DNA of 64,000 nt from Verrucomicrobiota bacterium (GTDB lineage Bacteria; Verrucomicrobiota; Verrucomicrobiia; Chthoniobacterales; UBA6821). Below are positions 1 through 64,000 of the stretch, piece after piece. Location: contig JAIOPL010000006.1 in assembly GCA_021413925.1 (NCBI GenBank), forward strand, positions 124,001 to 188,000, written 5' to 3'. The notes under the pieces are model-generated. The model saw nothing but the letters and a program-made list of their open reading frames with translations. It searched no databases and was not told the DNA's origin. Positions within the stretch are counted from its first letter, which is position 1. The number at the start of each line of letters is the position of its first letter. A program made the translations under genes and the position numbers.

Positions 1-611
1 CGAAACACCTCGGCCTCTTTCCTGAACAGTCAATGAACTGGGATTGGATCCGGGAGCTCATCAGCGCCCGGAAGCAAAGAGACAAGAGCCCAGAGGTCCG
101 GATCCTTAATCTCTTCGGTTACACCGGCGGGGCAAGTATTGCCGCCGCCGCGGCTGGGGCCCTTGTCACTCATGTCGATGCCGCCAAGGCCATGGTCGGC
201 TGGTGTTCCGAAAATGCATGCCTTTCCGGTCTTGCTGAGGCCCCCATCCGTTACATAGCTGATGACGCTCTCACCTTCCTTCAGCGGGAAATCCGCCGGG
301 GCAACCGCTATGACGGCATTATCATGGATCCCCCCTCCTTTGGACGTGGCAAGAAAGGTGAACTCTGGAAACTCTCCGAGCATCTTCCCTTCCTGATCGA
401 CACGGCTCAGGAGGCGCTCTCCGAGCAACCCCTCTTTCTCCTGCTGAATACCTACAGCGACACTCTGGACGACATTGCCCAATCCATGATCTCCAAACGC
501 CTTTCCCGCCTCGGCGGATCAGTGGAGACCATGCAACTCTCGTTAATCGGAACAAGGGATCACCAAATGCTCCCTTGCGGACTCTCACACCGATGGAGGG
601 GGATGCCTTGA
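1..611 (+). CDS. SAM-dependent methyltransferase, RlmI-like (5' partial)
   Basis: The reading frame is open from base 3, before the first ATG at 33, and its first residues (KHLGLFPEQS then NWDW) match the stretch before the SAM domain in RlmI-type RNA methyltransferases, so the gene starts upstream of the window. The nucleotide-binding motif NLFGYTGGASIAAA is at 120-160, followed by the acidic strand VTHVDAAKAMV and the catalytic-loop motif IIMDPPSFGRG around 320-350. The end (LPCGL) is also typical. The likely role is methylation of an rRNA base from S-adenosylmethionine in the cytoplasm. The exact target cannot be read because the N-terminal part, where a PUA domain would lie, is missing. 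Family call firm, substrate unknown. Confidence 0.8.
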   Translation, partial: KHLGLFPEQSMNWDWIRELISARKQRDKSPEVRILNLFGYTGGASIAAAAAGALVTHVDAAKAMVGWCSENACLSGLAEAPIRYIADDALTFLQREIRRGNRYDGIIMDPPSFGRGKKGELWKLSEHLPFLIDTAQEALSEQPLFLLLNTYSDTLDDIAQSMISKRLSRLGGSVETMQLSLIGTRDHQMLPCGLSHRWRGMP

Positions 612-693
612 TGACGCCTTGCCAACAAGCTCACTTCTGCGATTCTTAAATCAACATCTCCCTACTCCAACTCCTATTCAACTCCGCAAAACC

Positions 694-1131
694 ATGACTG
701 ACTCCACGAATTACTCCAGCGCCTCCGAAAAGCTCGAAAGCAGCCAGGCCCACGCCAAAAAAGCCCTTGAGACCACCGCCGCGGCCGCCCGCGAAGTGGC
801 TGAAGTAGCCAAGTCCAGCGCCCGCTCAGCCTACGCAACTGGACGAGTGGAGCTCGAAGCCGCCGCTAAGGATCTTAAGGAAGCCGCACGCTCCACCTAC
901 GCCGATCTTTCCCAGACAGCCAAAGCCAAGTACGGAGATCTCTCCCAAGAAGCTATCGATCGTTATGGCAATATTGCTCATCGTGCCGAAGAGGCAGCAT
1001 TGGAGTACCGCGACCAGTTCGAGGAACTCGCCAACCAGGCCGAGGATTATGTCCGGGACAATCCTTTCCGTGCTGTCGGCATCACCTTTGCCGCAGGGCT
1101 CGTGTTAGGACTGCTCCTGCGTCGCCGCTAG
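694..1131 (+). CDS. DUF883/ElaB/YqjD-like membrane-anchored helical protein
   Basis: About 145 residues. ATG 694 (MTDSTNYSS) is preferred over an upstream ATG at 619, whose extra residues look like untranslated leader. Most of the protein is an Ala/Glu/Lys-rich amphipathic helix or coiled coil with imperfect repeats (KYGDLSQEA, RYGNIAHRA). It ends in one hydrophobic segment with the family's C-terminal signature, NPFRAVGITFAAGLVLGLLL then RRR. Enterobacterial YqjD and ElaB are inner-membrane proteins that bind ribosomes in stationary phase; whether this one does is inference. It heads a three-gene run resembling yqjD-yqjE-yqjK. Confidence 0.7.
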   Translation: MTDSTNYSSASEKLESSQAHAKKALETTAAAAREVAEVAKSSARSAYATGRVELEAAAKDLKEAARSTYADLSQTAKAKYGDLSQEAIDRYGNIAHRAEEAALEYRDQFEELANQAEDYVRDNPFRAVGITFAAGLVLGLLLRRR

Positions 1132-1185
1132 AGTGGAGCTTTTCTTTTATTTTTTCTTTTCACAGCACGATCAGGTTCACCCGTT

Positions 1186-1641
1186 ATGAGGAATTCCCAG
1201 GATCTGCCGGGCGGCATTCCCTCCAGAGTGACGGGACTTGCCGCCGGATTGTTGCGCCATCTCTTCTCTCTTGGCTCCCTGGCTGCACTGGAAGGTCGTC
1301 TTTTTGTCCGTCAGAGCATCGCGGGAGTCATTCTCCTGATGGCGATCGTCCTGGTGGCCATGATCTCCTATATCGCCCTGATCGGAGCCTTGATTGCACT
1401 GCTGGCCACCTACCTCAAGTGGGGATGGCCGGTCTCGCTCGCCGCTGCCGGACTGCTCCATCTGGGAATCTTGGGTATACTCTATCAGATGCTACGCGCC
1501 CGGGTGATCAATCCGCGCCCCTTTGAGGCGACCACAGCGGAACTGCGTCGCGATATCGAGGCCTTGGGAAGCACCACCGGCAACGACCCATTCTCAACTT
1601 CTACTACGCCCCACACTTCCAACTTTCCCACAACACGATGA
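1186..1641 (+). CDS. Phage holin superfamily III / YqjE-like membrane protein
   Basis: 151 residues. Two long hydrophobic stretches (about residues 42-70 and 78-105) form a helical hairpin, preceded by a short region with LAALEGRLFVRQSIAG, as in YqjE-type holin-like proteins. It overlaps the next gene by four bases (ATGA at 1638-1641), so the two are translationally coupled. The position after a YqjD-like gene matches the enterobacterial yqjDEK order. The role is probably inner-membrane and stress-related; lysis activity is not implied, because no endolysin or other phage gene is near. Confidence 0.65.
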   Translation: MRNSQDLPGGIPSRVTGLAAGLLRHLFSLGSLAALEGRLFVRQSIAGVILLMAIVLVAMISYIALIGALIALLATYLKWGWPVSLAAAGLLHLGILGILYQMLRARVINPRPFEATTAELRRDIEALGSTTGNDPFSTSTTPHTSNFPTTR

Positions 1642-2090
1642 ATGCACCGGAGACTGAACTTTTCAAACTCCAGCAGAGCGTCCGGGAAAGCCGGATTGTT
1701 ATCTCCCGCCAGTACGCCGGACTCCTCTCGGATCTGGACATCCAGAAGCGCTTTACCGAATCCGTCCGCCATCATCCCCTGCGTTGGGTCGGCGGGGCCG
1801 CGACGGCGGGATTGATCGCCACGCTCTTTGGTGGCCGTGGTGGCCGTGGTGGACATCGAAGCCGATTAGGCCGTCAAGAGACATCTCCCGGCACAAAACA
1901 AAAGACCTCCGAGACAGTCGCCTCTGCCTCCGTGCAAACAGTCGGTGCCCTTACCACGCTGAGCAAGGTCGGATGGATCTCCGGAGCGCTGGAAGTGGGG
2001 AAGATTTTGTATCCGATCCTGAAGCCTCTTGTCGTCGAACTTGCCACGAATGCAGCCAAGGCAGGACTAGCTAAACGGGGACGACCCTAG
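1638..2090 (+). CDS. Hypothetical protein, YqjK-like position
   Basis: 150 residues, starting in a 4-base overlap with the preceding gene. The N-terminal 45 residues are charged and helical. Then comes a motif like that of the first gene in the cluster (VRHHPLRWVGGAATAGLIATLFGG), followed by a Gly/Arg/His-rich linker (GRGGRGGHRSR) and a C-terminal hydrophobic helix (around LEVGKILYPILKPLVVELATN) before a basic tail. The HPLRWVGG block resembles the membrane anchor of DUF883 proteins, which suggests a third member of the same envelope complex. No specific function can be assigned. Confidence 0.55.
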   Translation: MNAPETELFKLQQSVRESRIVISRQYAGLLSDLDIQKRFTESVRHHPLRWVGGAATAGLIATLFGGRGGRGGHRSRLGRQETSPGTKQKTSETVASASVQTVGALTTLSKVGWISGALEVGKILYPILKPLVVELATNAAKAGLAKRGRP

Positions 2091-2127
2091 TTAGAAATTC
2101 TCGCGTTCAATTGGTTTTTCCACCCCC

Positions 2128-3216
2128 ATGAGTTCATTCTCCGACCCCGCATTACTGGGTCACGTCGATGATTATCTGAATCTTGGCAAAGAGGCTGATG
2201 CCTCCGACATCCATCTCAGCGTTTCCAGTCCTCCGACCTGCCGCCGCTACGGGGCACTTCTTCCGATGTGGGAAAACGCCCCCAAACTCACCGCCGAGGA
2301 CACCGAGTCACTGGTGAAGGGGTTCCTAGACGAACAGCAGTGGCAACGGCTTATCGATCAGGGCGACGTCGATTTCGCCTATAACAACGCCAGCGGCCGC
2401 TTCCGCACCAGCGTGGTACGCCAGCGACTTGGTTACGATCTGGCCTTCCGCATCATTACGAGCAACCTCAGGACGCTCGATGAGCTGGGAATGCCTCATC
2501 AGCTGAAGCTGCTCACCCAGTATCACAATGGACTCGTCCTGGTCACCGGACCCATGGGTAGCGGTAAGACCACGACGCTTGCGGCACTTGTTCAGGAGAT
2601 CAACATCCACCGAGGCGATCATATCATCACGCTGGAAGAGCCGATCGAATATATCATTCCCTCTGCCCGCTGCCAGGTAACCCAGCGCGAAGTCCATACG
2701 CACACCAAATCCTTTGCAGCGGCACTCCGGGGCGCTCTCCGTGAGGATCCGGATGTCATCATGGTCGGCGAGATGCGCGACCTCGAGACTATCCAGTTGG
2801 CCATCTCGGCCTCGGAGACAGGTCACTTGGTTCTCGGCACCCTTCACACGAGCAATGCCCCCCGTACCCTGGACCGCCTGCTCGACGTCTTCCCCGCCGA
2901 CCAGCGCGACCAGATCCGCATGATGGTGAGTGAATCGCTCCGCGGCATTGTCAGCCAGCAGCTCATTCCCAGGGCCGACGGCATGGGACGTGCCGTCGCC
3001 ATGGAGATCATGCTCAACTCTCCGGCCATCGGAAACGTCATCCGCGAGGCAAAGACGTTCATGCTTCCCGGCATTATTCAGACCGGAAAGAAAGCCGGCA
3101 TGATCCTGATGGACGAGTCCGTGGCCGAGCTCTACCGCAAAAGAATCATCACCGCCGAGGAGGCCCTCTACCGTGCGGAGAACAAGACCGAGATGCGTAT
3201 CGTCATCGGGGCCTGA
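2128..3216 (+). CDS. PilT/PilU-type twitching motility ATPase (first copy)
   Basis: 362 residues, about the usual PilT length. The N-terminal PAS-like half starts DASDIHLSV. Walker A is GPMGSGKTTT at residues 141-150, the Asp box is ITLEEPIEY, Walker B is DVIMVGEMRD from about 209, and the His box is LGTLHTSNA. The C-terminal motif AIGNVIREAKT departs from the PilT AIRNLIRE consensus, which leans toward a PilU-like role. It drives or assists retraction of type IV pili as a cytoplasmic hexamer at the pilus base. It lies 15 bases upstream of a second, more canonical PilT gene, so the two are probably co-transcribed. Confidence 0.85.
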   Translation: MSSFSDPALLGHVDDYLNLGKEADASDIHLSVSSPPTCRRYGALLPMWENAPKLTAEDTESLVKGFLDEQQWQRLIDQGDVDFAYNNASGRFRTSVVRQRLGYDLAFRIITSNLRTLDELGMPHQLKLLTQYHNGLVLVTGPMGSGKTTTLAALVQEINIHRGDHIITLEEPIEYIIPSARCQVTQREVHTHTKSFAAALRGALREDPDVIMVGEMRDLETIQLAISASETGHLVLGTLHTSNAPRTLDRLLDVFPADQRDQIRMMVSESLRGIVSQQLIPRADGMGRAVAMEIMLNSPAIGNVIREAKTFMLPGIIQTGKKAGMILMDESVAELYRKRIITAEEALYRAENKTEMRIVIGA

Positions 3217-3231
3217 ACCTATTTAGCAGCC

Positions 3232-4329
3232 ATGGCATACATCGACGAACTCTTCCAGGCACTCATCGAAAACGGCGCCTCCGATCTGCATCTCTCCGAG
3301 GGACAGCCCCCGAAAATCCGCAAACACGGAGAAATCGTGCCCATCTGGGCAGAGTCAGCTCCCCTCACCCGCGAACAGATGGCCTACATGCTCAGCGAGA
3401 TCTGCACGCCCGAGAAATGGCAGAAGTACGAGGAATGCGGCGATCTTGATTTCGCCTACCAGATGGATGAGAACAGCCGTTTTCGCTGCAACTACCTCAA
3501 GCAGGCGCACGGCTACGGCGCGGTCTTCCGTATCATTCCCACCAAGATACTCACACTTGAGCAGCTCAACGTCCCGGAAGTGATCAAGGAATTCGGCGAT
3601 ATGCGCGGCGGCATTGTCCTGGTGACCGGGCCCACCGGATCAGGCAAAAGCACCACGCTCGCGGCCCTGATCGACTACATCAACACCAACTACGGGCGCC
3701 ACATCGTCACCATCGAGGAGCCGATCGAGTTCGTCCACCGCAACAAGCGGAGCATCATCACACAGCGCGAGGTTCCGGAGCACGCCCCCTCCTTCGCCGC
3801 AGGTCTGAAGGCAGCTCTCCGCGAGGATGCCGACATCGTCCTTGTCGGTGAGATGCGCGATCTGGAGACCATCTCCCTAGCCCTAACCGCAGCCGAAACG
3901 GGACTCCTGGTCTTCGGCACCCTGCACACCAACAATGCCCGCAAGACGGTCGACCGCATGATCGACGCCTTCCCTGCCGATCAGCAGGCGCAGGTCCGCA
4001 CCATGCTGGCATCCTCACTGCGAGGGGTCGTGGCCCAGCTTCTTTTCAAGAAAGCCGACGGCAAGGGACGCGTCGCCATCAACGAAATTCTCAAAGTGAA
4101 CAATGCCGTCTCCGCCATCATCCGCGAGGGAGCGACCCAGAAGCTTCAGGATGTCATCGTGGCCGGCAAATCCGAGGGGATGCAGTTCATGGATGACGCC
4201 ATCTGGGAAAAGATGCTGGATGGCACAATCAGTCCGCATGAGGCCTATATGAAAGCGATCGATAAGAAGCGCTTCCAGGGTGCTCTTCCCCCCGAAGAAG
4301 CGGATCTGGCCAACGCCTCTGGCGTGTAG
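3232..4329 (+). CDS. pilT: PilT-type twitching motility ATPase (second copy)
   Basis: 365 residues. It opens with an N-terminal domain containing ASDLHLSEGQPP, then Walker A GPTGSGKSTT at about 133-142, Asp box VTIEEPIEF, Walker B DIVLVGEMRD and His box FGTLHTNNA. The C-terminal helix carries AVSAIIREGATQKLQ. The Walker A and N-terminal block fit PilT better than the upstream copy does. It powers pilus depolymerisation during twitching. No pilin, PilB, PilC or secretin gene is in the window, so the rest of the machine is elsewhere. The 26 bases to coaX contain a short GGCGTGTA tandem repeat. Confidence 0.88.
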   Translation: MAYIDELFQALIENGASDLHLSEGQPPKIRKHGEIVPIWAESAPLTREQMAYMLSEICTPEKWQKYEECGDLDFAYQMDENSRFRCNYLKQAHGYGAVFRIIPTKILTLEQLNVPEVIKEFGDMRGGIVLVTGPTGSGKSTTLAALIDYINTNYGRHIVTIEEPIEFVHRNKRSIITQREVPEHAPSFAAGLKAALREDADIVLVGEMRDLETISLALTAAETGLLVFGTLHTNNARKTVDRMIDAFPADQQAQVRTMLASSLRGVVAQLLFKKADGKGRVAINEILKVNNAVSAIIREGATQKLQDVIVAGKSEGMQFMDDAIWEKMLDGTISPHEAYMKAIDKKRFQGALPPEEADLANASGV

Positions 4330-4355
4330 GCGTGTAGGCGTCTAGCCCATCCGTC

Positions 4356-5114
4356 ATGAAAAAGAAAATCCTGCTGATCGATGTCAGCAACTCCTTCACC
4401 AAGATCGCTCTGGCGAGTGATGGAAAGATCGGACGAGTCACTAAGATCGCAACTTCCGAACTCACACCGGATCTTTTCCGGGGAACCAGGGCCAAACTGG
4501 ATCTGGCCGTCATTTCCTCCGTAGTGCCCGGGGTAAGCCGGATCATTGCCGGATCACTAACCTGCCGCCCTCTCTGGGTGGATTACCGGGTACCGGGAGG
4601 AGTCCCCGTCTCCTACCCGAATCCCCGCACGATCGGGGCGGACCGTCTGGCCAATGCCGCAGCCGCCGCGCAATGCGGGAAGCTTCCGGCCATAGTCGTC
4701 GATTTCGGAACGGCCGTGACCTTCGATGTCATTGATGCCAAGGGAAACTATCTGGGAGGGATCATAGCACCCGGACTCCCCATCGCCGCCAAGGCCCTCC
4801 ACGAAGGGACCGCCCTTCTGCCACTCACCCGGATCCGGAAAATCACTTCGAGCGTTGGTAAAAGCACGGATGAGGCCATCCGGATCGGACTCCTACTGGG
4901 GGCTGTCGGACTCGTTCGAGAAGCAGTGGCTCGGATTACTCGAGAGACCTTCAAAGGTAAGAAGCCTTTCATCATCGCTACGGGGGGAGACGCAGAACTT
5001 GTAGCCCGACTCTCGGGACAGAATGGTGGGAGTAAGGTCATCGATCTCATTGATCTGGTCGATCCCCTGCTGACTCTTCGCGGGCTGCTGGTGATTGCGG
5101 AAAAAAACCTCTGA
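4356..5114 (+). CDS. coaX: Type III pantothenate kinase
   Basis: 252 residues, normal for CoaX. It carries out ATP-dependent phosphorylation of pantothenate, the first step of coenzyme A synthesis. Recognisable motifs are the second acidic motif DFGTAVTFDVI, GADRLANAAAA, and PGLPIAAKAL with ALLPLTRI. The N-terminal phosphate motif reads DVSNSFTK instead of the usual D-x-G-N-T, so the glycine is serine while the acidic residue and the Asn remain. It follows pilT by 26 bases and precedes dnaE by 72, and is probably read through from the pil promoter. No other pantothenate kinase is visible. Confidence 0.85.
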   Translation: MKKKILLIDVSNSFTKIALASDGKIGRVTKIATSELTPDLFRGTRAKLDLAVISSVVPGVSRIIAGSLTCRPLWVDYRVPGGVPVSYPNPRTIGADRLANAAAAAQCGKLPAIVVDFGTAVTFDVIDAKGNYLGGIIAPGLPIAAKALHEGTALLPLTRIRKITSSVGKSTDEAIRIGLLLGAVGLVREAVARITRETFKGKKPFIIATGGDAELVARLSGQNGGSKVIDLIDLVDPLLTLRGLLVIAEKNL

Positions 5115-5186
5115 TAGGCGCTCTTTTTGGAGGGGTCTTTCACTTGCCCTCTTGCCCGCATTGACCGCCAACCGTAACCTTTTCGG

Positions 5187-8100
5187 ATGGCCCAGACCCC
5201 GTTCGTCCACCTCCACGTCCACAGCGAGTACTCGCTGCTGGACGGAGCGATCCGGATGGAGGAACTCGTCAAGAAGGCCGCAGAGCTGGAGATGCCGGCC
5301 ATCGCTCTGACGGACCACGGGAATCTCTTCGGCACAGTCGAGTTCTATCAGGCGGCCGAGAAGGCCAAGGTAAAGCCCATCATCGGCTGCGAGATCTATG
5401 TCGCACCAGGGTCGATGCACGAAAAGAAGACGAGCAATGGAGGCAAGGATGCAGCCTTCCACATGACGCTCCTCGCTTCCGACGATGCCGGTTACCGGAA
5501 CCTGGTGAAGCTCAGTACGGCGGCCCACCTCGAAGGCTTCTACTACAAGCCCCGCGTCGATCGCGAACTCCTGGCAAAGCATAGTCAGGGACTCATTGCC
5601 TTGAGCGGCTGCCTCAAGGGAGAGGTCAACATGGCCCTGAGCGAGGGACAGACCGCCAAGGCCCTCGAGACGGCGGCCACCTACCGGGACCTCTTCGGAA
5701 AGGAGAATTTCTTTATCGAGCTGGCCGACCATGGCATCGAGCAACAGCGGCGCAACCGCAGCGGGCTGATCGACATCTCCCGCGACCTCGGCCTCGGCTT
5801 GGTCGCCACTAACGACGTCCATTTCCTAGAGCGCTCCCATCACGAGGCCCACGACGTCATGATCTGTATTGGTACTGGGGCGATGATCCATGACGAGAAG
5901 CGGATGCGCTATGTTCCTGAGCTCTACTTCAAGAGCGGCGAGGAAATGGCCGCCCTCTTCGCCGATCAGCCTTCGTCCATCACCAATACCCTAGCCATCG
6001 CGGAACGTTGCAACGCCAAGCTCGAGTTCGGGAAGTCCAAATACCCCGACTACCTCCCTCCGGAGGGAAAGACGCGCGAAGGCTATCTGCGCGAACTCTG
6101 CGAAGAGGGACTCCGCAAGCGTTACGGCGAGCGGGCCATGGAGGATCCGGTCATCAGCGAGCGCTTCGAGTTCGAGCTCTCGGTCCTCTACAAGACAGGC
6201 TTCACCAGCTACTTCCTCATCGTCTGGGATTTCATCAACTACGCGAAGAGCCAGGGAATCCCCGTCGGACCGGGTCGTGGCTCGGCAGCCGGATCACTGA
6301 TAGCCTATGTGCTCGGGATCACCGATCTCGACCCGCTGCGCTACGGACTGCTCTTCGAGCGATTCCTGAACCCCGACCGCATCAGCCCCCCCGATATCGA
6401 CGTCGATTTCTGCCAGAATCGACGGGGAGAGGTGATTGAGTATGTCCGCCAGAAGTACGGCACTATGGCCGTCTCCCAGATCATCACCTTCGGCACCCTG
6501 GGAGCGAAGAGCGTCATCCGCGATGTCGGCCGCGTCCTTGGCTGGAGCTACGGCGACGCCGACCGCATCTCGCGGATGATCCCGAACGAGCTCGATATCA
6601 CCCTCAACAGCATTGAGAAGAAAGGGGAGAAAAAACCCGGGGCGATCGACAAGAACCCCGAGCTGAAGAAAGCCGTCGAGGAGGAATCTTCCACCGCCCA
6701 GCTCTGGGGCTACGCCAGTATCCTCGAGGGTCTCTCCCGCAACAGCGGCGTCCATGCCGCGGGCATCGTCATCGCCGACCGCGATCTCTCCGAGTACATT
6801 CCCCTCACCCGGGCCAATGACGGCAACATTGTCAGCCAGTACTCCATGGCCCCACTCACGGATCTGGGCCTGCTCAAGATGGATTTCCTGGGACTGAAGA
6901 CCCTCACCGTCATAGACGATGCCGTGAAGCTGATCCATCGGCATACACCCGACTTCGACATCTCGAAGCTCCCGATGGATGACCAGGCGACCTTTGATTT
7001 GCTTAACCGCGGCGAGTCGATCGGCGTCTTCCAGTTGGAGTCCGGCGGCATGGTCGCCACGGCTAAGCGCTTCCAGATCGAGCACTTCACCGACATCATC
7101 GCCCTGATCGCCCTCTACCGACCCGGACCGATGCAGTTCATCGACGACTACATCGATCGTAAGAAAGGGAGGAAGAAGATCGAGTACGCCCATCCCCTGC
7201 TCGAGAAGATCTGTTCGGAAACCTACGGCATCATCGTCTACCAGGAGCAGGTGCAGCAGGCGGCGAGCGCCCTGGCCGGCTACACGCTCGGTCAGGCCGA
7301 TCTCCTGCGCCGTGCCATGGGCAAGAAGGACACCGAGAAGATGGCCAAGGAGCGCGAGGTATTTGTCGAGGGATGCGCCCGGGTCAACCAGATTCCCGGC
7401 AAGCAGGCCAACGCCATCTTCGACTTCTTGGAGAAGTTCGCGCAGTACGGATTCAACAAGAGCCACAGCGCCGCCTACGGACTCCTCTCCTACCAGACCG
7501 CCTACCTGAAGGCCAACCAACCGGTTGAATTCATGGCCGGCCTGCTCGGCAACGAAATCAACAACACCGACAAGATCGCCACCTTCGTCGGCGAGTGCGC
7601 CCGCATGGGGATCGCAATCCTGCCGCCGGATGTCAACCGAAGCGCCCTCACCTTCCTTCCTGAGGAGATCCCGGGAGCCAAGGCCATCCGCTTCGGACTG
7701 GCCGCGATCAAGAATGTCGGCGAAGCGGCGATGGAAACTGCAATCGCTGACAGGGAGGCGAACGGTCCTTTCAAATCGCTGGAGGACTTCTGCTCCCGAC
7801 TCGATTCACGCACGGTGAACAAGAAGATCCTTGAGAGTCTCGTGAAGTGCGGCGCCTTCGATTGGGACAGCCGTCATCGTGCTGCTCTCGATGCCGCCAT
7901 CGAGGGGGCTATGGGTGCCGCTGCCTCCGTCCAGAAAGACCGAGCCAGCGGCCAAGTCTCCCTCTTCGACTCCTTTGCCGATCTTGCACCGGCTCCCTCC
8001 AAAGCAACATCGGGAAATGAAACAACCGTAGAGCGCTGGACGCGTTCCGAGATGCTAGGCCACGAGAAGGAATTGCTCGGCTTCTATGTCACCGGCCACC

Positions 8101-8657
8101 CGCTCGACGACTACCGGGGCAATCTGGAGTCAGGCTCCTACGGATCAGTGTCCGAGGCGCTCGCCATGACCGAACCGGGTAGCGTCAAGCTGGCGGGACT
8201 CCTTTCTACGGTGGAAAAGCGCTTCTCGAAGAAGGATGGGCGCCCCTTCGGCATCCTGACACTCGAGGATGACTCCGGAACGCTGGAACTCATGGCTTGG
8301 GACGAATCCTTCAGCAAAAACGAGGAGCTCCTCAAACCCGGCACCGTCCTCTCCTGCAATGCCCGCATCACCCCTCGGGATGGAAGCGTCAGGGCCATGG
8401 GTAGCGACTTCAAGGCCCTCACCCCGAAGGCCTCAAAGCGACCCCTCCGCCTCCGCATGGACCGCAGCCGCCTCATCGTGGACGACCTCCACGCCATCCA
8501 CGCCGCCATTAAGAAGCATCCCGGCAAACGCATTCTGATCCTTGAGATCGGAACCCTTTCCGGAGCGATTGTTCCTCTTCAACTCGGCGAAGAATTCACC
8601 GTGGGAGATGAGATGGCGTTACGCGCGGAATTAGCCCCTTGGCTGGCCAAAGCCTAG
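5187..8657 (+). CDS. dnaE: DNA polymerase III alpha subunit
   Basis: 1156 residues, full length for DnaE1. Order: PHP domain at the N-terminus (HLHVHSEYSLLDG, LTDHGNLFG), polymerase core with GPGRGSAAGSLIAY and the catalytic pair in PDIDVDF (Asp403 and Asp405), a helix-hairpin-helix region near residues 830-900, and a C-terminal OB fold (VKLAGLLSTVEKRF to LEDDSGTLELMAWD). It is the replicative polymerase catalytic subunit and pairs with the beta clamp and tau. The PHP metal ligands look intact, so an associated exonuclease activity is possible. No strong Shine-Dalgarno precedes ATG 5187. The gene converges on yraN. Confidence 0.97.
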   Translation: MAQTPFVHLHVHSEYSLLDGAIRMEELVKKAAELEMPAIALTDHGNLFGTVEFYQAAEKAKVKPIIGCEIYVAPGSMHEKKTSNGGKDAAFHMTLLASDDAGYRNLVKLSTAAHLEGFYYKPRVDRELLAKHSQGLIALSGCLKGEVNMALSEGQTAKALETAATYRDLFGKENFFIELADHGIEQQRRNRSGLIDISRDLGLGLVATNDVHFLERSHHEAHDVMICIGTGAMIHDEKRMRYVPELYFKSGEEMAALFADQPSSITNTLAIAERCNAKLEFGKSKYPDYLPPEGKTREGYLRELCEEGLRKRYGERAMEDPVISERFEFELSVLYKTGFTSYFLIVWDFINYAKSQGIPVGPGRGSAAGSLIAYVLGITDLDPLRYGLLFERFLNPDRISPPDIDVDFCQNRRGEVIEYVRQKYGTMAVSQIITFGTLGAKSVIRDVGRVLGWSYGDADRISRMIPNELDITLNSIEKKGEKKPGAIDKNPELKKAVEEESSTAQLWGYASILEGLSRNSGVHAAGIVIADRDLSEYIPLTRANDGNIVSQYSMAPLTDLGLLKMDFLGLKTLTVIDDAVKLIHRHTPDFDISKLPMDDQATFDLLNRGESIGVFQLESGGMVATAKRFQIEHFTDIIALIALYRPGPMQFIDDYIDRKKGRKKIEYAHPLLEKICSETYGIIVYQEQVQQAASALAGYTLGQADLLRRAMGKKDTEKMAKEREVFVEGCARVNQIPGKQANAIFDFLEKFAQYGFNKSHSAAYGLLSYQTAYLKANQPVEFMAGLLGNEINNTDKIATFVGECARMGIAILPPDVNRSALTFLPEEIPGAKAIRFGLAAIKNVGEAAMETAIADREANGPFKSLEDFCSRLDSRTVNKKILESLVKCGAFDWDSRHRAALDAAIEGAMGAAASVQKDRASGQVSLFDSFADLAPAPSKATSGNETTVERWTRSEMLGHEKELLGFYVTGHPLDDYRGNLESGSYGSVSEALAMTEPGSVKLAGLLSTVEKRFSKKDGRPFGILTLEDDSGTLELMAWDESFSKNEELLKPGTVLSCNARITPRDGSVRAMGSDFKALTPKASKRPLRLRMDRSRLIVDDLHAIHAAIKKHPGKRILILEIGTLSGAIVPLQLGEEFTVGDEMALRAELAPWLAKA

Positions 8658-8762
8658 GTCCTTTGAGCCAGAGTGGCGTTGGCCTGCGCTTGCAGTAGCT
8701 CTACTACAGCTTCGCTTGGCCGCCTGACTCTGTCCTCAAATTACCTTCACCTTAGATTCTCT

Positions 8763-9200
8763 TTAATACCGAAGGGGATCGGGGAGAGTGAATGCCGATT
8801 CTATGACCCGGATTTCGATAGGATTGGTCGCAAGGATTTCGATTACGTCAAAGCGGAAGGTGAGGTCAGGCATATCAAGCAGGCGGAGCCAGTGCATAGC
8901 CCCCTTGCGGATGAGTTGCTGCTTCTTACGGTCAACGGCATCGAGGGGACGTCCCATCTCTTCAGAACGGCGAGTCTTCACCTCGGCAAAGACCAGGGTA
9001 TCACCATCCCTGCAGACAAGATCGACCTCCCCTCCCCTGGGAGCACGGAAGTTCCGGCGCAGGATTTTCCAACCCAGTCGCTTCAGATGACGCGCTGCCT
9101 GCACCTCACCCCATCGTCCGAGGACAATGTGTCCTTCAGAACCCGAAGGTGGGCTGGTCGACCGGCGCAAAACCACGTCGATGATGCGGGCAAGGTCCAT
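8763..9200 (-). CDS. UPF0102/YraN family putative nuclease
   Basis: About 145 residues from ATG 9200; a longer frame reaches 9236 but overlaps rnhB more. The conserved YraN core is present: LGRWGEVQAARHLKRLGWKI, then the restriction-endonuclease-like site GGEVDLVCRDGDTLVFAEVKTR, with E-D-ExK residues in order. YraN proteins sit beside rnhB in many bacteria, and the proposed role is Holliday-junction or DNA processing, not settled. It overlaps the 3' end of rnhB, so translational coupling is likely. Its start region falls inside rnhB coding sequence, so the exact N-terminus is uncertain. Confidence 0.8.
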   Translation of the reverse strand: MDLARIIDVVLRRSTSPPSGSEGHIVLGRWGEVQAARHLKRLGWKILRRNFRAPRGGEVDLVCRDGDTLVFAEVKTRRSEEMGRPLDAVDRKKQQLIRKGAMHWLRLLDMPDLTFRFDVIEILATNPIEIRVIESAFTLPDPLRY

Positions 9201-9828
9201 GCTCACGCAATGTAGACAGATGGTCGGCGGTCGCATAGCCCCGATGCCTTGCGAAGCCGTATTGGGGATACTCTTTGTCCAGCGTATCCATGATCCGATC
9301 CCGCGTGACCTTGGCTAGGATGCTGGCGGCAGCAATGCTGAGGCTGATCCCGTCACCTCCGACGAGGGCGGTATGGTTGATGGGAAGTCCCTTGACCGGC
9401 AGGCCATCCACAAGGGCATGGGCGCACTGATGTCCGTTCTCATGAAGTCCTCTTATGGCACGGGCCATGGCAAGATGAGTTGCCCTCAGGATATTGAGTT
9501 GTCCGATTTCCTCTGAGCTTACCTCAGCCACGAAGAAGCATACAGAGGAGTCTTCAGTCAATCGGACATAAAGCGTCTCGCGTTGCTGGTGATTCAGTTT
9601 CTTGGAGTCGTCCAGCCCATCCAGAGAGAATCCCTCAGGCAGGATGACTGCGGCAGCCACCACCGGTCCTGCCAATGGGCCGCGTCCCGCTTCATCGACT
9701 CCGGCCACCGGACGAATTCCCCGAGCATGGAGTTCGCTCTCGTGAAAGAACGAAGGGCAAAGAGAAGGGCCCCGAGTCTTTGCAGACTTGGGGCCCGAAA
9801 TCTGTGATCCGCGACGCTTGGTCGTCAT
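9136..9828 (-). CDS. rnhB: Ribonuclease HII
   Basis: 230 residues from ATG 9828. It removes ribonucleotides and RNA primers from RNA-DNA hybrids. The first active-site block is VAGVDEAGRGPLAGPVVAAAV, with the DEAGRG signature. Further acidic residues are in the ALVDGLPVKG strand, and ILAKVTRDRIMDTL holds the last Asp. There is a 35-residue polar N-terminal extension before the domain. It lies between rplS upstream, with 22 bases between, and yraN downstream, which overlaps it. The rplS-rnhB-yraN order is common in bacteria and supports one transcript. Confidence 0.93.
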   Translation of the reverse strand: MTTKRRGSQISGPKSAKTRGPSLCPSFFHESELHARGIRPVAGVDEAGRGPLAGPVVAAAVILPEGFSLDGLDDSKKLNHQQRETLYVRLTEDSSVCFFVAEVSSEEIGQLNILRATHLAMARAIRGLHENGHQCAHALVDGLPVKGLPINHTALVGGDGISLSIAAASILAKVTRDRIMDTLDKEYPQYGFARHRGYATADHLSTLREHGPCPHHRRGFAPVDQPTFGF

Positions 9829-9850
9829 CGGATCGGAAAGGAATCAGTGA

Positions 9851-10207
9851 TTAGGCAACTTCCTGCGCCTTCTCCTTCACGGTAACGGCGGCCTTGCCCT
9901 TACGATCACGGAGGTAGTTCAGCTTGGAACGGCGGACTGATCCGCGCTTCTCGATTTCGAGCTTCGCGATACGCGGGGAATGAAGAGGGAATACACGCTC
10001 GACACCCTCGCCGAAGCTGACGCGACGGACGGTGAAGTTGGCGTTGATGCCGGCACCCTTGCGGCCGATCACGATGCCGGAGTACTTCTGTATACGCTCC
10101 TTGTCGCCTTCGATGACGCGTGTGTGAACGCAAACGGAATCACCGACCTCGAACGGGACGAGGTCGGCCTTGAACTGCTCTTTTTCGATAGTGGCGATGA
10201 TGCTCAT
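9851..10207 (-). CDS. rplS: 50S ribosomal protein L19
   Basis: 118 residues from ATG 10207 (MSIIATIEKEQF). A longer open frame to 10291 adds residues not found in L19 and is rejected. Typical L19 features are FEVGDSVCVHTRVIEGDKERIQ, YSGIVIGRKGAGINANFTVRR, GVERVFPLHSPRI and KLNYLRDRKGKAA. L19 sits at the interface between the large and small subunits. The C-terminal tail VTVKEKAQEVA is a little longer than usual. First gene of the rplS-rnhB-yraN group; trmD and rimM, its usual partners, are not adjacent. Confidence 0.95.
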   Translation of the reverse strand: MSIIATIEKEQFKADLVPFEVGDSVCVHTRVIEGDKERIQKYSGIVIGRKGAGINANFTVRRVSFGEGVERVFPLHSPRIAKLEIEKRGSVRRSKLNYLRDRKGKAAVTVKEKAQEVA

Positions 10208-10302
10208 AACAGGAAGTGTGGCCGGAAATTGGTCTGAAGTGGTCGGATAGAATGCCCCGGAGTGTATTTCTTGGCAAGAAGTAATCACCAATTCAGCAAC
10301 TC

Positions 10303-10347
10303 CTGTTACCCATGTCTTGAACCAGGGTGTTACCTATGTCCTGACCC
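10303..10347. repeat. 25-bp tandem direct repeat upstream of xylB
   Basis: Two near-identical copies, TGTTACCCATGTCTTGAACC at 10303-10322 and TGTTACCTATGTCCTGACCC at 10328-10347, start 25 bases apart. They lie between the divergent rplS and xylB genes. The form resembles tandem ends left by insertion sequences, but no transposase is present, so the origin is inference. Confidence 0.45.
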
Positions 10348-10364
10348 GTTCCTCCTGACCCGTT

Positions 10365-10410
10365 CCGTTTTAGCCTTCAGTCTTCAGCCTTCAGCCTTTA
10401 GCCTCTCCAT
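10365..10410 (+). repeat. Pyrimidine-rich iterated leader before xylB
   Basis: CCGTTTTAGCCTTCAGTC and then CTTCAGCCTTCAGCC and TTTAGCC units run to four bases before the xylB ATG (10414). Very similar text (CCGTTTTAGCCTTCAGCC) occurs on the coding strand at the start of the large PEP-CTERM gene near 50604. No Shine-Dalgarno is seen in the tract. Confidence 0.6.
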
Positions 10411-10413
10411 TAC

Positions 10414-11922
10414 ATGATCACCTTAGGCATCGATAGCGGAACCCAGAGTACGAAGACCATCGCGCTTGACCTTGCAACCGGAGAAATCCTAGCCAGCGCC
10501 CAACAAAGCTACGGCTTTGTTGAAACCCCGGAGTCCAGCGGTGAAGGCGCCATGGAGCAGGATCCGGCCGTCTGGATCGCCGCCGTCGAGGCAACCATCT
10601 CCGAGGTTCTCTCCAAAATTCCCGATCAGCTTTCCGAGGTGGCTGGGATCGGTGTCAGCGGCCAGCAGCACGGGCTTGTACTTCTCAATACCGCCAATAG
10701 CGTCGTCCGTCCCGCCAAGCTCTGGTGCGATACCTCCACGATCGCTCAGTGTGCCGAACTCACCAAGGCTCTCGGCGGCGAAGCCAAGGTGGTCGAGCTC
10801 ACCGGCAACGCGATGCTCCCCGGATACACGGCCCCTAAGATCCTCTGGGTCCGCCAGAACGAACCGCAGAACTGGCACGAGACCGCCACCGTGATGCTCC
10901 CCCACGACTACATCAACTGGTGGCTGAGTGGAGAGAAGAGCATGGAATACGGCGACGCCTCCGGAACAGCGCTCATGGATGTGAAGACCCGGACATGGTC
11001 ACAGCCCGTTCTCGATGCCGTCGCGCCGGGACTCGCTGAGAAACTCCCGCCGCTGCGCCATTCCTCCGAGCCTGCCGGATCACTCCGGGAAGAGCTCTGC
11101 GCAAAATGGCGACTCTCCTCATCAGTGACCATCAGTTCCGGCGGAGGGGACAATATGATGGGAGCCATTGGCACAGGCAACGTGAGCCCCGGCATCATGA
11201 CGGCAAGCCTCGGCACCTCCGGCACGCTCTATGCCTTCAGCGAGAATCCGGTGGTCGATCCGAAGGGAGAGATCGCCGCCTTCTGCGACAGCACCGGCTT
11301 CTGGATGCCCCTCGCCTGCACGATGAATGTCACCCTCATCACCGAGCTCACGCGCGCTCTCTTCGCTGGCTGGAGCCATGACAACTATGATGCCGAGGCT
11401 GCGACGATTCCTGCCGGAAGCGACGGACTCTTACTTCTCCCCTATCTGGCCGGCGAACGCACCCCGAACCTACCCCGTGGCAGCGGCGTCCTCCACGGGA
11501 TCACCACAAAGAATCTCACCGCCCCCCATCTGGCCCGTGCCGCGATGGAGGGAGTCACACTCGGTCTCGCCTACGGACTGGAACGCTTCCGCTCACTGGG
11601 CGTTCCCCTTACAGAGATCCGCATTACCGGAGGAGGAAGTCAGAGTCCCTTCTGGCGTCAGCTCTGCGCCGACATCTTCGGCGTGCCGACGGTCTGTCTC
11701 AACTCCAGTGAGGGTGCCGCACTCGGCGGAGCCATCCAGGCCGCCTGGGCTGCCGGGGAAGATCACTCGACCGCGGCCCTCCACGTTCTATGCGATCGCC
11801 TCGTGACCCTTGACGAGTCAACCCGCTGCACTCCCGATGCCAAGAACACCGCCGTGTACAAAGAACTGCTCGATCGTGCGAACGCATTGCGCGCCGCCCT
11901 CTCCTCGGCGAACTTACTGTAG
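10414..11922 (+). CDS. xylB: Xylulokinase
   Basis: 502 residues, normal for the FGGY family. It phosphorylates D-xylulose to xylulose 5-phosphate for the pentose phosphate pathway. Visible motifs are the N-terminal phosphate loop GIDSGTQSTKT, GIGVSGQQHGLV, the substrate region KLWCDTSTIAQC, the catalytic-loop strand GGGDNMMGAIGTG, SLGTSGTLYAF, and the C-terminal FGGY signature around ITGGGSQSPFWRQLCADIFG. SGQQHG matches xylulokinase better than glycerol or gluconate kinase. The partner isomerase xylA lies 1.3 kb downstream on the opposite strand instead of in the same operon. Confidence 0.92.
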   Translation: MITLGIDSGTQSTKTIALDLATGEILASAQQSYGFVETPESSGEGAMEQDPAVWIAAVEATISEVLSKIPDQLSEVAGIGVSGQQHGLVLLNTANSVVRPAKLWCDTSTIAQCAELTKALGGEAKVVELTGNAMLPGYTAPKILWVRQNEPQNWHETATVMLPHDYINWWLSGEKSMEYGDASGTALMDVKTRTWSQPVLDAVAPGLAEKLPPLRHSSEPAGSLREELCAKWRLSSSVTISSGGGDNMMGAIGTGNVSPGIMTASLGTSGTLYAFSENPVVDPKGEIAAFCDSTGFWMPLACTMNVTLITELTRALFAGWSHDNYDAEAATIPAGSDGLLLLPYLAGERTPNLPRGSGVLHGITTKNLTAPHLARAAMEGVTLGLAYGLERFRSLGVPLTEIRITGGGSQSPFWRQLCADIFGVPTVCLNSSEGAALGGAIQAAWAAGEDHSTAALHVLCDRLVTLDESTRCTPDAKNTAVYKELLDRANALRAALSSANLL

Positions 11923-11963
11923 TCCACTCCCCCCCTTTCACCTTTCACTTTTAACTTCTTCCC

Positions 11964-12527
11964 ATGCGTCTCGTCCTAGCAGCCACCGGAGCCAGCGGAT
12001 CGATCTATCTGCAGCGACTGCTCCATCATCTGGAGCTAGGCAATCACGAGATCCATCTCGTCCTCTCTCCCTACGCAAAGCAGGTGATCCATGAGGAAAT
12101 CGGCGCACTGAAGCTTTCCTCCGGCGTGATCGAGCACAACGAGAAGTCGATGAATGCTCCCTTCGCCAGCGGCAGCGCCCTCTTCGACGGGATGGTCGTG
12201 ATGCCCTGCTCCATGGGGACCGTCGGCCGCATTGCCGCCGGCACAAGCGAGAACCTGATCCTCCGAGCCGCCGATGTCTTCCTGAAGGAGCGCCGCAAGC
12301 TGATCCTCGTGCCTCGGGAAACCCCTTGGAACCTTATTCATGCTCGGAACATCGTCACCGTGACAGAGGCAGGCGGCATCATTCTCCCGGCATCACCTTC
12401 CTTCTACAGTCATCCGAAGAACTTCGATGAACTCGCCGACACCGTTGTCTGGCGTGTCCTGGATATGCTTGGGATCCATGCTCCCAATGCCTGCCGCTGG
12501 CGCGAGGAATCACCGGCAAGCGAGTAG
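11964..12527 (+). CDS. ubiX: UbiX-family flavin prenyltransferase
   Basis: 187 residues. The N-terminus has the flavoprotein motif LVLAATGASGSIYLQRLL. LSPYAKQVI follows, then the substrate-binding SGSALFDGMVVMPCSMGTVGRIAAG and RKLILVPRETPWNLIHARN, all characteristic of UbiX/Pad1. It makes prenylated FMN, the cofactor of UbiD-type decarboxylases, from FMN and a dimethylallyl donor. No UbiD is in the window. The start is preceded by a pyrimidine-rich CCTTTCACCTTTCAC tract (11934 onward). The stop TAG directly abuts the ATG of the next gene, so the two are probably coupled. Confidence 0.88.
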   Translation: MRLVLAATGASGSIYLQRLLHHLELGNHEIHLVLSPYAKQVIHEEIGALKLSSGVIEHNEKSMNAPFASGSALFDGMVVMPCSMGTVGRIAAGTSENLILRAADVFLKERRKLILVPRETPWNLIHARNIVTVTEAGGIILPASPSFYSHPKNFDELADTVVWRVLDMLGIHAPNACRWREESPASE

Positions 12528-13202
12528 ATGGCCTCACGCAAAGGTCAGTTCAACAAGCAGGATTTCCTGGCGTCCGTCGCGGCTAATCTCGCCCGATTGA
12601 TTTTCTCTACCATCCGGCTCCGGATGAACGATCGCTCCGGATTCCTGACAAATCCCCCTGAGAGCCCTCGGATCCTTGTTTTCTGGCACAACCGAATCCC
12701 TGCGATCTCGATCGGATTCCTGCGCCACTACCCACGGAAGCATCCCTCACGGAAAGGAGTATCTGTTCTCACAAGCCCCAGTAAGGATGGCGACATCCTA
12801 GCCGGGGTCATGGCCAATCTCGGAATGGGCTCGGTGCGGGGATCCAGCTCCCGCCGCGGATCGACCGCGATTAGGGAGCTGACAGCGCTGTTAGAATCAG
12901 GTGTCGATCTGGCAATCACTCCAGATGGCCCCCGTGGGCCGAAGTACTCTCTGGGTCCCGGTGCGGTCTTTTTATCCCAGAAGACCGGCATCCCGATCAT
13001 GCTGCTGCATGCCCGCTATCACAGCGCCTTCCGCCTCAAGACCTGGGATAATTTCGCTATCCCGCTTCCCTTCTCCCGCGTCGACATCACCATCGATCCC
13101 TACATGACGATCGACCCGGAGGTCACGGATCTGGAGTCCGAGCGCCTCAGGATCGAAACCCTTCTGCGTGAGGAAGCTGAGAAAGCCGATCAGTCTTCAT
13201 AA
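12528..13202 (+). CDS. Lysophospholipid acyltransferase family protein (DUF374-like)
   Basis: 224 residues. After a short basic N-terminus comes a hydrophobic segment (FLASVAANLARLIFSTIRL), then LVFWHNRIPAIS, with the His of the HX4D-like acyltransferase box, TSPSKDGDILAGVM, RGSSSRRGSTAIREL and ITPDGPRGPKYSLGPGAVFLSQKTGIPI. The PDGPRGP block is the hallmark of the DUF374 branch. It probably acts at the inner membrane, moving an acyl chain onto a lipid A or glycolipid precursor; the substrate is unknown. It starts at the base after the ubiX stop. Confidence 0.75.
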   Translation: MASRKGQFNKQDFLASVAANLARLIFSTIRLRMNDRSGFLTNPPESPRILVFWHNRIPAISIGFLRHYPRKHPSRKGVSVLTSPSKDGDILAGVMANLGMGSVRGSSSRRGSTAIRELTALLESGVDLAITPDGPRGPKYSLGPGAVFLSQKTGIPIMLLHARYHSAFRLKTWDNFAIPLPFSRVDITIDPYMTIDPEVTDLESERLRIETLLREEAEKADQSS

Positions 13203-13207
13203 TTGCA

Positions 13208-13242
13208 CAAAAAAAGGAGCCGCTCCTTTCGGAAACGGCTCC
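13208..13242 (-). terminator. Intrinsic terminator of xylA
   Basis: Read on the minus strand, GGAGCCG (13242-13236), a 13-base loop and CGGCTCC (13222-13216) form a 7-bp GC-rich stem followed by a run of T (A run at 13208-13215 on plus). It lies 28 bases beyond the xylA stop and just past the end of the converging acyltransferase gene. Confidence 0.8.
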
Positions 13243-13269
13243 CTCCTATTCGGTAATCAGTGGGACTGA

Positions 13270-14577
13270 TCAAATAAACTCATTAACCAAGTTTTCGAGA
13301 TACTCCTGACCTCCCGAAGCTGGGATCCCTGCAGGATGAGCGAGGGCATGGGCTTCGAGTTCTGCCAACGTGGCCTTACCAGACTCAATCTTCTGACCGA
13401 GGGGGGAATTCCAGCTGGAGTAGCGGTTCTTGACGAATTCCTCGATGCGGCCGTCAGCACGGATCGCCGCGGCGATCTTGAGGCCCCGGGCAAAGGTGTC
13501 CATGCCGCCGATGTGGGCGTGGAAGAGGTCGGCTGGGGTGTGGGACTCGCGACGGCGCTTGGCGTCGAAGTTGAGCCCTCCCTCACGGAAGCCACCCATC
13601 TTGAGAACGACAAGCATGACCTCGAGGGCGAGGTAAATATTGGTCGGGAACTGATCGGTGTCCCATCCGATAAGCTCGTCACCGCGGTTGGCGTCGATGG
13701 TGCCGAGTTTGCCAGCCTCGGCGGCCACAGTCAGTTCGTGACGCATGGTGTGCCCAGCAAGTGTGGCGTGATTGGTCTCGATATTGAGTTCGAATTCATT
13801 GATGAGACCATAGGCCTGGAGGAAATTCAGGCAGGCTGCAGCATCCGAGTCGTACTGGTGGGTGGAGGGCTCGCGGGGCTTCGGCTCGATCCAGAACTTG
13901 CCCTGGAAGCCTATGGACTTCTTCCACTCGACGGCCATGTGGAGGAATGCTGCCAGATGATCCATCTCACGCTTCATATCGGTGTTCCAGAGCGTGGAGT
14001 ATCCCTCGCGACCGCCCCAGAAGACATATCCGCCTCCACCCAGCTCCTGGGTGATGCTGATGGCTTTCTTCACTTGAGCTCCCCCGTGGGCAAAGACATC
14101 AAGGCTCGGCGAAGTGGCCGCACCCTGGTTGAACCGAGGATGGGCGAAGAGACAGGCGGTACCCCAGAGGAGCTTCTTGCCAGTGCGCTGCTGCTCCTCC
14201 TTCAGGGTTCCGGCGACAGCGTCGAGGGCCTTGTGGGATTCTGCAAGGGTTGCCAACTCGGGGGCCACATCCCGGTCATGGAAGCAGTAGAAATCGATGC
14301 CCGTCTTTTCCAGGAACTCGAAGAAGACGCGGACGCGCTTCTGAGCGTTCTCGACAGAGTCGGTGCCGTCATCCCAAGGCATCTGAGCGGTTCCGCCGCC
14401 GAATGGATCGGCCAGAGGATTGCGCATGACATGCCAGTAGGCGGCCGCAAACCTGAGGTGATCACGCATTGGGCGCCCCTCGATCAGTTCCTCGGGGTTG
14501 TAATGTTTGAAAGCCAGGGGATTCCTGGACTTAGGACCTTCGTATTGGATAACCGGAATATCGGGGAAGTAGCTCAT
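13270..14577 (-). CDS. xylA: Xylose isomerase
   Basis: 435 residues from ATG 14577 ([14 protein letters not shown]); the frame extends upstream to 14655 but that part has no family match. It converts D-xylose to D-xylulose with two divalent metals. Family motifs are [29 protein letters not shown] (active-site His-Asp), [51 protein letters not shown] and [10 protein letters not shown]. Length and motifs match the long, class II enzymes. It is monocistronic, with its own terminator at 13208-13242, and faces xylB across two unrelated genes. Confidence 0.95.
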
Positions 14578-14888
14578 GGTTTTTGAAAGAAAATTTACTC
14601 TTCGTAATCTCGGACCTCTTGTAAAGTCGTGATTGCCCCGAATGGCAGTTGCCATGGCGGGCGATCTTCTCCAATAACACCAGCGATCCCCTTTTTATTG
14701 ATAATCTTAGCACTCCTTAATTCCCCACCCTACCCGAACGCGATGTATCAATCACCCTCTCACTCCACAGCCTCTATGCCTTCTTTGCCGTCGTCTCCAC
14801 TCTCTTCGTGGTGCAGTCGGCCCATGCGACCAATGGTATAGAACTCGGACAAATACAGGGATGATTAAAAAACATAAAGCGAGACACT
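14578..14888. other. Intergenic region between divergent xylA and folD
   Basis: 311 bases with no intact gene. It holds the xylA 5' region and an AT-rich stretch (14690-14712). It also holds a start-less open frame at 14721-14864 described separately, then an A-rich leader just before the folD ATG. No convincing promoter hexamers or riboswitch were seen. Confidence 0.5.
14721..14864 (+). pseudogene. Possible 5' fossil of a secreted or outer-membrane protein gene
   Basis: An open frame bounded by TAA (14718-14720) and TGA (14862-14864) with no usable start codon near its beginning. Its translation reads like a signal peptide, LHSLYAFFAVVSTLFVVQ then SAHA, with a plausible cleavage followed by TNGIELGQIQG and a stop. 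The segment after the cleavage site faintly recalls the mature start of FadL/OmpP1-type porins. It could be coincidence in a pyrimidine-rich region. Low confidence. Confidence 0.25.
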
Positions 14889-15767
14889 ATGAAACTCATT
14901 GATGGCAAGGCGGTCGCCGCCAAGGTTGAACTCGAAACACGGACACGCATCGACGCGCTCAAAAGCAGAGGTATCACCCCCGGACTTGCCGTCGTGCTCA
15001 TCGGCGAGGATCCCGCCTCACAGGCCTATGTCCGGAACAAAGACCGCACCTGCGCCTCACTCGGAATGCATTCACGCAAGTTCGAGCTCCCCGCCACTGC
15101 CACCCAGGAAGAGGTTCTCATCCTCGTCGCCGAACTCAATGCCGATCCCGCCATTCACGGGATCCTCGTCCAGTCCCCTCCCCCTAAACATATCGATGAG
15201 CATGCCGTGACTCTCGCGATCGACCCCCGCAAGGATGTCGACGGATTTCACCCGATCAATGTGGCGAAGCTCGCGATGGAAGATGCCACCGCTTTCGTCC
15301 CCTGCACGCCACTCGGTTGCCAACGCCTCCTCATGGAAGCCGGAGTCGAAACCTCGGGAGCAGAGGTCGTTGTCGTCGGGCGGAGCCTGATCGTCGGCAA
15401 GCCGATGGCCTTCCTGCTCATGGCCAAAGGCAAAGGAGGTGACGCCACCGTCGCCGTGGCCCACTCCCGCACAAAGGATCTCGCCGCTATCACTCGCCGC
15501 GCCGACATCGTCATCGCCGCGATCGGCAGGCCTAAGGCCCTCGGCGCGGAACATATCAAGGAAGGCGCCGTCGTGATCGATGTCGGGATCAACCGCGTTG
15601 CAGATCCTTCGACAAAGAGCGGATTCCGCTTGGTCGGCGACGTCGACTTCGATGCCGTGGCTCCGAAATGCAAGGCCATCACCCCGGTTCCCGGAGGCGT
15701 CGGCCCGATGACCATCGCCATGCTCATGGCAAATACTGTCACCGCCTGCGAACGCCTTACTGCCTGA
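14889..15767 (+). CDS. folD: Bifunctional methylenetetrahydrofolate dehydrogenase/cyclohydrolase
   Basis: 292 residues, standard for FolD. It interconverts 5,10-methylene- and 10-formyl-tetrahydrofolate through methenyl-THF using NADP. Motifs: [15 protein letters not shown] with the catalytic Lys, [34 protein letters not shown], the Rossmann [17 protein letters not shown], and [18 protein letters not shown] at the end. The PPP in QSPPPKH replaces the more common PLP. It lies alone between divergent xylA and convergent M16/ispD. One-carbon chemistry here links to the serine hydroxymethyltransferase at 34.6 kb. Confidence 0.95.
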
Positions 15768-15980
15768 CTGATTACTGATTTTTAAATCTGGAACTCAGGA
15801 AAGCAGGAAGGGAACTGAAAATGGGTACAAGTAACCCTCTCCTCTCTAACTGCTGACAGTCAGCGAATATCTCAGCCTTCACATCTGAGTGTTTGAATTC
15901 TCGATTCAACACCCTCGCCACTCTCAGTAATCCTACACCTCTGCGTTCTCCGCGCCTCTGCGGGAGAAATAAGTTTTAAA

Positions 15981-17273
15981 TCACGCTGGCCGGATCAACC
16001 CCAAGATTTCCTCCTTGGCGGGCCCTGGGCCAACCATGGCAAGGGAGAGCGTCCGATTCTGAAGAATCTTCTGAGCCACAGCCTGAATCTCTGCCGGGGT
16101 GACCTTCGCCAGCCTGTCATAGACCGACTCCGGAGAAACCACCTTGCCGTAGTTCAGGAGCGAAGTACCCAGGCGATAGTTTTGTGTGGCAGCGCGCTCG
16201 AGGGCCATCCGACTGGTGCCGATAGAGTAGTCGCAGGCCCGGCGGAGCTCGGCAATCGAGGGGGCTTTCCCGGCAATCCGAGCACACTCAGATAGAATGA
16301 GTTTCAGAGCTTTCACGACATTCTTGCCATCGAGTCCTAGAGCGATCTCGAAGGCCCCGCAGTCGGAGTGAGTTGAGAGGGAGCTGCCGATCGAATAGCA
16401 GAGCCCTCGACGCTCACGCAGCTCCTGGAAGAGACGTGAACTCATGTTACCGCCTAGGATCACATGTAGCAGGCTGACTGCGTAGCGCTTCGAATCGTGA
16501 GAGCCTACTCCCCGGAAAGAGAGGGCGATCTGGGTCTGCTGATTCTCGCGGGACTCAATCACAAGACGAGGAGCTGCCTGACGGGGAGGTAGGGATACGG
16601 AAGAGTGAGTGGTGCCTGTTAAATTACCTGGGAGTTTCTTCAGAAAACCGGAGGAGACCAACTTCACGAACTCCTCGTGATCGACCGCCCCAGCAGCAGT
16701 GACAATGGTGCGGCCTGCATGGTAATTACCGCGAAGGTGACTCATGAGATCCTGGCGCGAAATGACCGACAGGCTCTTTTTCGTTCCGGTGATGGGGCGG
16801 CTGAGCGAACTACCCTTCCAAGTCTCGGCGGTCAGCAGCTCCTGCACATGCTGTGCGGATTCGTCTCGGATCATCTCGATCTCCTCGACAATCACCCCCC
16901 TCTCCCTCTCCACTTCCTTCGGATCGATTCGGGAGTTGCAATACATGTCGGAGAGAACCTCCGTTACCCTCGCGAGATGATCTGCGGAAGCCGCCGCGTA
17001 GAAGCAGGTACGCTCCTCGGCGGTGTAAGCGTTCAGGTCTCCTCCGACACCCTCGACCTCCTCACTTATGCGACGAGCACTCCGTGTCTTTGTTCCCTTA
17101 AAAAGAAGATGCTCCAGGAAATGGGAGATGCCCCCGATCCGAGCAGGCTCGTGACGGGCTCCGACACCGCACCAGATCCCGACCGCCACCGTCTGGGAGG
17201 CGGGCATGGTCTGGGTCGCCACCCGGAGACCGTTCGGAAGGGTGGTGATGTTTGGTGTGATGTTCTTTCTCAC
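15981..17273 (-). CDS. M16 family zinc peptidase (processing-peptidase-like)
   Basis: About 430 residues from GTG 17273, which overlaps the ispD stop as GTGA. A longer frame to 17378 would run through ispD and is rejected. The inverted zinc motif HFLEH is present in GGISHFLEHLLFKGT, followed 70-odd residues later by the third ligand region ERERGVIVEEIEM. The C-terminal half shows the family's GLCYSIGSSLSTHSDCGAF. It resembles the bacterial homologues of mitochondrial processing peptidase (YmxG type). No signal peptide is seen, so it is probably cytoplasmic; substrate unknown. Coupled to ispD. Confidence 0.85.
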   Translation of the reverse strand: MRKNITPNITTLPNGLRVATQTMPASQTVAVGIWCGVGARHEPARIGGISHFLEHLLFKGTKTRSARRISEEVEGVGGDLNAYTAEERTCFYAAASADHLARVTEVLSDMYCNSRIDPKEVERERGVIVEEIEMIRDESAQHVQELLTAETWKGSSLSRPITGTKKSLSVISRQDLMSHLRGNYHAGRTIVTAAGAVDHEEFVKLVSSGFLKKLPGNLTGTTHSSVSLPPRQAAPRLVIESRENQQTQIALSFRGVGSHDSKRYAVSLLHVILGGNMSSRLFQELRERRGLCYSIGSSLSTHSDCGAFEIALGLDGKNVVKALKLILSECARIAGKAPSIAELRRACDYSIGTSRMALERAATQNYRLGTSLLNYGKVVSPESVYDRLAKVTPAEIQAVAQKILQNRTLSLAMVGPGPAKEEILGLIRPA

Positions 17274-17977
17274 AGTGATGGCTTTCTGGACCGGAGCAAT
17301 GCTTCGGCAACCATAAGATCGGCCGGCCAGGTGATCTTCAGATTCGGTTCCCGATTCTCCACGAAGGGAATCCTCCATCCGGCGGCCAGCGCCACAGAGA
17401 CCTCGTCAGTCGGTTTACCGTGAGGATTCTCTGCCAGGAGCTTCAGCAGCGGCGCGGCGCGGAAGACCTGAGGAGTCTGCATGGCCCAGAGCCCGGTGCG
17501 ATCGACGGTCTTCACCGCGCATCCTTCCTGATCCCCTTGATGCAGGGTATCTGAGACAGGAACAGCCGCCGCGGAGGCTCCCGCTTCAGACGCTTGGGCT
17601 ACCTCAAGGCAACGCGTGATCAGGGAAGGTGTGACCAGAGGACGGGCCGCATCATGGATAGCCACCAGATCAACACTCGGGGAGAGGGCTTGCAGACCTC
17701 TCTCAACGGACTCCTTGCGGTGAGAGCCTCCCGTCACCACAGCGGTCAGCTTGGAAATTCCTGCATTACTCGCGATCGCACGGAACTCCTCCTCACGCCC
17801 CTCGGGAGCAACCAGCACGATACTGCTGATCGACGGAGTCTGCTCAAAGGCCAGCAGAGTCCAGGCTAGGACCGGTCTTCCGGCAACGGAAACCGCGATC
17901 TTATCACCGCCGAAGCGGCTTCCCGAGCCACCTCCGACAACGATGGCGGCGCATTCAGAAAAAGACGTGCTACCCAT
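17270..17977 (-). CDS. ispD: 2-C-methyl-D-erythritol 4-phosphate cytidylyltransferase
   Basis: 235 residues. It activates MEP with CTP in the non-mevalonate isoprenoid pathway. The nucleotide-binding start is AAIVVGGGSGSRFGGDKIAV. The usual P-K of the AAGxGxRMG...PKQ signature reads D-K here, keeping the catalytic Lys. Other motifs are VVTGGSHRKESVERGL, LVAIHDAARPLVTP and the late MQTPQVFRAAPLL and TDEVSVALAAG blocks. The 3' end overlaps the following M16 gene by four bases. IspF, often fused or adjacent, is not in the window. Confidence 0.9.
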   Translation of the reverse strand: MGSTSFSECAAIVVGGGSGSRFGGDKIAVSVAGRPVLAWTLLAFEQTPSISSIVLVAPEGREEEFRAIASNAGISKLTAVVTGGSHRKESVERGLQALSPSVDLVAIHDAARPLVTPSLITRCLEVAQASEAGASAAAVPVSDTLHQGDQEGCAVKTVDRTGLWAMQTPQVFRAAPLLKLLAENPHGKPTDEVSVALAAGWRIPFVENREPNLKITWPADLMVAEALLRSRKPSL

Positions 17978-18008
17978 GATAGCAGAAAAAATGCGATTAG
18001 GGTGGAAG

Positions 18009-18482
18009 CTAAGAAAGAAGTTTTTGGACCAAAGCGCTTAGGCTTTTGCCATCGGCGCGTCCTTCCGCCTTCGCCTGAGCGGCCTTCATGACCGCTCCCA
18101 TCTGGGCTTTGCCAACACCATCGGGAGTTCCCAAAGAGGCTCCGACTTCGGCAATCGCTTCTGTAACAATCTTCTCCAGCTCCTCGGAGGAGAGGGCAGC
18201 AGGCAAATAGGCGGAGAGCACAGTGATCTCGGCCCTCTCACTGGCAGCGGAGTCAGGTCTTCCTCCCTTCTCAAATCCCTCCGCGGCATCCTCCCGCTGC
18301 TTGATCTGCTTGCGCAGGACAGAGACGGCCGTCTCGTCATCGATCACGGCATCGGCTCCGGACTTCTCGATAGCGGCGTACTTGAGAGCGCTCTTGACCA
18401 TGCGAAGAGTCCCGAGGCGCGCGGCATCACGGGCTTTCATGGCTTCCTTGAGGTCGTGATCGATTTGTTCTGCGAGTGTCAT
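18009..18482 (-). CDS. GatB/YqeY domain protein
   Basis: 157 residues, typical of YqeY-type proteins related to the tail of the GatB amidotransferase subunit. Motifs: LKEAMKARDAARLGTLRMVKSALKYA, VLRKQIKQREDAAEGFEKGGR, and the C-terminal GTPDGVGKAQMGAVMKAAQ. These small helical proteins bind tRNA-like partners and are often found near rpsU or dnaG; a precise role is unproved. The gene is divergent from gltX, so the 85-base gap must hold both promoters. It is on the same strand as ispD, 31 bases upstream of it. Confidence 0.85.
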   Translation of the reverse strand: MTLAEQIDHDLKEAMKARDAARLGTLRMVKSALKYAAIEKSGADAVIDDETAVSVLRKQIKQREDAAEGFEKGGRPDSAASERAEITVLSAYLPAALSSEELEKIVTEAIAEVGASLGTPDGVGKAQMGAVMKAAQAKAEGRADGKSLSALVQKLLS

Positions 18483-18567
18483 GGGATAGGCGTGGTTGGC
18501 TTGATTGGCGTCGTGATTAGCATCTTGGATGAACCTCTGACGCTACGCGCTTGAGTTGCCCCAGTAA

Positions 18568-19920
18568 ATGAATTCTCATAGTGGCATGTCTCAACGATCT
18601 GTCCGCACACGATTCGCACCCTCTCCCACCGGCCTTCTCCATGTAGGGGGAGCCCGCACCGCCCTCTTCAACTGGATTTACGCCCGCAAACACGCCGGCA
18701 CCTTTGTCCTCCGCATCGAGGATACCGACCACACGCGCAATACCGAGGAAGCCAAGCAGGTGATCCTCGACGGACTTCACTGGCTCGGCCTCGACTGGGA
18801 CGAGGGTCCGCAGAAGGGTGGCAACTATGGTCCCTATTATCAGAGCGAACGCGGGTCGATCTACGAAGAGTACCTCTCACGCCTCGAGAAAGCCGGTCAT
18901 CTCTACGAGGACAACGGCGCCACACGCTTCCGTTCCCCTCGGGAGAAGGTAATTGTCGACGACGAGATCTGCGGAAAGATCGAGTTCGACCTCACGAATC
19001 CTGGCACCCATCCCGATCTGACTCTTCGCCGTCCGGACGGCTCCTGGATCTTCCATTTCGTGAGCGTCGTCGATGACATCGAGATGAAGATATCTCACGT
19101 AATCCGCGGAGAGGATCACCTCTCCAACACCCCCAAGCATGTGGAACTCTACAAGGCCCTCGGCGCGGAGCCTCCCCGGTTCGCCCACATGCCTCTCATC
19201 CTCAACCGGGACGGCAGCAAGATGAGCAAGCGAGACGAGGGTGCGGCTCTCGGCACCTATCCGGAGGCAGGATATGCGCCGGAGGCTGTCCGCAACTACC
19301 TCAGCCTGCTCGGTTGGTCCCCGAAGGAGAACCGCGAGATCATCAGTACGGAAGAGGTTGTCGCCCTCTTCGAGCTTGATCAGGTGAACCGCCGTAACGC
19401 CGCCTTCGACCTCGACAAATGTTTCTGGATCAACGGCCAGTATCTTCTTTCGATGGACCTCGCCCGCTACGCGGAACTGGCGATCCCCTTCCTCCAGAAG
19501 GCAGGCATCACCTGGCCGACCTGGGAGGCCTTGGAAAAAGTCCTGACGATTGTAAAACCCAAGGTGAAACTCCTGAAGGATCTCCCCGAATGGGTTGCTT
19601 GCTTCTTCACGGAAGAGTTTCCGTATGACGAGACAGCGGTCGCGAAGTCGTTGGCAGGAACTACTGCCGCCGAACGCCTCCAAGCGCTCTCAGAAGCCTA
19701 TGCAACACTTCCAACCTGGAATGCCGTCTCACTGGAAGCCTCTCTCAAGGAGACGACATCAAAACTCGGCATCAAGACCGGCGAGATGGTTCATCCCGCA
19801 CGTGTTGCCGTCAGCGGTCGCGGCATAGGCCCTGGTCTCTACGAGATGATCGAGATCCTCGGCAAGGAGCGCACACTTTCTCGCTTCGCCAAGGGGATTG
19901 AAAAAGCACAGACCGCATGA
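18568..19920 (+). CDS. gltX: Glutamyl-tRNA synthetase
   Basis: 450 residues from ATG 18568; ATG 18586 (MSQRSVRTRF) is an equally good start. Class I synthetase: HIGH-type motif FAPSPTGLLHVGGARTALFNW near the N-terminus, FVLRIEDTDHTRN, and the KMSKR loop SKMSKRDEGAAL at about residue 218. It is shorter than typical GltX, mainly in the C-terminal anticodon-binding region. It charges tRNA-Glu, and tRNA-Gln if the organism uses the GatCAB route, which the nearby YqeY domain protein does not decide. The stop overlaps the aroE start (ATGA). Confidence 0.95.
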   Translation: MNSHSGMSQRSVRTRFAPSPTGLLHVGGARTALFNWIYARKHAGTFVLRIEDTDHTRNTEEAKQVILDGLHWLGLDWDEGPQKGGNYGPYYQSERGSIYEEYLSRLEKAGHLYEDNGATRFRSPREKVIVDDEICGKIEFDLTNPGTHPDLTLRRPDGSWIFHFVSVVDDIEMKISHVIRGEDHLSNTPKHVELYKALGAEPPRFAHMPLILNRDGSKMSKRDEGAALGTYPEAGYAPEAVRNYLSLLGWSPKENREIISTEEVVALFELDQVNRRNAAFDLDKCFWINGQYLLSMDLARYAELAIPFLQKAGITWPTWEALEKVLTIVKPKVKLLKDLPEWVACFFTEEFPYDETAVAKSLAGTTAAERLQALSEAYATLPTWNAVSLEASLKETTSKLGIKTGEMVHPARVAVSGRGIGPGLYEMIEILGKERTLSRFAKGIEKAQTA

Positions 19921-20831
19921 GTAATGCTCCGGAGATCTTCGCTTCCCAGGATCTCACCGGAGGTGGTGAGATCTTTAGTAAGCTCAATCCTCCGGCACGT
20001 CTTGCGGTCTTTGGGGATCCCGTAGCCCACTCGGCCTCGCCGCCGATGCACAATGCCGCACTCAGGGAGCGGCACCACCAACTTCAGTACGTGCGCATCC
20101 GCGTCACTCCGGAAGAACTGCCACAGGCGCTGCAGAATCTCACCTCAGCGGGATTCCTCGGAACCAGCCTCACTATTCCTCACAAGCAGGCGGCACTTCC
20201 TTTCATGGATCAGGTGAGCCGTGAAGCTCAACTCATGGGAGCCATCAATACCGTGGCCGTCCGTGATGGAAAGCTGCATGGGTACAACACCGATGGTCCA
20301 GGCCTCTCGGCCGCGATCCTCGAGGAATTCGGCATCCCGCTGAAGGAACGCCGCGTTCTGATCCTCGGCGGTGCGGGTGGTGCGGGAAGAGCGATCACCG
20401 TCCAATGCGCACTGGAAGGATCTCCCTCCGTCATCATTGCTAATCGAAACAAGGAAAAGGGAGATCTTCTGGCGCAAGAGATTCAGGAGCATTTGGATTT
20501 TACAATCTCCTCGATTCCGAAGACTACCGAATCGCTGGGTCTTGCTATGAAATCCGTCGATCTTATCGTCAATGCTACACCTCTCGGCATGAAGGAGGAC
20601 GATCCCTCCCCTCTCCCTGAAGGCCTCATAACCAAGGATCACCTCGTCTACGACACCGTCTACAGTGGCGGCGAGACAGCCCTGCTGAAACAGGCGCGGT
20701 CAGCAGGCGCCCGTTGCGCCGCCGGCTTCTCAATGCTCCTGCACCAGGGAGCCCTTCAGAACTCCCTCTGGTTCGGAAAGCCCGCTCCTATAGATGTGAT
20801 GAGAATCGCTCTTCAGGGGATCACTACCTAG
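19917..20831 (+). CDS. aroE: Shikimate dehydrogenase
   Basis: 304 residues; a roughly 25-residue leader before the domain makes it slightly long. It reduces 3-dehydroshikimate with NADPH in aromatic amino acid synthesis. Substrate motifs: VFGDPVAHSASPPMHNAAL, SLTIPHKQAALPFMD with the catalytic Lys, and GAINTVAVRDGKLHGYNTDG. The cofactor loop is ILGGAGGAGRAITVQ, and IVNATPLGMKEDD is also present. ATG 19917 overlaps the gltX stop by four bases, so translation is coupled, although an in-frame start about 50 bases further on is possible. Confidence 0.93.
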   Translation: MSNAPEIFASQDLTGGGEIFSKLNPPARLAVFGDPVAHSASPPMHNAALRERHHQLQYVRIRVTPEELPQALQNLTSAGFLGTSLTIPHKQAALPFMDQVSREAQLMGAINTVAVRDGKLHGYNTDGPGLSAAILEEFGIPLKERRVLILGGAGGAGRAITVQCALEGSPSVIIANRNKEKGDLLAQEIQEHLDFTISSIPKTTESLGLAMKSVDLIVNATPLGMKEDDPSPLPEGLITKDHLVYDTVYSGGETALLKQARSAGARCAAGFSMLLHQGALQNSLWFGKPAPIDVMRIALQGITT

Positions 20832-20858
20832 CCCAGATACCTCCTTCTTCAGGGTAAT

Positions 20859-20894
20859 TTGACATTTCCATTACCGCATTGCAGTATTGCTGCA
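20859..20894 (+). promoter_or_regulatory. Putative promoter and operator of the AbrB/PIN module
   Basis: A perfect -35 hexamer TTGACA at 20859-20864 is followed after 17-20 bases by weak -10 candidates (CAGTAT or TATTGC). The palindrome TGCAGTATTGCTGCA at 20880-20894 overlaps this -10 region and runs into the antitoxin ATG. The mRNA would be leaderless or nearly so, and the palindrome is a natural autoregulatory site. Inference from sequence only. Confidence 0.4.
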
Positions 20895-21175
20895 TGACCG
20901 CAATTGCCGTTTCTAAGCGTTGGACCATCACTCTTCCACCTGAGATCAGAAAGGGACTTGGGCTGGAAGGAGCTGATCATCCCATGATGCTCTTGGAACT
21001 TCGTGATGGCGGGGTCTTCATGCATCCCGCTGCTGCCATGCCGGTGCGTGACATCCCCCTTAAGCAGATGCAGTCCTGGATCGCAGCAGACGAAGCCGAT
21101 GCTGAACGATTCTGGAAGAGTGCATCCAAAAAGAGGCTGCCTAAAGCCTCTAAAAAGCGCACCTCACTTAAGTAA
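20894..21175 (+). CDS. AbrB/MazE-like antitoxin
   Basis: 93 residues from ATG 20894 (MTAIAVSKRWTI); a longer frame from 20879 is less likely because it crosses the operator palindrome. The N-terminal swapped-hairpin fold is recognisable in VSKRWTITLPPEIRKGLGLEGADHPMMLLELRDGGVFMHP. The C-terminal third is charged and ends in a Lys-rich tail (KRLPKASKKRTS), which probably folds on the toxin. It sits 14 bases before a PIN-domain gene, the standard order for a toxin-antitoxin operon. Confidence 0.75.
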   Translation: MTAIAVSKRWTITLPPEIRKGLGLEGADHPMMLLELRDGGVFMHPAAAMPVRDIPLKQMQSWIAADEADAERFWKSASKKRLPKASKKRTSLK

Positions 21176-21189
21176 CTCAGCGAACTCGA

Positions 21190-21600
21190 GTGAGGCTCTT
21201 TCTCGACAGCAGCGTCCTGCTTTCCGCGGCAGGATCGGAGAAATCACTCTCCAGACTGATTGTCACTATCGCTGAGGAATCTGAATGGGAACTGGTGACG
21301 GCTTTCTACTGCCGGGATGAGACCAGTCGAAATATAGGTAAATTTCCACCCAAGGCTTCAAAAACATGGAAAGACTTGCAGGATGATCTCTCCTTCACCC
21401 CAAATGCCCTGACTAGCAATCGCCCGCTTCTCCTCTCAGCATCAAAGGATAAACCGGTTCTGATCTCAGCCTTGGCAGCCAAATGCGATGTTCTCCTGAC
21501 GCTCGATACAGGCGACTTTGGGATTCTCATCGATACCAAAGTCTACGGGATGCTGGTGACCACTCCCCGATCCTTTCTCATCGCTCAGGGCTTGGGTTAA
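21190..21600 (+). CDS. PIN-domain ribonuclease toxin
   Basis: 136 residues starting at GTG 21190 (first residues MRLFLDSSVLLSA). PIN active-site acidic residues appear in order: Asp in FLDSSVLLSAAG, an acidic centre around RDETSRN, Asp in ASKDKPVLISALAAKCDVLLTLDTGDFG. The spacing and the LLTLDTGDF ending match VapC-like toxins, which cleave tRNA or rRNA. It pairs with the AbrB-type gene immediately upstream. The module is inserted between aroE and the convergent ribF and is probably horizontally acquired. Confidence 0.75.
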   Translation: MRLFLDSSVLLSAAGSEKSLSRLIVTIAEESEWELVTAFYCRDETSRNIGKFPPKASKTWKDLQDDLSFTPNALTSNRPLLLSASKDKPVLISALAAKCDVLLTLDTGDFGILIDTKVYGMLVTTPRSFLIAQGLG

Positions 21601-21634
21601 TATCAAAAGCTATAGCCAGCGTAGAGCAACGACA

Positions 21635-22558
21635 CTAGAAATCAAAAGACCGAGCCCTGTCGCAGTCTCGGGCGATTTGGGTCTTCAACTCCTCCAGCCC
21701 CGCAAACTTTTCCTCCCCCCGAAGGAATTGCACGAATTCCAGCGAGAGTTCCTCGCCGACAAGATCAGCTGAACAATCGAAGAGATGAACCTCGACGGTG
21801 GGTGTCGTGGCCGAGGTATCGACGGTCGGACGGAGGCCGATGTTGCAGACACCATTGAGTAGATCTGAACTGCGGAAGACCTTCACGGCGTAGACGCCAT
21901 TCGGCGGCAACTGCATCCCGTCGACATCGAGATTCGCGGTCGGGAAACCGATCGTGGCTCCAAGACCGGCACCTCTCACCACTTGCCCCGTGAGGCGAAA
22001 CGGTCGACCGAGGCACGCCTCCACCTCCGCGAAATCACCCGAAGCGATCGCCTTCCTGATCCGGGTGCTGCTGATTGGTGAATCAGCGGCCATCACCGGA
22101 TCAATCTGGATGACCTCGAATGTTCGCTCCGCACCGAGTTCCTTCAAAAGATCAACATTCCCCTCACCTCCCTTACCAAAGGACCATTGAGATCCCACGC
22201 AGATTGCGTGAAGCGGGGAAGACGCCGCGAGCGACGTGATGAAGTCCCGCGCGGGAACCCCGGCCAGCTCGCGGGTGAACTCCAGCATCAGAAGAGCAGA
22301 AACTTCCATTCCTTCCAGAAGCGCGATTTTCTGCTTATTGCGAGTCAGGAGTTTCGGAGCCTTCTCGGGACGGAGTAAAGATGCCGGATGGCGGTCGAAG
22401 GTCATCACGACGGCCGTCCCTCCGCAGGCAGAGGCCTCCTCCATCGCCCGTCGGATCAGGGCCTGATGGCCGAGATGCACCCCGTCGAACGTCCCCGCCG
22501 CGAGGACAATCGGCCCCTTTAACGTGGAAAGATCTTTTATAGAGTGAAGAATATTCAC
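21635..22558 (-). CDS. ribF: Bifunctional riboflavin kinase/FAD synthetase
   Basis: 307 residues, starting at GTG 22558. The N-terminal FMN adenylyltransferase domain has LAAGTFDGVHLGHQALI and SSTRIRKAIASGDF. The C-terminal riboflavin kinase domain has RPFRLTGQVVRGAGLGATIGFPTANL, NGVYAVKV, VCNIGLRPTV and VEVHLF. It makes FMN and FAD from riboflavin. It is the last gene of the nusA-infB-rbfA-truB-ribF group, separated from truB by a 167-base gap that contains an inverted repeat. The GTG start lies inside the left arm of that repeat. Confidence 0.93.
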   Translation of the reverse strand: MNILHSIKDLSTLKGPIVLAAGTFDGVHLGHQALIRRAMEEASACGGTAVVMTFDRHPASLLRPEKAPKLLTRNKQKIALLEGMEVSALLMLEFTRELAGVPARDFITSLAASSPLHAICVGSQWSFGKGGEGNVDLLKELGAERTFEVIQIDPVMAADSPISSTRIRKAIASGDFAEVEACLGRPFRLTGQVVRGAGLGATIGFPTANLDVDGMQLPPNGVYAVKVFRSSDLLNGVCNIGLRPTVDTSATTPTVEVHLFDCSADLVGEELSLEFVQFLRGEEKFAGLEELKTQIARDCDRARSFDF

Positions 22559-22644
22559 AGGGATGAAGGGGGTAAAAGGGATGGGAAAAGAGTCGAGGGA
22601 ATTTCACTCATGATATCTCCTTCATCCCTTTCATCCCTGTGAAT
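22553..22644. repeat. Inverted repeat spanning the ribF start
   Basis: Left arm ATTCACAGGGATGAAGGG from 22553, right arm CTTTCATCCCTGTGAAT ending 22644; the outer 15 bases are perfect complements and internal GGGATGAA/TTCATCCC units are iterated. The left arm contains the GTG start of ribF. It could fold in the mRNA leader, or be a dispersed repeat. Confidence 0.6.
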
Positions 22645-22673
22645 CAATTTCATTTCTCTGCGCCTCTGCGCTT

Positions 22674-22716
22674 GCTTGCCCGGCCGTTGCTTTGCATCCG
22701 TTACGGCTGCGGGAAA
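22674..22716 (+). repeat. Dispersed repeat also found at the window's right end
   Basis: GCTTGCCCGGCCGTTGCTTT, GCATCCGTTACGGCTGCGGG here matches, in reverse complement, the segment at about 63914-63955 (GCAACGACCGGGCAAGC). It lies just downstream of truB and follows a CTCTGCGCCTCTGCGC stretch shared with other repeats in the window. Confidence 0.5.
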
Positions 22717-22725
22717 ATTAACTCC

Positions 22726-23448
22726 CTACGCTCCGCGTAGGCGGGAGACTTGCGGGAGGGTCAGGAGTTTTTCCAGGATCGCTTCGCGGGGAGCGGTCTT
22801 GAGATCGGCGGCTGGAAAGGCCATGCTCACGTCGAACCTCCCCGACTTAGTGCGGCGGAGGGAATTGAGATGGGCGCCGCATCCAAGATCGTTCCCGATA
22901 TCGAAGGCATAGGTCCTGACATAGAATCCCTTGCTGCAGACCACCCGGAAATCAACCTCTGGCAATCTCATCCCGAGGATGTGATGGGCGTAGATATGAA
23001 CGAATCGGGGCTCTCTTTCTACCGTCTTACCCTGACGGGCCAGCTTGTAGAGGGCGACTCCGTCTTTCTTGATCGCCGAAACCATGGGGGGGGTCTGGTA
23101 GAAATCACCATCATATTTGGCAAAGGCGGCCTCTATCTGTTCCTGGGTGAACTCGGGAACCTGACGAGTCTCCGTGATCTCCCCGTCCGCGTCCTGGGAA
23201 TCCGTCATCACTCCGAACTTCATCGTCCCCTCATACTCCTTGTCCTCGCTCATGATCAGGTCCTGGATCTTGGTGCCCTTGCCGAGGGTCAGAAGCAGGA
23301 GGCCGGTGGCCATCGGATCCAGGGTGCCGCAATGGCCGATCTTTTTTGTTCCGAGCACCTTGCGGGCGATCGCCACGACATCGTGAGAGGTCATGCCAGG
23401 GGCTTTGTCAATCGGAAGCACACCATCAATCAGGGAATCAGCACACAT
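22726..23448 (-). CDS. truB: tRNA pseudouridine(55) synthase
   Basis: 240 residues from ATG 23448 (MCADSLIDGVLPIDK); a longer frame to 23622 runs into the next gene and is rejected. The catalytic Asp is in KIGHCGTLDPMATGLLLL. Also seen are PIDKAPGMTSHDVV, DSQDADGEI, TPPMVSAIKKDGVALYKLARQG and CSKGFYVRTYAFDIG. It makes pseudouridine 55 in the T loop of tRNAs. It is somewhat shorter than E. coli TruB, without the C-terminal PUA domain, as in many bacteria. In the operon it lies between the DHH phosphoesterase and ribF. Confidence 0.93.
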   Translation of the reverse strand: MCADSLIDGVLPIDKAPGMTSHDVVAIARKVLGTKKIGHCGTLDPMATGLLLLTLGKGTKIQDLIMSEDKEYEGTMKFGVMTDSQDADGEITETRQVPEFTQEQIEAAFAKYDGDFYQTPPMVSAIKKDGVALYKLARQGKTVEREPRFVHIYAHHILGMRLPEVDFRVVCSKGFYVRTYAFDIGNDLGCGAHLNSLRRTKSGRFDVSMAFPAADLKTAPREAILEKLLTLPQVSRLRGA

Positions 23449-23473
23449 AGAAAAAATAGTTAAGTGAGGAAAA

Positions 23474-24463
23474 TCAGACAGTAGTTGTGGAGGAACCAAG
23501 GGCAGAATCAATGACCTTAAGAACCGTCTCCTGCACATCGGCGAACGATCCCTTGATACGTGCTCCCGAGGCCATGGGATGGCCGCCACCACCGAACTGA
23601 CGGCAGAGATTGCAGGCATCAAAACTCGGATCCTTGGAGCGAAGGCTAAGCCTCACCATATTGTCCGGCATTTCCTCAAAGAAGGCGGCGGCCTTGACTC
23701 CCTCGACAGAACGAAGGTTGTCGATGATCCCCTCGTTATCCTCGGGAATAACCCCCAACTTCTCCACGTCGGCGAGAGAAAGAGCGAAGCTGGCCACCCT
23801 GTCATGACTGGTGAAACGCGCGTTCACCAAAGCATGTTTGAGGAGTTCCAGCCGGCGGCGAGGCTGATTCTCGTAAAGCGAACGCGAGAGTTCCGCCACA
23901 TTCACTCCGAGCCTGATCAACTCGGCGCCGACCTCGTAGGTTTGATCACTTGTTCCTTCGTACTGGAAAGAGCCTGTATCCGTGGAAATAGCGGCAAAGA
24001 GGTTGGTCGCCATCTCGGGAGTGATCGTGATTCCTTCGCTCAGAAAGGCCTCAGCAAGGATCTGTGCGGTCGCAGGTCGTGAGGGGTCGATAAGATTCAG
24101 ATCGGCATAGCCCTCATTGCTCTTGTGATGGTCGATGCAGATCCAGAGAGGAGAGCCGGCGACAGTATCCAGCACGGTGCCGAGACGGTTTTTAACCGAG
24201 GTGTCGAGAGCCAGTACAGCGTCGAAAGAGACACATTCCGCAGGAGGTGCTGTCACGAGTTCCGAGGAGGGCAAGAACGCATACTTCTCCAACATGCCAT
24301 CCTCGTTCCAGATGGTGACCTCGTGTCCCTCGGAGCGAAGCCAGAGTGCTGCCGCAATCGCCGATCCATAGGCATCCGGATCAGGACGGAGATGACTGGC
24401 TACCAGAATGCGTTTCCGGCTCCGGAGAGCCTCCCTAATTTCCGGGAAAGCGACGTTTTTCAT
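23474..24463 (-). CDS. DHH/DHHA1 phosphoesterase (NrnA-like)
   Basis: 329 residues. N-terminal DHH domain motifs: ASHLRPDPDAYGSAIAAAL, VLALDTSVKNRLG, and the IDHHKSNEGYADLN block that names the family. The C-terminal DHHA1 domain ends GGGHPMASGARIKG. NrnA-type enzymes degrade nanoRNA and dephosphorylate pAp; some members hydrolyse cyclic dinucleotides. The gene starts inside the rbfA stop (ATGA overlap), and the rbfA-nrnA-truB order is widespread, which supports the NrnA reading over a c-di-AMP-specific enzyme. Confidence 0.88.
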   Translation of the reverse strand: MKNVAFPEIREALRSRKRILVASHLRPDPDAYGSAIAAALWLRSEGHEVTIWNEDGMLEKYAFLPSSELVTAPPAECVSFDAVLALDTSVKNRLGTVLDTVAGSPLWICIDHHKSNEGYADLNLIDPSRPATAQILAEAFLSEGITITPEMATNLFAAISTDTGSFQYEGTSDQTYEVGAELIRLGVNVAELSRSLYENQPRRRLELLKHALVNARFTSHDRVASFALSLADVEKLGVIPEDNEGIIDNLRSVEGVKAAAFFEEMPDNMVRLSLRSKDPSFDACNLCRQFGGGGHPMASGARIKGSFADVQETVLKVIDSALGSSTTTV

Positions 24464-24858
24464 CCCTTCGAATTATCAGAACCCCCAGAATCGATCTCTT
24501 CGGTTGGCTCGTCAGGGGGGAGTGTCGCCTCGATCTCTTCCAGCAAGCTCAGAACGCGGGTCCCTCGCTCGATCGACTCGTCCAGATCGAAGTGCAGATG
24601 CGGCGTGTATTTGAGGATCACCCTGCGTGAAAGCTCATGCTGAAGGTGCTGGCGTTTTTCCGTAAGCTTCAGAATAGCCTGTTCTTTCTGCCACTTCGTA
24701 CCGATGGCGCTGATGGCGACATGGGCCTGCTTGAGATCAGGCGTGACATCCACAGCCCGCACGGAAACCAGAGGAGCCTCAAACTTCATCTCACGGCCAA
24801 TAATCGTCCCAAGCTCGCGCTTGAGCAGCTCGCAGACCCGTAGCATTCGTAGGCTCAT
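24460..24858 (-). CDS. rbfA: 30S ribosome-binding factor A
   Basis: 132 residues. KH-like fold with SLRMLRVCELLKRELGTII, VSVRAVDVTPDLKQAHVAIS and HELSRRVILKYTPHLHFDLDESIERG, the last being the strongest RbfA signature. It assists late 16S rRNA maturation and cold adaptation. The last 20 residues are acidic and Ser/Pro-rich (LPPDEPTEEIDSGGSDN). Stop and next start overlap by four bases. It lies 62 bases downstream of infB. Confidence 0.9.
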   Translation of the reverse strand: MSLRMLRVCELLKRELGTIIGREMKFEAPLVSVRAVDVTPDLKQAHVAISAIGTKWQKEQAILKLTEKRQHLQHELSRRVILKYTPHLHFDLDESIERGTRVLSLLEEIEATLPPDEPTEEIDSGGSDNSKG

Positions 24859-24920
24859 GATGGGATGGGATATTCTGGTGTCCGGGCTTCTGAGCTATAC
24901 AAGCCCGCTGTTCTTGAGAA

Positions 24921-27092
24921 TCAGAGCGCCTGGGCCACCTTCTCGAGCGTATAGCACTCGATAATGTCGCCGACTTCGTACTCAGAGAAATCCCCAAGAC
25001 GGATACCGCACTCGACACCCGCCCGGACTTCCTTGACGTCCTCGGTGAAGCGCCGAAGCGTTGAGAGACCGCCGTCGTAGACCGCCTGACGGCGGCGCAG
25101 AACACGGGCACGGGCAGTACGCGAGATCCGACCGTCGGTGACAATACTTCCAGCGACCATACCTCGGGAAAGGTCGAAGATCTGCTTCACCTCGGCGTGA
25201 CCGATGATGGCTTCGCGAACTTCCGGATCAAGGAGTCCCGTCATCGCCTCGCGCATCTGGTCGGCAAGCTCGTAGATGATACTGAAGAGTTTGATCTGCA
25301 CGCCCTCCTTGCGGGCGGCATTGTTGGAGCTGTTCTCCACCTTGACCCCGAAGCCGATGATGATGGCGTCTGAGGCACCGGCCAGCAGGACATCGCTCTC
25401 GGTAATCGGCCCGACGGCAGAGTGGATGATCTTGAGGTCAATCTTCTCCTGGGGAATGTCAGAAAGCATGCCGATGATCGCCTCGAGCGATCCCTGCATA
25501 TCGGCCTTGAGAACGATCTGAAGAACCTTCTTTTGTTCCGCCTCCAGATTCGCGAAGAGATTCTCAAGAGTGGCACGTCTAGGAGCGGCAAGCTTTTCCT
25601 GGCGATGAGCGCCAAGACGCTCCTCGCTCAATTGGCGGGCAGAGCGCTCGTTCTCCATGACGACAAGCTCGTCACCGGCACTGGGCAGTCCGCTCAGTCC
25701 GAGAACCTTGGCCGGAATGGCCGGTCCGGCGCTCTTGAAGGCTTCTCCATCCTCGTTGATCAGCTGCTTCACCTTGCCCCAGTAGTTTCCGCAGATGAAT
25801 GCGTCACCGACGCGCAGTGTGCCGTTATTGACAATGACAACCGCGGTGGGGCCTCGGCCTGCCTCGACCTGAGCCTCGATCACACTGGCGCGGGCCGGCT
25901 GATCGGGGTTGGCCTTGAGTTCCAGAACCTCGGCCTGAAGGGACATCATTTCAAGCAGGTTATCGATACCGTTGCCCGTTGCGGCTGAAACCTCGCAGAC
26001 AACTGTGTCGCCGCCCCAATCCTCGGGCACGAGCCCCTTGTCTTGGAGCTGCTGCTTCACACGGTCGATATTGGCGGTCTTGAGATCACACTTGTTGATC
26101 GCCACCATGATGGTGACCTTTGCTGCCTGCGCATGACTGAGCGCCTCGAGAGTCTGGGGCATGAGCCCATCATCGGCGGCCACCACGAGGACAACGACGT
26201 CCGTGACATTCGCACCCCGTGCACGCATGGCTGAGAAGGCTGCGTGACCCGGAGTATCGATGAAGGTGATGGGATGGCCCTTCCATTCGATAGAATAGGC
26301 ACCGATGCGCTGGGTGATGCCACCCGCCTCGCCGGAAGCTACCTTGGCACGACGGATCGCGTCGAGCAAGGAGGTCTTGCCGTGATCGACATGTCCCATG
26401 AAGGTAATGATAGGTCCGCGAGGTTTATTAGCCTCAGACTTCTCCTCAACCGGCTTGGGTGGTTCGACAACGATCTTCTCCTCCTTGTGGACGCCGCCGC
26501 CGGAGACCCTCTTTTCGCGCTCGAAGAGCAGTCCGTAAATATCGCAAAGCTTTGAGGCGATCTCCGGTTCGACAGACTGATTGATGTTTGCGAAGATCTG
26601 CATCCCCATCAGATCCTTGATGATCTTGAAGGCGGGCACCTCCATCTGAGTCGCCAGCTCCTTGATCAGGATCGGCGGCTTGATGTGGATCACCCGGCGA
26701 TTGTCATCCGCGATGACAATGGCTTCATCCTCGACCTCCTCCTCGGAGGGAATATCGCTCGCGGGAATAGGTAATGGCGTCGAGGCGGCATGCTCCTCCT
26801 CGCCGATGCGGGGGAGAGCTTTCCCTTTGGAAACCACTCTTTTCTTGGGAGCCGGTTCATCGATCAGGGAAAGAGTCGGGAGATCCGCAGTCTTAATGAA
26901 AACCTTGGCTGGCTCGCTCGGCTCGGCGACAGGCACTGCAGGAGCAGTCTTCCCCCTGAAGGCTCCGCGCGCCCCTGAGACCGTGCCTGCTCTCGATGCC
27001 CGTGAAGGTGACTTCGAGCCTGCCGATTTGGAGGTTTTAGCTGGAGCTCCCTTGGAAGCGGTGGATTTGGAAGTGTTGACTTTGGAGACCAT
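24921..27092 (-). CDS. infB: Translation initiation factor IF-2
   Basis: 723 residues. The first about 110 residues are Lys/Ser/Pro/Ala-rich and probably disordered. IF2_N follows ([29 protein letters not shown]). The G domain has G1 [15 protein letters not shown]3 DTPGHAAF and G4 NKCDL. Domains II to IV end with [18 protein letters not shown]. It places initiator tRNA on the 30S subunit and helps subunit joining. Compared with E. coli the N-terminal part is short. ATG 27092 follows nusA by 62 bases. Confidence 0.96.
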
Positions 27093-27154
27093 TATAAAAT
27101 TTCTGACACCGGTTCCCTCAAGAAAATCGAGGGGAAGAGCGGTGTTTGCAGCAC

Positions 27155-28420
27155 TTAAGCCGCTGCCTGCCCTTTGGCGGAGACTTGGTTCTTAGCGGCT
27201 GCAAGGATGGCTTCCGCCTTCTCCGCACCGCATTCGAGGATCCCGTCGATATCGGAGGCTTCTGCTGTGACGACCACCTCGACAGAATTCATACCACCGG
27301 CGGCCAGAGACTTGGCCTCATCCTCGGTGATCCCGAGCATCGTGGCTAGCTGCTGCGCGGCTCCACCCATCTGCTGTTCAAAAGCCTGGGCAGCGGAGCG
27401 ATCCTCCTGGATGTCGATTTCCCAGCCGGTCAGGCGGGAAGTGAGACGGGCATTCTGGCCGCGCTTGCCGATGGCCAACGCAAGATCCTCTTTCTCGATG
27501 GCGATACGAAGAGTGTGGGCGGCCTCGTCAACCTCAATGCTACGGATACGGGCCGGCTTGAGAGCCTCACGGGCGAATTCCTTCGGATCCTCATACCAAC
27601 GAATGATGTCCACCTTCTCGTTATTGAGCTCACGGACAATGTTCTTCACTCGGGCTCCGCGCATACCGACACAGGCACCCACCGGGTCAACCTTGTCATT
27701 GGAGCTATGAACCGCAATCTTAGTGCGGAAACCGGCTTCACGGGCAATAGAGCGGAGCTCGACCGTATGATCGGCGATCTCGCTGACCTCAATCTCGAAA
27801 AGACGACGGATGAAGTTAGGATGACTGCGGGAGAGGATGATCTCGGGGCCGCGAGCGCCGTTCTCAACGGCAACGACATAGGCACGGATCCGGTCTCCAA
27901 TATTGTATTCCTCCGTGGTCACACGCTCACGCGAGGGCATGATCCCCTCGAACTTCCCGAGATCCAGAACGACATCACTGCGGTCGAATCGACGCACGGT
28001 GCCGCTGACAATCTCGCCTGCCCTGTCCTTGAACTCTTCGTAGATCATCTCCTTCTCAATCTGGCGGATGCGCTGGGCAATCGCCTGGCGGGCCGTCTGC
28101 GCGGCAATACGACCGAAGTCACGGGGAGTCACCTCAATCTCTACTGATCCACCGATCTGAGCCTCCTTGTCGACCAACTGCGCCTTAGCGAGGGTAATCT
28201 CTTCCTGAGGATTTGTAATGGTCTCAACAACGAGCGGCTTCGCAAAAGCGCGGATCGCACCACTCTTGGGGTTAATATCGACTCGCACGTCGCGTGAACA
28301 GGAGAAGCTCTTCTTTGACGCGGCAACTAGAGCCGAAGAGATCGCCTCAATGAGGACCTCGCGTTTGATACCTTTTTCACGCTCGAGATAATCGAGCATG
28401 GCAATAAATTCAGAGTTCAT
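27155..28420 (-). CDS. nusA: Transcription termination/antitermination factor NusA
   Basis: 421 residues from ATG 28420 (MNSEFIAMLDYLEREKG); the longer frame to 28585 crosses the promoter. Domain order: N-terminal RNAP-binding domain, S1 domain (GEIVSGTVRRFDRSDVVLDLG), KH1 and KH2 (DPVGACVGMRGARVKNIV and LAIGKRGQNARLTSRL), then a C-terminal helix-hairpin-helix region (MLGITEDEAKSLAAGGM). It modulates pausing, termination and antitermination. First gene of the operon. The usual upstream rimP and the small ylxR between nusA and infB are absent here. Confidence 0.95.
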   Translation of the reverse strand: MNSEFIAMLDYLEREKGIKREVLIEAISSALVAASKKSFSCSRDVRVDINPKSGAIRAFAKPLVVETITNPQEEITLAKAQLVDKEAQIGGSVEIEVTPRDFGRIAAQTARQAIAQRIRQIEKEMIYEEFKDRAGEIVSGTVRRFDRSDVVLDLGKFEGIMPSRERVTTEEYNIGDRIRAYVVAVENGARGPEIILSRSHPNFIRRLFEIEVSEIADHTVELRSIAREAGFRTKIAVHSSNDKVDPVGACVGMRGARVKNIVRELNNEKVDIIRWYEDPKEFAREALKPARIRSIEVDEAAHTLRIAIEKEDLALAIGKRGQNARLTSRLTGWEIDIQEDRSAAQAFEQQMGGAAQQLATMLGITEDEAKSLAAGGMNSVEVVVTAEASDIDGILECGAEKAEAILAAAKNQVSAKGQAAA

Positions 28421-28484
28421 GGCAATAGAAGTTCCCGACGCACTGGTCTGGAAGTATTCCAAGACAGCAAGTCGGGGGTGGGTG

Positions 28485-28513
28485 ATTATGCAGGATCTCC
28501 TCCTTAGGGTCAA
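28485..28513 (-). promoter_or_regulatory. Sigma70-type promoter of the nusA operon
   Basis: On the minus strand TTGACC (28513-28508), 17 bases, then CATAAT (28490-28485): five of six matches in each hexamer with ideal spacing. Transcription would start near 28478, giving a leader of roughly 58 bases before the nusA ATG. This also argues against the longer nusA frame. Confidence 0.65.
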
Positions 28514-28602
28514 CTGAAAGAACTGGGAAATACTCCGCTCTGATTCTCTTTGACCTAACAGATCGCCGACTCCATCCTCCGCCACAAATTTAAGAGGTTT
28601 TT

Positions 28603-30195
28603 ATGTCCGAATCCTCCCCTCATCCTAACTCTACCTCTGCCTCCGCCTCTTCGACCCTGCTCACTCAGCCTGTGTCTTGGCTCAACTCCACCCGATGGTT
28701 CTGGGGAATCCTCGCTCTGGTTACCTTCTGGAAGTTCATTGCCGCCTGGAAATTGGGTCTAATTTTTGATGAGTGCTACTACTGGGAATGGTCGTGCCAT
28801 CCCCAAGCCTGCTACTTCGACCATCCCCCCCTCACCGCATGGCTGATTGACTCGGCCCGCATGTTTCTAGGCCACACAACGCTGGCCGTCCGTTTCTGGG
28901 CTATTCTTTCCGGCATTCTCCTTTCCCTTGCTGGTCGGGAGCTGGGTAAGGATCTCTTCGGCCAGGCGGCGGGAAACCGGGCGGGTATCCTCCTTCTTCT
29001 GGCTCCGATCTTTGCGGGGAATGCCCTGTTGATGACCCCCGACACATTCCTTGTTCCTGCCTGGGCCTTCGCGGTTCTCTTTGCCTGGCGGGGATATAGG
29101 GAGGGTGGCAGCATGGGATGGTGGGCTGCCGCCGGCACAGCGGCAGGCATCGGAATGCTCTCCAAGTACACCATGGTGCTCTATTATGGTGCCCTCCTGA
29201 TGCTTTGGGTGCTCAGTCCCGGCAGACGGCCTCAGCTCCTCCCCGGCATGATGGTTGCAGGGCTTCTCTCTCTCCTGATCTTTTTGCCAGTGCTCTGGTG
29301 GAACAGCCACCACGACTGGGTCTCGTTCACCCATCAGCTTCATCATGGATTCAGAAACGAGCATTCCACATTAATCAATTTCCAGAACCTCGGCGACTAC
29401 AGCGCCTTCCTTGTTGTCTTGGTCTCACCGATACTGGGGCTTCTCTGTTTCCTGACAGCCGCAACACGTATGCGCGATCCGCGCTTCCGCTTTCTAGGGG
29501 TCTTTTTCTGGACTGTGGTACTCTTCTTCGGATACTCCGCGGCCAAGGCCCACATTGAGGCAAACTGGCCCATGACCGCTTTCATCACAGCTCTGGTGAT
29601 GGTTGCCGGGGATTGGGAGAACTATGGAGCAGGATGGAGAAAGGCGGCCATCATCATCCTGCTCATCGCCGACATCGGCGCCGTGATCGGTGTCTCCAAC
29701 TTACTTCTTCCCAAGAATTCACCGTTCTCCGTCAGGAATTTCGCTCCCGATCTTTCCTTCATGGAGAAGGTCCCCGGCTTGTCTAAGCTAGAGGCTCCGG
29801 CAAAGCAGGGATTGTCCGATTTCCAGACACGGATCGAAGAGTTCCTAGGGCCAGAGACCGTCGCCCGTACGATCGAGGAAAACTTCCGCTCCTCGGGGGC
29901 TGATTTCATCTGTCTCTCCACCTATCAATTGACCGGCGTGATGTCCTTCTATGCCCCGACACTGGAGTCGCAACTCTGGCTCCCGGATCACGGCCGCAGC
30001 CGCTTCCCATGGATCAACGACACGGCTTGGGCCGGAAAGACAGCGCTCCTGGCAGCATGGCCGCGTCTTTATAACTGCTCTCAAGATCTCTTCTCTGAGT
30101 TTTCAACACAACATCCCGTGCTGGTACCCGGCACCAGAAGCCCGCTCTTCCTCTCAATCGGAAAATCCTACAAGCCCGAAAACGCGCGTCCCTAG
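28603..30195 (+). CDS. Family 39 (ArnT/PMT-like) membrane glycosyltransferase
   Basis: 530 residues. After a Ser/Pro-rich 30-residue start there are about ten hydrophobic segments. The first periplasmic loop has FDECYYWEWSCHPQACYFDHPPLTAWLI, whose D-E-x-Y-Y-W and D-H-P-P residues are the catalytic signature of polyprenyl-phosphate-dependent GT39/ArnT enzymes. It would move a sugar from an undecaprenyl carrier to lipid A, protein or a surface polymer. The C-terminal 150 residues form a soluble domain. The stop codon TAG (30193-30195) is the first three bases of a MITE-like repeat. The gene is divergent from nusA. Confidence 0.8.
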   Translation: MSESSPHPNSTSASASSTLLTQPVSWLNSTRWFWGILALVTFWKFIAAWKLGLIFDECYYWEWSCHPQACYFDHPPLTAWLIDSARMFLGHTTLAVRFWAILSGILLSLAGRELGKDLFGQAAGNRAGILLLLAPIFAGNALLMTPDTFLVPAWAFAVLFAWRGYREGGSMGWWAAAGTAAGIGMLSKYTMVLYYGALLMLWVLSPGRRPQLLPGMMVAGLLSLLIFLPVLWWNSHHDWVSFTHQLHHGFRNEHSTLINFQNLGDYSAFLVVLVSPILGLLCFLTAATRMRDPRFRFLGVFFWTVVLFFGYSAAKAHIEANWPMTAFITALVMVAGDWENYGAGWRKAAIIILLIADIGAVIGVSNLLLPKNSPFSVRNFAPDLSFMEKVPGLSKLEAPAKQGLSDFQTRIEEFLGPETVARTIEENFRSSGADFICLSTYQLTGVMSFYAPTLESQLWLPDHGRSRFPWINDTAWAGKTALLAAWPRLYNCSQDLFSEFSTQHPVLVPGTRSPLFLSIGKSYKPENARP

Positions 30196-30528
30196 AGCAT
30201 TTTTGATTTATTCTAACGCAAAGAAAATTAAGATGATTCTTCCGCAGCCGTAACGGCTGCGCGATATATTCCGTCCGGCTAGAGCATTATCTATTTAATT
30301 TGTCGTTCCCGGCAAAATCATCAGAGTCGTTGAAAATACAAAGGTTCACGCGGAGGCGCGGAGAACGCAGAGTTTTTTCTAATGAAATTGGATAGTGATG
30401 ATTAGCCCCCACTTATTCACTGAAATCGGACGTAATGATTTTATCTCTATCCACCGCGTTCTCCGCGCCTCCGCGTGAAACATTTCTGTCTTACTGCAAA
30501 TGCATCAGAATAAATCAAAAATGCTCTA
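30193..30528. mobile_element. MITE-like element, 336 bp, perfect 22-bp terminal inverted repeats
   Basis: Left end TAGAGCATTTTTGATTTATT (first 20 of 22 bases, 30193-30214) is matched exactly in reverse complement at 30507-30528. Both outermost dinucleotides are TA, as expected for a TA target duplication. Inside is a second TAGAGC end at 30280 and a perfect 24-bp inverted repeat, TTCACGCGGAGGCGCGGAGA and on, at 30345-30368 and 30456-30479. The part from 30280 to about 30498 recurs at 45477-45696. There is no coding capacity. It fills the gap between a glycosyltransferase gene and a convergent binding-protein gene. Confidence 0.75.
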
Positions 30529-30541
30529 GTACAGAATCAAC

Positions 30542-31675
30542 TCACGGAGCGATCGTCTCGACGTAGGCGAACCTTCCGTTCTTCACCTGCAGGATCACGG
30601 CCGGCTTGGTCGGATTGCGATGCTCGTCGAGGGTGATCTTGCCCGTCACACCAGGGAAGTCCTTGGTCGCGGTGATGGCGGCATTCACCTTGGCCGGATC
30701 GGTCGTGCCGGCACGCTTCATCGCATCGGCCAAAAGGCGCAGGGCATCGTAACCGAGGGCGACCATGGCATCGGGATCCTCGTTGTATTTCTTGCGGTAA
30801 GCTTCCACGAAAGCCACCACCTGGGGACTGGTGCTCTGGTTGGAGAAGTGATTTGAGAAATAGCATCCCTCCACGGCAGCTCCTCCCACCCCCACAAGCT
30901 CCGTGGAATCCCACCCATCACCTCCGATGAAGGGAACAGTAATGCCAAGTTGACGAGCCTGACGGATGATCAAGGGAGCCTCTGTGTAATAGGCGGGCAG
31001 GAAGACCACCTCGGGATTCGCCGACTTGATGGCGGTCAACTGGGCGCTGAAATCCTTGTCACCGCCGCTGTAACTCTGCTCTCCGGTGATGACGCCACCC
31101 TTCTTCGTGAACTCCTGCTTGAAGCTCTTCGCCAAGCCGAGGCTGTAATCCTTGGAGACATCGGTGATGATCGCCGCCTTCTTTGCACCCAGCTTGTTGG
31201 CAAATTTCGCACAGACCGTTCCCTGGAAAGGGTCGATGAAGCAGACCCGAAAGATATGGTCGCCGGTCTCGGTCACCTTTTCGTTGGTGGAGGCGGGTGA
31301 GATCATCGGGATGCCGCTGCGCTGGGCGATCGGAGCAGCCTCCAGAGAACGTCCCGAGGCGACCTCACCGATCAGGGCCACCACCTTGTTTCGGGTGATC
31401 AGCTCACGCACAAGCGTGGAGGTCTCACCCGGCTTGGACTGGTTGTCCTTGGTGATTATCCGGAGAGGCTGGCCCAGCACGCCGCCAGAAGCGTTGATTT
31501 CCTCGAGAGCAAGCTGGACCCCCTTGTCGGTGCTCTGACCGAACGTAGCCTGTCCACCAGTCAGCGAGGCAAACTGACCGACAGGGATGCCGACTTCTTG
31601 CTTTTTGTTGCAGGAAGAAGCCGTGAAGCACAGTAATGCAATGGCAAGGAGACGGGGGCGTTTGAAAAACTTCAT
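30542..31675 (-). CDS. Branched-chain amino-acid-type ABC substrate-binding lipoprotein
   Basis: 377 residues from ATG 31675 (MKFFKRPRLLAIALL); an upstream in-frame extension lacks signal-peptide character. The N-terminus is a lipoprotein signal, hydrophobic to TASSC, with the lipid-bearing Cys followed by NKKQEVG. The mature part is a type I periplasmic binding fold: GQFASLTGGQATFGQS, GVQLALEEINASGGVLGQPL, LIGEVASGRSLEAAP, MISPASTNEKVTE, DVSKDYSLGLAKSF. It would bind leucine-like or other amino acid ligands. No permease or ATPase of the Liv type is nearby, so it is an orphan or serves a transporter elsewhere. Confidence 0.85.
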   Translation of the reverse strand: MKFFKRPRLLAIALLCFTASSCNKKQEVGIPVGQFASLTGGQATFGQSTDKGVQLALEEINASGGVLGQPLRIITKDNQSKPGETSTLVRELITRNKVVALIGEVASGRSLEAAPIAQRSGIPMISPASTNEKVTETGDHIFRVCFIDPFQGTVCAKFANKLGAKKAAIITDVSKDYSLGLAKSFKQEFTKKGGVITGEQSYSGGDKDFSAQLTAIKSANPEVVFLPAYYTEAPLIIRQARQLGITVPFIGGDGWDSTELVGVGGAAVEGCYFSNHFSNQSTSPQVVAFVEAYRKKYNEDPDAMVALGYDALRLLADAMKRAGTTDPAKVNAAITATKDFPGVTGKITLDEHRNPTKPAVILQVKNGRFAYVETIAP

Positions 31676-32005
31676 GAGAGAAGAGTAAAAAGGCTTCCGC
31701 TTTGTGCCAAGCACCGATCGAAGCCGGGCACTTCATCCCGCCTCACGCAGATTCCTGCCCTACGGGCAGTATGGCGGAACATCGAGCAGTGGGAACTGCG
31801 ATGTAGCCTATGCGAACGCATAGCCTTTGGCGTAGGCCAAAGGCGCGGCCACCGGGAGGTGGCGCGGCAATGGGCGGGATTTCCTTGTCGTTGACAAGGT
31901 GCTACCGATTGGCTTCGCACTAATGATATGCCGCTGATCGCGGCATGGTGATCGAACCCAGGTTCTTCATCCCGCCATACTCAAACTCCTGCCCTGCGGG
32001 CAGTT
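31676..32005. other. Gene-free stretch with a chain of short hairpins
   Basis: 330 bases without a credible gene. It contains successive small perfect or near-perfect inverted repeats: CTGCCCTACGGGCAG (31757-31771), TATGCGAACGCATA, CCTTTGGCGTAGGCCAAAGG, CTTGTCGTTGACAAG, ATGCCGCTGATCGCGGCAT (31927-31945) and CTGCCCTGCGGGCAG just before the tRNA. The first and last share flanks (ACTCCTGCCC...CAGTTTGGCGG type). The CCGCTGATCGCGG hairpin recurs at 32238-32256. Confidence 0.5.
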
Positions 32006-32097
32006 TGGCGGAAGGGGCGGGATTCGAACCCGCGGTGGGAATAACCCCACGTTCGATTTCGAGTCGAGTGCCTTAAACCGGACTCAGCCACCCTTCC
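32006..32097 (-). tRNA. tRNA-Ser (anticodon CGA)
   Basis: On the minus strand a 92-base sequence starts GGAAGGGTGGCTGAG and ends CCCTTCC-G-CCA, so CCA is encoded. The acceptor stem is 7 bp (GGAAGGG with CCCTTCC). The D arm region has the GGTTTAAGG stretch typical of class II tRNAs. The anticodon loop is CT-CGA-AA, the variable arm is long (around GTGGGGTTATTCCCAC), and the T loop is GGGTTCGAATCCC. The long variable arm and anticodon CGA identify tRNA-Ser for UCG codons. Confidence 0.9.
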
Positions 32098-32114
32098 TAA
32101 AAACTGGGATTGGC

Positions 32115-32142
32115 ACCATACCTGCATGACAGAGGAGGTCAA
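32115..32142 (-). promoter_or_regulatory. Promoter of tRNA-Ser
   Basis: Minus strand TTGACC (32142-32137), 16 bases, TATGGT (32120-32115), placed 18 bases upstream of the tRNA 5' end. The same arrangement is duplicated 238 bases away. Confidence 0.55.
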
Positions 32143-32261
32143 GTTCGGCTTGGTACTAACGCGGTTCTCTCACACCCCTACGGGGCGGGATTATCCTCGC
32201 TTTGCGAGGCTCTGGATCTTGGCTTCGCTCCAATCAAATGCCGCTGATCGCGGCATGCCAG

Positions 32262-32335
32262 TCGAACCCGCGGTGGGAATAACCCCACGTTCGATTTCGA
32301 GTCGAGTGCCTTAAACCGGACTCAGCCACCCTTCC
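32262..32335 (-). pseudogene. Truncated tRNA-Ser copy
   Basis: Carries the 5' acceptor half, D arm, anticodon arm with CGA and the long variable arm of the neighbouring tRNA, but diverges after GGGTTCGA in the T arm. It therefore lacks the 3' acceptor strand and CCA and cannot form a functional tRNA. Its promoter copy (32353-32380) is intact, so it may still be transcribed into the downstream real gene. Confidence 0.8.
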
Positions 32336-32352
32336 TAAAAACTGGGATTGGC

Positions 32353-32380
32353 ACCATACCTGCATGACAGAGGAGGTCAA
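32353..32380 (-). promoter_or_regulatory. Duplicated tRNA promoter before the truncated copy
   Basis: TTGACC (32380-32375), 16 bases, TATGGT (32358-32353), identical to the promoter of the intact tRNA-Ser. Confidence 0.5.
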
Positions 32381-32483
32381 GTTCGGCTTGTTTTTGCGCG
32401 GTTCTCTCACACTCCTACGGGGCGGGATTATCCTCGCTTTGCGAGGCTCTGGATCTTGGCTTCGCTCCAATCACGATAAGCTA

Positions 32484-32814
32484 GAGCATCTTGCGTTTAA
32501 TCTATCAATCCTTGGGCAATCATCTTGACCGTCGATAAATAAAAGGACTCGCGCAGAGGCGCAGAGACGCAGAGAAATCTTGGAAAAGACAAAGGATTGG
32601 GTCCGGAGAATATTGTCACCGATGTATCCAAAGATACGTTGGCATGAGTCATAAAAACTCTGCGTCTTGTAGGTCTGCGTTTGTACTAGCTTGCGCCCGC
32701 AAGGCTAGCCCTCCGGGTCCGCCTTCGGCGGCTACAACTCGCCTTTCCCAAAGGCTCGTTTCTGCGCGAGATTTCTTCGCTTGTATAGGCGTCAAATAAA
32801 ACCGAAACCGCTCT
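32484..32814. mobile_element. TAGAGC-ended repeat element, 331 bp
   Basis: Begins TAGAGCATCTTGCGTTTAAT and ends GAAACCGCTCTA, so the outer six bases are inverted. Inside are CTCGCGCAGAGGCGCAGAG and the segment GTACTAGCTTGCGCCCGCAA to AAGGCTCGTTTC (32682-32762). That segment recurs at 38963-39042 and, inverted, at about 45189-45268. No coding capacity; open frames across it are translation artefacts. Confidence 0.65.
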
Positions 32815-32958
32815 AATCGCGGCATGCCAATACGGTCAAAGGGATTTAGCCAGATAGACTTCGAGTTTACGAGAAGCCCAAAGGGTGAACGGCAGGCAAG
32901 CCGTAAATCAATCGAAACCGCGAGGTCAAGCCCCCCCTTTACCAAGATAAAGGGAGGA

Positions 32959-33351
32959 TTACCTAGACCAATCCAAGGCGCCCTTCTTGATGGCGTAAAT
33001 ATAGCCGACAAACAGAATCACCGAGAAAGTGAGAAGAGTCCAAAGGATGCCCATTCCATACTGCGTCAGATACTCCCGGTAAACCACAGCCCAAGGGTAC
33101 AAGAAAACGATTTCGATATCGAACAAGATGAACAACATCGCCACCAGGTAGAATTTAACACTGAAGCGTGGCTGAGGGCCAGGTTCAGGAAGCATGCCGC
33201 ACTCATAGGCAACATCCTTGACTCCCGTGCGTGTTCCGACCCGTCCGAGCAGAGTACTGGCAATCCACATCGTCAGCGCCAAACCGACGCATACCACAAT
33301 GTGAATGAGGAGGGATCCGTAGCCGCTTAAGCTTCCAAGAGTGCCGTCCAT
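32959..33351 (-). CDS. nuoA: NADH-quinone oxidoreductase subunit A
   Basis: 130 residues with three membrane helices. Conserved NuoA blocks are YECGMLPEPGPQPRFSVKFYLVAMLFILFDIEIVFLYPWAV, including the loop Cys-Gly and the acidic FDIE. It is a membrane-arm subunit of complex I near the quinone site. It follows the histone-like gene by 12 bases on the same strand. Unusually, no nuoB or other subunit follows: the next 860 bases are repeats and a tRNA. It is therefore split from the rest of the complex I genes. Confidence 0.9.
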   Translation of the reverse strand: MDGTLGSLSGYGSLLIHIVVCVGLALTMWIASTLLGRVGTRTGVKDVAYECGMLPEPGPQPRFSVKFYLVAMLFILFDIEIVFLYPWAVVYREYLTQYGMGILWTLLTFSVILFVGYIYAIKKGALDWSR

Positions 33352-33363
33352 GATCAGATGCTG

Positions 33364-33945
33364 TTACTTGCGTTTGCCAGCGACCTTATTCGCTGAAGCT
33401 TTCTTCGCTGAAGCTTTCTTCACCGAAGCTTTCTGAGCCGGCTTTTTGACAGCCACGGCTTTCTTGGGTGCTGGCTTAACTGAAGATTTTGAGGCCTTAA
33501 CGGTTGCCTTGGCTGGAGCCTTCTTTGCAACCGGCTTGGAAGCCGGCTTTGAAGTTTTAGCAGGAGCAGGCTTTGCAGCAGCTTTCGCCGCAGGCTTCTT
33601 GGGTGATTGAACAGGAGCAGGAGTAATGGAGACGATGCCGGGAACCTGGGGGGCCGGAAGTGGCTCCTCCGGAGCGATGGCATGGGCCAAAGAGACCAGG
33701 CCTTTGTACTTCTTGCCGCTCTTCTTCACCATGTTACGGGAAACAAGGTGCTGAAGCTTCTCGTAAGCTCGGAGACGAAGCATTTCCTCTCCGCCGCTTG
33801 CGGCATTACGCTTCTTCAGACGGTCGTGGACGACATCGAAGAGTTGCTTAAACTCAAAGGAAGTTCCCTTCTTGGAAAGAACTGCTACCAGTTCCTCAGT
33901 GACCAGATCGGGGAGTCTGCGGGAGAAGGCACTTTTACGTTGCAT
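33364..33945 (-). CDS. Histone H1-like Lys/Ala-rich DNA-binding protein
   Basis: 193 residues. Residues 1-90 form a predicted globular domain (RRLPDLVTEELVAVLSKKGTSFEFKQLFDVV and YEKLQHLVSRNMVKKSGKKYKGL) that reads like a small winged-helix. From about residue 105 to the end it is a low-complexity basic tail of KPAAKAAAKPAPAK-type and KKASAKKASANK repeats, like bacterial H1 homologues. A nucleoid-binding role is inferred from composition. It is transcribed ahead of nuoA with only 12 bases between, and divergent from the phosphatase-glyA gene. Confidence 0.6.
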   Translation of the reverse strand: MQRKSAFSRRLPDLVTEELVAVLSKKGTSFEFKQLFDVVHDRLKKRNAASGGEEMLRLRAYEKLQHLVSRNMVKKSGKKYKGLVSLAHAIAPEEPLPAPQVPGIVSITPAPVQSPKKPAAKAAAKPAPAKTSKPASKPVAKKAPAKATVKASKSSVKPAPKKAVAVKKPAQKASVKKASAKKASANKVAGKRK

Positions 33946-34087
33946 AATGTTTAAGGTAAAGATGTATCACTTGTTCTCGCCCGCTGTCACTAAAAAAGCA
34001 CGCCCCCCATGGGCCGCGTCACCTTGCGACGATTTTGTCAACGACTCGGTTAGTTATTTATCCGGAATTTTCCTTCTATGGCCGCAT

Positions 34088-34121
34088 TGACTTCGGATTT
34101 TTAGATTCATAACGTGAAGAG
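34088..34121 (+). promoter_or_regulatory. Possible promoter of the phosphatase-glyA gene
   Basis: TTGACT at 34088-34093 followed after 17 bases by TAACGT at 34111-34116. The -35 is good and the -10 is weak. About 50 bases precede the ATG at 34170. Confidence 0.35.
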
Positions 34122-34169
34122 AATGTTGTGGTCCTTCCCCATCCTTTTCCATCGGACAAACCGTCCTTC

Positions 34170-35894
34170 ATGAAAACCATCCTATTCGTCTGCACAGGAA
34201 ATGTCTGCCGAAGCCCTATGGCGGAGGGTCTCATGAAGGATCTTCTCGGAGACCGTAAGGATACCATCGTCCTCTCTGCCGGCATGAACGCACCTCAGGG
34301 TGCCCATGCAAGCCAACCGGCTGTCGCCGCTCTCTCGGAACTGGGAATCGACCTGGTCACCTTTCGAAGTCAACCGGTGACCGAGGAGCTTTTGGAACGG
34401 TGCACCCATGTTTTTACCATGACACGGGATCATTACCGACTGATCGACCTTCTTTTTCCGGAGCACTCCGGCAAGGTGCGTCTCCTGGGAGAGTTCACCA
34501 AGATCGGCGGCGACGTGCCAGATCCGATCGGCCAGGGACTCACTACCTACAAGCGCTGCCGCGATGTCATCAAAAGCGCGCTGGTACAAATCCGCGATTT
34601 TGTGGATCAATCTTCTATCACCATGTCACAAGCAACAGACTCCCACTCCTCACTCGACTCCATCAGCGCCCTCGCGAAGACCGATCCTGAGATCGCGGCA
34701 GCCATCGCGGCCGAACATCATCGCCAGCTCGAGCACATCGAGCTCATCGCCTCGGAGAACTTCACCAGCCAGGCCGTCATGGAGGCCCAGGGCTCCTGCC
34801 TCACCAACAAGTACGCCGAGGGTTATCCAGGACGCCGCTGGTATGGCGGGTGTGAGTATGTCGATATCGTCGAGAGACTCGCGATCGAACGTGCCAAGAA
34901 GCTTTTCGGAGCCGAGCATGCCAACGTTCAACCCCACAGCGGTAGCCAGGCCAACATGGCCGTCTACTTCAGCGTCCTCCAACCCGGCGACAAAATCCTC
35001 ACCATGGATCTGGCGCATGGCGGTCACCTGACCCACGGACACAAGGCCAACTTCTCCGGCAAGCTCTACGAAGTCACCCACTACGGCGTCTCGCAGACTG
35101 ATGGCCGTATCGACTACGACGCCCTCGCCAAACAGGCCGAGGAAGTTCGCCCGAAGATGATCACCGCCGGCGCTTCCGCCTACCCTCGTGAGATCGACTT
35201 CGCACGTCTTCGCCAGATCGCTGATTCCGTCGGAGCCTATCTCTTTGTTGACATGGCGCATATCGCGGGACTTGTCGCTGGAGGTGTTCATCCGAACCCG
35301 GTCCCCCTAGCCGATTTCGTCACCACCACCACCCACAAGAGTCTGCGAGGCCCTCGCTCCGGACTTATCCTCTGCAAGGAGCAGTATGCGAAGAAGATCG
35401 ATGCACAGGTATTTCCCGGTGTTCAGGGAGGTCCGCTCATGCAGGTCATCGCGGCCAAGGCCGTCTGCTTCCACGAAGCACTGCAGCCTTCCTTCAAGGA
35501 ATACGCGAAGCAGATCGTCCTGAATGCCAAGGCCCTTGCCGCACGCCTCTCCGTGCTCGGCTACACGATCAGCTCCGGAGGCACCGACAATCATGTCCTT
35601 CTCGTCGATCTCCGATCGAAGGGCATCAATGGTCTCGAGGCACAGGAGGCACTTGATAAAGCGGCCATCACCGTCAACAAGAACGCCATCCCCTTCGACA
35701 CCGAGCCTATCTCCAAGACCGGCGGCATCCGCCTTGGCACTCCGGCCATGACCACTCGCGGACTCAAGGAGGAAGAAATGATGCAGGTCGCCGACTTCAT
35801 CGATACAGGCCTCAAGGCCCGGAACGATGAAGCTGCCCTTGCGAAACTCCGCAAGGAAGTCACAGCCTTCACGGGGAGGTTTCCGCTCCCCTGA
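34170..35894 (+). CDS. glyA: Fused low-molecular-weight protein phosphatase - serine hydroxymethyltransferase
   Basis: 574 residues in one frame. Residues 1-150 are a complete LMW-PTP: P-loop [14 protein letters not shown] (Cys8, Arg14) and general-acid block VPDPIG. Residues 152-574 are a full-length [39 protein letters not shown], and the PLP Lys in [14 protein letters not shown] (Lys390). No stop separates them. ATG 34623 ([10 protein letters not shown]) falls exactly at the junction and could start a separate 423-residue SHMT of normal size, so the locus may yield both products. YwlE-type phosphatases often lie near glyA. Val12 replaces the Thr linked to phosphoarginine specificity in YwlE, which favours phosphotyrosine. 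SHMT supplies glycine and methylene-THF. Confidence 0.88.
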
Positions 35895-35916
35895 CGGGGA
35901 GGTGGAACGAAAGCTG

Positions 35917-36084
35917 ATACCTGAAACTTGAAACCTGAAGGGGGAGGGAATCAGGAAACTGCCAATCCTCTTTTCCCTGACCTCTCTTGAATTGTTTCAT
36001 CCTTCAGCCTTCAAGTTTCAGGTCTCATCCCTTTCTTCTCTAATACGTCTCTTCATTCAGCTTTCAAGTTTCAGGTCTCATCCT
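35917..36084. repeat. Iterated CAAGTTTCAGGTC leader repeats before zwf
   Basis: Two direct copies of TTCAAGTTTCAGGTCTCATC (starting 36009 and 36063), each followed by a CTTCTCTT-type tract, lie before the zwf ATG. An inverted relative, ACCTGAAACTTGAAACCTGA, is at about 35920-35939 after the glyA stop. They are pyrimidine-rich on the zwf coding strand. Confidence 0.6.
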
Positions 36085-36093
36085 TCTCTTCCC

Positions 36094-37623
36094 ATGTCTT
36101 CTCCAATAATCAACCCGCTCCGTGAGGGGATCGCCAACCGCATCTCGCCCGAGCCCTGCACGCTTGTCATCTTCGGTGCGACTGGTGACCTCACCCACCG
36201 CAAGCTCATCCCGGCGCTCTATAATCTGGCCGCCGAGGGAGCGCTACCACCGGCCCTCACGATCATCGGGTTTGCCCGACGAGAAAAGACCTCCGAGCAG
36301 TTCCGCAAGGAGCTAGAGGAATCGACGCGCAAGTTCTCCCGCACTCCGCTCAACGAAGAGCTCTGGGCACAGTTCGCCTCATCGATCATCTACCATCAGA
36401 GCCCCTTCGATCAGGCAGAGGGTTACACGACACTTGCCAAACAGATGGATGAGGCTGATCGCAGCCGTGGCACCGCTGGCAACCGCCTCTACTACCTGGC
36501 CGTCGCACCCGACCAGTTCCCGGTCATTTTAAGCCACCTGCGTGAGAGCGGACTCAGCACCGCGAATCCGGGAAGCTGGGCCCGCGTGATCGTGGAGAAG
36601 CCTTTTGGCAAGGATCTCAAGAGCGCACAGCTTCTCAATACCCTTGTCAGCGAGGTCTTCCCTGAGTGCGACACCTACCGAATCGACCATTATTTGGGCA
36701 AGGAAACCGCGCAGAACATCATGGTGATGCGTTTCGCCAATTCGATCTTCGAATCGCTCTGGGATTCCAATCACATCAGCCATGTCCAGATCACGGCGGT
36801 CGAGCCGCTAGGCGTCGAGGGACGCGCCGGCTACTACGATACCTCGGGGGCCATGCGTGACATGATCCAGAATCATCTGCTCCAGCTCCTCACCCTCACA
36901 GCCATGGAGCCGCCCACCAGCCTCAGTGCCGACGCAATCCGCGACGAGAAGGTGAAGGTACTCCGCTCCCTCCGACCACTCCGTGGTGATGATGTCTTCA
37001 AACATGTCGTCCGAGCCCAATACACCGCCGGATTGATCAACGGCCAACCCGTCCCCGGGTACCGCGAGGCTGAGGGGGTTCCCAAGGATTCGACCACCGA
37101 GACCTTCGTGGCCCTTCAGGTGAACATCGACAACTGGCGCTGGGCGGGAGTCCCCTTCTTCATCCGCACAGCCAAGCGTATGCCCAAGGGCGGCACCGAG
37201 ATCGCCATTACATTCAAGAGCGTACCGCCCGTCCTCTTTAACCGGAGCGGCGAAGGCCTCGACGAGAACGTCCTCGTGATACGCATCCAGCCCGACGAGG
37301 GAATCTCCCTTCGCATGAGCGCGAAGATGCCCGGCTCCAGCCTGCGTATCGAGCCCGTGAAGATGGACTTCCATTACGGAACCTCCTTCGGCAAAGCAAC
37401 CCCAGAGGCCTACGAGCGCCTCCTGCTCGACGCGATGTCGGGCGACGCCACCCTCTTCGCGCGCCGCGACGAAGTGGAAGAGGCCTGGGCCTTCGTGGAC
37501 GGGATTGAAGAGGCTTGGAAGACACGCTCCGACGACCTTGCCTTCCACACGGCCGGATCCTGGGGACCGGCAGAGGCGGCCGACCTGGCCGCACGTCACG
37601 GCGTCACCTGGAGGAGGATGTGA
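36094..37623 (+). CDS. zwf: Glucose-6-phosphate 1-dehydrogenase
   Basis: 509 residues from ATG 36094 (MSSPIINPLREG); the open frame reaches 35992 but that part is translated leader repeat. NADP-binding IFGATGDLTHRKLIPALYNL, active-site RIDHYLGKETAQNIMVMRFAN, and later RAGYYDTSGAMRDMIQNHLLQLL. It oxidises glucose 6-phosphate at the entry of the oxidative pentose phosphate pathway. The stop overlaps the GTG start of opcA, a known partner. It makes physiological sense beside xylA/xylB, which feed the same pathway. Confidence 0.96.
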   Translation: MSSPIINPLREGIANRISPEPCTLVIFGATGDLTHRKLIPALYNLAAEGALPPALTIIGFARREKTSEQFRKELEESTRKFSRTPLNEELWAQFASSIIYHQSPFDQAEGYTTLAKQMDEADRSRGTAGNRLYYLAVAPDQFPVILSHLRESGLSTANPGSWARVIVEKPFGKDLKSAQLLNTLVSEVFPECDTYRIDHYLGKETAQNIMVMRFANSIFESLWDSNHISHVQITAVEPLGVEGRAGYYDTSGAMRDMIQNHLLQLLTLTAMEPPTSLSADAIRDEKVKVLRSLRPLRGDDVFKHVVRAQYTAGLINGQPVPGYREAEGVPKDSTTETFVALQVNIDNWRWAGVPFFIRTAKRMPKGGTEIAITFKSVPPVLFNRSGEGLDENVLVIRIQPDEGISLRMSAKMPGSSLRIEPVKMDFHYGTSFGKATPEAYERLLLDAMSGDATLFARRDEVEEAWAFVDGIEEAWKTRSDDLAFHTAGSWGPAEAADLAARHGVTWRRM

Positions 37624-38660
37624 GCTTTATTCCCGGCATCCCGGTGCCGATCGGCGGCATCGAAAAAGCACTTGGTAAACTCTGGGAAGAGAGCGGCGAG
37701 AGCAAGACCCGCGCATCCCTTATCAACCTGGCCATCTATAACGAGAAGCCCGGGTCCCTCGAGCGCAACACCGAGACAATCCGTGGGATCGCGGGTGAGC
37801 ACGCGATGCGGGCCATCCTTATTGAGGCCGATCCCAAGGCCGAAGGGAGCAGCGCCGAGGCGTGGATCACCATGCACTGCTACCTGAGAGGGGCCAAGGG
37901 GGGCTCCGTCTGCAGCGAGCAGATCTGCTTTCAGCTTGCCGGCATGGCAGCTCGTTCCCTTCAAAGCGTCGTATTCTCGCATCTCGATTCTGACCTACCG
38001 CTGGTACTCTGGTGGCAGGCCGATTTCCATCCCCCCATCGACGGCAAGCTCTGGCGCTGGGTTGACAGGTTGCTCTTTGACAGCAGGCACTGGAAGAATC
38101 CCAAGGAACAATTCGGCTTGATCAGACAGATTGCCGGACTCGCCGAAGCCCGCACCGTACTCTGCGATCTGAACTGGGCCCGCTCCCTTCCCGTACGGCA
38201 GGCCTTGGCTGCTATCTTCGACATTCCCGGCAACTTGTCAGAGCTTCTGCTCCTGCGGAAACTGGAACTCGATTATGCCCATGGATCGCGCACCACAGCC
38301 CTGCTCCTGGTAGGATGGTTGGCCGACCGCCTCGGATGGAGCCTCTCCAATCCATCGGCCAATCCGGAGTTCCGTGATGCCCTGGGCAACATCGTTAGCG
38401 TGGAACTGAAAGAGACCGAGGGAGCCAGCATCTCCCGCATGAACCTCGTTTCCGAGAATGCCGAGTTTCATCTCCTGAGAGAATCGGGTTCCGATCTCTA
38501 TGTCACCACAGCGCAGGGAACGAGCATCGCACCCACCAGCAGGATGGTCCGCGCACCCCGTGAAGAGACCCGCGAGATTCTCCTGGCCGAACTCTCCCGC
38601 GGAGGACGCCACCCGCTCTACACCAAGGCGGTTAAAGCCGTGGAAGCTCTCTGGGCTTAA
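37620..38660 (+). CDS. opcA: Glucose-6-phosphate dehydrogenase assembly protein OpcA
   Basis: 346 residues from GTG 37620, which overlaps the zwf stop as GTGA. A GAGGAGG Shine-Dalgarno at 37611-37617 supports this start over the longer frame from 37515. OpcA-like blocks include RNTETIRGIAGEHAMRAILI, SVCSEQICFQLAG, SHLDSDLPLVLWWQADF and TTALLLVGWLADRLGW. OpcA activates or assembles Zwf; it is best known from cyanobacteria and actinobacteria and is common in Verrucomicrobia. The gene ends just before a repeat cluster. Confidence 0.85.
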   Translation: MSFIPGIPVPIGGIEKALGKLWEESGESKTRASLINLAIYNEKPGSLERNTETIRGIAGEHAMRAILIEADPKAEGSSAEAWITMHCYLRGAKGGSVCSEQICFQLAGMAARSLQSVVFSHLDSDLPLVLWWQADFHPPIDGKLWRWVDRLLFDSRHWKNPKEQFGLIRQIAGLAEARTVLCDLNWARSLPVRQALAAIFDIPGNLSELLLLRKLELDYAHGSRTTALLLVGWLADRLGWSLSNPSANPEFRDALGNIVSVELKETEGASISRMNLVSENAEFHLLRESGSDLYVTTAQGTSIAPTSRMVRAPREETREILLAELSRGGRHPLYTKAVKAVEALWA

Positions 38661-38793
38661 ACCCGGATTTTGCATTGGAAGCACGCCAATAGATCTGGAT
38701 GGTTCACCCAGATGGTGAGTCGTCGGATGGTTAAAACCGTTGAAGGGTTGAAACGTTACAACGTGCTGACACCAGGCAGTTATAGGGTCCGTC

Positions 38794-39104
38794 GCTAGGA
38801 CCCATCGCTCTGGGGGATGTGCCCCTAGTTGAGCTCCGACGACTGTACCTCCCACGGGACAAGCCCGTGGGGGAGTTGACCCGTCTGACACCTAAACCAA
38901 CAAGCCCGTGGGGGAGTGACCCGTCTGACACCTAGCTTTGATAGTCCAAAAACCACTGCGATTGTACTAGCTTGCGCCCGCAAGGCTAGCCCTCCGGGTC
39001 CGCCTTCGGCGGCTACAACTCGCCTTTCCCAAAGGCTCGTTTCTGCTCCTCTGCGCGAGATTTCTTCGCTTGTACGAGCGTCGGAAAAAACCGAAAACGC
39101 TCTA
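38794..39104. repeat. Left copy of a composite inverted repeat
   Basis: Order on plus: CTAGGACCCATCGCTCTGGG, a CCCCTAGTTGAGCTCC stretch, then CCCACGGGACAAGCCCGTGG hairpin units with GTCTGACACCTAAACCAACA linkers. AGCTTTGATAG follows at 38935, then GTACTAGCTTGCGCCCGC through AAGGCTCGTTTC, and the element ends ACGCTCTA at 39104. The whole block recurs in inverted orientation at 45126-45479. It fills the gap between opcA and the convergent PBP gene. Confidence 0.75.
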
Positions 39105-39116
39105 AACAATCATCCG

Positions 39117-41660
39117 TTAAAATTCCGCCGGTTTCGGGGCGGGTATTGTCATGACGGGCGCAGCGCTCTGCAGATCCATCGGGCGGACGGGTTCCGCCTT
39201 CCTCACCTCTTTCTCACCGAGCGGCAGGGCAACAGCCACATTGGTTGATCCTCCCTTGCCGTCGGTTCCGGGATCCTTGCCGTCAGGTGATATGGCACGG
39301 GCCACCTTGATATTCGCATCCTCGGCAACTCCCACACTCAGGGTTGGATTCACCGATCGGTAGAGATCATTCTGGGCCAGAAGAGTCGGGGCATTGATGG
39401 GAATCGGACGAACACGTGTCAGATCGACCGCTGCGGCCGCTCTGGGCCATTCAGCCTGGTCGATGTCGCGGTTGTAACTCCTCACCCCTCCCCCGTGGGT
39501 ATCGCAGGACTCCGTGGGCATCTCGGCCTCCGTGGCATACTCGCTAGCAACCATTCCCGGGAGCTTCCGGCATCCCTCGGCGGCAAGCAGCCCTGAACTT
39601 CTGCAGATCGCGACCTGCTTCAAGCCCGCGGGCAGAGTCAGAGACTTAGAGGGAAAGGATCCCATCGAAGCGTTCATCACCTGGGCCCAGATTGGAAGAG
39701 CCAGATCCTTGCCGAAGGCTCCGCGGTAGATCTTCTGAGGCTTGTCGAATCCGATCCAGACACCGCAGGTCACGGCGCTTGAGTAACCCAAAAACCAAGT
39801 GTCGGTGAAATCGTACGCCGTTCCTGATTTGCCCGCCAGCACTGTATTCGTTGAGATCCCCGAGGCAGCCGCCTCCTGAGCACAGGCCTTGAAGAGGGCA
39901 TCCTGAAGGACGGTATGCACCTGATAGGCTGCCTCGGCAGGGAGCACCGGGACACGGGTCACAGGATTCTCATACAGGAGACTCCCCTCCTGATCGGTGA
40001 TCCGCGTGATCGTGAAGAGCTTGGCCGGGCGCGTCCCTCCACCCGGGAAGGCCATGTAGGCAAGGGTCAGTTCATCAAGGCACATCTCGCTGGAGCCGAG
40101 ATAAGCATTGGCCACATCTCGGAGCGGAGATCGAATGCCGGCGGCCTTGCAGAATCCGTTGAGCTGATCGAGGCCGGTTTTATAACCGAGACGAACGACG
40201 GCGGCGTTTTTGCCGCGGGCCACAGCCTCACTCGAAGGCATCGGCCCCTCATACTCGTTGTCAGCACGTTCCACTCCCCATTCCCCCAGGATGCCGTTGA
40301 CTCCACCGATCATCACGAAGTGATTGTCAATGCAGTCATCGTCGACAGACTCTCCCGGGAAGAGCCCGTTAGCATAGGCGGCGGCGGCCACCATGGGGGT
40401 GAAGAGGGTTCCGGGCGGACGGCGTCCCTGGAGGGCGCGGTTGTATTCGCTGTGCAGGAAGTCACGACCGCCGGCAACAGCCAGGATGCCCCCCGTGGCA
40501 TTATCCACCGCCAGAACCGCACCCTGGAGATAGCCGGGAGGAGGCATCGTGACCGACTCTCCACGCTGTGCCGCCTCTTCCATCTTCGCATTGATCTGGT
40601 GGTACTGCTGGTAGGTGATGTGAGCGAAGCCTAGCTGGCTCTCAACCTGTGTCAGATGGCTTTTCAACGCGCGTTCCGCCGCCATCTGGAGCTTGGCATC
40701 GAAGGTCGTCTCGATCTTCACCCCCTCGTTCATCGCCGTGTCATATCCCAGTGCCGCAATAGCCTGCTGGCGGACCAGGTCGATGGCATAGGAGACCCTG
40801 TTCGGATTCGTCCTCTTGCGAACTGAAAGGTTCAGTTCCACGGCAGCGTCGTATTCATCGCGCGTGATCAGGTGCATCTCCCTCATGCGACCCAGAACGA
40901 AATTCCGGACCTTCTTTGCACCCTTGGGGTTATTCCAGGGAGAGTAGAAATTGGGACTCTTGAGCAGGCCCGCGAGCATGGCGCATTCTCCGACACTCAG
41001 ATCCTTGGCAGCCTTCCAGAAGTAGCCCCTGGCAGCAGCCTCGACCCCGTAGAACCCGCTCCCGAAGTAAACGCGATTCAGGTAATACTCCATGATCTTC
41101 TCCTTGGAGAGATGATCCTCGATTCGTTCGGCCAGGAACATTTCCAAGAGCTTGCGACGGTAGCTCTTCTCATGCAGGTCGAACGAGTTTCGAGCCAACT
41201 GCTGGGTCACCGTACTGGCTCCCTGCTTCACCTTACCCTGGTGCCAATTACTGACCGCCGCACGCATCACTCCGAAGTAATCGACGCCGTGATGATCGAA
41301 GAACCTATTGTCCTCCTCCGCGACAACGGCATTCACCATCTCCTTAGGGATCTGATCATAGGGAATGGGCAGGCGATTCTGGATGAAGATCTTGCCCATC
41401 TGCTGAGCATTGCGATCCAGGATGACGCTCGCCGACTCCATCTTGGGGATCTTAGCCAGATCAAAGGAGTCAGCCTTGGCCTTGAACTCCGAAACCAGCC
41501 ATCCGTAGACGATCAGGGCCCCCAGCGAAGTCAGGATCAGGAGCGTTATTGGCACGAGAAACCAGAGCCGTAGAAACCATGGCTTCCGACGACGTTCCCT
41601 ACCCTCTTCCCAACTGTAGCGATGGCGTGCGATCCGCCATATTTTCCATGAAAAGGGCAC
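39117..41660 (-). CDS. Class A penicillin-binding protein with atypical transpeptidase site
   Basis: 847 residues from GTG 41660. A basic cytoplasmic start is followed by one membrane anchor (about residues 33-54), then a GT51 glycosyltransferase domain: AEEDNRFFDHHGVDYFGV, GASTVTQQLARN, EMFLAERIEDHLSKEKIMEYYLN. The transpeptidase domain follows. The KSG block is present (AGKSGTAYDF), but the SxxK position reads GTLFTP (Thr418 and Thr421) and the SxN position reads GKN (483-485). Glycan polymerisation should be intact; acylation by the usual Ser is not possible as read. The C-terminal 100 residues are Pro/Ala-rich. It is 66 bases after galT on the same strand. Confidence 0.85.
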   Translation of the reverse strand: MPFSWKIWRIARHRYSWEEGRERRRKPWFLRLWFLVPITLLILTSLGALIVYGWLVSEFKAKADSFDLAKIPKMESASVILDRNAQQMGKIFIQNRLPIPYDQIPKEMVNAVVAEEDNRFFDHHGVDYFGVMRAAVSNWHQGKVKQGASTVTQQLARNSFDLHEKSYRRKLLEMFLAERIEDHLSKEKIMEYYLNRVYFGSGFYGVEAAARGYFWKAAKDLSVGECAMLAGLLKSPNFYSPWNNPKGAKKVRNFVLGRMREMHLITRDEYDAAVELNLSVRKRTNPNRVSYAIDLVRQQAIAALGYDTAMNEGVKIETTFDAKLQMAAERALKSHLTQVESQLGFAHITYQQYHQINAKMEEAAQRGESVTMPPPGYLQGAVLAVDNATGGILAVAGGRDFLHSEYNRALQGRRPPGTLFTPMVAAAAYANGLFPGESVDDDCIDNHFVMIGGVNGILGEWGVERADNEYEGPMPSSEAVARGKNAAVVRLGYKTGLDQLNGFCKAAGIRSPLRDVANAYLGSSEMCLDELTLAYMAFPGGGTRPAKLFTITRITDQEGSLLYENPVTRVPVLPAEAAYQVHTVLQDALFKACAQEAAASGISTNTVLAGKSGTAYDFTDTWFLGYSSAVTCGVWIGFDKPQKIYRGAFGKDLALPIWAQVMNASMGSFPSKSLTLPAGLKQVAICRSSGLLAAEGCRKLPGMVASEYATEAEMPTESCDTHGGGVRSYNRDIDQAEWPRAAAAVDLTRVRPIPINAPTLLAQNDLYRSVNPTLSVGVAEDANIKVARAISPDGKDPGTDGKGGSTNVAVALPLGEKEVRKAEPVRPMDLQSAAPVMTIPAPKPAEF

Positions 41661-41726
41661 TCGGGCAAGCTCTCCTAAAGAGATATCGGAACAGGCGCCG
41701 GAAGGGGGAGCTTCCCCTCACCCGGA

Positions 41727-42815
41727 TCAGGCCGTGTAATGACGATCCGGAAGAGAGCGTAGACGCTCCGCGGCCTGCTCAGCCGTGAGATCGCGCTGAC
41801 CCTCGGCTAGCATCTCGTAGCCGACCAGGAACTTCTTCACCGAGGCCGAGCGGAGGAGCGGTGGGTAGAAATGGGCGTGAAGCTGCCAGTACTCGTCATC
41901 ATTCTCCTGCTTCTCAGGCTTCTCTCCATCGACCGCCGGGAAAGGAGCCCCATGCCATCCCATCGAGTACGGGAAGGAGCATTGGAAGAGATTGTCGTAG
42001 CGCACAAGGAGTCGGCGCATCGTCTCGGCAAGATCGAGCTTGTGACTCTCCGGCAGAGAGGTCAGGCGGGCCACATGCTCATGCTTCGGGAGGAGTAGCG
42101 TCTCGTAAGGCCAGAGTGCCCAGTAAGGAACGACAGCGAACCAATGCTCACCCTCGACCACAGTGCGTGAGCCATCGCGGAGTTCCTCCGCAGCGTAGTC
42201 GAGCAGCAGAGGCCGCCCATGCTCGCGGAAATACTCCTTCTGCGAGAGATCTTCCTTGGCCGGTTCCTCAGGAATGAAATCCCCCGCCCAGATCTGGCCA
42301 TGAGGATGGGGATTGGAGCATCCCATCGCCGCGCCCTTGTTCTCGAAGACCTGCACCCAGCGGTTCCGGCTTCCGAGATCGGCGCTCTGATCCTGCCAGG
42401 TTCCAATGACATTGCCGATCTCCTCCCGGGACATCTGGGCCAGTGAGAGATCATGGCGTGGCGAGAAGCAGATCACCCGGCATTCGCCGGAGACATTCCT
42501 CGACTGGAAAAGCGGCGAAGAGGTTGAAGCCGGAGCTTCCGTTTCCAGAGTTTCCTTAGTTCCCATAGTTCCCATAGGGGGAAGAAGCGAGGGGAAGTCG
42601 TTGCCGAAGAAAAACGTCTCCTTGTAGTCCGGATTCACCTCGCCGCCCACGCGCTTGTTTCCGGGACAGAGCGTGCAGCCGGGATCGTAGGAGGGACGCC
42701 CTTCACTGACAGTCTCCACCTGACCCAGCCAAGGGCGGGAGGCGCGGTGCGGGGAGACGAGGAGCCACTCGCGAGTGAGCGGATTCCAGCGGCGGTGGGG
42801 ACGAAGATCAGACAT
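41727..42815 (-). CDS. galT: Galactose-1-phosphate uridylyltransferase
   Basis: 362 residues. It exchanges UMP between UDP-glucose and galactose 1-phosphate (Leloir pathway). Zn ligands are likely in [11 protein letters not shown]. Substrate loops: [22 protein letters not shown], with the HxHxQ catalytic triplet, and [38 protein letters not shown] is near the end. The start codon abuts the stop of galK, so galK-galT are coupled. No galE or mutarotase is nearby. Confidence 0.93.
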
Positions 42816-44063
42816 CTATTCCCAGCCTGGCAGAGTTTTGATTCCATCTACCATCTTGCAGGAATGAACGGCATAACTGCCGACATACTCGGGATGACTG
42901 CGCGGATAGGCGGTCTCCACAGCAGAGCGGACAGCCGCCTCGCTCTCGCTAAGCACCAGAGCACCGCTGGCGCCACGGTCACCGCCGCCAAGCATCCGCT
43001 CGCCGAGAACACCCGGAATGGTCCTCACGATATCGCACATGGTTTCGAGTTCCTTGCCAGAGATTTGGTAGTCATCACGCAGTCCGAGGCCGTCCGCACG
43101 AAAGATGGCCCCGACCTCCCCGATATCTCCCTGCTGCCAAGCCGCCATCATCCGCTCGAACCGCAACTGGGCATGGTAGATGTAGTCGAGACGCTTGCAG
43201 AGATGGGGATGGCTGTCGCCGAATCTTGATAGGATCGATCGGAAGAGTTCTTCGGAGCGCACGTCGCCCAGCGACTCGATCCCGAAGGGTTCGCGGCAGA
43301 GATCGACCATCTCACGGCATTCCGTATGGCGGATCTTGTAGGTCGATTTCTCCAGTCCGGGACGGATTGTCCCGGTATCCAGGCTCATGATCCGGAAGTC
43401 GGGAGCTCCCTCACCGAGAGGCACATGGCGGATCGAGCGATCGGCAGGATTATAGTGAGTCCCCATCCCCTCGCGCGCAAAGAGGATCATGATCTGATCG
43501 AGATTTCCGCAAGGAGAGCCGATGTACTCATTCTCCACAGCCTGGGCGAGATCAACGATCCCCATCTGCGAAGGGAATTCGATACCGTTCACCTCGGCCA
43601 GCGAGATCAAGAGATTGAGCGTCAGCGACGCCGAGCGGGACATCCCGCCACCGGGTATATTCCCGTACAGCACCGCATCCATACCCTTCTGAAGCTTGTA
43701 TCCTTTTTTCTGGAGGATCCAGGCGACACCGAGGGGAAACCGCGACCAGGAATCGGGAGCCGTCCCGGGCTCGGGAATAGCATCGAGAGGCAAGTCGATC
43801 AGGCCATCCTGCTCGAAGTTCCCGCTATAGAGACGGAGACGGCCGGAGTCATTAGGCTTGAAGGCCATCCAGATGAATCGGTCCGTGCCGACACCGAAGA
43901 GCTGCGTGCCGTTATAATCACCGTGCTCGACACCCAGGCAGAACCTGGAAGAAGAGCGCCGGATCGTGGCACCGGCAAGGGAGAGGCCCGCCTTGGCAGC
44001 TAGCCCGGAAAGAATCTTCCTGGCCCCCACATCAGTGGAATTGATTTGTTCTTCGCTAATCAT
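42816..44063 (-). CDS. galK: Galactokinase-like GHMP kinase
   Basis: 415 residues. GHMP kinase architecture: sugar-binding region SRFCLGVEHGDYNGTQLFG, P-loop IPGGGMSRSASLTLN, catalytic Asp in SPCGNLDQIMILF, and the C-terminal ERMLGGGDRGASGALVL. The E-H-x-D-Y core is kept, but the canonical R-x-N-x-I-G-E-H-T-D and P-x-G-A-G-L-S-S-S are both altered (VEHGDY, GGGMSRS). The adjacent galT makes galactose the most likely substrate; another hexose or hexuronic acid cannot be excluded. It is the first gene of galK-galT, possibly including the PBP gene downstream. Confidence 0.75.
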   Translation of the reverse strand: MISEEQINSTDVGARKILSGLAAKAGLSLAGATIRRSSSRFCLGVEHGDYNGTQLFGVGTDRFIWMAFKPNDSGRLRLYSGNFEQDGLIDLPLDAIPEPGTAPDSWSRFPLGVAWILQKKGYKLQKGMDAVLYGNIPGGGMSRSASLTLNLLISLAEVNGIEFPSQMGIVDLAQAVENEYIGSPCGNLDQIMILFAREGMGTHYNPADRSIRHVPLGEGAPDFRIMSLDTGTIRPGLEKSTYKIRHTECREMVDLCREPFGIESLGDVRSEELFRSILSRFGDSHPHLCKRLDYIYHAQLRFERMMAAWQQGDIGEVGAIFRADGLGLRDDYQISGKELETMCDIVRTIPGVLGERMLGGGDRGASGALVLSESEAAVRSAVETAYPRSHPEYVGSYAVHSCKMVDGIKTLPGWE

Positions 44064-44186
44064 CGATTGGTTTTAATGAGAGTGTTGAAGAATGACTGAG
44101 AAAGTACTGGATTTTACTCAAATCAAAAAAGAGCTCAATAGTATTACCCGATACCCATTTCCTCGGAAATCATTCATAATCCACCC

Positions 44187-45128
44187 ATGGAGAGAGCATC
44201 ACTTGCCATGAATCCGGAATCAGGCAGCCCGCTTTGGGGGATCGATCTCGGGGGAACAAAGATCGAAGGAGCCATCCTCGATCCTTCAAATCCCGCCCAG
44301 GCACTCTGCCGACTCCGCGTTCCCACCGGTGCGGTGGAGGGTTACGAGCGTGTCCTGGAGCATCTTGCAAAGCTGGTTTCGATGCTTGAGAACGAATCCG
44401 GAATGAAAAGACCGGCCGCAATCGGGATCGGCACCCCGGGAGTCACGATCCCCGCCACCGGACTTCTCAAGAACTCCAATACCCTCTGCCTCAACGGAAA
44501 GCCCCTGGCAGCTGATCTCTCGCGTCTCCTAGGATGCGAGGTGATCCTGGCCAATGATGCCAACTGCTGCGCGCTTGCCGAGGCGACCCTCGGGGCGGCC
44601 AAGGGACACAAGACCGTCTTCGGCATCATCCTGGGCACCGGAGTCGGCGGAGGCATTGTCGTCGAGGGACGTGTCCTGACTGGCCCTCATGGGATCTGCG
44701 GCGAGTGGGGGCACAATCCCCTGCGCGGCGAGGAGACTCCCTGCTACTGCGGGCGCAGGGGTTGCATCGAGAACGTCTGCTCAGGACCGGCGCTCGAGCG
44801 TTATTATGAGAAGCTTAGCGGGAAATCACTCAGACTTCCTGAGATCGTGAAACTGGCGGTAACAGGGGATAAAAACGCTCTCGAGACCCTGGAGCGACTC
44901 CGCTCGAAATTCGCGGAGGCTCTCGGAGCCGTCGTGAATATCCTTGATCCGGATGCCATCGTGATCGGCGGCGGCGTGGGGAATCTCGACCTGCTCTACA
45001 CGCCGGAGACCCGGGAGGCTGTCCGCACCCATCTCTTCAATGACCGCTTCGACACCCCACTGCTACGCCCCCTTCTCGGAGATAGCGCCGGAGTCTTCGG
45101 CGCAGCAATGCTGACGCACAGAGCGTAG
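44187..45128 (+). CDS. ROK family sugar kinase (glucokinase-like)
   Basis: 313 residues from ATG 44187; ATG 44208 (MNPESGSPLWG) is an alternative. Phosphate loop GIDLGGTKIEGAIL, IGIGTPGV, FGIILGTGVGGGIV, and the ROK zinc signature EWGHNPLRG to CYCGRRGCIENVCSGPAL. There is no DNA-binding N-terminus, so it is a kinase, not a repressor. It probably phosphorylates glucose or a related hexose or amino sugar. Its stop TAG (45126-45128) is the beginning of a TAGAGC-ended repeat. Divergent from galK. Confidence 0.85.
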   Translation: MERASLAMNPESGSPLWGIDLGGTKIEGAILDPSNPAQALCRLRVPTGAVEGYERVLEHLAKLVSMLENESGMKRPAAIGIGTPGVTIPATGLLKNSNTLCLNGKPLAADLSRLLGCEVILANDANCCALAEATLGAAKGHKTVFGIILGTGVGGGIVVEGRVLTGPHGICGEWGHNPLRGEETPCYCGRRGCIENVCSGPALERYYEKLSGKSLRLPEIVKLAVTGDKNALETLERLRSKFAEALGAVVNILDPDAIVIGGGVGNLDLLYTPETREAVRTHLFNDRFDTPLLRPLLGDSAGVFGAAMLTHRA

Positions 45129-45479
45129 AGCGGTTTCGGGTTTATTTGACGCGAAGAAAATTAAGATAATTCTCCCGCTGAGGCGCTGAAACGAGCCTTT
45201 GGGAAAGGCGAGTTGTAGCCGCCGAAGGCGGACCCGGAGGGCTAGCCTTGCGGGCGCAAGCTAGTACAATCGCAGAGGTTTTTTCTACTATCAAAGCAAG
45301 ATGTCAGCCGGGTCAACTCCCCCACGGGCTTGTTGGTTTAGGTATCAGACGGGTCAACTCCCCAACGGGCTTGCTGGTTTAGGTATCAGACGGGTCAACT
45401 CCCCCACGGGCTTGTCCCGTGGGAGGTACAGTCGTCGGAGCTCAACTAGGGGCACATCCCCCAGAGCGACTGGTCCTAG
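45126..45479. repeat. Right copy of the composite inverted repeat
   Basis: Starts TAGAGCGGTTTCGGGTTTAT in the ROK stop codon. It runs through GAAACGAGCCTTTGGGAAAG, the CCGCCGAAGGCGGACC hairpin, GCAAGCTAGTACAATCGCAG, ACTATCAAAGCA, two and a half 41-bp units of GGGTCAACTCCCCCACGGGC with TGGTTTAGGTATCAGAC, then the CTCAACTAGGGGCACATCCC stretch. It is the reverse complement of 38794-39104, with one extra tandem unit. Confidence 0.75.
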
Positions 45480-45696
45480 AGCATTATCTAGTTAAATTGT
45501 CATTCCCGGCAAATTAATCAGAGTCGTTGAAAATACAAAGGTTCACGCGGAGGCGCGGAGAACGCAGAGTTTTTTCTAATGAAATTGGATAGTGATGATT
45601 AGCCCCCACTCATTCACTGAAATCAGACGTAATGATTTCATCTCTATCCACCGCGTTCTCCGCGCCTCCGCGTGAAACATTTCTGTCTTACTGCAA
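45477..45696. mobile_element. Second copy of the MITE-like core
   Basis: Begins TAGAGCATTATCTAGTTAAA and follows 30280-30498 with few substitutions. It includes the perfect 24-bp inverted repeat at 45542-45565 and 45653-45676 and the AATGAAATTGGATAGTGATG loop. The outer terminal repeats of the first copy are absent. It abuts the composite repeat at its left. Confidence 0.7.
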
Positions 45697-45913
45697 AAAA
45701 CTCGCGCAGAGGCGCAGAGGCGCGGAGGAAAAGACAAAGACTTGGGTCACTCCCCCACGGGCTCGTCCCGTGGGAGGTGTCAGTTTGCACAGATAAACCC
45801 TAAGGGATTATCTGTGGAGGGACGATCCCTTATCTCCAGACGAAGAACGCCTGGAAGAAAACTGTAACAATTTTGCGCGCTTGTTTCATGGGGGGGTTGG
45901 GGGTAGCTGAGAG
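45697..45913. other. Remainder of the repeat-filled gap before the PEP-CTERM gene
   Basis: 217 bases with no gene. It contains CTCGCGCAGAGGCGCAGAGG-type repeat text and one CCCACGGGCTCGTCCCGTGG hairpin (45757-45776). Then come an imperfect AGATAACCC/AGGGATTATCTG-like inverted region and a G run at about 45891. No clear terminator for the minus-strand gene was found. Confidence 0.45.
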
Positions 45914-48900
45914 TTAAGCTCTGCGGCTCCGACTGATCAGGCTGCTTAGGTAGCCACTTAGGACTCCGCGGTTAGCAAAGAGCATCCAACCGAGCAGCAG
46001 GATTGCCGCGACGATCACACTCGGTTCAGGAACAGGGACGATCTCAGTAAGACCTCCTGCTGCGGTGAACCCACCGATACCAAGGAAGGTCGATGATCCG
46101 ATGCCGCCGCTGTAGAAGTGAATATTAGCAAGAGTCAACCCTGAATCAGTATCACCCAACTTATCGTAAAGGCGAGTAGAGCCAGCAACGTAGTTGTAGA
46201 CGAACAGAGTGTTTGATCCGTTATTGATGCTTCCGAAGGTCAGCGAGGAAGTACCCGAGAGAGCCGAGAAGTCGATCGTGCTGTTGGCTGTGAGCGTCAG
46301 GCTCTTGAAGGTCTGGCTAGAGGCGCGGGCTCCGCCCGTGCCTGCGGCTCCCATGGAGAGAGTACCACCATTGAGGTTAAGCACAGCGTTTGTGTTGATG
46401 CTGTTAGCCGTCGTGGAGCCTAGCAGGAGGGTGGATCCGGCATTCACCGTCACATTGGTTGTCCCGGAGAGTCTACCAGTTGTGCCGAGGCTAAGTGGCC
46501 CGTTATTGACAGTGGTGGTGCCTGTGTAGCTATTGTTACCGCTGAGACTCAACGTTCCTGTACCAGTCTTGCTCAACCCAAGCTCGGATCCGCTAATATT
46601 TCCACCGAGGAGTAGGGTCTTGGCCGCCACGTTAATTGTGGAGTTGCCCTGAAGGGAGATCGCACCCGTGTTCTGAGATAGATTCCCTGAACCGAGGAAG
46701 GTGAAGCTGTTCAGGTTAATTGCATTGTTGATGCTGACATCACCTCCCGAGGTATTGTTGAGGGTAGTGCCGCTAGTGATCGTCAATGTTCCGGTTCCAA
46801 GCGCGGAGTTGTTATTGATGTTCAACACTCCTGAGTTGAGCAGAGTGCCACCCGAGTAGTTGTTGTTAGCACTGAGGGTTGCAGACGAACCTGAGAGGTT
46901 CAATGCTCCCTGACCAGTGATGTTTGTATTCACTAGGAAGTCACCATTCTGGAGTTGAAGGGTTGATGAGTTGGCGAGGCTGATCGTCCCGGTGAGAGTG
47001 GCATTAGTAGCATTACCGTCGATGATACTTGTTCCTCCACCGGAGACCGAGATGGCATTGCCAAAGGATGTCGCCGGGATGCCCTTGTAGGCAAGCGTGC
47101 TGCCGCCTTGCATACCTATGGAACCAGTACCCAGTGAGGAGCTGGAACTGAAGTTGAGGGTGCCACTATTCAGCGAGATGCCGCCAGAGAAGGTGTTATT
47201 CCCAGCGAGCGTGACCGCTCCGTTTCCGCTCTTGGTGAGGGCGCCAGCTCCAGCGATCGATCCGTCGAAGGTGTTGGTGCCGCTACTATTGGACAGGGTC
47301 AGAGTGCCGCCGCTGTTGGTCACACTGCCGCTTCCGGTCAGCCCAGCCAGTGTTTGGTTGAATCCGCCAAGGTTCAGGGTGGCACCATTGGAGACTGCTA
47401 CGGTGGCGCTGCTGCTCAGGCGGTCTGCGCTGCCTGAAGTAAGGGTGCCGCTGTTCACGTTGACGGCCGTGGCTGCGGCCGCGCCGTTGAAGAGAGTATT
47501 TCCGCCGACGTTGATCGTGCCGCCGCCCAGGTTCGCATTGATCGTGCCATCATTAAGGGCGTAGGTGGCCGCAGTCAGGGTGCCTGTTCCTCCAAGAGTA
47601 CCATTGGTCAGCGTCAGCGATCCAATGTTTTGATTGGTTCCAAGCGTCACCGTTGCATTGTTACTGATAGTCAAGGCAGCAGAGCTGCTGGTCAGCTGAC
47701 CATTGAGGATCAAGGTTCCGTTGGTTGCATTCACCACGGAGGCTCCCGCGTTGCCACTCAGAGTTGCCGTACCTCCCACAAAAAGGGTTCCTCCACCAAG
47801 ATTTGCACTCACCGTACCACCATTGAGTTGGTAGGTTCCTGCTGTCAGGGTCAGACCAGTACCAGCAAGAGTTCCACCAGAGTTGGTGAAGGAGCTGATG
47901 GTTTCTGCTCCGGCGAGGGTCAGGCCACCGCTTGCGATATTGAGCGTGGAGCTATTGCTGAAGCGTCCCGCAGAGCCGAGGGTCGTCGTGCCGGTCGAGA
48001 CCGTGATGGCTCCCGCTCCGAGGTTCGCGTTGATCGTGCCGCCATTGAGGGCGTAAGTGGTAGCCGTGAGGGTGCCGGTGCCGCCCAGGGTACCCGAGTT
48101 GGTGAAGCTGGCCACCGTCTCATTGCCGCCGAGGGTGAGGCCGCCACTGGAGATATTGACAGAGGAGCCACTGTTGAGACGTCCCGCGGAGCCGAGGGTC
48201 GCGTTGCCTCCCACGCTCACTGCACCGTTACCCAGGATGCTGAAGATCGTGCCGCCATTGAGGGCGTAGGAGGCCGCAGTCAGGGTGCCGTTGGTGATCG
48301 ATCCGCCCGCGATCGTGAAGGTGCTGTTGGTACGGCTGAAGGTTCCGAGATTGAGTGTGCCGCCATTGATCGTGAGGGTGCCGTTGGTGTCGCCGAGTGC
48401 CGTGTTGGCACCGGAGAGGAGGAGGGTGCCACCGTTGACGGTGGTGTTTCCGCTGTAGGTGTTGGCTGCTGAGAGGGTCAGTGTTCCAGAGCCACTCTTG
48501 GAAAGGGCACCAGAACCGCCGATCGCTCCGCTGAGGGTCAGGGCTGTGGTGGATCCGGTCACTTCGAAGATGCCTGTGGTTCCCGATGCCATGGTGAACT
48601 TCTTGGAGGAGCTGGCCGTTGCGCCCGTGAAGGAGAGGGTTCCGGTCTTTCCACTGCTTCCGAGGGTGACTGCATTGGTGCTGCTGCCTAGGGTGCCAGT
48701 TACACTCTCGTTATTGATTGTGTTGATGGAGAGAGTTCCTTCATTCACGAAGAGGGCGCCTCCGAATTGGTTCATACCGCTGAGGATCAGTGTGCCTGCG
48801 CCTAATTTGGTTTGTGTGGTATTGATGTTTCCTCCATTTATAGTTCCGGAGAGGGTCAGGGCGGTATCAGATCTTGTCACTTCGAAGGCGCCGCTAGCTC

Positions 48901-50701
48901 CAGAGTTATTCATTGAAAAATTCTTGGTCGAGCTGGCCGTCGCGCCAGTGTAGGAGATAGTTCCGGTCTTTCCAGTGGTACCTAGAACAACTGCATTACC
49001 CGTACCAAGAACGCCGATTGCTCCTCCATTGTTAATCGAGGCAATGGAGAGGGTACCATCCTGTACGGCTACACCTCCTTGGAAAGTATTGTTACCGCTC
49101 AATGTCAGGGTGCCGGTACCGGTCTTGGTAAAGCCGCCGGTGTTGGTGAGAGTCCCGGCGAAGGTCACGGCACTGTTGATCGTTAGGGTGCGGGAGATGG
49201 TGCCGAGATCGCCGGTACCGCTGAAGGTGAGGGCGCCGTTATTGAGACTGCTGCTGCTGCCAATTGAGGAGTTGGCCGTGAAGGCGAAGTTGTTGGCCAG
49301 GGTGCGGGCGTTGGTGCTGTCGGAGCTGAGGTTGCCGCCATTGATCACGAGAGTTCCGGTTCCGAGGGCGTTGTTATTCCCGATCTGGAGAGTGCCGGCG
49401 CTGACGGTGGTGGTGCCGGAATAGGTATTGGCACGGGTGAGGATCAAGTCGGCTCCTCCGGTCTTTGTGAGGGAAACTCCATTACCGCCAAGGATGGCGC
49501 TGATGGTCGCCCCAGTTGAGCCGTTGGTGGCGTTGTAACTGGAACCGGTGAGGACGCCGGTAGTGCCGGTGATCGTAGCACCATTGCCGATGGTGACTGC
49601 ACCAACCGTGTCGCTGAATGAACCGATGTCGAGGGTGCCGCCGTTGACGCTCACTGCACCTGTGTTGTCGAGCGCGTTGTCAATTCCAAAGGCCAAGGTG
49701 CCGGTGCTGACAATGGTGCCGCCGGTGTAGGTGTTGACAGCGGATAGGGTCAATGTGGACAAGGTGCCGGTCTTGGTGAGGCCGCCAGATCCAGAGATGG
49801 CTCCGGATTGGGTGGTGGAGGCGTTATTGCCGCCAACGGTGAGGGTGACGGCGCTTCCGGTATCATTGTTGAGGGCGAGAGCCGACGATGCTCCCAGCCC
49901 GCCGAAGGTGGCGCCGGTGAGGCTTCCGAAGCTGAGGATGCCGGAACCGCCGAGGAAGGTAGAGCTGGCGAGGGCGGCACTATTAGAAAGTGTCAGTTGG
50001 CCTGCGGAGAGGGTCGTGGTGCCGGAGAAGGTATTGGCACCCGATAGGGTCAGGTTGCCGTTGCCGTCTTTTACGAGGGTGGTGATTCCGGTGCCTTGGT
50101 TTGCAATAACTCCGGAAATCGTGGTGTTCCCAGAGCCAGTCACGGTGAGCGTGGAACTCAAGTTATTGGCTGTCCTGACTCCCGATGAGACGGTGAGCAG
50201 GCTCGAGGAGTTATTGGCCCATGTCTGGCTTCCGTTGAGGAAGATAAAACCGTTTGTCAAGGTGGCTGCCCCAGCGTTGGCAAAGATATTGATTCCGCTT
50301 GTTCCCAAGGTGAGCTGGGTGATGGTGATGGTCGTGGCCGCCGTGGCGGTGGTACCGTCACCGAAGACCAGGCCGCCGATCGTGGTTGTTCCAGCGGTCG
50401 GCTGGAATGCATAGCTTGTCTGGTTAAAACGCGCGATGCCGGTGCTACCGGGGGCAGATCCCGTGGACCAGTTTCCGCCGGTGGCCCAATTTGTCGAACC
50501 TGCATTGCTCTTCCAGTCGGTCGTGGTCTGCGCCTTGGCCACACCGGGAAGGAGGAGGAGGAGGAGGATGGAAAGGCTAAAGGCTAAAGGCTGAAGGCTA
50601 AAACGGAGGAGACTGAAGGCTGAGCCAAAGAGCGAAGCGGCGGGCCGAGCGGAACGAGCGAAGCTTGATGGGATGAGGGCGTGGGTGGGCATGCTGTGCA
50701 T
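45914..50701 (-). CDS. Giant autotransporter-associated beta-strand-repeat PEP-CTERM protein
   Basis: 1595 residues from ATG 50701; ATG 50692 is possible. A long N-region then the hydrophobic FSLSILLLLLLPGVAKA form a signal peptide cleaved before QTTTDW. The body is built of dozens of 12-20-residue repeats such as GTLTLSGNNTFQGG, SGSGTLTLSAANTYSG, GGTLNLGTFSRT and TLGSAGRF, the beta-helix-forming autotransporter-associated repeat. It is almost wholly Gly/Ser/Thr/Asn/Leu with no Cys in the repeats. The C-terminus is VPVPEPSVIVAAILLLGW then RSRRA, a PEP-CTERM sorting tag, instead of a beta-barrel. It is probably sorted by an exosortase and displayed in the exopolysaccharide. The codon text itself is repetitive, so recombination may change its length. 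Confidence 0.85.
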   Translation of the reverse strand: MHSMPTHALIPSSFARSARPAASLFGSAFSLLRFSLQPLAFSLSILLLLLLPGVAKAQTTTDWKSNAGSTNWATGGNWSTGSAPGSTGIARFNQTSYAFQPTAGTTTIGGLVFGDGTTATAATTITITQLTLGTSGINIFANAGAATLTNGFIFLNGSQTWANNSSSLLTVSSGVRTANNLSSTLTVTGSGNTTISGVIANQGTGITTLVKDGNGNLTLSGANTFSGTTTLSAGQLTLSNSAALASSTFLGGSGILSFGSLTGATFGGLGASSALALNNDTGSAVTLTVGGNNASTTQSGAISGSGGLTKTGTLSTLTLSAVNTYTGGTIVSTGTLAFGIDNALDNTGAVSVNGGTLDIGSFSDTVGAVTIGNGATITGTTGVLTGSSYNATNGSTGATISAILGGNGVSLTKTGGADLILTRANTYSGTTTVSAGTLQIGNNNALGTGTLVINGGNLSSDSTNARTLANNFAFTANSSIGSSSSLNNGALTFSGTGDLGTISRTLTINSAVTFAGTLTNTGGFTKTGTGTLTLSGNNTFQGGVAVQDGTLSIASINNGGAIGVLGTGNAVVLGTTGKTGTISYTGATASSTKNFSMNNSGASGAFEVTRSDTALTLSGTINGGNINTTQTKLGAGTLILSGMNQFGGALFVNEGTLSINTINNESVTGTLGSSTNAVTLGSSGKTGTLSFTGATASSSKKFTMASGTTGIFEVTGSTTALTLSGAIGGSGALSKSGSGTLTLSAANTYSGNTTVNGGTLLLSGANTALGDTNGTLTINGGTLNLGTFSRTNSTFTIAGGSITNGTLTAASYALNGGTIFSILGNGAVSVGGNATLGSAGRLNSGSSVNISSGGLTLGGNETVASFTNSGTLGGTGTLTATTYALNGGTINANLGAGAITVSTGTTTLGSAGRFSNSSTLNIASGGLTLAGAETISSFTNSGGTLAGTGLTLTAGTYQLNGGTVSANLGGGTLFVGGTATLSGNAGASVVNATNGTLILNGQLTSSSAALTISNNATVTLGTNQNIGSLTLTNGTLGGTGTLTAATYALNDGTINANLGGGTINVGGNTLFNGAAAATAVNVNSGTLTSGSADRLSSSATVAVSNGATLNLGGFNQTLAGLTGSGSVTNSGGTLTLSNSSGTNTFDGSIAGAGALTKSGNGAVTLAGNNTFSGGISLNSGTLNFSSSSSLGTGSIGMQGGSTLAYKGIPATSFGNAISVSGGGTSIIDGNATNATLTGTISLANSSTLQLQNGDFLVNTNITGQGALNLSGSSATLSANNNYSGGTLLNSGVLNINNNSALGTGTLTITSGTTLNNTSGGDVSINNAINLNSFTFLGSGNLSQNTGAISLQGNSTINVAAKTLLLGGNISGSELGLSKTGTGTLSLSGNNSYTGTTTVNNGPLSLGTTGRLSGTTNVTVNAGSTLLLGSTTANSINTNAVLNLNGGTLSMGAAGTGGARASSQTFKSLTLTANSTIDFSALSGTSSLTFGSINNGSNTLFVYNYVAGSTRLYDKLGDTDSGLTLANIHFYSGGIGSSTFLGIGGFTAAGGLTEIVPVPEPSVIVAAILLLGWMLFANRGVLSGYLSSLISRSRRA
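50566..50616 (-). repeat. AGCCTTTAGCC iterated tract inside the PEP-CTERM gene start
   Basis: On the coding strand CCGTTTTAGCCTTCAGCC then TTTAGCCTTTAGCCTTTCC encodes part of the signal-peptide n/h region (RFSLQPLAFSLS). It is nearly the same text that precedes the xylB start at 10365-10410, there untranslated. Confidence 0.6.
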
Positions 50702-50900
50702 CGTGGCTAGGTGATTTCGCTTTGCTATGGGGGGGGTGCAGTGGGTGCTTTCTAGCGCTTTTGACTATTTGGAGTAGTTATTACACTTAGCATCCCTAAT
50801 AAACCTCTGTGGTCAAGTGTTTTTTTGTGGAGGGGAGGGAAAAAATTTATGAAGGATGAATTATGAGGGATGAGGGGCGGGCTGCCCGGCCTCCCGATCA

Positions 50901-50936
50901 GAACTTTCGCTCCAACGGGGTGAACCCGTTGGGGGG
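50901..50936 (+). repeat. REP-like hairpin, copy 1
   Basis: GAACTTTCGCTCCAACGGGG then TGAACCCGTTGG: an 8-bp stem CCAACGGG/CCCGTTGG with a short loop. The preceding CCCGGCCTCCCGATCA is shared with copy 6. Confidence 0.7.
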
Positions 50937-50963
50937 CAACGAACCAAGAACCTGCGGGATCCT

Positions 50964-51374
50964 TCAACTCCCAACGGGGGCGATTAGTTGCACGCCGGGA
51001 AAATAAGTACGATACCTCTCCACATCCCGTGTCAGTATCCGATAACTCGAGGCCTGTGCATGGGCACCAATGAAGAAGTCGGCCAGGGGAGCCGTCTTTG
51101 TTCCACCACGCTCCCGATAAACCCGAAAGGCTTGTGATGCGAGAAAGAGAGCCTCCTTGGGCATGTCCCTGTAGATGAGGCCAAGCAATTCGACCGCCGA
51201 CTCAACCTCCTCGATGGCGGCGGCCGTATAACATAGTTCCGTATAGATGATGGGATTAATAATCAGACGTTTCGGGAACCGGCTCATCTGCTCCTCGGAC
51301 CAGTCGGCCCATTCCGGATCGGAATTCAAGACGTCCAGCAGGACATTCGTATCGACAACAACAAATTCATTCAT
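50964..51374 (-). CDS. PIN-domain toxin of a VapC/FitB type
   Basis: 136 residues. The acidic active-site set is clear: Asp in VVDTNVLLDVLN, Glu in IYTELCYTAA, Asp in APLADFFIGAHAQA and Asp in ILTRDVERYRTYFP. It would be a Mg-dependent ribonuclease held in check by the antitoxin encoded just upstream, whose stop overlaps this start by eight bases. The gene belongs to an accessory island rich in hairpin repeats. Of the three PIN genes here it has the most canonical motifs. Confidence 0.85.
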   Translation of the reverse strand: MNEFVVVDTNVLLDVLNSDPEWADWSEEQMSRFPKRLIINPIIYTELCYTAAAIEEVESAVELLGLIYRDMPKEALFLASQAFRVYRERGGTKTAPLADFFIGAHAQASSYRILTRDVERYRTYFPGVQLIAPVGS

Positions 51375-51627
51375 CGCCTCTTAATTCCCGCATGATTGCC
51401 CCTGTGGAGCTCCCTCCGGAATGCTTCTTCCAAGTTCCGCGAACCGCCGTAAGTCGCTTCCGCATCTCACTCACTAACTCAGGGGGGGCCATCTGGGCAT
51501 CCTCCAGGGCCATGGTCAGAATCTCCCTCGCCTCCGCCTCCATCGATCGGCCATGACTTGCGGCAAAAACCCTCAGTCGTTGCTTCACCGGCGCCGCTAG
51601 ATTTCGGATTGTGAGTGTCGTGCTCAT
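51367..51627 (-). CDS. FitA/VapB-type ribbon-helix-helix antitoxin
   Basis: 86 residues. The N-terminal ribbon-helix-helix reads TTLTIRNLAAPVKQRLRVFAASHGRSMEAEAREIL, as in FitA-type antitoxins (ASHGRSMEAEAR is diagnostic). The C-terminal half, rich in Arg and Ser, would wrap the PIN toxin. The ATG at 51627 lies six bases after a strong -10, so the mRNA is probably leaderless. It overlaps the toxin gene. Confidence 0.85.
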   Translation of the reverse strand: MSTTLTIRNLAAPVKQRLRVFAASHGRSMEAEAREILTMALEDAQMAPPELVSEMRKRLTAVRGTWKKHSGGSSTGAIMRELRGDE

Positions 51628-51633
51628 GCTTAG

Positions 51634-51662
51634 ATTATCATCATTGCTAGCACTGCTGTCAA
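51634..51662 (-). promoter_or_regulatory. Promoter of the FitA/PIN module
   Basis: Minus strand TTGACA (51662-51657), 17 bases, GATAAT (51639-51634). The -35 is perfect and the -10 matches five of six. The spacer includes GTGCTAGCAA with a GCTAGC palindrome, a possible operator for the RHH antitoxin. The ATG follows after six bases. Confidence 0.65.
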
Positions 51663-51775
51663 TGCGGGGCTAATAGGCTGAAGGACGGGGGTAGTTTCAG
51701 AACTTGTGCTCGGCACGTGTCAGCAATCAGAGGTCAGGGAAGTCGAGGGTCGAGGGTCGAGGGTTGAACCGATCG

Positions 51776-51815
51776 GAACTTGCGCTCCAACGGGATGAAC
51801 CCGTTGGGGGCGGCC
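51776..51815 (+). repeat. REP-like hairpin, copy 2
   Basis: GAACTTGCGCTCCAACGGGA then TGAACCCGTTGGGGGCGG, followed by CCCATCAGCC. Same orientation as copy 1. It is preceded by GTCGAGGGTCGAGGG iterations. Confidence 0.7.
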
Positions 51816-51867
51816 CATCAGCCTTCAGCAACTAGCAACTAGCAACCAGAGGTCGAGGGTCGATTTG

Positions 51868-51904
51868 TTTGCGCTCCAACGGGATGAACCCGTTGGGGGC
51901 GGCC
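51868..51904 (+). repeat. REP-like hairpin, copy 3
   Basis: TTTGCGCTCCAACGGGATGA then ACCCGTTGGGGGCGG and CCCATCAG. It starts 92 bases after copy 2 with matching flanks on the right (GGCGGCCCATCAGC). Confidence 0.7.
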
Positions 51905-51918
51905 CATCAGCTCTTCCA

Positions 51919-52365
51919 TTACTCCGTGAAAAATTCCACCTTTAGCCCATAGGTCCGGGCCGTTTCCGCCTGGCGCTTGTCAGAGGTCAGGAATTCCGAG
52001 CACCCCAGGATCTTTCCGCTCATCACATGGAGGAGATCAAGGGTTCTGCATCCTGTGATGATCGTGGTTTTGGGCATGGCTTCCAAGGCCTCCAGAACCA
52101 CGGCTTCCAAGGAAAGATCCGGGCGGAAAAAATTTCCCTCCATCAGGAGGTTCCTGACAAAACTCTGGGCATCTTTGAGCTGCCTGACGGTGATTTCCTT
52201 TCTGAAAAGCTTCGCATGAAGTGTGTTCTCAAGTTCGACTTCGACCAAGCGGGTATAAGGTACTGGTGCTCGCCTTTGAGCCAACCATCCCGCAACCATT
52301 GCGCTTAACGGCTCATCGATGACCAGTTTCATTACCAACCCCGTGTCCAAATAGGGCCCACTCAT
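51919..52365 (-). CDS. PIN-domain toxin (VapC-like)
   Basis: 148 residues from ATG 52365 (MSGPYLDTGLVMKL); the longer frame to 52464 would run into the antitoxin. Active-site acids: Asp in YLDTGLVMKLV, Glu in VEVELENTLHAKL, Asp in CRTLDLLHVM and Asp in FLTSDKRQAETARTYGL. It is paired with the Phd-like antitoxin immediately upstream by an ATGA overlap. Predicted ribonuclease; target RNA unknown. Confidence 0.82.
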   Translation of the reverse strand: MSGPYLDTGLVMKLVIDEPLSAMVAGWLAQRRAPVPYTRLVEVELENTLHAKLFRKEITVRQLKDAQSFVRNLLMEGNFFRPDLSLEAVVLEALEAMPKTTIITGCRTLDLLHVMSGKILGCSEFLTSDKRQAETARTYGLKVEFFTE

Positions 52366-52619
52366 CGTTCGCCGCGCAGCTCGTCCAGAAGTTGACTGGT
52401 TGAAGTACCCTTGATCTTTTTCCCCTTCCACAACTTCTTGAGTTTCTCCCCGTGATCCGACCAATCCACCGCCCTGGATTTGAAATCCAAAGGCCTCGCG
52501 GGAACGATTCTGGCCACGGGAACCCTGCGACTCAGCACCTCAATCTCTTCGCCCCTCTGAACCAAGCGAATCAAGGCTGAAAAGTGATGCTGGGCGTCCC
52601 TTATCGTGGCGGTTCTCAT
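52362..52619 (-). CDS. Phd/YefM-like antitoxin
   Basis: 85 residues from ATG 52619 (MRTATIRDAQHHF). The longer frame to 52799 is translated from hairpin repeats and is rejected. The Phd fold reads TATIRDAQHHFSALIRLVQRGEEIEVLSRRVPVARIVP. The C-terminal half is basic (KKLWKGKKIKGTST) and would bind the toxin. The upstream coding strand carries repeated TCGCCTTTCGCC units at 52664-52712. Confidence 0.8.
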   Translation of the reverse strand: MRTATIRDAQHHFSALIRLVQRGEEIEVLSRRVPVARIVPARPLDFKSRAVDWSDHGEKLKKLWKGKKIKGTSTSQLLDELRGER

Positions 52620-52663
52620 GACGCACATTTTGCCATACATTCCCATGATATCAAGCATGATCG

Positions 52664-52718
52664 GAGGCTGAAGGCGAAAGGCGAAAGGCGAAAGGCGAAA
52701 GGCGAGGGTCGAGGGTCG
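52664..52718 (-). repeat. GAAAGGC tandem tract upstream of the Phd-like antitoxin
   Basis: At least four GCGAAAG(G) heptamer-type units followed by two GAGGGTC units on plus. On the coding strand they read TTTCGCCTTTCGCC and end about 45 bases before the antitoxin ATG. The tract may vary in length by slippage. Confidence 0.65.
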
Positions 52719-52727
52719 AACCGATCG

Positions 52728-52765
52728 GAACTTGCGCTCCAACGGGGCGAGCCCGTTGGGGGCGG
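52728..52765 (+). repeat. REP-like hairpin, copy 4
   Basis: GAACTTGCGCTCCAACGGGG then CGAGCCCGTTGGGGGCGG. The loop differs by compensating-neutral changes. It lies on the 3' side of the transposase-like gene. A related hairpin, CCCGTGGGCTTGTCCCATGG, follows at 52784-52803. Confidence 0.7.
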
Positions 52766-52823
52766 ACTGCGGATCCCCTCCCCCGTGGGCTTGTCCCATG
52801 GGAAGGAGAGTTCTGATCCGGGA

Positions 52824-53618
52824 CTAGACCTGGATCGACTGACGGGAATAGGAGGAGAAACTTCCCACGTAAACCCGATCCGAGAAGAGCCTCAAACCAG
52901 ACGCTCTGTTCAATGCCCGCCAGCACCCCTCTGCAATCTCGGCGGGCGACCGGAGGGGATTCCCTCGGAACGCCAGATGCACGTGATCGGGCATGAACGA
53001 CATCGACTTGAGGGCAATCTCCTCCTCGTCCGCCCACTCGGGGATGGCGGAAGCAAGTTTCGGAAGGAAATCCTCCCTGCCGATCCTCCACCGGCTACCG
53101 GTCACTGCCACGAGATGGAGGTTGTACCAATATCGGCCGCGTGCGGACTCGGCAGGGTCTTCCAAACGGACGGAGGGAAATTCCCTGCTGAACTCCGCCA
53201 GTGTCCGGGCGTAATGGGGATCGGCAAAGTCGCCGCGCTTCTGCTGCAAGGTGAGGTAGCGCTCCACCACGCTGTCGGTATTCTCTCCCAGGGAGCGCAT
53301 ACCGACTTTGCGGGACCATTGCACGGGAGCGCCCGACTGTCGCATGGCGTGGTCAAGCCTCCCCTTGACCCGCATGGCGAAGAATGCCGGCGAGACAGCG
53401 GGCTCGACTTCGAAGCTCATCTGAACGAAGTCACGTGACCATCGGCATCCAAGTCGACGGAACCCGTCCGCGAGCCAGAGGGGGTCGATTCCGGAGAGGT
53501 CGGGCTGGTCGGGAAGAGAGGCGCCGGATCCGGAGGGCCACCCGTCCCATGTGTAGAGCAATCTGTGGACGAGTGGCATCCTGCGAGGTCGCACTTTCAT
53601 AGGAAGGTAAGGTTGCAT
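52824..53618 (-). CDS. IS200/RAYT-like HUH transposase with N-terminal extension
   Basis: 264 residues from ATG 53618 (MQPYLPMKVRPRR); ATG 53600 is an alternative. A longer frame to 54089 includes translated hairpin repeats and is rejected. The last 110 residues match the Y1 transposase fold: first strand YWYNLHLVAVT, helix FLPKLASAIPEWA, then the HUH motif MPDHVHLAF (His212, His214) and helix SPAEIAEGCWRALNRASG. Two candidate nucleophile tyrosines are at 250 and 257. The first 150 residues are unlike classical IS200. Hairpin repeats in one orientation lie on both sides, the arrangement of REP-associated transposases. Probably a single-copy domesticated enzyme. Confidence 0.7.
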   Translation of the reverse strand: MQPYLPMKVRPRRMPLVHRLLYTWDGWPSGSGASLPDQPDLSGIDPLWLADGFRRLGCRWSRDFVQMSFEVEPAVSPAFFAMRVKGRLDHAMRQSGAPVQWSRKVGMRSLGENTDSVVERYLTLQQKRGDFADPHYARTLAEFSREFPSVRLEDPAESARGRYWYNLHLVAVTGSRWRIGREDFLPKLASAIPEWADEEEIALKSMSFMPDHVHLAFRGNPLRSPAEIAEGCWRALNRASGLRLFSDRVYVGSFSSYSRQSIQV

Positions 53619-53640
53619 CGAGTGTGTTCGATGCAAGGGG

Positions 53641-53738
53641 GAACTTTCGCTCCAACGGGGTGAACCCGTTGGGGGCGGCGGCCCGGCCTCCCGATCAGAA
53701 CTTGCGCTCCAACGGGGTGAACCCGTTGGGGGCGGCGG
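53641..53738 (+). repeat. REP-like hairpins, copies 5 and 6 in tandem
   Basis: Two units 57 bases apart (53641-53679 and 53698-53738): GAACTTTCGCTCCAACGGGG and GAACTTGCGCTCCAACGGGG, each followed by TGAACCCGTTGGGGGCGGCG. The linker is GCCCGGCCTCCCGATCA. They lie on the 5' side of the transposase-like gene. Confidence 0.75.
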
Positions 53739-53749
53739 CGGGTCCACCT

Positions 53750-53791
53750 TTCCACCTTTCCACCTTTCCACCATTCCACCTTCCTGATTAG
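53750..53791 (+). repeat. CCACCTTT tandem leader before the first acetylation gene
   Basis: Four CCACCTTT units and two CCATTCCACCTT-type variants end 18 bases before the ATG at 53809. On the coding strand the tract is purely pyrimidine plus A and contains no Shine-Dalgarno. Confidence 0.6.
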
Positions 53792-53808
53792 ATTTTCGGT
53801 TTACCTCC

Positions 53809-56001
53809 ATGCCGAACAACTCCCCCACCCCGCTTCGTGCCCGCCACTCACGCTCTGCGTTTCTCGGACGCGCTCTGGGGTTCCTTGTGCTGGGGGCTTT
53901 CCTGACCCCGCTTGCCATCCATGGAGCGGATTCGCAGGCTGGCCCCACGGCGCAGGAACGGGCCAAGGAATTGGAAGCAAGGAAAGCGGCGATCGATCGC
54001 GACATAGCAACTCTTGAGGCGCGTAAGAAGCGCCCTCTCTCGCCCGAGGTGAGGCAGAAGCTGAACGCCAGGTTTGATGAGATCATCAAGAATAAAGGCT
54101 ACAACGATGCGAACGGCGCGCTCTTTCAGAATGCCGTGGTCGAGCTTGTTGCCAAAAATGAAGGGATGACGGGAAAGCCCTCGGCGATCGACTCCTTGAT
54201 TGCCTTCAGCCAGCAATTGGCGGAACAGAACACGGATCTCATCGTGATCCCGGTGGAAAACGCGGTCACCCTGCATGCGCACAAGCTCGTGCCGGGACAA
54301 ATCGGCCCGAAAGACGATATCTGGCCGGCTTACAACGATGGCCTGCTTGCGTTGATGAAGGCGAATGTCGAGGTCATCGATCTTGCCGATCCGTTTGCCG
54401 ACAAACTCCAATCCGAAGGGGTGGACTGCTTCAACAAGTATGACCACCATTGGTCCACGGCGGGCATCCTGGAAGCTTGCAAGATCCTTGGCGAGCGACT
54501 CCAGCGCTACGGCTTCGCCAATGAGGCTGCCGATCAGAAGTCCCGTTTTACAACCAAGGAGGTTGATTTCCCGACGCCTTTCCAGATCTTCTCCCACAAC
54601 GATATCATCCCTAAGAAGGAATACGGTGATAATGCCACCAACCCTGAGAAATATGGACTGCCAGCCACGATCAAGGTTCAGCAGGTCATGCTGGATGGCG
54701 CCGTTTTCGACAGCGTCACGCAAAGCTCCAAGAGCGAGCGCATCGATCCCGTGCTTGTCATGGGAGACAGCAATGTCATGCACTTGTCCAGAACAGTGAA
54801 GAACGATGTCTTTGGAGCGGGATTCCCGGAGCATCTTTCCAGGACCTTGGGGATTCCCGTGGCCCGGAGAGATGAAGCCAATGGCGGAAATCTTGTTCCC
54901 CGCCGCTATGGCGATCGCTTCGTCAAACAAAGCCCGCAGCCCCGGGTTGTCATCATCGCCTTGACCCGCGCAGCCATGACGAAAGACTGGCAGGTCATCA
55001 AATTCCCCTCAGCCAATGACAGCAAGGTTGCGCCATCGGCATCCTTCGTGAGGTCGGATAGCACCACGCTGGGCGATTGGAAGGGCAAATATGGCAAGGA
55101 CGGCTTCTTCATCGTCGGTGCCAAGTCAGCGCCCCCGGCCTATGTCTGCTTCCACGGCGCTCCCCAGATTCTTCCTCTTACGAATGACATGTTTTATAAA
55201 TACGCCGAAAGCGGTTTTAAAATGCAGGTGATGGATGTTTTTAAAAATGCCAAGCCTTCGCAAGCAATGCTTCCAGTTTACCTACGCTTGCCTGAGCCGG
55301 TGGAGGGAAAAGATCTGAGTGGGAAGGTCTGGATCAATCACATGGGCAACCGCATGGCGATTGATCTGAAATTCCAGGATGCCGAGGAGCATCAAGTCGC
55401 CCTCTATCTTTCCGACATCGGAGGCCACAAAAATGTGATCGGCGTGGAGGTGACTGAACAGGAATCGGGCAAGGTGCTCGATCCCAAGCGGGTCTTTGAT
55501 GTCCAGCGTAGCGGAGCCTACGCGGTGTACAATGTCCGCGGCCAAGTGCGCTTTATCCTCAACAGGGAGAGCAGCGGTGGAGGGCCGCAGGTCGGAGGAT
55601 TCTTCTTTGATCCCGTGGAGGGCGCTGCGCCCAAAGGCGCTGCTTGGTCGGCACCGGTCACTGCGCGGGTCAAGTTCCTGAGTGCCGTGCCGGATCCCGG
55701 CAAGACGGTTTACAAGGATGCGTTGACCACGGCAGTCTTCACGGTGGTCGAGTCGCAGAATCCGATATTGCCGAAAGGTTCGGATTTCTTTGCCATCCAG
55801 CAGGTGATGCAGAACACGACACTGATGAAGGCCGCGAACCTGAAGCAAGGGCAGGAGTTGAAGCTGTCGCTTCAGAGCTGGGATGATGCCATCAAGGCCG
55901 ATCCCAAGCTGGAATCCCTGCAGCGCATCGACGAGACGGAGTTCAATCCCAACCTGCCCATGGTATGGGTCAAGGACTTCGAAAGCGCCGCCGGTAAATG
56001 A
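53809..56001 (+). CDS. AlgJ/AlgX-like SGNH acetyltransferase component (large)
   Basis: 730 residues. An N-terminal signal or anchor (ALGFLVLGAFLTPLAIHGAD) and a coiled-coil stretch (residues 45-85, ERAKELEARKAAIDRDIATLEARKK in part) precede the SGNH-like domain. Its catalytic blocks are YDHHWSTAG (Asp212, His214) and VMGDSNVM (Ser321). The 300 residues after the domain are beta-rich and look like carbohydrate-binding modules. Alginate AlgJ and AlgX move acetyl to or on the polymer in the periplasm. First gene of a four-gene run; the 41 bases before the MBOAT gene support one transcript. Confidence 0.75.
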   Translation: MPNNSPTPLRARHSRSAFLGRALGFLVLGAFLTPLAIHGADSQAGPTAQERAKELEARKAAIDRDIATLEARKKRPLSPEVRQKLNARFDEIIKNKGYNDANGALFQNAVVELVAKNEGMTGKPSAIDSLIAFSQQLAEQNTDLIVIPVENAVTLHAHKLVPGQIGPKDDIWPAYNDGLLALMKANVEVIDLADPFADKLQSEGVDCFNKYDHHWSTAGILEACKILGERLQRYGFANEAADQKSRFTTKEVDFPTPFQIFSHNDIIPKKEYGDNATNPEKYGLPATIKVQQVMLDGAVFDSVTQSSKSERIDPVLVMGDSNVMHLSRTVKNDVFGAGFPEHLSRTLGIPVARRDEANGGNLVPRRYGDRFVKQSPQPRVVIIALTRAAMTKDWQVIKFPSANDSKVAPSASFVRSDSTTLGDWKGKYGKDGFFIVGAKSAPPAYVCFHGAPQILPLTNDMFYKYAESGFKMQVMDVFKNAKPSQAMLPVYLRLPEPVEGKDLSGKVWINHMGNRMAIDLKFQDAEEHQVALYLSDIGGHKNVIGVEVTEQESGKVLDPKRVFDVQRSGAYAVYNVRGQVRFILNRESSGGGPQVGGFFFDPVEGAAPKGAAWSAPVTARVKFLSAVPDPGKTVYKDALTTAVFTVVESQNPILPKGSDFFAIQQVMQNTTLMKAANLKQGQELKLSLQSWDDAIKADPKLESLQRIDETEFNPNLPMVWVKDFESAAGK

Positions 56002-56042
56002 CCGGATGAGTTGCCGCGGAAACAATCCGGCCTAGCGAAGAC

Positions 56043-57518
56043 ATGGTTTTCAGTTCCCACATTTTTCTCTTCTACTTCCTGCCGCTTGCCCTGGGTGCGT
56101 ATTACGCGCTCCACCGCGCGCAACAACGCTGGCAGAATGTCATCCTGATCCTCTTCGGTTACGCTTTCTACGGCTGGGCCGAGCCGCAGTTCATCCCGTT
56201 GATGTTCACGACGACCCTGGTGGACTGGTTCGTGAGCCTGGCCATCGCCCACGACAACTGGAAGGTCTGGCAGGTCTGGCATCAACCGGTGGTCCGCCTG
56301 ACGGAGGGAGGTCCGCGCAGCAAACTGCAAAAACGAGCGATCACCGTCTCCATGACGGCGAATCTCGTCGTTCTGGGCTTCTTCAAGTATTTCAACTTCG
56401 GCGTGGACAGCTACAACGCCCTCGCCGCTTCGCTGGGCATGGAATCCTGGCAATGGGACACTTTCTTCCGGGTGGTCCTCCCGCTCGGCATCAGCTTCTA
56501 CACGTTCCAGGCGATGAGTTACACGATCGATGTGTATCGCGGCGAGGCGAAGGCGATGCGGAACTTTGTGGATTTTTCCTGCTTCGTTTCCATGTTCCCG
56601 CACCTTGTTGCGGGCCCGATCCTGAAGTTCTCCTATCTCGCCGATCAATTGGAAAGCCGCACCCTGACGACGGAAAAATTCGCCCGCGGGGCCGCCTTCT
56701 TCGCAATGGGGCTGACCAAGAAGATCCTCCTGGCCAATCCCTGCGGCAAGATCGCGGACCTGAACTTCAATGCGGGATCCGTCGGCTTTCTGGATTCCTG
56801 GTATGGCGCGGTGGCCTACGCATTCCAGATCTATTTCGACTTCAGCGCGTATTCCGACATGGCGATCGGTCTGGGACTGATGTTCGGTTTCATCTTCGCG
56901 AAGAACTTCGACTCACCCTACAAATCGGCATCGATCACGGAATTCTGGCGCCGCTGGCACATCTCGCTCTCCTCATGGCTGCGCGATTACCTTTACATCC
57001 CGCTCGGCGGAAACCGCAAAGGCGAAGTCAGGACCTACATCAACCTGTTTCTCGTCATGCTCCTGGGCGGCCTGTGGCACGGCGCTTCCTGGAACTTCGT
57101 GATCTGGGGCGGCATTCACGGCTCGATGCTCGCCGTCGAGCGCGCGCACGGAAAGCACGGTTTCTTCACGCGGTTGCCCCGCCCGGTCCAGGTGGCGCTG
57201 ACCTTCGTCATCGTCGTCTTCGCGTGGGTGTTTTTCCGCGCGCGGGATCTGCCGACCGCTCTCTCCTATTGCGGCAGCATGCTGGGACTCAAGACACCGC
57301 AGGCAAGCGAAGGCCTCATCGCCGGAGTCGTGTATCAACCCTACTATTTGCTCAGTTTCCTGCTCGCCGGCTTCATCGCCTGGTTCGGGGTCCAGACCTG
57401 GGATTGGACGAGGCAGATCACGCCCGCAAAGGCCGCGGTCATCGTGCTGCTCTTCTGGCTGGCGCTGGTCGTCATGGCCACGCAGTCGTACAATCCGTTC
57501 ATCTACTTCATTTTCTAA
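56043..57518 (+). CDS. MBOAT family O-acetyltransferase (AlgI-like)
   Basis: 491 residues with about ten to twelve membrane helices. MBOAT/AlgI signatures: YALHRAQQRWQN, LGISFYTFQAMSYTIDVYRGE, FPHLVAGPILKFS, FSAYSDMAIGLGLMFGF, FNSPY-like FDSPYKSASITEFWRRWHISLSSWLRDYLYIPLGG (Arg-Trp-His), and the catalytic His in GGLWHGASWNF (His346). It moves acetyl groups across the inner membrane to periplasmic acceptors for exopolysaccharide acetylation. The flanking AlgJ/AlgX-like genes would complete the reaction. It is followed by the next gene after three bases. Confidence 0.93.
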   Translation: MVFSSHIFLFYFLPLALGAYYALHRAQQRWQNVILILFGYAFYGWAEPQFIPLMFTTTLVDWFVSLAIAHDNWKVWQVWHQPVVRLTEGGPRSKLQKRAITVSMTANLVVLGFFKYFNFGVDSYNALAASLGMESWQWDTFFRVVLPLGISFYTFQAMSYTIDVYRGEAKAMRNFVDFSCFVSMFPHLVAGPILKFSYLADQLESRTLTTEKFARGAAFFAMGLTKKILLANPCGKIADLNFNAGSVGFLDSWYGAVAYAFQIYFDFSAYSDMAIGLGLMFGFIFAKNFDSPYKSASITEFWRRWHISLSSWLRDYLYIPLGGNRKGEVRTYINLFLVMLLGGLWHGASWNFVIWGGIHGSMLAVERAHGKHGFFTRLPRPVQVALTFVIVVFAWVFFRARDLPTALSYCGSMLGLKTPQASEGLIAGVVYQPYYLLSFLLAGFIAWFGVQTWDWTRQITPAKAAVIVLLFWLALVVMATQSYNPFIYFIF

Positions 57519-57521
57519 TCC

Positions 57522-59243
57522 ATGTCCGACTCCCAGTACACCAGGATGACCCGCGAGGAGATCGCGGAGGAACAGGTTGGCAAAACGTCGATCAGCCGAA
57601 CGATGGCGTATGCGTTGCTCGGCGCTTTTTTGGCGACGATCCTCTCGGTGCCGGTCACCCAGCATTGGATCGAGGTCCGCACCGGTTTTGCGGAGAAAGG
57701 CCATTGGGTGTGGCCGAAGGCCTATGACGCGCTTCGCATTCCCGGCAATGCGGTGAAGGCCTTCGATGATCCGGCACACCATGGATTCTGGGACAGATTC
57801 CAAGCGGCGAATTCCAGTTTCATGCGGGGCGTGAAGGCTTACGAAAAAGCGCTGGAGGAAGACTCCTTCGTCGCCCGCGCATCGCTCCCCCCCACCCAGG
57901 CGATGACGGCGGAGTTCCTCGGTCTGGGAAACGAGCAGGTCTACCTCGGACGCGACGGCTGGCTCTTCTATCAACCCGAGGTGGGCTATCTCACGGGCGA
58001 GGGTTTCCTCAACACCAATGTGCTCCGGAGCCGCAGCCGCACCGGTCACGCGGGAGAGGCATTGGTGCAGCCGAACCCGGTGAAGGCCATCGTGGATTTC
58101 AACGCCCAGCTGCGCGACCAGGGCATCCACCTCATCATGATGCCCGCGCCGGTGAAGCCAATGATCGAACCCGAGCGGTTGTCAAAGCGCTATCACGAAC
58201 CCTTGCCGATTCCGCTGCAGAATGCCTCCTACGGGGAGTTCCTCAGGCAGCTCAAGGCCGCTGGCGTGGATATGCTGGATGTCTCTCCCGCCCTCGCGCA
58301 GGCCAAACTGGCGTCGGGTGAACCCCAATTCCTGACAACCGACACGCATTGGACCCCCGGGGCCATGGACATGGCGGCGGGCTTGTTGGCCGAACATGCC
58401 CGGGGGCTCGGTCTTCTGGACGGTCCCGGGCTGACACTGACGCGATCCAACCAGCCTGTGAGCAACACGGGGGACATCGCCGCCATGCTGAAGCTGCCCG
58501 CCGACTCGCATCTCTACCCCAAGCAGTCGGTGATCGTGCAACCCGTTTGGAACGGCAATGCGCCGTTCCAACCCGATCCCGCCGCCCAGATCCTCGTGCT
58601 GGGCGACAGCTTCTCGAACATCTACTCGTTGGAAGCCATGGGCTGGGGCGCTTCCGCGGGTTTCGTCGAGCAACTGGCCCATCACCTGGGCCGACCGGTG
58701 GATGCGATTCTTAGAAACGATGCGGCCGCTTTCGCGACTAGGGAATTGCTGGCAAAGGAACTTGCGCAAGGGAAGGACAGGCTGGCCGGCAAAAAGATCG
58801 TGGTTTGGGAATTCGCCATGCGCGAACTCGGGGTCGGGAACTGGAAAATGATTCCCTTGAAGCTCGGCGGGAAACGCGAGACCGGCATGTATATTCCTGC
58901 TGCCGGCAAGACAGTCGAAGTCCGCGGCGTTGTGCGTGCGGCGTCCACCGCCCCACGGCCGGGATCCGTGCCCTACAAGGACCATATCGTCATGCTCCAT
59001 CTGGCGAACCTCGAATCGCCGGATGACCCGGCAGCCGCCGGCAGGGAAGCCGTCGTCTTTGTCTGGAGCATGCAGGACAACAATCCCACACCCGCCGCGC
59101 GCCTGCGCTCAGGCGACACGGTGAAACTGAGTCTGCGTCGGTGGGCCGACGTGACGGCGAAATACGAGGCGATCAACCGCAGCGAACTCGAGGACGAAAC
59201 ACTCCTGCTCGCCGAACCGAACTGGGGCGAGCCTCTCAAGTAA
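57522..59243 (+). CDS. AlgJ/AlgX-like SGNH acetyltransferase (membrane-anchored)
   Basis: 573 residues. An N-terminal cytoplasmic stretch of about 28 residues precedes one membrane helix (AYALLGAFLATILSVPV). The SGNH-like domain follows: LGRDGWLFY near residue 147, TTDTHWTPGAMDMA (Asp274, His276) and LGDSFSNIY (Ser363). A beta-rich C-terminal domain of about 130 residues ends the protein. All three catalytic positions are intact. It is the best candidate for the main acetyl acceptor-transfer enzyme in the cassette. It is coupled to the MBOAT gene by a three-base gap. Confidence 0.82.
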   Translation: MSDSQYTRMTREEIAEEQVGKTSISRTMAYALLGAFLATILSVPVTQHWIEVRTGFAEKGHWVWPKAYDALRIPGNAVKAFDDPAHHGFWDRFQAANSSFMRGVKAYEKALEEDSFVARASLPPTQAMTAEFLGLGNEQVYLGRDGWLFYQPEVGYLTGEGFLNTNVLRSRSRTGHAGEALVQPNPVKAIVDFNAQLRDQGIHLIMMPAPVKPMIEPERLSKRYHEPLPIPLQNASYGEFLRQLKAAGVDMLDVSPALAQAKLASGEPQFLTTDTHWTPGAMDMAAGLLAEHARGLGLLDGPGLTLTRSNQPVSNTGDIAAMLKLPADSHLYPKQSVIVQPVWNGNAPFQPDPAAQILVLGDSFSNIYSLEAMGWGASAGFVEQLAHHLGRPVDAILRNDAAAFATRELLAKELAQGKDRLAGKKIVVWEFAMRELGVGNWKMIPLKLGGKRETGMYIPAAGKTVEVRGVVRAASTAPRPGSVPYKDHIVMLHLANLESPDDPAAAGREAVVFVWSMQDNNPTPAARLRSGDTVKLSLRRWADVTAKYEAINRSELEDETLLLAEPNWGEPLK

Positions 59244-59262
59244 ACCTTACCATTCCATCCTT

Positions 59263-60270
59263 ATGTTCAAAAAAACCACCCTGCTAGCAGGTCTCGCCTC
59301 CCTCGCCGCTCTCGGAGCCGTGCAACCTGTCTCCGCCACCACCGCAACAGCCTTTCAGGAAACCTGCGCCAAGCAGGCGGCCTCGGGGGACACCCAGTCC
59401 ATCGCCACCGACAAGGGCTGGAACTTCCTGAGAGCGGAACTACGGCATCTCGGGGTCGGCACGTTCTGGGGAGAAGCGGCGGCCAAAGTTTCCAAGGCCT
59501 CGTCGCCCGACAAGGCGGACCCCCTTCCGGCGATCGTGGACTTCAACGACCAGTTGAAGGCCGCCGGCGTGGAGCTCATCCTCCTTCCGGTGCCCTGCAA
59601 GGCGGTGATCTACGCCGATCAGGTTGATCCCGCCGCCAAGGATCGCCTCGATGACGCTCATCGTGCGTTTTATGCCCTGCTGCGTGAAAAGGGCGTGAAG
59701 GTGGTTGATTTGACCGACCTTTTTCTCGGGAAAAAAACAGAGGGACCGCTTCTCTACTGCAAGACCGACACACACTGGTCCCCCTACGCCTGCGAACTCG
59801 CCGCAAAAGCCGTCAAAGAACAAATCGGCTCACCGGCATGGCTCAAATCAGATGCCTCCGCGTTTTCCAGCCGTCAGGAAGCCCGCGTGATTACCGGGGA
59901 CCAAACCGACGGGAAAGGCTCGGAGGAACTGAAGGCGCGCGTGGTCTCGGCGCCTGCCGGAAAGTCAACGATCGACAAATCCAGTCCGGTCCTTCTCCTG
60001 GGGGACAGTCACACCATGGTTTTCAATGCCGGCAACGATCTGCACGGCACCGGGGCAGGACTGGCCGACCAACTGGCACTGGACCTTGGGATTCCCGTTG
60101 ATGTGATCGGAGTGAGGGGCTCGGGAGCCACCCCCGCACGCATCAACCTTCTGCGCCACATCAAATCCGAGCCGGGCTATCTCTCCGGCAAAAAGGTCGT
60201 GATCTGGTGCTTTGCCGCCCGGGAGTTCACGGAAAGCACGGGCTGGTCCGTTCTGAAACTCGCCCAGTAA
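59263..60270 (+). CDS. AlgJ/AlgX-like SGNH protein (small, secreted)
   Basis: 335 residues. A Sec signal peptide (KKTTLLAGLASLAALGAV, cleavage near SATTA) is followed by a single SGNH-like domain: KTDTHWSPYACELAA (Asp169, His171) and LLGDSHTMVF (Ser249). It lacks the C-terminal beta domain of the two larger relatives. It is the last gene of the cassette, 19 bases after its neighbour, and is followed by a MITE-like hairpin that may end the transcript. Confidence 0.8.
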   Translation: MFKKTTLLAGLASLAALGAVQPVSATTATAFQETCAKQAASGDTQSIATDKGWNFLRAELRHLGVGTFWGEAAAKVSKASSPDKADPLPAIVDFNDQLKAAGVELILLPVPCKAVIYADQVDPAAKDRLDDAHRAFYALLREKGVKVVDLTDLFLGKKTEGPLLYCKTDTHWSPYACELAAKAVKEQIGSPAWLKSDASAFSSRQEARVITGDQTDGKGSEELKARVVSAPAGKSTIDKSSPVLLLGDSHTMVFNAGNDLHGTGAGLADQLALDLGIPVDVIGVRGSGATPARINLLRHIKSEPGYLSGKKVVIWCFAAREFTESTGWSVLKLAQ

Positions 60271-60286
60271 GGCGGCCTCTGTTTTT

Positions 60287-60446
60287 ATACCATTTCCATG
60301 ATTAGTCTGGTGGAATTAGCGAAGGGATTTTGGTGATGGGCTAGGCGGAAGACCGAGGGCTATCTGAAGATAACCCGAGGGATGACAACAACGCCCATCG
60401 CCGAAAGAACCAGCTGATTTCACCGGAATAAGAGTGGAGATGGTAT
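60287..60446. mobile_element. MITE-like 160-bp long imperfect hairpin
   Basis: Ends ATACCATTTCCATGATTAGT and ACTCTTATTCCGGTGA-complement...TGGAGATGGTAT are inverted (ATACCATYTCCA on both sides). Nested inside are GGTGATGGGC/GCCCATCGCC and GAGGGCTATC/GATAACCCGAG arms, so the whole element can fold into one rod. It has no coding capacity. It lies between the convergent small SGNH gene and the esterase gene and could terminate both. Confidence 0.6.
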
Positions 60447-60480
60447 TACTCAGTCGGGCGACGCAAAGCAGCGGCGCGCT

Positions 60481-61182
60481 TTACCTTGTTCGCTTGGCTA
60501 CGCACTCAGCATCCATTCCCTCATGCGGGGTTTTTCCCATGGCATGCGTGGCATCCAGGCGATCCAAGAGGCACCGCCGGTGTTTTCGTCTGCGGCTGCC
60601 GCCAATGAAATAGACGATCCTTTTGCGCTGGATGGCCAGCTTGTGATGGCTGGCAATATGCCATCCGCCATCCAGAAGAAAGAAGCCTGCAAAGTGTTTC
60701 AGCACGAATGAGTCGACGCAGGAAAGGAGCAGGGCCGTCGTGTGAGCCCCGTTGGAAAAACCTCCCATCAGACTTCGCTGCGGATCGAGATTGGGGACCG
60801 CTTTGAAGAGAGCTTTGAGCATTGTTTGATAACAGCGAGCGATCAGGGGATAGTCGTCGTATGCACTGATCAACAAGCCGTTGAATATCTCGGAAGAATC
60901 CAGACCCTTTTTGAAGAGCGGCATGGTCACTGCAATAAAATCCTGATCCTCCGTTAGCCGACGGACATAACTGATTTCGCTCTCGGTGACCTCGCCGCCC
61001 TCACCTCCCGTCAAATAGACCAGCAGAGGAAATCGAGCGTCCGGAGTGTAGTTTCGGGGCAATGACGCAAGAAGTCGCGGCTGGATTTCTTTGCCGCGGA
61101 ACACGCCGCACAGCGTATTGGGAAGCTCCGGGAATCGAAGATCCAAAAGCTGGCCGGGCCGGAGTGATCTTCCACGCTTCAT
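60481..61182 (-). CDS. Alpha/beta-hydrolase esterase (PHB depolymerase/esterase D-like)
   Basis: 233 residues from ATG 61182 (MKRGRSLRPGQ); a TTG-started frame to 61221 is less likely. Core: FPLLVYLTGGEGGEVTES (oxyanion region), YPLIARCYQTMLKALFKAVP, and the nucleophile elbow MGGFSNGAHTTALLL (G-x-S-x-G). No signal peptide. The expected C-terminal His lies in the THAMGKTPHEGMDAECV region, which is short and basic, so the end may be degenerate. It is transcribed after the beta-mannosidase with about 90 bases between, which suggests a role with acylated plant polysaccharides. Confidence 0.65.
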   Translation of the reverse strand: MKRGRSLRPGQLLDLRFPELPNTLCGVFRGKEIQPRLLASLPRNYTPDARFPLLVYLTGGEGGEVTESEISYVRRLTEDQDFIAVTMPLFKKGLDSSEIFNGLLISAYDDYPLIARCYQTMLKALFKAVPNLDPQRSLMGGFSNGAHTTALLLSCVDSFVLKHFAGFFLLDGGWHIASHHKLAIQRKRIVYFIGGSRRRKHRRCLLDRLDATHAMGKTPHEGMDAECVAKRTR

Positions 61183-61272
61183 AATTCCTATAATTCCTTG
61201 CGTCGTCTTATCTTTTTCCAAACAAAAAGTTTATCCTGTCAGAATCCCCTCCGTCGTAAAATCGGGGATTTC

Positions 61273-63759
61273 TCAAGGGTTGCCCCAGCGGAGAATCTTC
61301 GGTTCCCCGAGGCTCTCCGGCCAAGGCAGAACGGTGGGGATGCCGGGATAGACATCAAAAAAGTTATCAGGCAACGGCCGGTCGCCATCCAGGTCGAGGC
61401 AAATCCGCCATGCGAAGCTGTTGCTGGTGAAAGTGGCAAAGCCGTTGGCGACTTCTACGCCGACATTAGCCTGCGGCCATTCCATTTCCCGGAAGAAGGG
61501 TAGAACCAAGGCGTCGCGCGCCACCTCCGACCCCTTGTGCACCAACCGCGCGAAGGCGACATGCTTGGTAATCCCGAGAGTGTCCCATTCGGTGGCAGAA
61601 AACTCCGCAAGGACCGTGCTGGCGTTGCCCGGGAGCTTCACAGGGATGGTGCGCTCGAAGGGATAGGTTCCCTTCAACTCAAGCAGGCCAAAGTGCAGTT
61701 CCGCCTCGATTTCGGGTCCATCGTTCACGCCGAAGATGCGAACCGTGTCGTTCTCCCGAACGACCACCACCGACTCCCGCTGGAAGGCGCGGCGAACGGG
61801 CCAGAAAGCCGGTGTCCGGTTGGCAAGGGCATCGATGATCGTCCAGCTTCGCGAGCAGGGCCAGATATCATTAAGCATCCAGAAGACGGCCGCAGAGCTG
61901 TCGAACATCCGGCGGCGGAAATTTTTGATATACTCGGCCAGTCCGGAGCCCTGAACCACCCCCGCCCAATACACATAATCCTCGATTGTCAGATCCTCGA
62001 CTTTCTTGCCGAGCCATTGCTCGAGCATGAGGTCTGGTGAGTAGGCCGGGATGTTGTCCCAGGCGGTGAGGCTGTTGTCGTGAAGTTCCCAGGCGAATGA
62101 ACCGGGTTTTTCCTCCCCGCCTGCCAGCGCCGCACGCACGGCTGGCAAACTGTTTGGCCCCAAAATACCGCCTTCGTTCGGGAACCGGCATGGCATCTCG
62201 CGATACTTGCGAAAATCATTGTCGCCAAAACCGACCTGCCAAGGATGTTGATCCCCCCAGAGGTTGTGGTTTGCCGTTTCACCATCCGGCGAAAAGGGCG
62301 AACTCGGCTGGTAGTAGCGGCCGGGATCCTCCGCGCGAAGAATTCGCGGCAAGACCAGGTGGTAAAGCGCATAGTCGGGGTAGGCGACGCCTTTTTCATA
62401 TTCCCACTCCCATGAACCCCATTCGATCTCGTTGTTTCCGCACCAGATGATGAGGCTCGGATGGTGGGCCAAACGACGCACTTGGTGCGTGGCCTCGACG
62501 CAGACATCGGCGAGGAAATGCTCATCGGTGGCGGGGTATTTGAAGCAGGCGAAAATAAAATCCTGCCAGACCAGAATGCCGCGCTCGTCGCACAGGTCGT
62601 AAAAATCCGCGCCTTCATAGACGCCGCCGCCCCAGACCCGCAGGAAATTGCAGTTGGCCTCAAGCGCAAGATCTATGAGCACTTCATGGCGACTGCGATT
62701 GATCCGGCTCAAGATGAGATCCACGGGAACATAGTTCCCCCCCTTGCAAAATATCGGCTTTCCATTCACCTCAACGGTGAAGAAACGCCCCTCGACGGGA
62801 TGCGGAAGCTGATTGATCCGCACCTCGCGAAAACCTACCCGGCGGGTATCGCCGCCAAATTGGCCCGAGGCGTTGTGGAGTTCCACCCGCACCGTGTAGC
62901 GCGTCTGGGAACCATGCCCCACCGGCCACCACAACCCGGGATTTTCCATCGAGAGGCTGGCCTCCAGGGTGTTCATTCCCGGAGCGAGCGTCACTTGACG
63001 GCGTTCGGTCTGTCCCGTTTCATCGATGCGAAGGAGGATCTCGGCGGAGAGTTCGGCTTGGCCGAGATTTTCGGCAAAGAGACGGGCCTTCACCTGACCG
63101 CGTTTGGTCTCCAAGGAAAGGTCGGTGGTGACGCTCAGGTTTTCCCACCGGACACCGGAAGCGATCTCCAGGCGCACATCGCCAGGGATGCCGACATTCA
63201 TGAGCCGCGGCGACCAGTCCCAACCCTGCTGGCTTTGGGTCTTGCGCAACCAAGGCGTCTTTGCGAGGCGATGGTTCAGGCGCAATCCGTAGCCATCGGC
63301 GGCGCGGTCCATCGTATGAAAGAGCCCCGCCTCCACCTGCACCACGATCTCATTGGTTCCGGCACGGAGTGCATCGGTGGCCTCCACTCTCAGCGGATGA
63401 AAGGCATTGGCATGCGAGCCGAGGGATTTCCCGTTGAGGTAGACCGAGGCCGCCAGATCCAGCGACTCAAAAAACACCCAGGCCCGCTCACCGGCCGCCA
63501 GCTCGGGAGCCTCAAAAGTCCTGCGATAATACCAGATAGTTTCCTCCACCCAGCGGCATGCCAGCACATTGGTGCCGAGGTTCGGCTCGGGAATGACTCC
63601 GGCCGCAATCAGCGATTCATGCACGCTGCCGGGGACATTCGCGGGCCAGGCGCGGTTCCACTTGACGTCTCCCGCAAGCACACGGGCGATTCGCTCGCCC
63701 CGCTCACCATCGTTCCATCGGATCTGCCACTCACCATTCAGGGAAATTATCTTGTTCAT
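61273..63759 (-). CDS. Beta-mannosidase, glycoside hydrolase family 2
   Basis: 828 residues. N-terminal jelly-roll sugar-binding domain (SLNGEWQIRWNDG, PGSVHESLIAAGVIP, YYRRTFEAPEL), then immunoglobulin-like domains, then the TIM barrel. The acid/base Glu is in IIWCGNNEIEWGSWEWEYEKG (N-N-E) and the probable nucleophile Glu is in CRFPNEGGILGPNSLPAV. The motifs NFLRVWGGGVYEGADFYDLCDERGILVWQDF and MLNDIWPCSRSWTIID are typical of GH2 mannosidases. There is no signal peptide, so it acts on imported oligosaccharides. The adjacent esterase may remove acyl groups from the same substrates. Confidence 0.92.
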   Translation of the reverse strand: MNKIISLNGEWQIRWNDGERGERIARVLAGDVKWNRAWPANVPGSVHESLIAAGVIPEPNLGTNVLACRWVEETIWYYRRTFEAPELAAGERAWVFFESLDLAASVYLNGKSLGSHANAFHPLRVEATDALRAGTNEIVVQVEAGLFHTMDRAADGYGLRLNHRLAKTPWLRKTQSQQGWDWSPRLMNVGIPGDVRLEIASGVRWENLSVTTDLSLETKRGQVKARLFAENLGQAELSAEILLRIDETGQTERRQVTLAPGMNTLEASLSMENPGLWWPVGHGSQTRYTVRVELHNASGQFGGDTRRVGFREVRINQLPHPVEGRFFTVEVNGKPIFCKGGNYVPVDLILSRINRSRHEVLIDLALEANCNFLRVWGGGVYEGADFYDLCDERGILVWQDFIFACFKYPATDEHFLADVCVEATHQVRRLAHHPSLIIWCGNNEIEWGSWEWEYEKGVAYPDYALYHLVLPRILRAEDPGRYYQPSSPFSPDGETANHNLWGDQHPWQVGFGDNDFRKYREMPCRFPNEGGILGPNSLPAVRAALAGGEEKPGSFAWELHDNSLTAWDNIPAYSPDLMLEQWLGKKVEDLTIEDYVYWAGVVQGSGLAEYIKNFRRRMFDSSAAVFWMLNDIWPCSRSWTIIDALANRTPAFWPVRRAFQRESVVVVRENDTVRIFGVNDGPEIEAELHFGLLELKGTYPFERTIPVKLPGNASTVLAEFSATEWDTLGITKHVAFARLVHKGSEVARDALVLPFFREMEWPQANVGVEVANGFATFTSNSFAWRICLDLDGDRPLPDNFFDVYPGIPTVLPWPESLGEPKILRWGNP

Positions 63760-64000
63760 TTATTTAAAAGCGGTCGGTCGGAGGCGTTGAGAAACGGTAA
63801 TCCTCTTCCACTTGCGCGGAATCATTCAACCGTAATTTGCATTGGGAATTCCTGAGATCATGGGAGGCGGCGTTAAGGAAACGCTGATTTAATCGCATAG
63901 AGGCCGTTGCGGGAAGCCGTAGCGGATGCGAAGCAACGACCGGGCAAGCCATGGGCCGCGGGCAAGGCGGCTTGGCACGAGCATCCCCGCAGCGGGCTGT
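63760..64000. other. Window end, no gene; copy of a dispersed repeat
   Basis: 241 bases upstream of the mannosidase gene. The last 110 bases include GCAACGACCGGGCAAGCCAT, which is the inverted relative of the repeat at 22674-22716. Frames here are short and repeat-derived. No promoter hexamers were convincing. Confidence 0.45.

Follow-up and report, generated by a model that had tools for sequence, protein, structure and literature searches.

The window analysed here, a 64,000-nucleotide stretch of a Verrucomicrobiota genome from the order Chthoniobacterales, carries on its minus strand a gene for a class A penicillin-binding protein (PBP). Orthologues of this protein are referred to as group A and its canonical class A paralogue as group B. 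The features of the gene are as follows:

39117..41660, minus strand: class A PBP gene, group A orthologue with putative pseudo-transpeptidase; GTG start, 847 aa
41481..41567, minus strand: N-terminal transmembrane helix, residues 32-60 (within predicted helix 32-65), from sequence and AlphaFold2 model
40884..41384, minus strand: GT51 transglycosylase domain, residues 93-259 (Pfam PF00912, E 1e-62, 211 bits)
41313..41315, minus strand: Glu116, first glycosyltransferase (GT) catalytic glutamate, in 137/137 group A rows covering it
41142..41144, minus strand: Glu173, second conserved GT glutamate, in 139/139 group A rows covering it
39774..40523, minus strand: transpeptidase (TP)-fold domain, residues 380-629, with degenerate catalytic motifs (Pfam PF00905, weak, 44.8 bits)
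40398..40409, minus strand: degenerate SxxK, T418-L-F-T421, from alignment to solved class A PBPs
40278..40328, minus strand: group A block DNxxVMIGGxxGILGEW, residues 445-461, ahead of the SxN site, (nearly) invariant in three group A alignments
40206..40214, minus strand: degenerate SxN, G483-K-N485, from sequence and motif tally
39822..39830, minus strand: KTG-type motif kept, K611-S-G613; Lys611 in 144/144 group A sequences
39117..39641, minus strand: C-terminal extension, residues 674-847, with conserved Cys686, Cys697, Cys719 and His722, then a disordered tail, from alignment and model

The protein has the architecture of a class A PBP (a transmembrane helix, a GT51 domain, and a C-terminal PF00905 domain), and the presence of PF00905 separates it from the monofunctional GT51 enzymes (MGT). 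Its best NCBIfam match is TIGR02074 (PBP_1a_fam) at 460.1 bits, under the curated cut-off of 508.75 bits. The GT51 motifs GASTxTQQ and RK..E are present along with both catalytic glutamates. Of the residues expected of a D,D-transpeptidase, the serine and lysine of SxxK are absent, SxN is replaced by GKN, and KSG is present; the segment RPPGTLFTP aligns gap-free to the SxxK segment (GSSFKP/GSTIKP) of solved class A PBPs. These alignments uphold an earlier note, made from the sequence alone, that had described the loss of the SxxK serine and lysine and of the SxN serine next to intact glycosyltransferase motifs and KSG. A nearby alternative Ser-x-x-Lys, which that note had named as evidence against its reading, was looked for and did not turn up, since residues 340-700, which include the TP domain, contain neither Ser-x-x-Lys nor Thr-x-x-Lys. 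In an AlphaFold2 model built with 41 orthologues, mean pLDDT is 83 and most of the TP domain lies above 90, with the helix that bears the SxxK position spanning residues 417-430. In Foldseek, this predicted model matches class A PBPs in the PDB best, E. coli PBP1b among them (top hit 5hlb, E 4.8e-37).

Fourteen of the 15 same-genus genomes have a group A protein (70-94% identity), the one without (G011) being only 76% complete, and the group occurs throughout the order. Named records belong to Chthoniobacterales / Spartobacteria and include Chthoniobacter flavus Ellin428 and Ca. Udaeobacter. A class-wide search found group A in two further families, f15 and f34, which we take to be Verrucomicrobiales, and did not find it in the remaining families of the class-wide sample. 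In one f15 genome (G082), the 16S primer sites AM1 and AM2, which are specific to Akkermansia, each occur three times, about 329 bases apart, and we therefore take this genome to be Akkermansia muciniphila.

The catalytic motifs were tallied in 144 distinct group A sequences and in 50 B-type sequences drawn from these and related genomes, most of which are metagenome assemblies. Of 143 group A sequences, 137 have Thr at position 418 and 6 have Ser. Lys occupies position 421 in 24 of 144, the others having T, L, V, F, I, H, Q, A, S or G. Among the same 144, position 483 is Ser in 88 and Gly in 55, position 485 is Asn in 116 and Ile in 21, and Lys611 is invariant. All catalytic residues are canonical in 50/50 group B sequences. 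The group A protein of A. muciniphila reads GTAILP / SKI / KTGT and its paralogue GSLFKP / SRN / KTGT, while C. flavus has a TxxK form of group A, GTAFKP/SKN/KTGT. The full Ser-Lys-Ser-Asn set occurs in only five group A members (L163, L174, L176, L177, and L269). The block DNxxVMIGGxxGILGEW, just N-terminal to SxN, is nearly invariant within the group. All same-genus genomes with a complete copy show the degenerate pattern, which also extends over two orders, and because of this recurrence it is not due to chance or sequencing error. The comparison with other verrucomicrobial class A PBPs, which the earlier note had suggested, indicates that degenerate TP motifs are an ancient trait of the whole group A orthologue set. 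One genome, G156, encodes a third, strongly diverged class A PBP of 697 aa (L213; G156:C1:363486-364433 and beyond), which reads GTAFLP / GKT / WGG and has also lost the KTG lysine. A 24,349-aa open frame at G014:C1:126996-128000 (L278) was set aside as an artefact because N masking covers 7,000 of the 15,000 bases retrieved there.

Group A forms a single clade (SH-aLRT 100) in trees computed after removal of the SxxK and SxN columns; its monophyly in an earlier tree was not rejected (AU p 0.555). Thr418 is basal on both sides of the clade, and the Ser418 members are nested inside Chthoniobacterales among Thr members, in a part of the tree where some nodes are unresolved. Minimal change counts are 3 for position 418, 6 for Lys421, 5 for Ser483, and 3 for Asn485. 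The simplest reading is one basal Ser-to-Thr change with up to two reversions, followed by repeated independent losses of Lys421 and the SxN residues. Some group A members may have retained or regained a plausible active site, since five carry the S-K-S-N set and are nested among Thr members. Across 34 genome pairs, mean TP-domain identity to the protein of the window genome is 0.64 for group A as well as group B, with TP/GT divergence ratios of 1.16 and 1.27, respectively. Median dN/dS within the genus is 0.055 for the group A TP domain versus 0.060 for that of group B (only 8 and 17 unsaturated pairs, respectively). Judged by these rates, the apparently dead TP domain is not decaying and is held as strictly as that of the working paralogue.

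The genome that carries the window (2.4 Mb, about 95.5% complete) encodes two GT51 proteins and five PF00905 proteins. Besides the window PBP, the PF00905 set consists of a class A paralogue of canonical type and three class B PBPs whose motifs are intact. The paralogue (GSSAKP / SRN / KTGT) is the second class A PBP that the earlier note had proposed seeking. Additionally, the genome encodes two SEDS proteins, three S11 D,D-carboxypeptidases, and seven YkuD L,D-transpeptidases, all with the catalytic motif S/T-[HY]-G-C-I-R. By names read from the sequences, galK-galT upstream and opcA-zwf-glyA downstream of the group A gene are conserved in the genus only, and recurrent neighbours outside the genus include a SIS-domain isomerase, glycosyltransferases, and EF-P. 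These are not cell-wall genes, and the neighbourhood is uninformative on function. Elsewhere in the window (45914-50701, minus strand) lies a gene for a 1595-aa low-complexity, autotransporter-type repeat protein with a tail (VPEP, a hydrophobic stretch, and basic residues) resembling a PEP-CTERM sorting signal.

The window PBP is probably a membrane-anchored GT51 glycan polymerase with a selectively maintained, non-catalytic pseudo-transpeptidase domain that forms no acyl-enzyme. A polymerase with a dead or repurposed TP domain, as the earlier note had supposed, is the best-supported reading because the GT residues are invariant, the TP catalysts are gone, the domain is under strong purifying selection, and a canonical paralogue is present; the GT activity of group A is likewise predicted from conserved residues. 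The window PBP would polymerise lipid II through its intact GT51 domain and would not cross-link through its own TP domain, leaving the strands to separate enzymes, which could be the canonical paralogue, class B PBPs, or YkuD L,D-transpeptidases. The pseudo-transpeptidase, which keeps Lys611 and most of the groove, may have a structural, regulatory, or stem-peptide-holding role. Two observations count against this reading: Thr418 is conserved far beyond what a site without a role would need, when position 421 takes at least ten residues, and the S-K-S-N set is complete in five members of group A. Since the acylated serine and the lysine are lost, it follows that the TP domain should be insensitive to beta-lactams on chemical grounds, a possibility the earlier note had raised, which does not imply resistance of the whole cell.

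Cross-linking of these strands could fall to L,D-transpeptidases in particular. The median number of YkuD domains is 9 per genome (2.9/Mb) in 78 genomes with group A versus 2 (0.57/Mb) in 158 genomes without it, where presence was assigned by family save in three genomes; family means differ by group A presence (Mann-Whitney p 1.6e-7, kinship uncorrected). Expansions of up to 15 YkuD L,D-transpeptidases per genome occur in Chthoniobacterales and Verrucomicrobiales (families f1-f13, f15, and f34). In G028 and G038, two single-contig genomes of 0.9 Mb from the same order, class A PBPs of groups A and B are both missing and L,D-transpeptidases number 0-1. A reduced symbiont would be expected to show this, and the two genomes probably belong to Xiphinematobacter. 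It is possible, and tentatively proposed, that the window PBP serves L,D-transpeptidases as a dedicated GT partner, with YkuD enzymes linking its strands 3-3 so that TP catalysis is dispensable. A precedent is the S510A mutant of E. coli PBP1b, in which transpeptidation is killed but glycan is still polymerised and a wall built by L,D-transpeptidases is supported (PMC5089857). The roughly fourfold YkuD excess supports such a partnership but does not establish it, being confounded by phylogeny: because group A is confined to two orders, the association may reflect one or two evolutionary events. Moreover, the gene neighbours are not those of a cell-wall locus, and Akkermansia peptidoglycan is listed in a review as type A1gamma, with direct 4-3 links (PMC11382707). 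Its wall therefore contains D,D-cross-links too, as expected from the paralogue and class B PBPs, which counts against an L,D-only wall. A dedicated partnership would in any case refine the pseudo-transpeptidase reading rather than displace it. A more elaborate version, which we consider doubtful, begins with an ancient class A PBP of the two orders whose nucleophile changed from Ser to Thr. This protein would later have specialised as a GT polymerase, its pseudo-transpeptidase groove keeping stem peptides in place for L,D-transpeptidase partners; beta-lactams would then be unable to acylate a polymerase that lays much of the new wall, in Akkermansia among others.

The strong conservation of Thr418 (137/143) raises an alternative in which the domain is still an enzyme, with Thr418 as nucleophile, a general base other than Lys421, and perhaps a different donor peptide. 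The 24 of 144 sequences that keep Lys421 do so mostly alongside Thr418, as in C. flavus (GTAFKP), so a TxxK state did exist. However, the lineage of the window has lost both the lysine and the SxN serine, Akkermansia lacks the lysine and the SxN asparagine, and no other S/TxxK lies within the TP domain. Thr418 could instead be a structural N-cap because it starts the predicted helix 417-430. Taken together, an active threonine enzyme appears improbable. Even less probable is that the protein acts only as a scaffold or regulator, exerting allosteric control over the canonical paralogue or the divisome with minor GT activity of its own: essential non-catalytic roles of PBPs are known, as for B. 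subtilis PBP2b (PMC12713402), but Glu116, Glu173, and the GT motifs do not vary in any group A sequence that covers them. Lastly, broken-looking motifs in genomes that are mostly metagenome assemblies might suggest sequencing error, chance, or a decaying pseudogene, a reading of negligible probability that is ruled out by 144 distinct sequences from many assemblies, full-length frames, and a dN/dS of about 0.05.

The pseudo-transpeptidase reading places group A close to several known systems. Like the PBP1A family (TIGR02074; with solved structures of E. coli PBP1b and Acinetobacter/Pseudomonas PBP1a), the window PBP has a transmembrane anchor, the GT51 glutamates, a TP fold, and a KTG-type motif; unlike that family, it is without the serine and lysine of SxxK and the serine of SxN and has the extra DNxxVMIGGxxGILGEW block and a C-terminal extension with conserved cysteines. 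Its predicted output, uncross-linked glycan, is that of the monofunctional GT51 enzymes (MtgA/MGT), which have no TP-fold domain, whereas the window PBP keeps one under selection. A further class A PBP, E. coli PBP1C (PbpC), is reported to be mainly a transglycosylase in vivo and resembles the window PBP in this presumed polymerase role, but it retains SxxK. PBP1b S510A matches the reading proposed for group A in that GT is active, TP is dead, and another enzyme cross-links the strands, but it is a laboratory mutant, not a natural conserved family (PMC5089857). B. subtilis PBP2b, a class B PBP whose catalysis is dispensable, likewise uses a transpeptidase fold in a non-catalytic role, but its active site is intact and it lacks a GT domain.

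Bifunctionality is the usual assumption when class A PBPs are annotated or modelled as drug targets; group A appears to be a natural GT-only PBP, widespread in abundant soil, lake, and gut bacteria and with intermediates (TxxK, SxxL) still visible. Counts of PF00905 domains would thus overstate cross-linking and beta-lactam targets. Group A also offers a natural experiment on non-catalytic roles of TP domains, with C. flavus and A. muciniphila both culturable. No description of a class-wide pseudo-transpeptidase class A PBP was found in the open-access papers searched. The cell-division table of the V. spinosum essential-gene paper is uninformative on the group A gene because the only PBPs it lists are class B (COG0768).

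Five fusion proteins of about 1335-1380 aa from other Verrucomicrobiota families (L217 in G072, L218 in G073, L201 in G080, and L220 and L221 in G104) combine GT51, a degenerate class A TP domain, PBP_dimer, and an intact class B transpeptidase (Pfam, 4/5). Their broken class A motifs read G[SA]xLQP / A- or G-N-x / MTG or similar, and no description of such a fusion was found in the literature searched. By joining a putative class A pseudo-transpeptidase in cis to a working transpeptidase, these proteins fit the division of labour proposed for group A.
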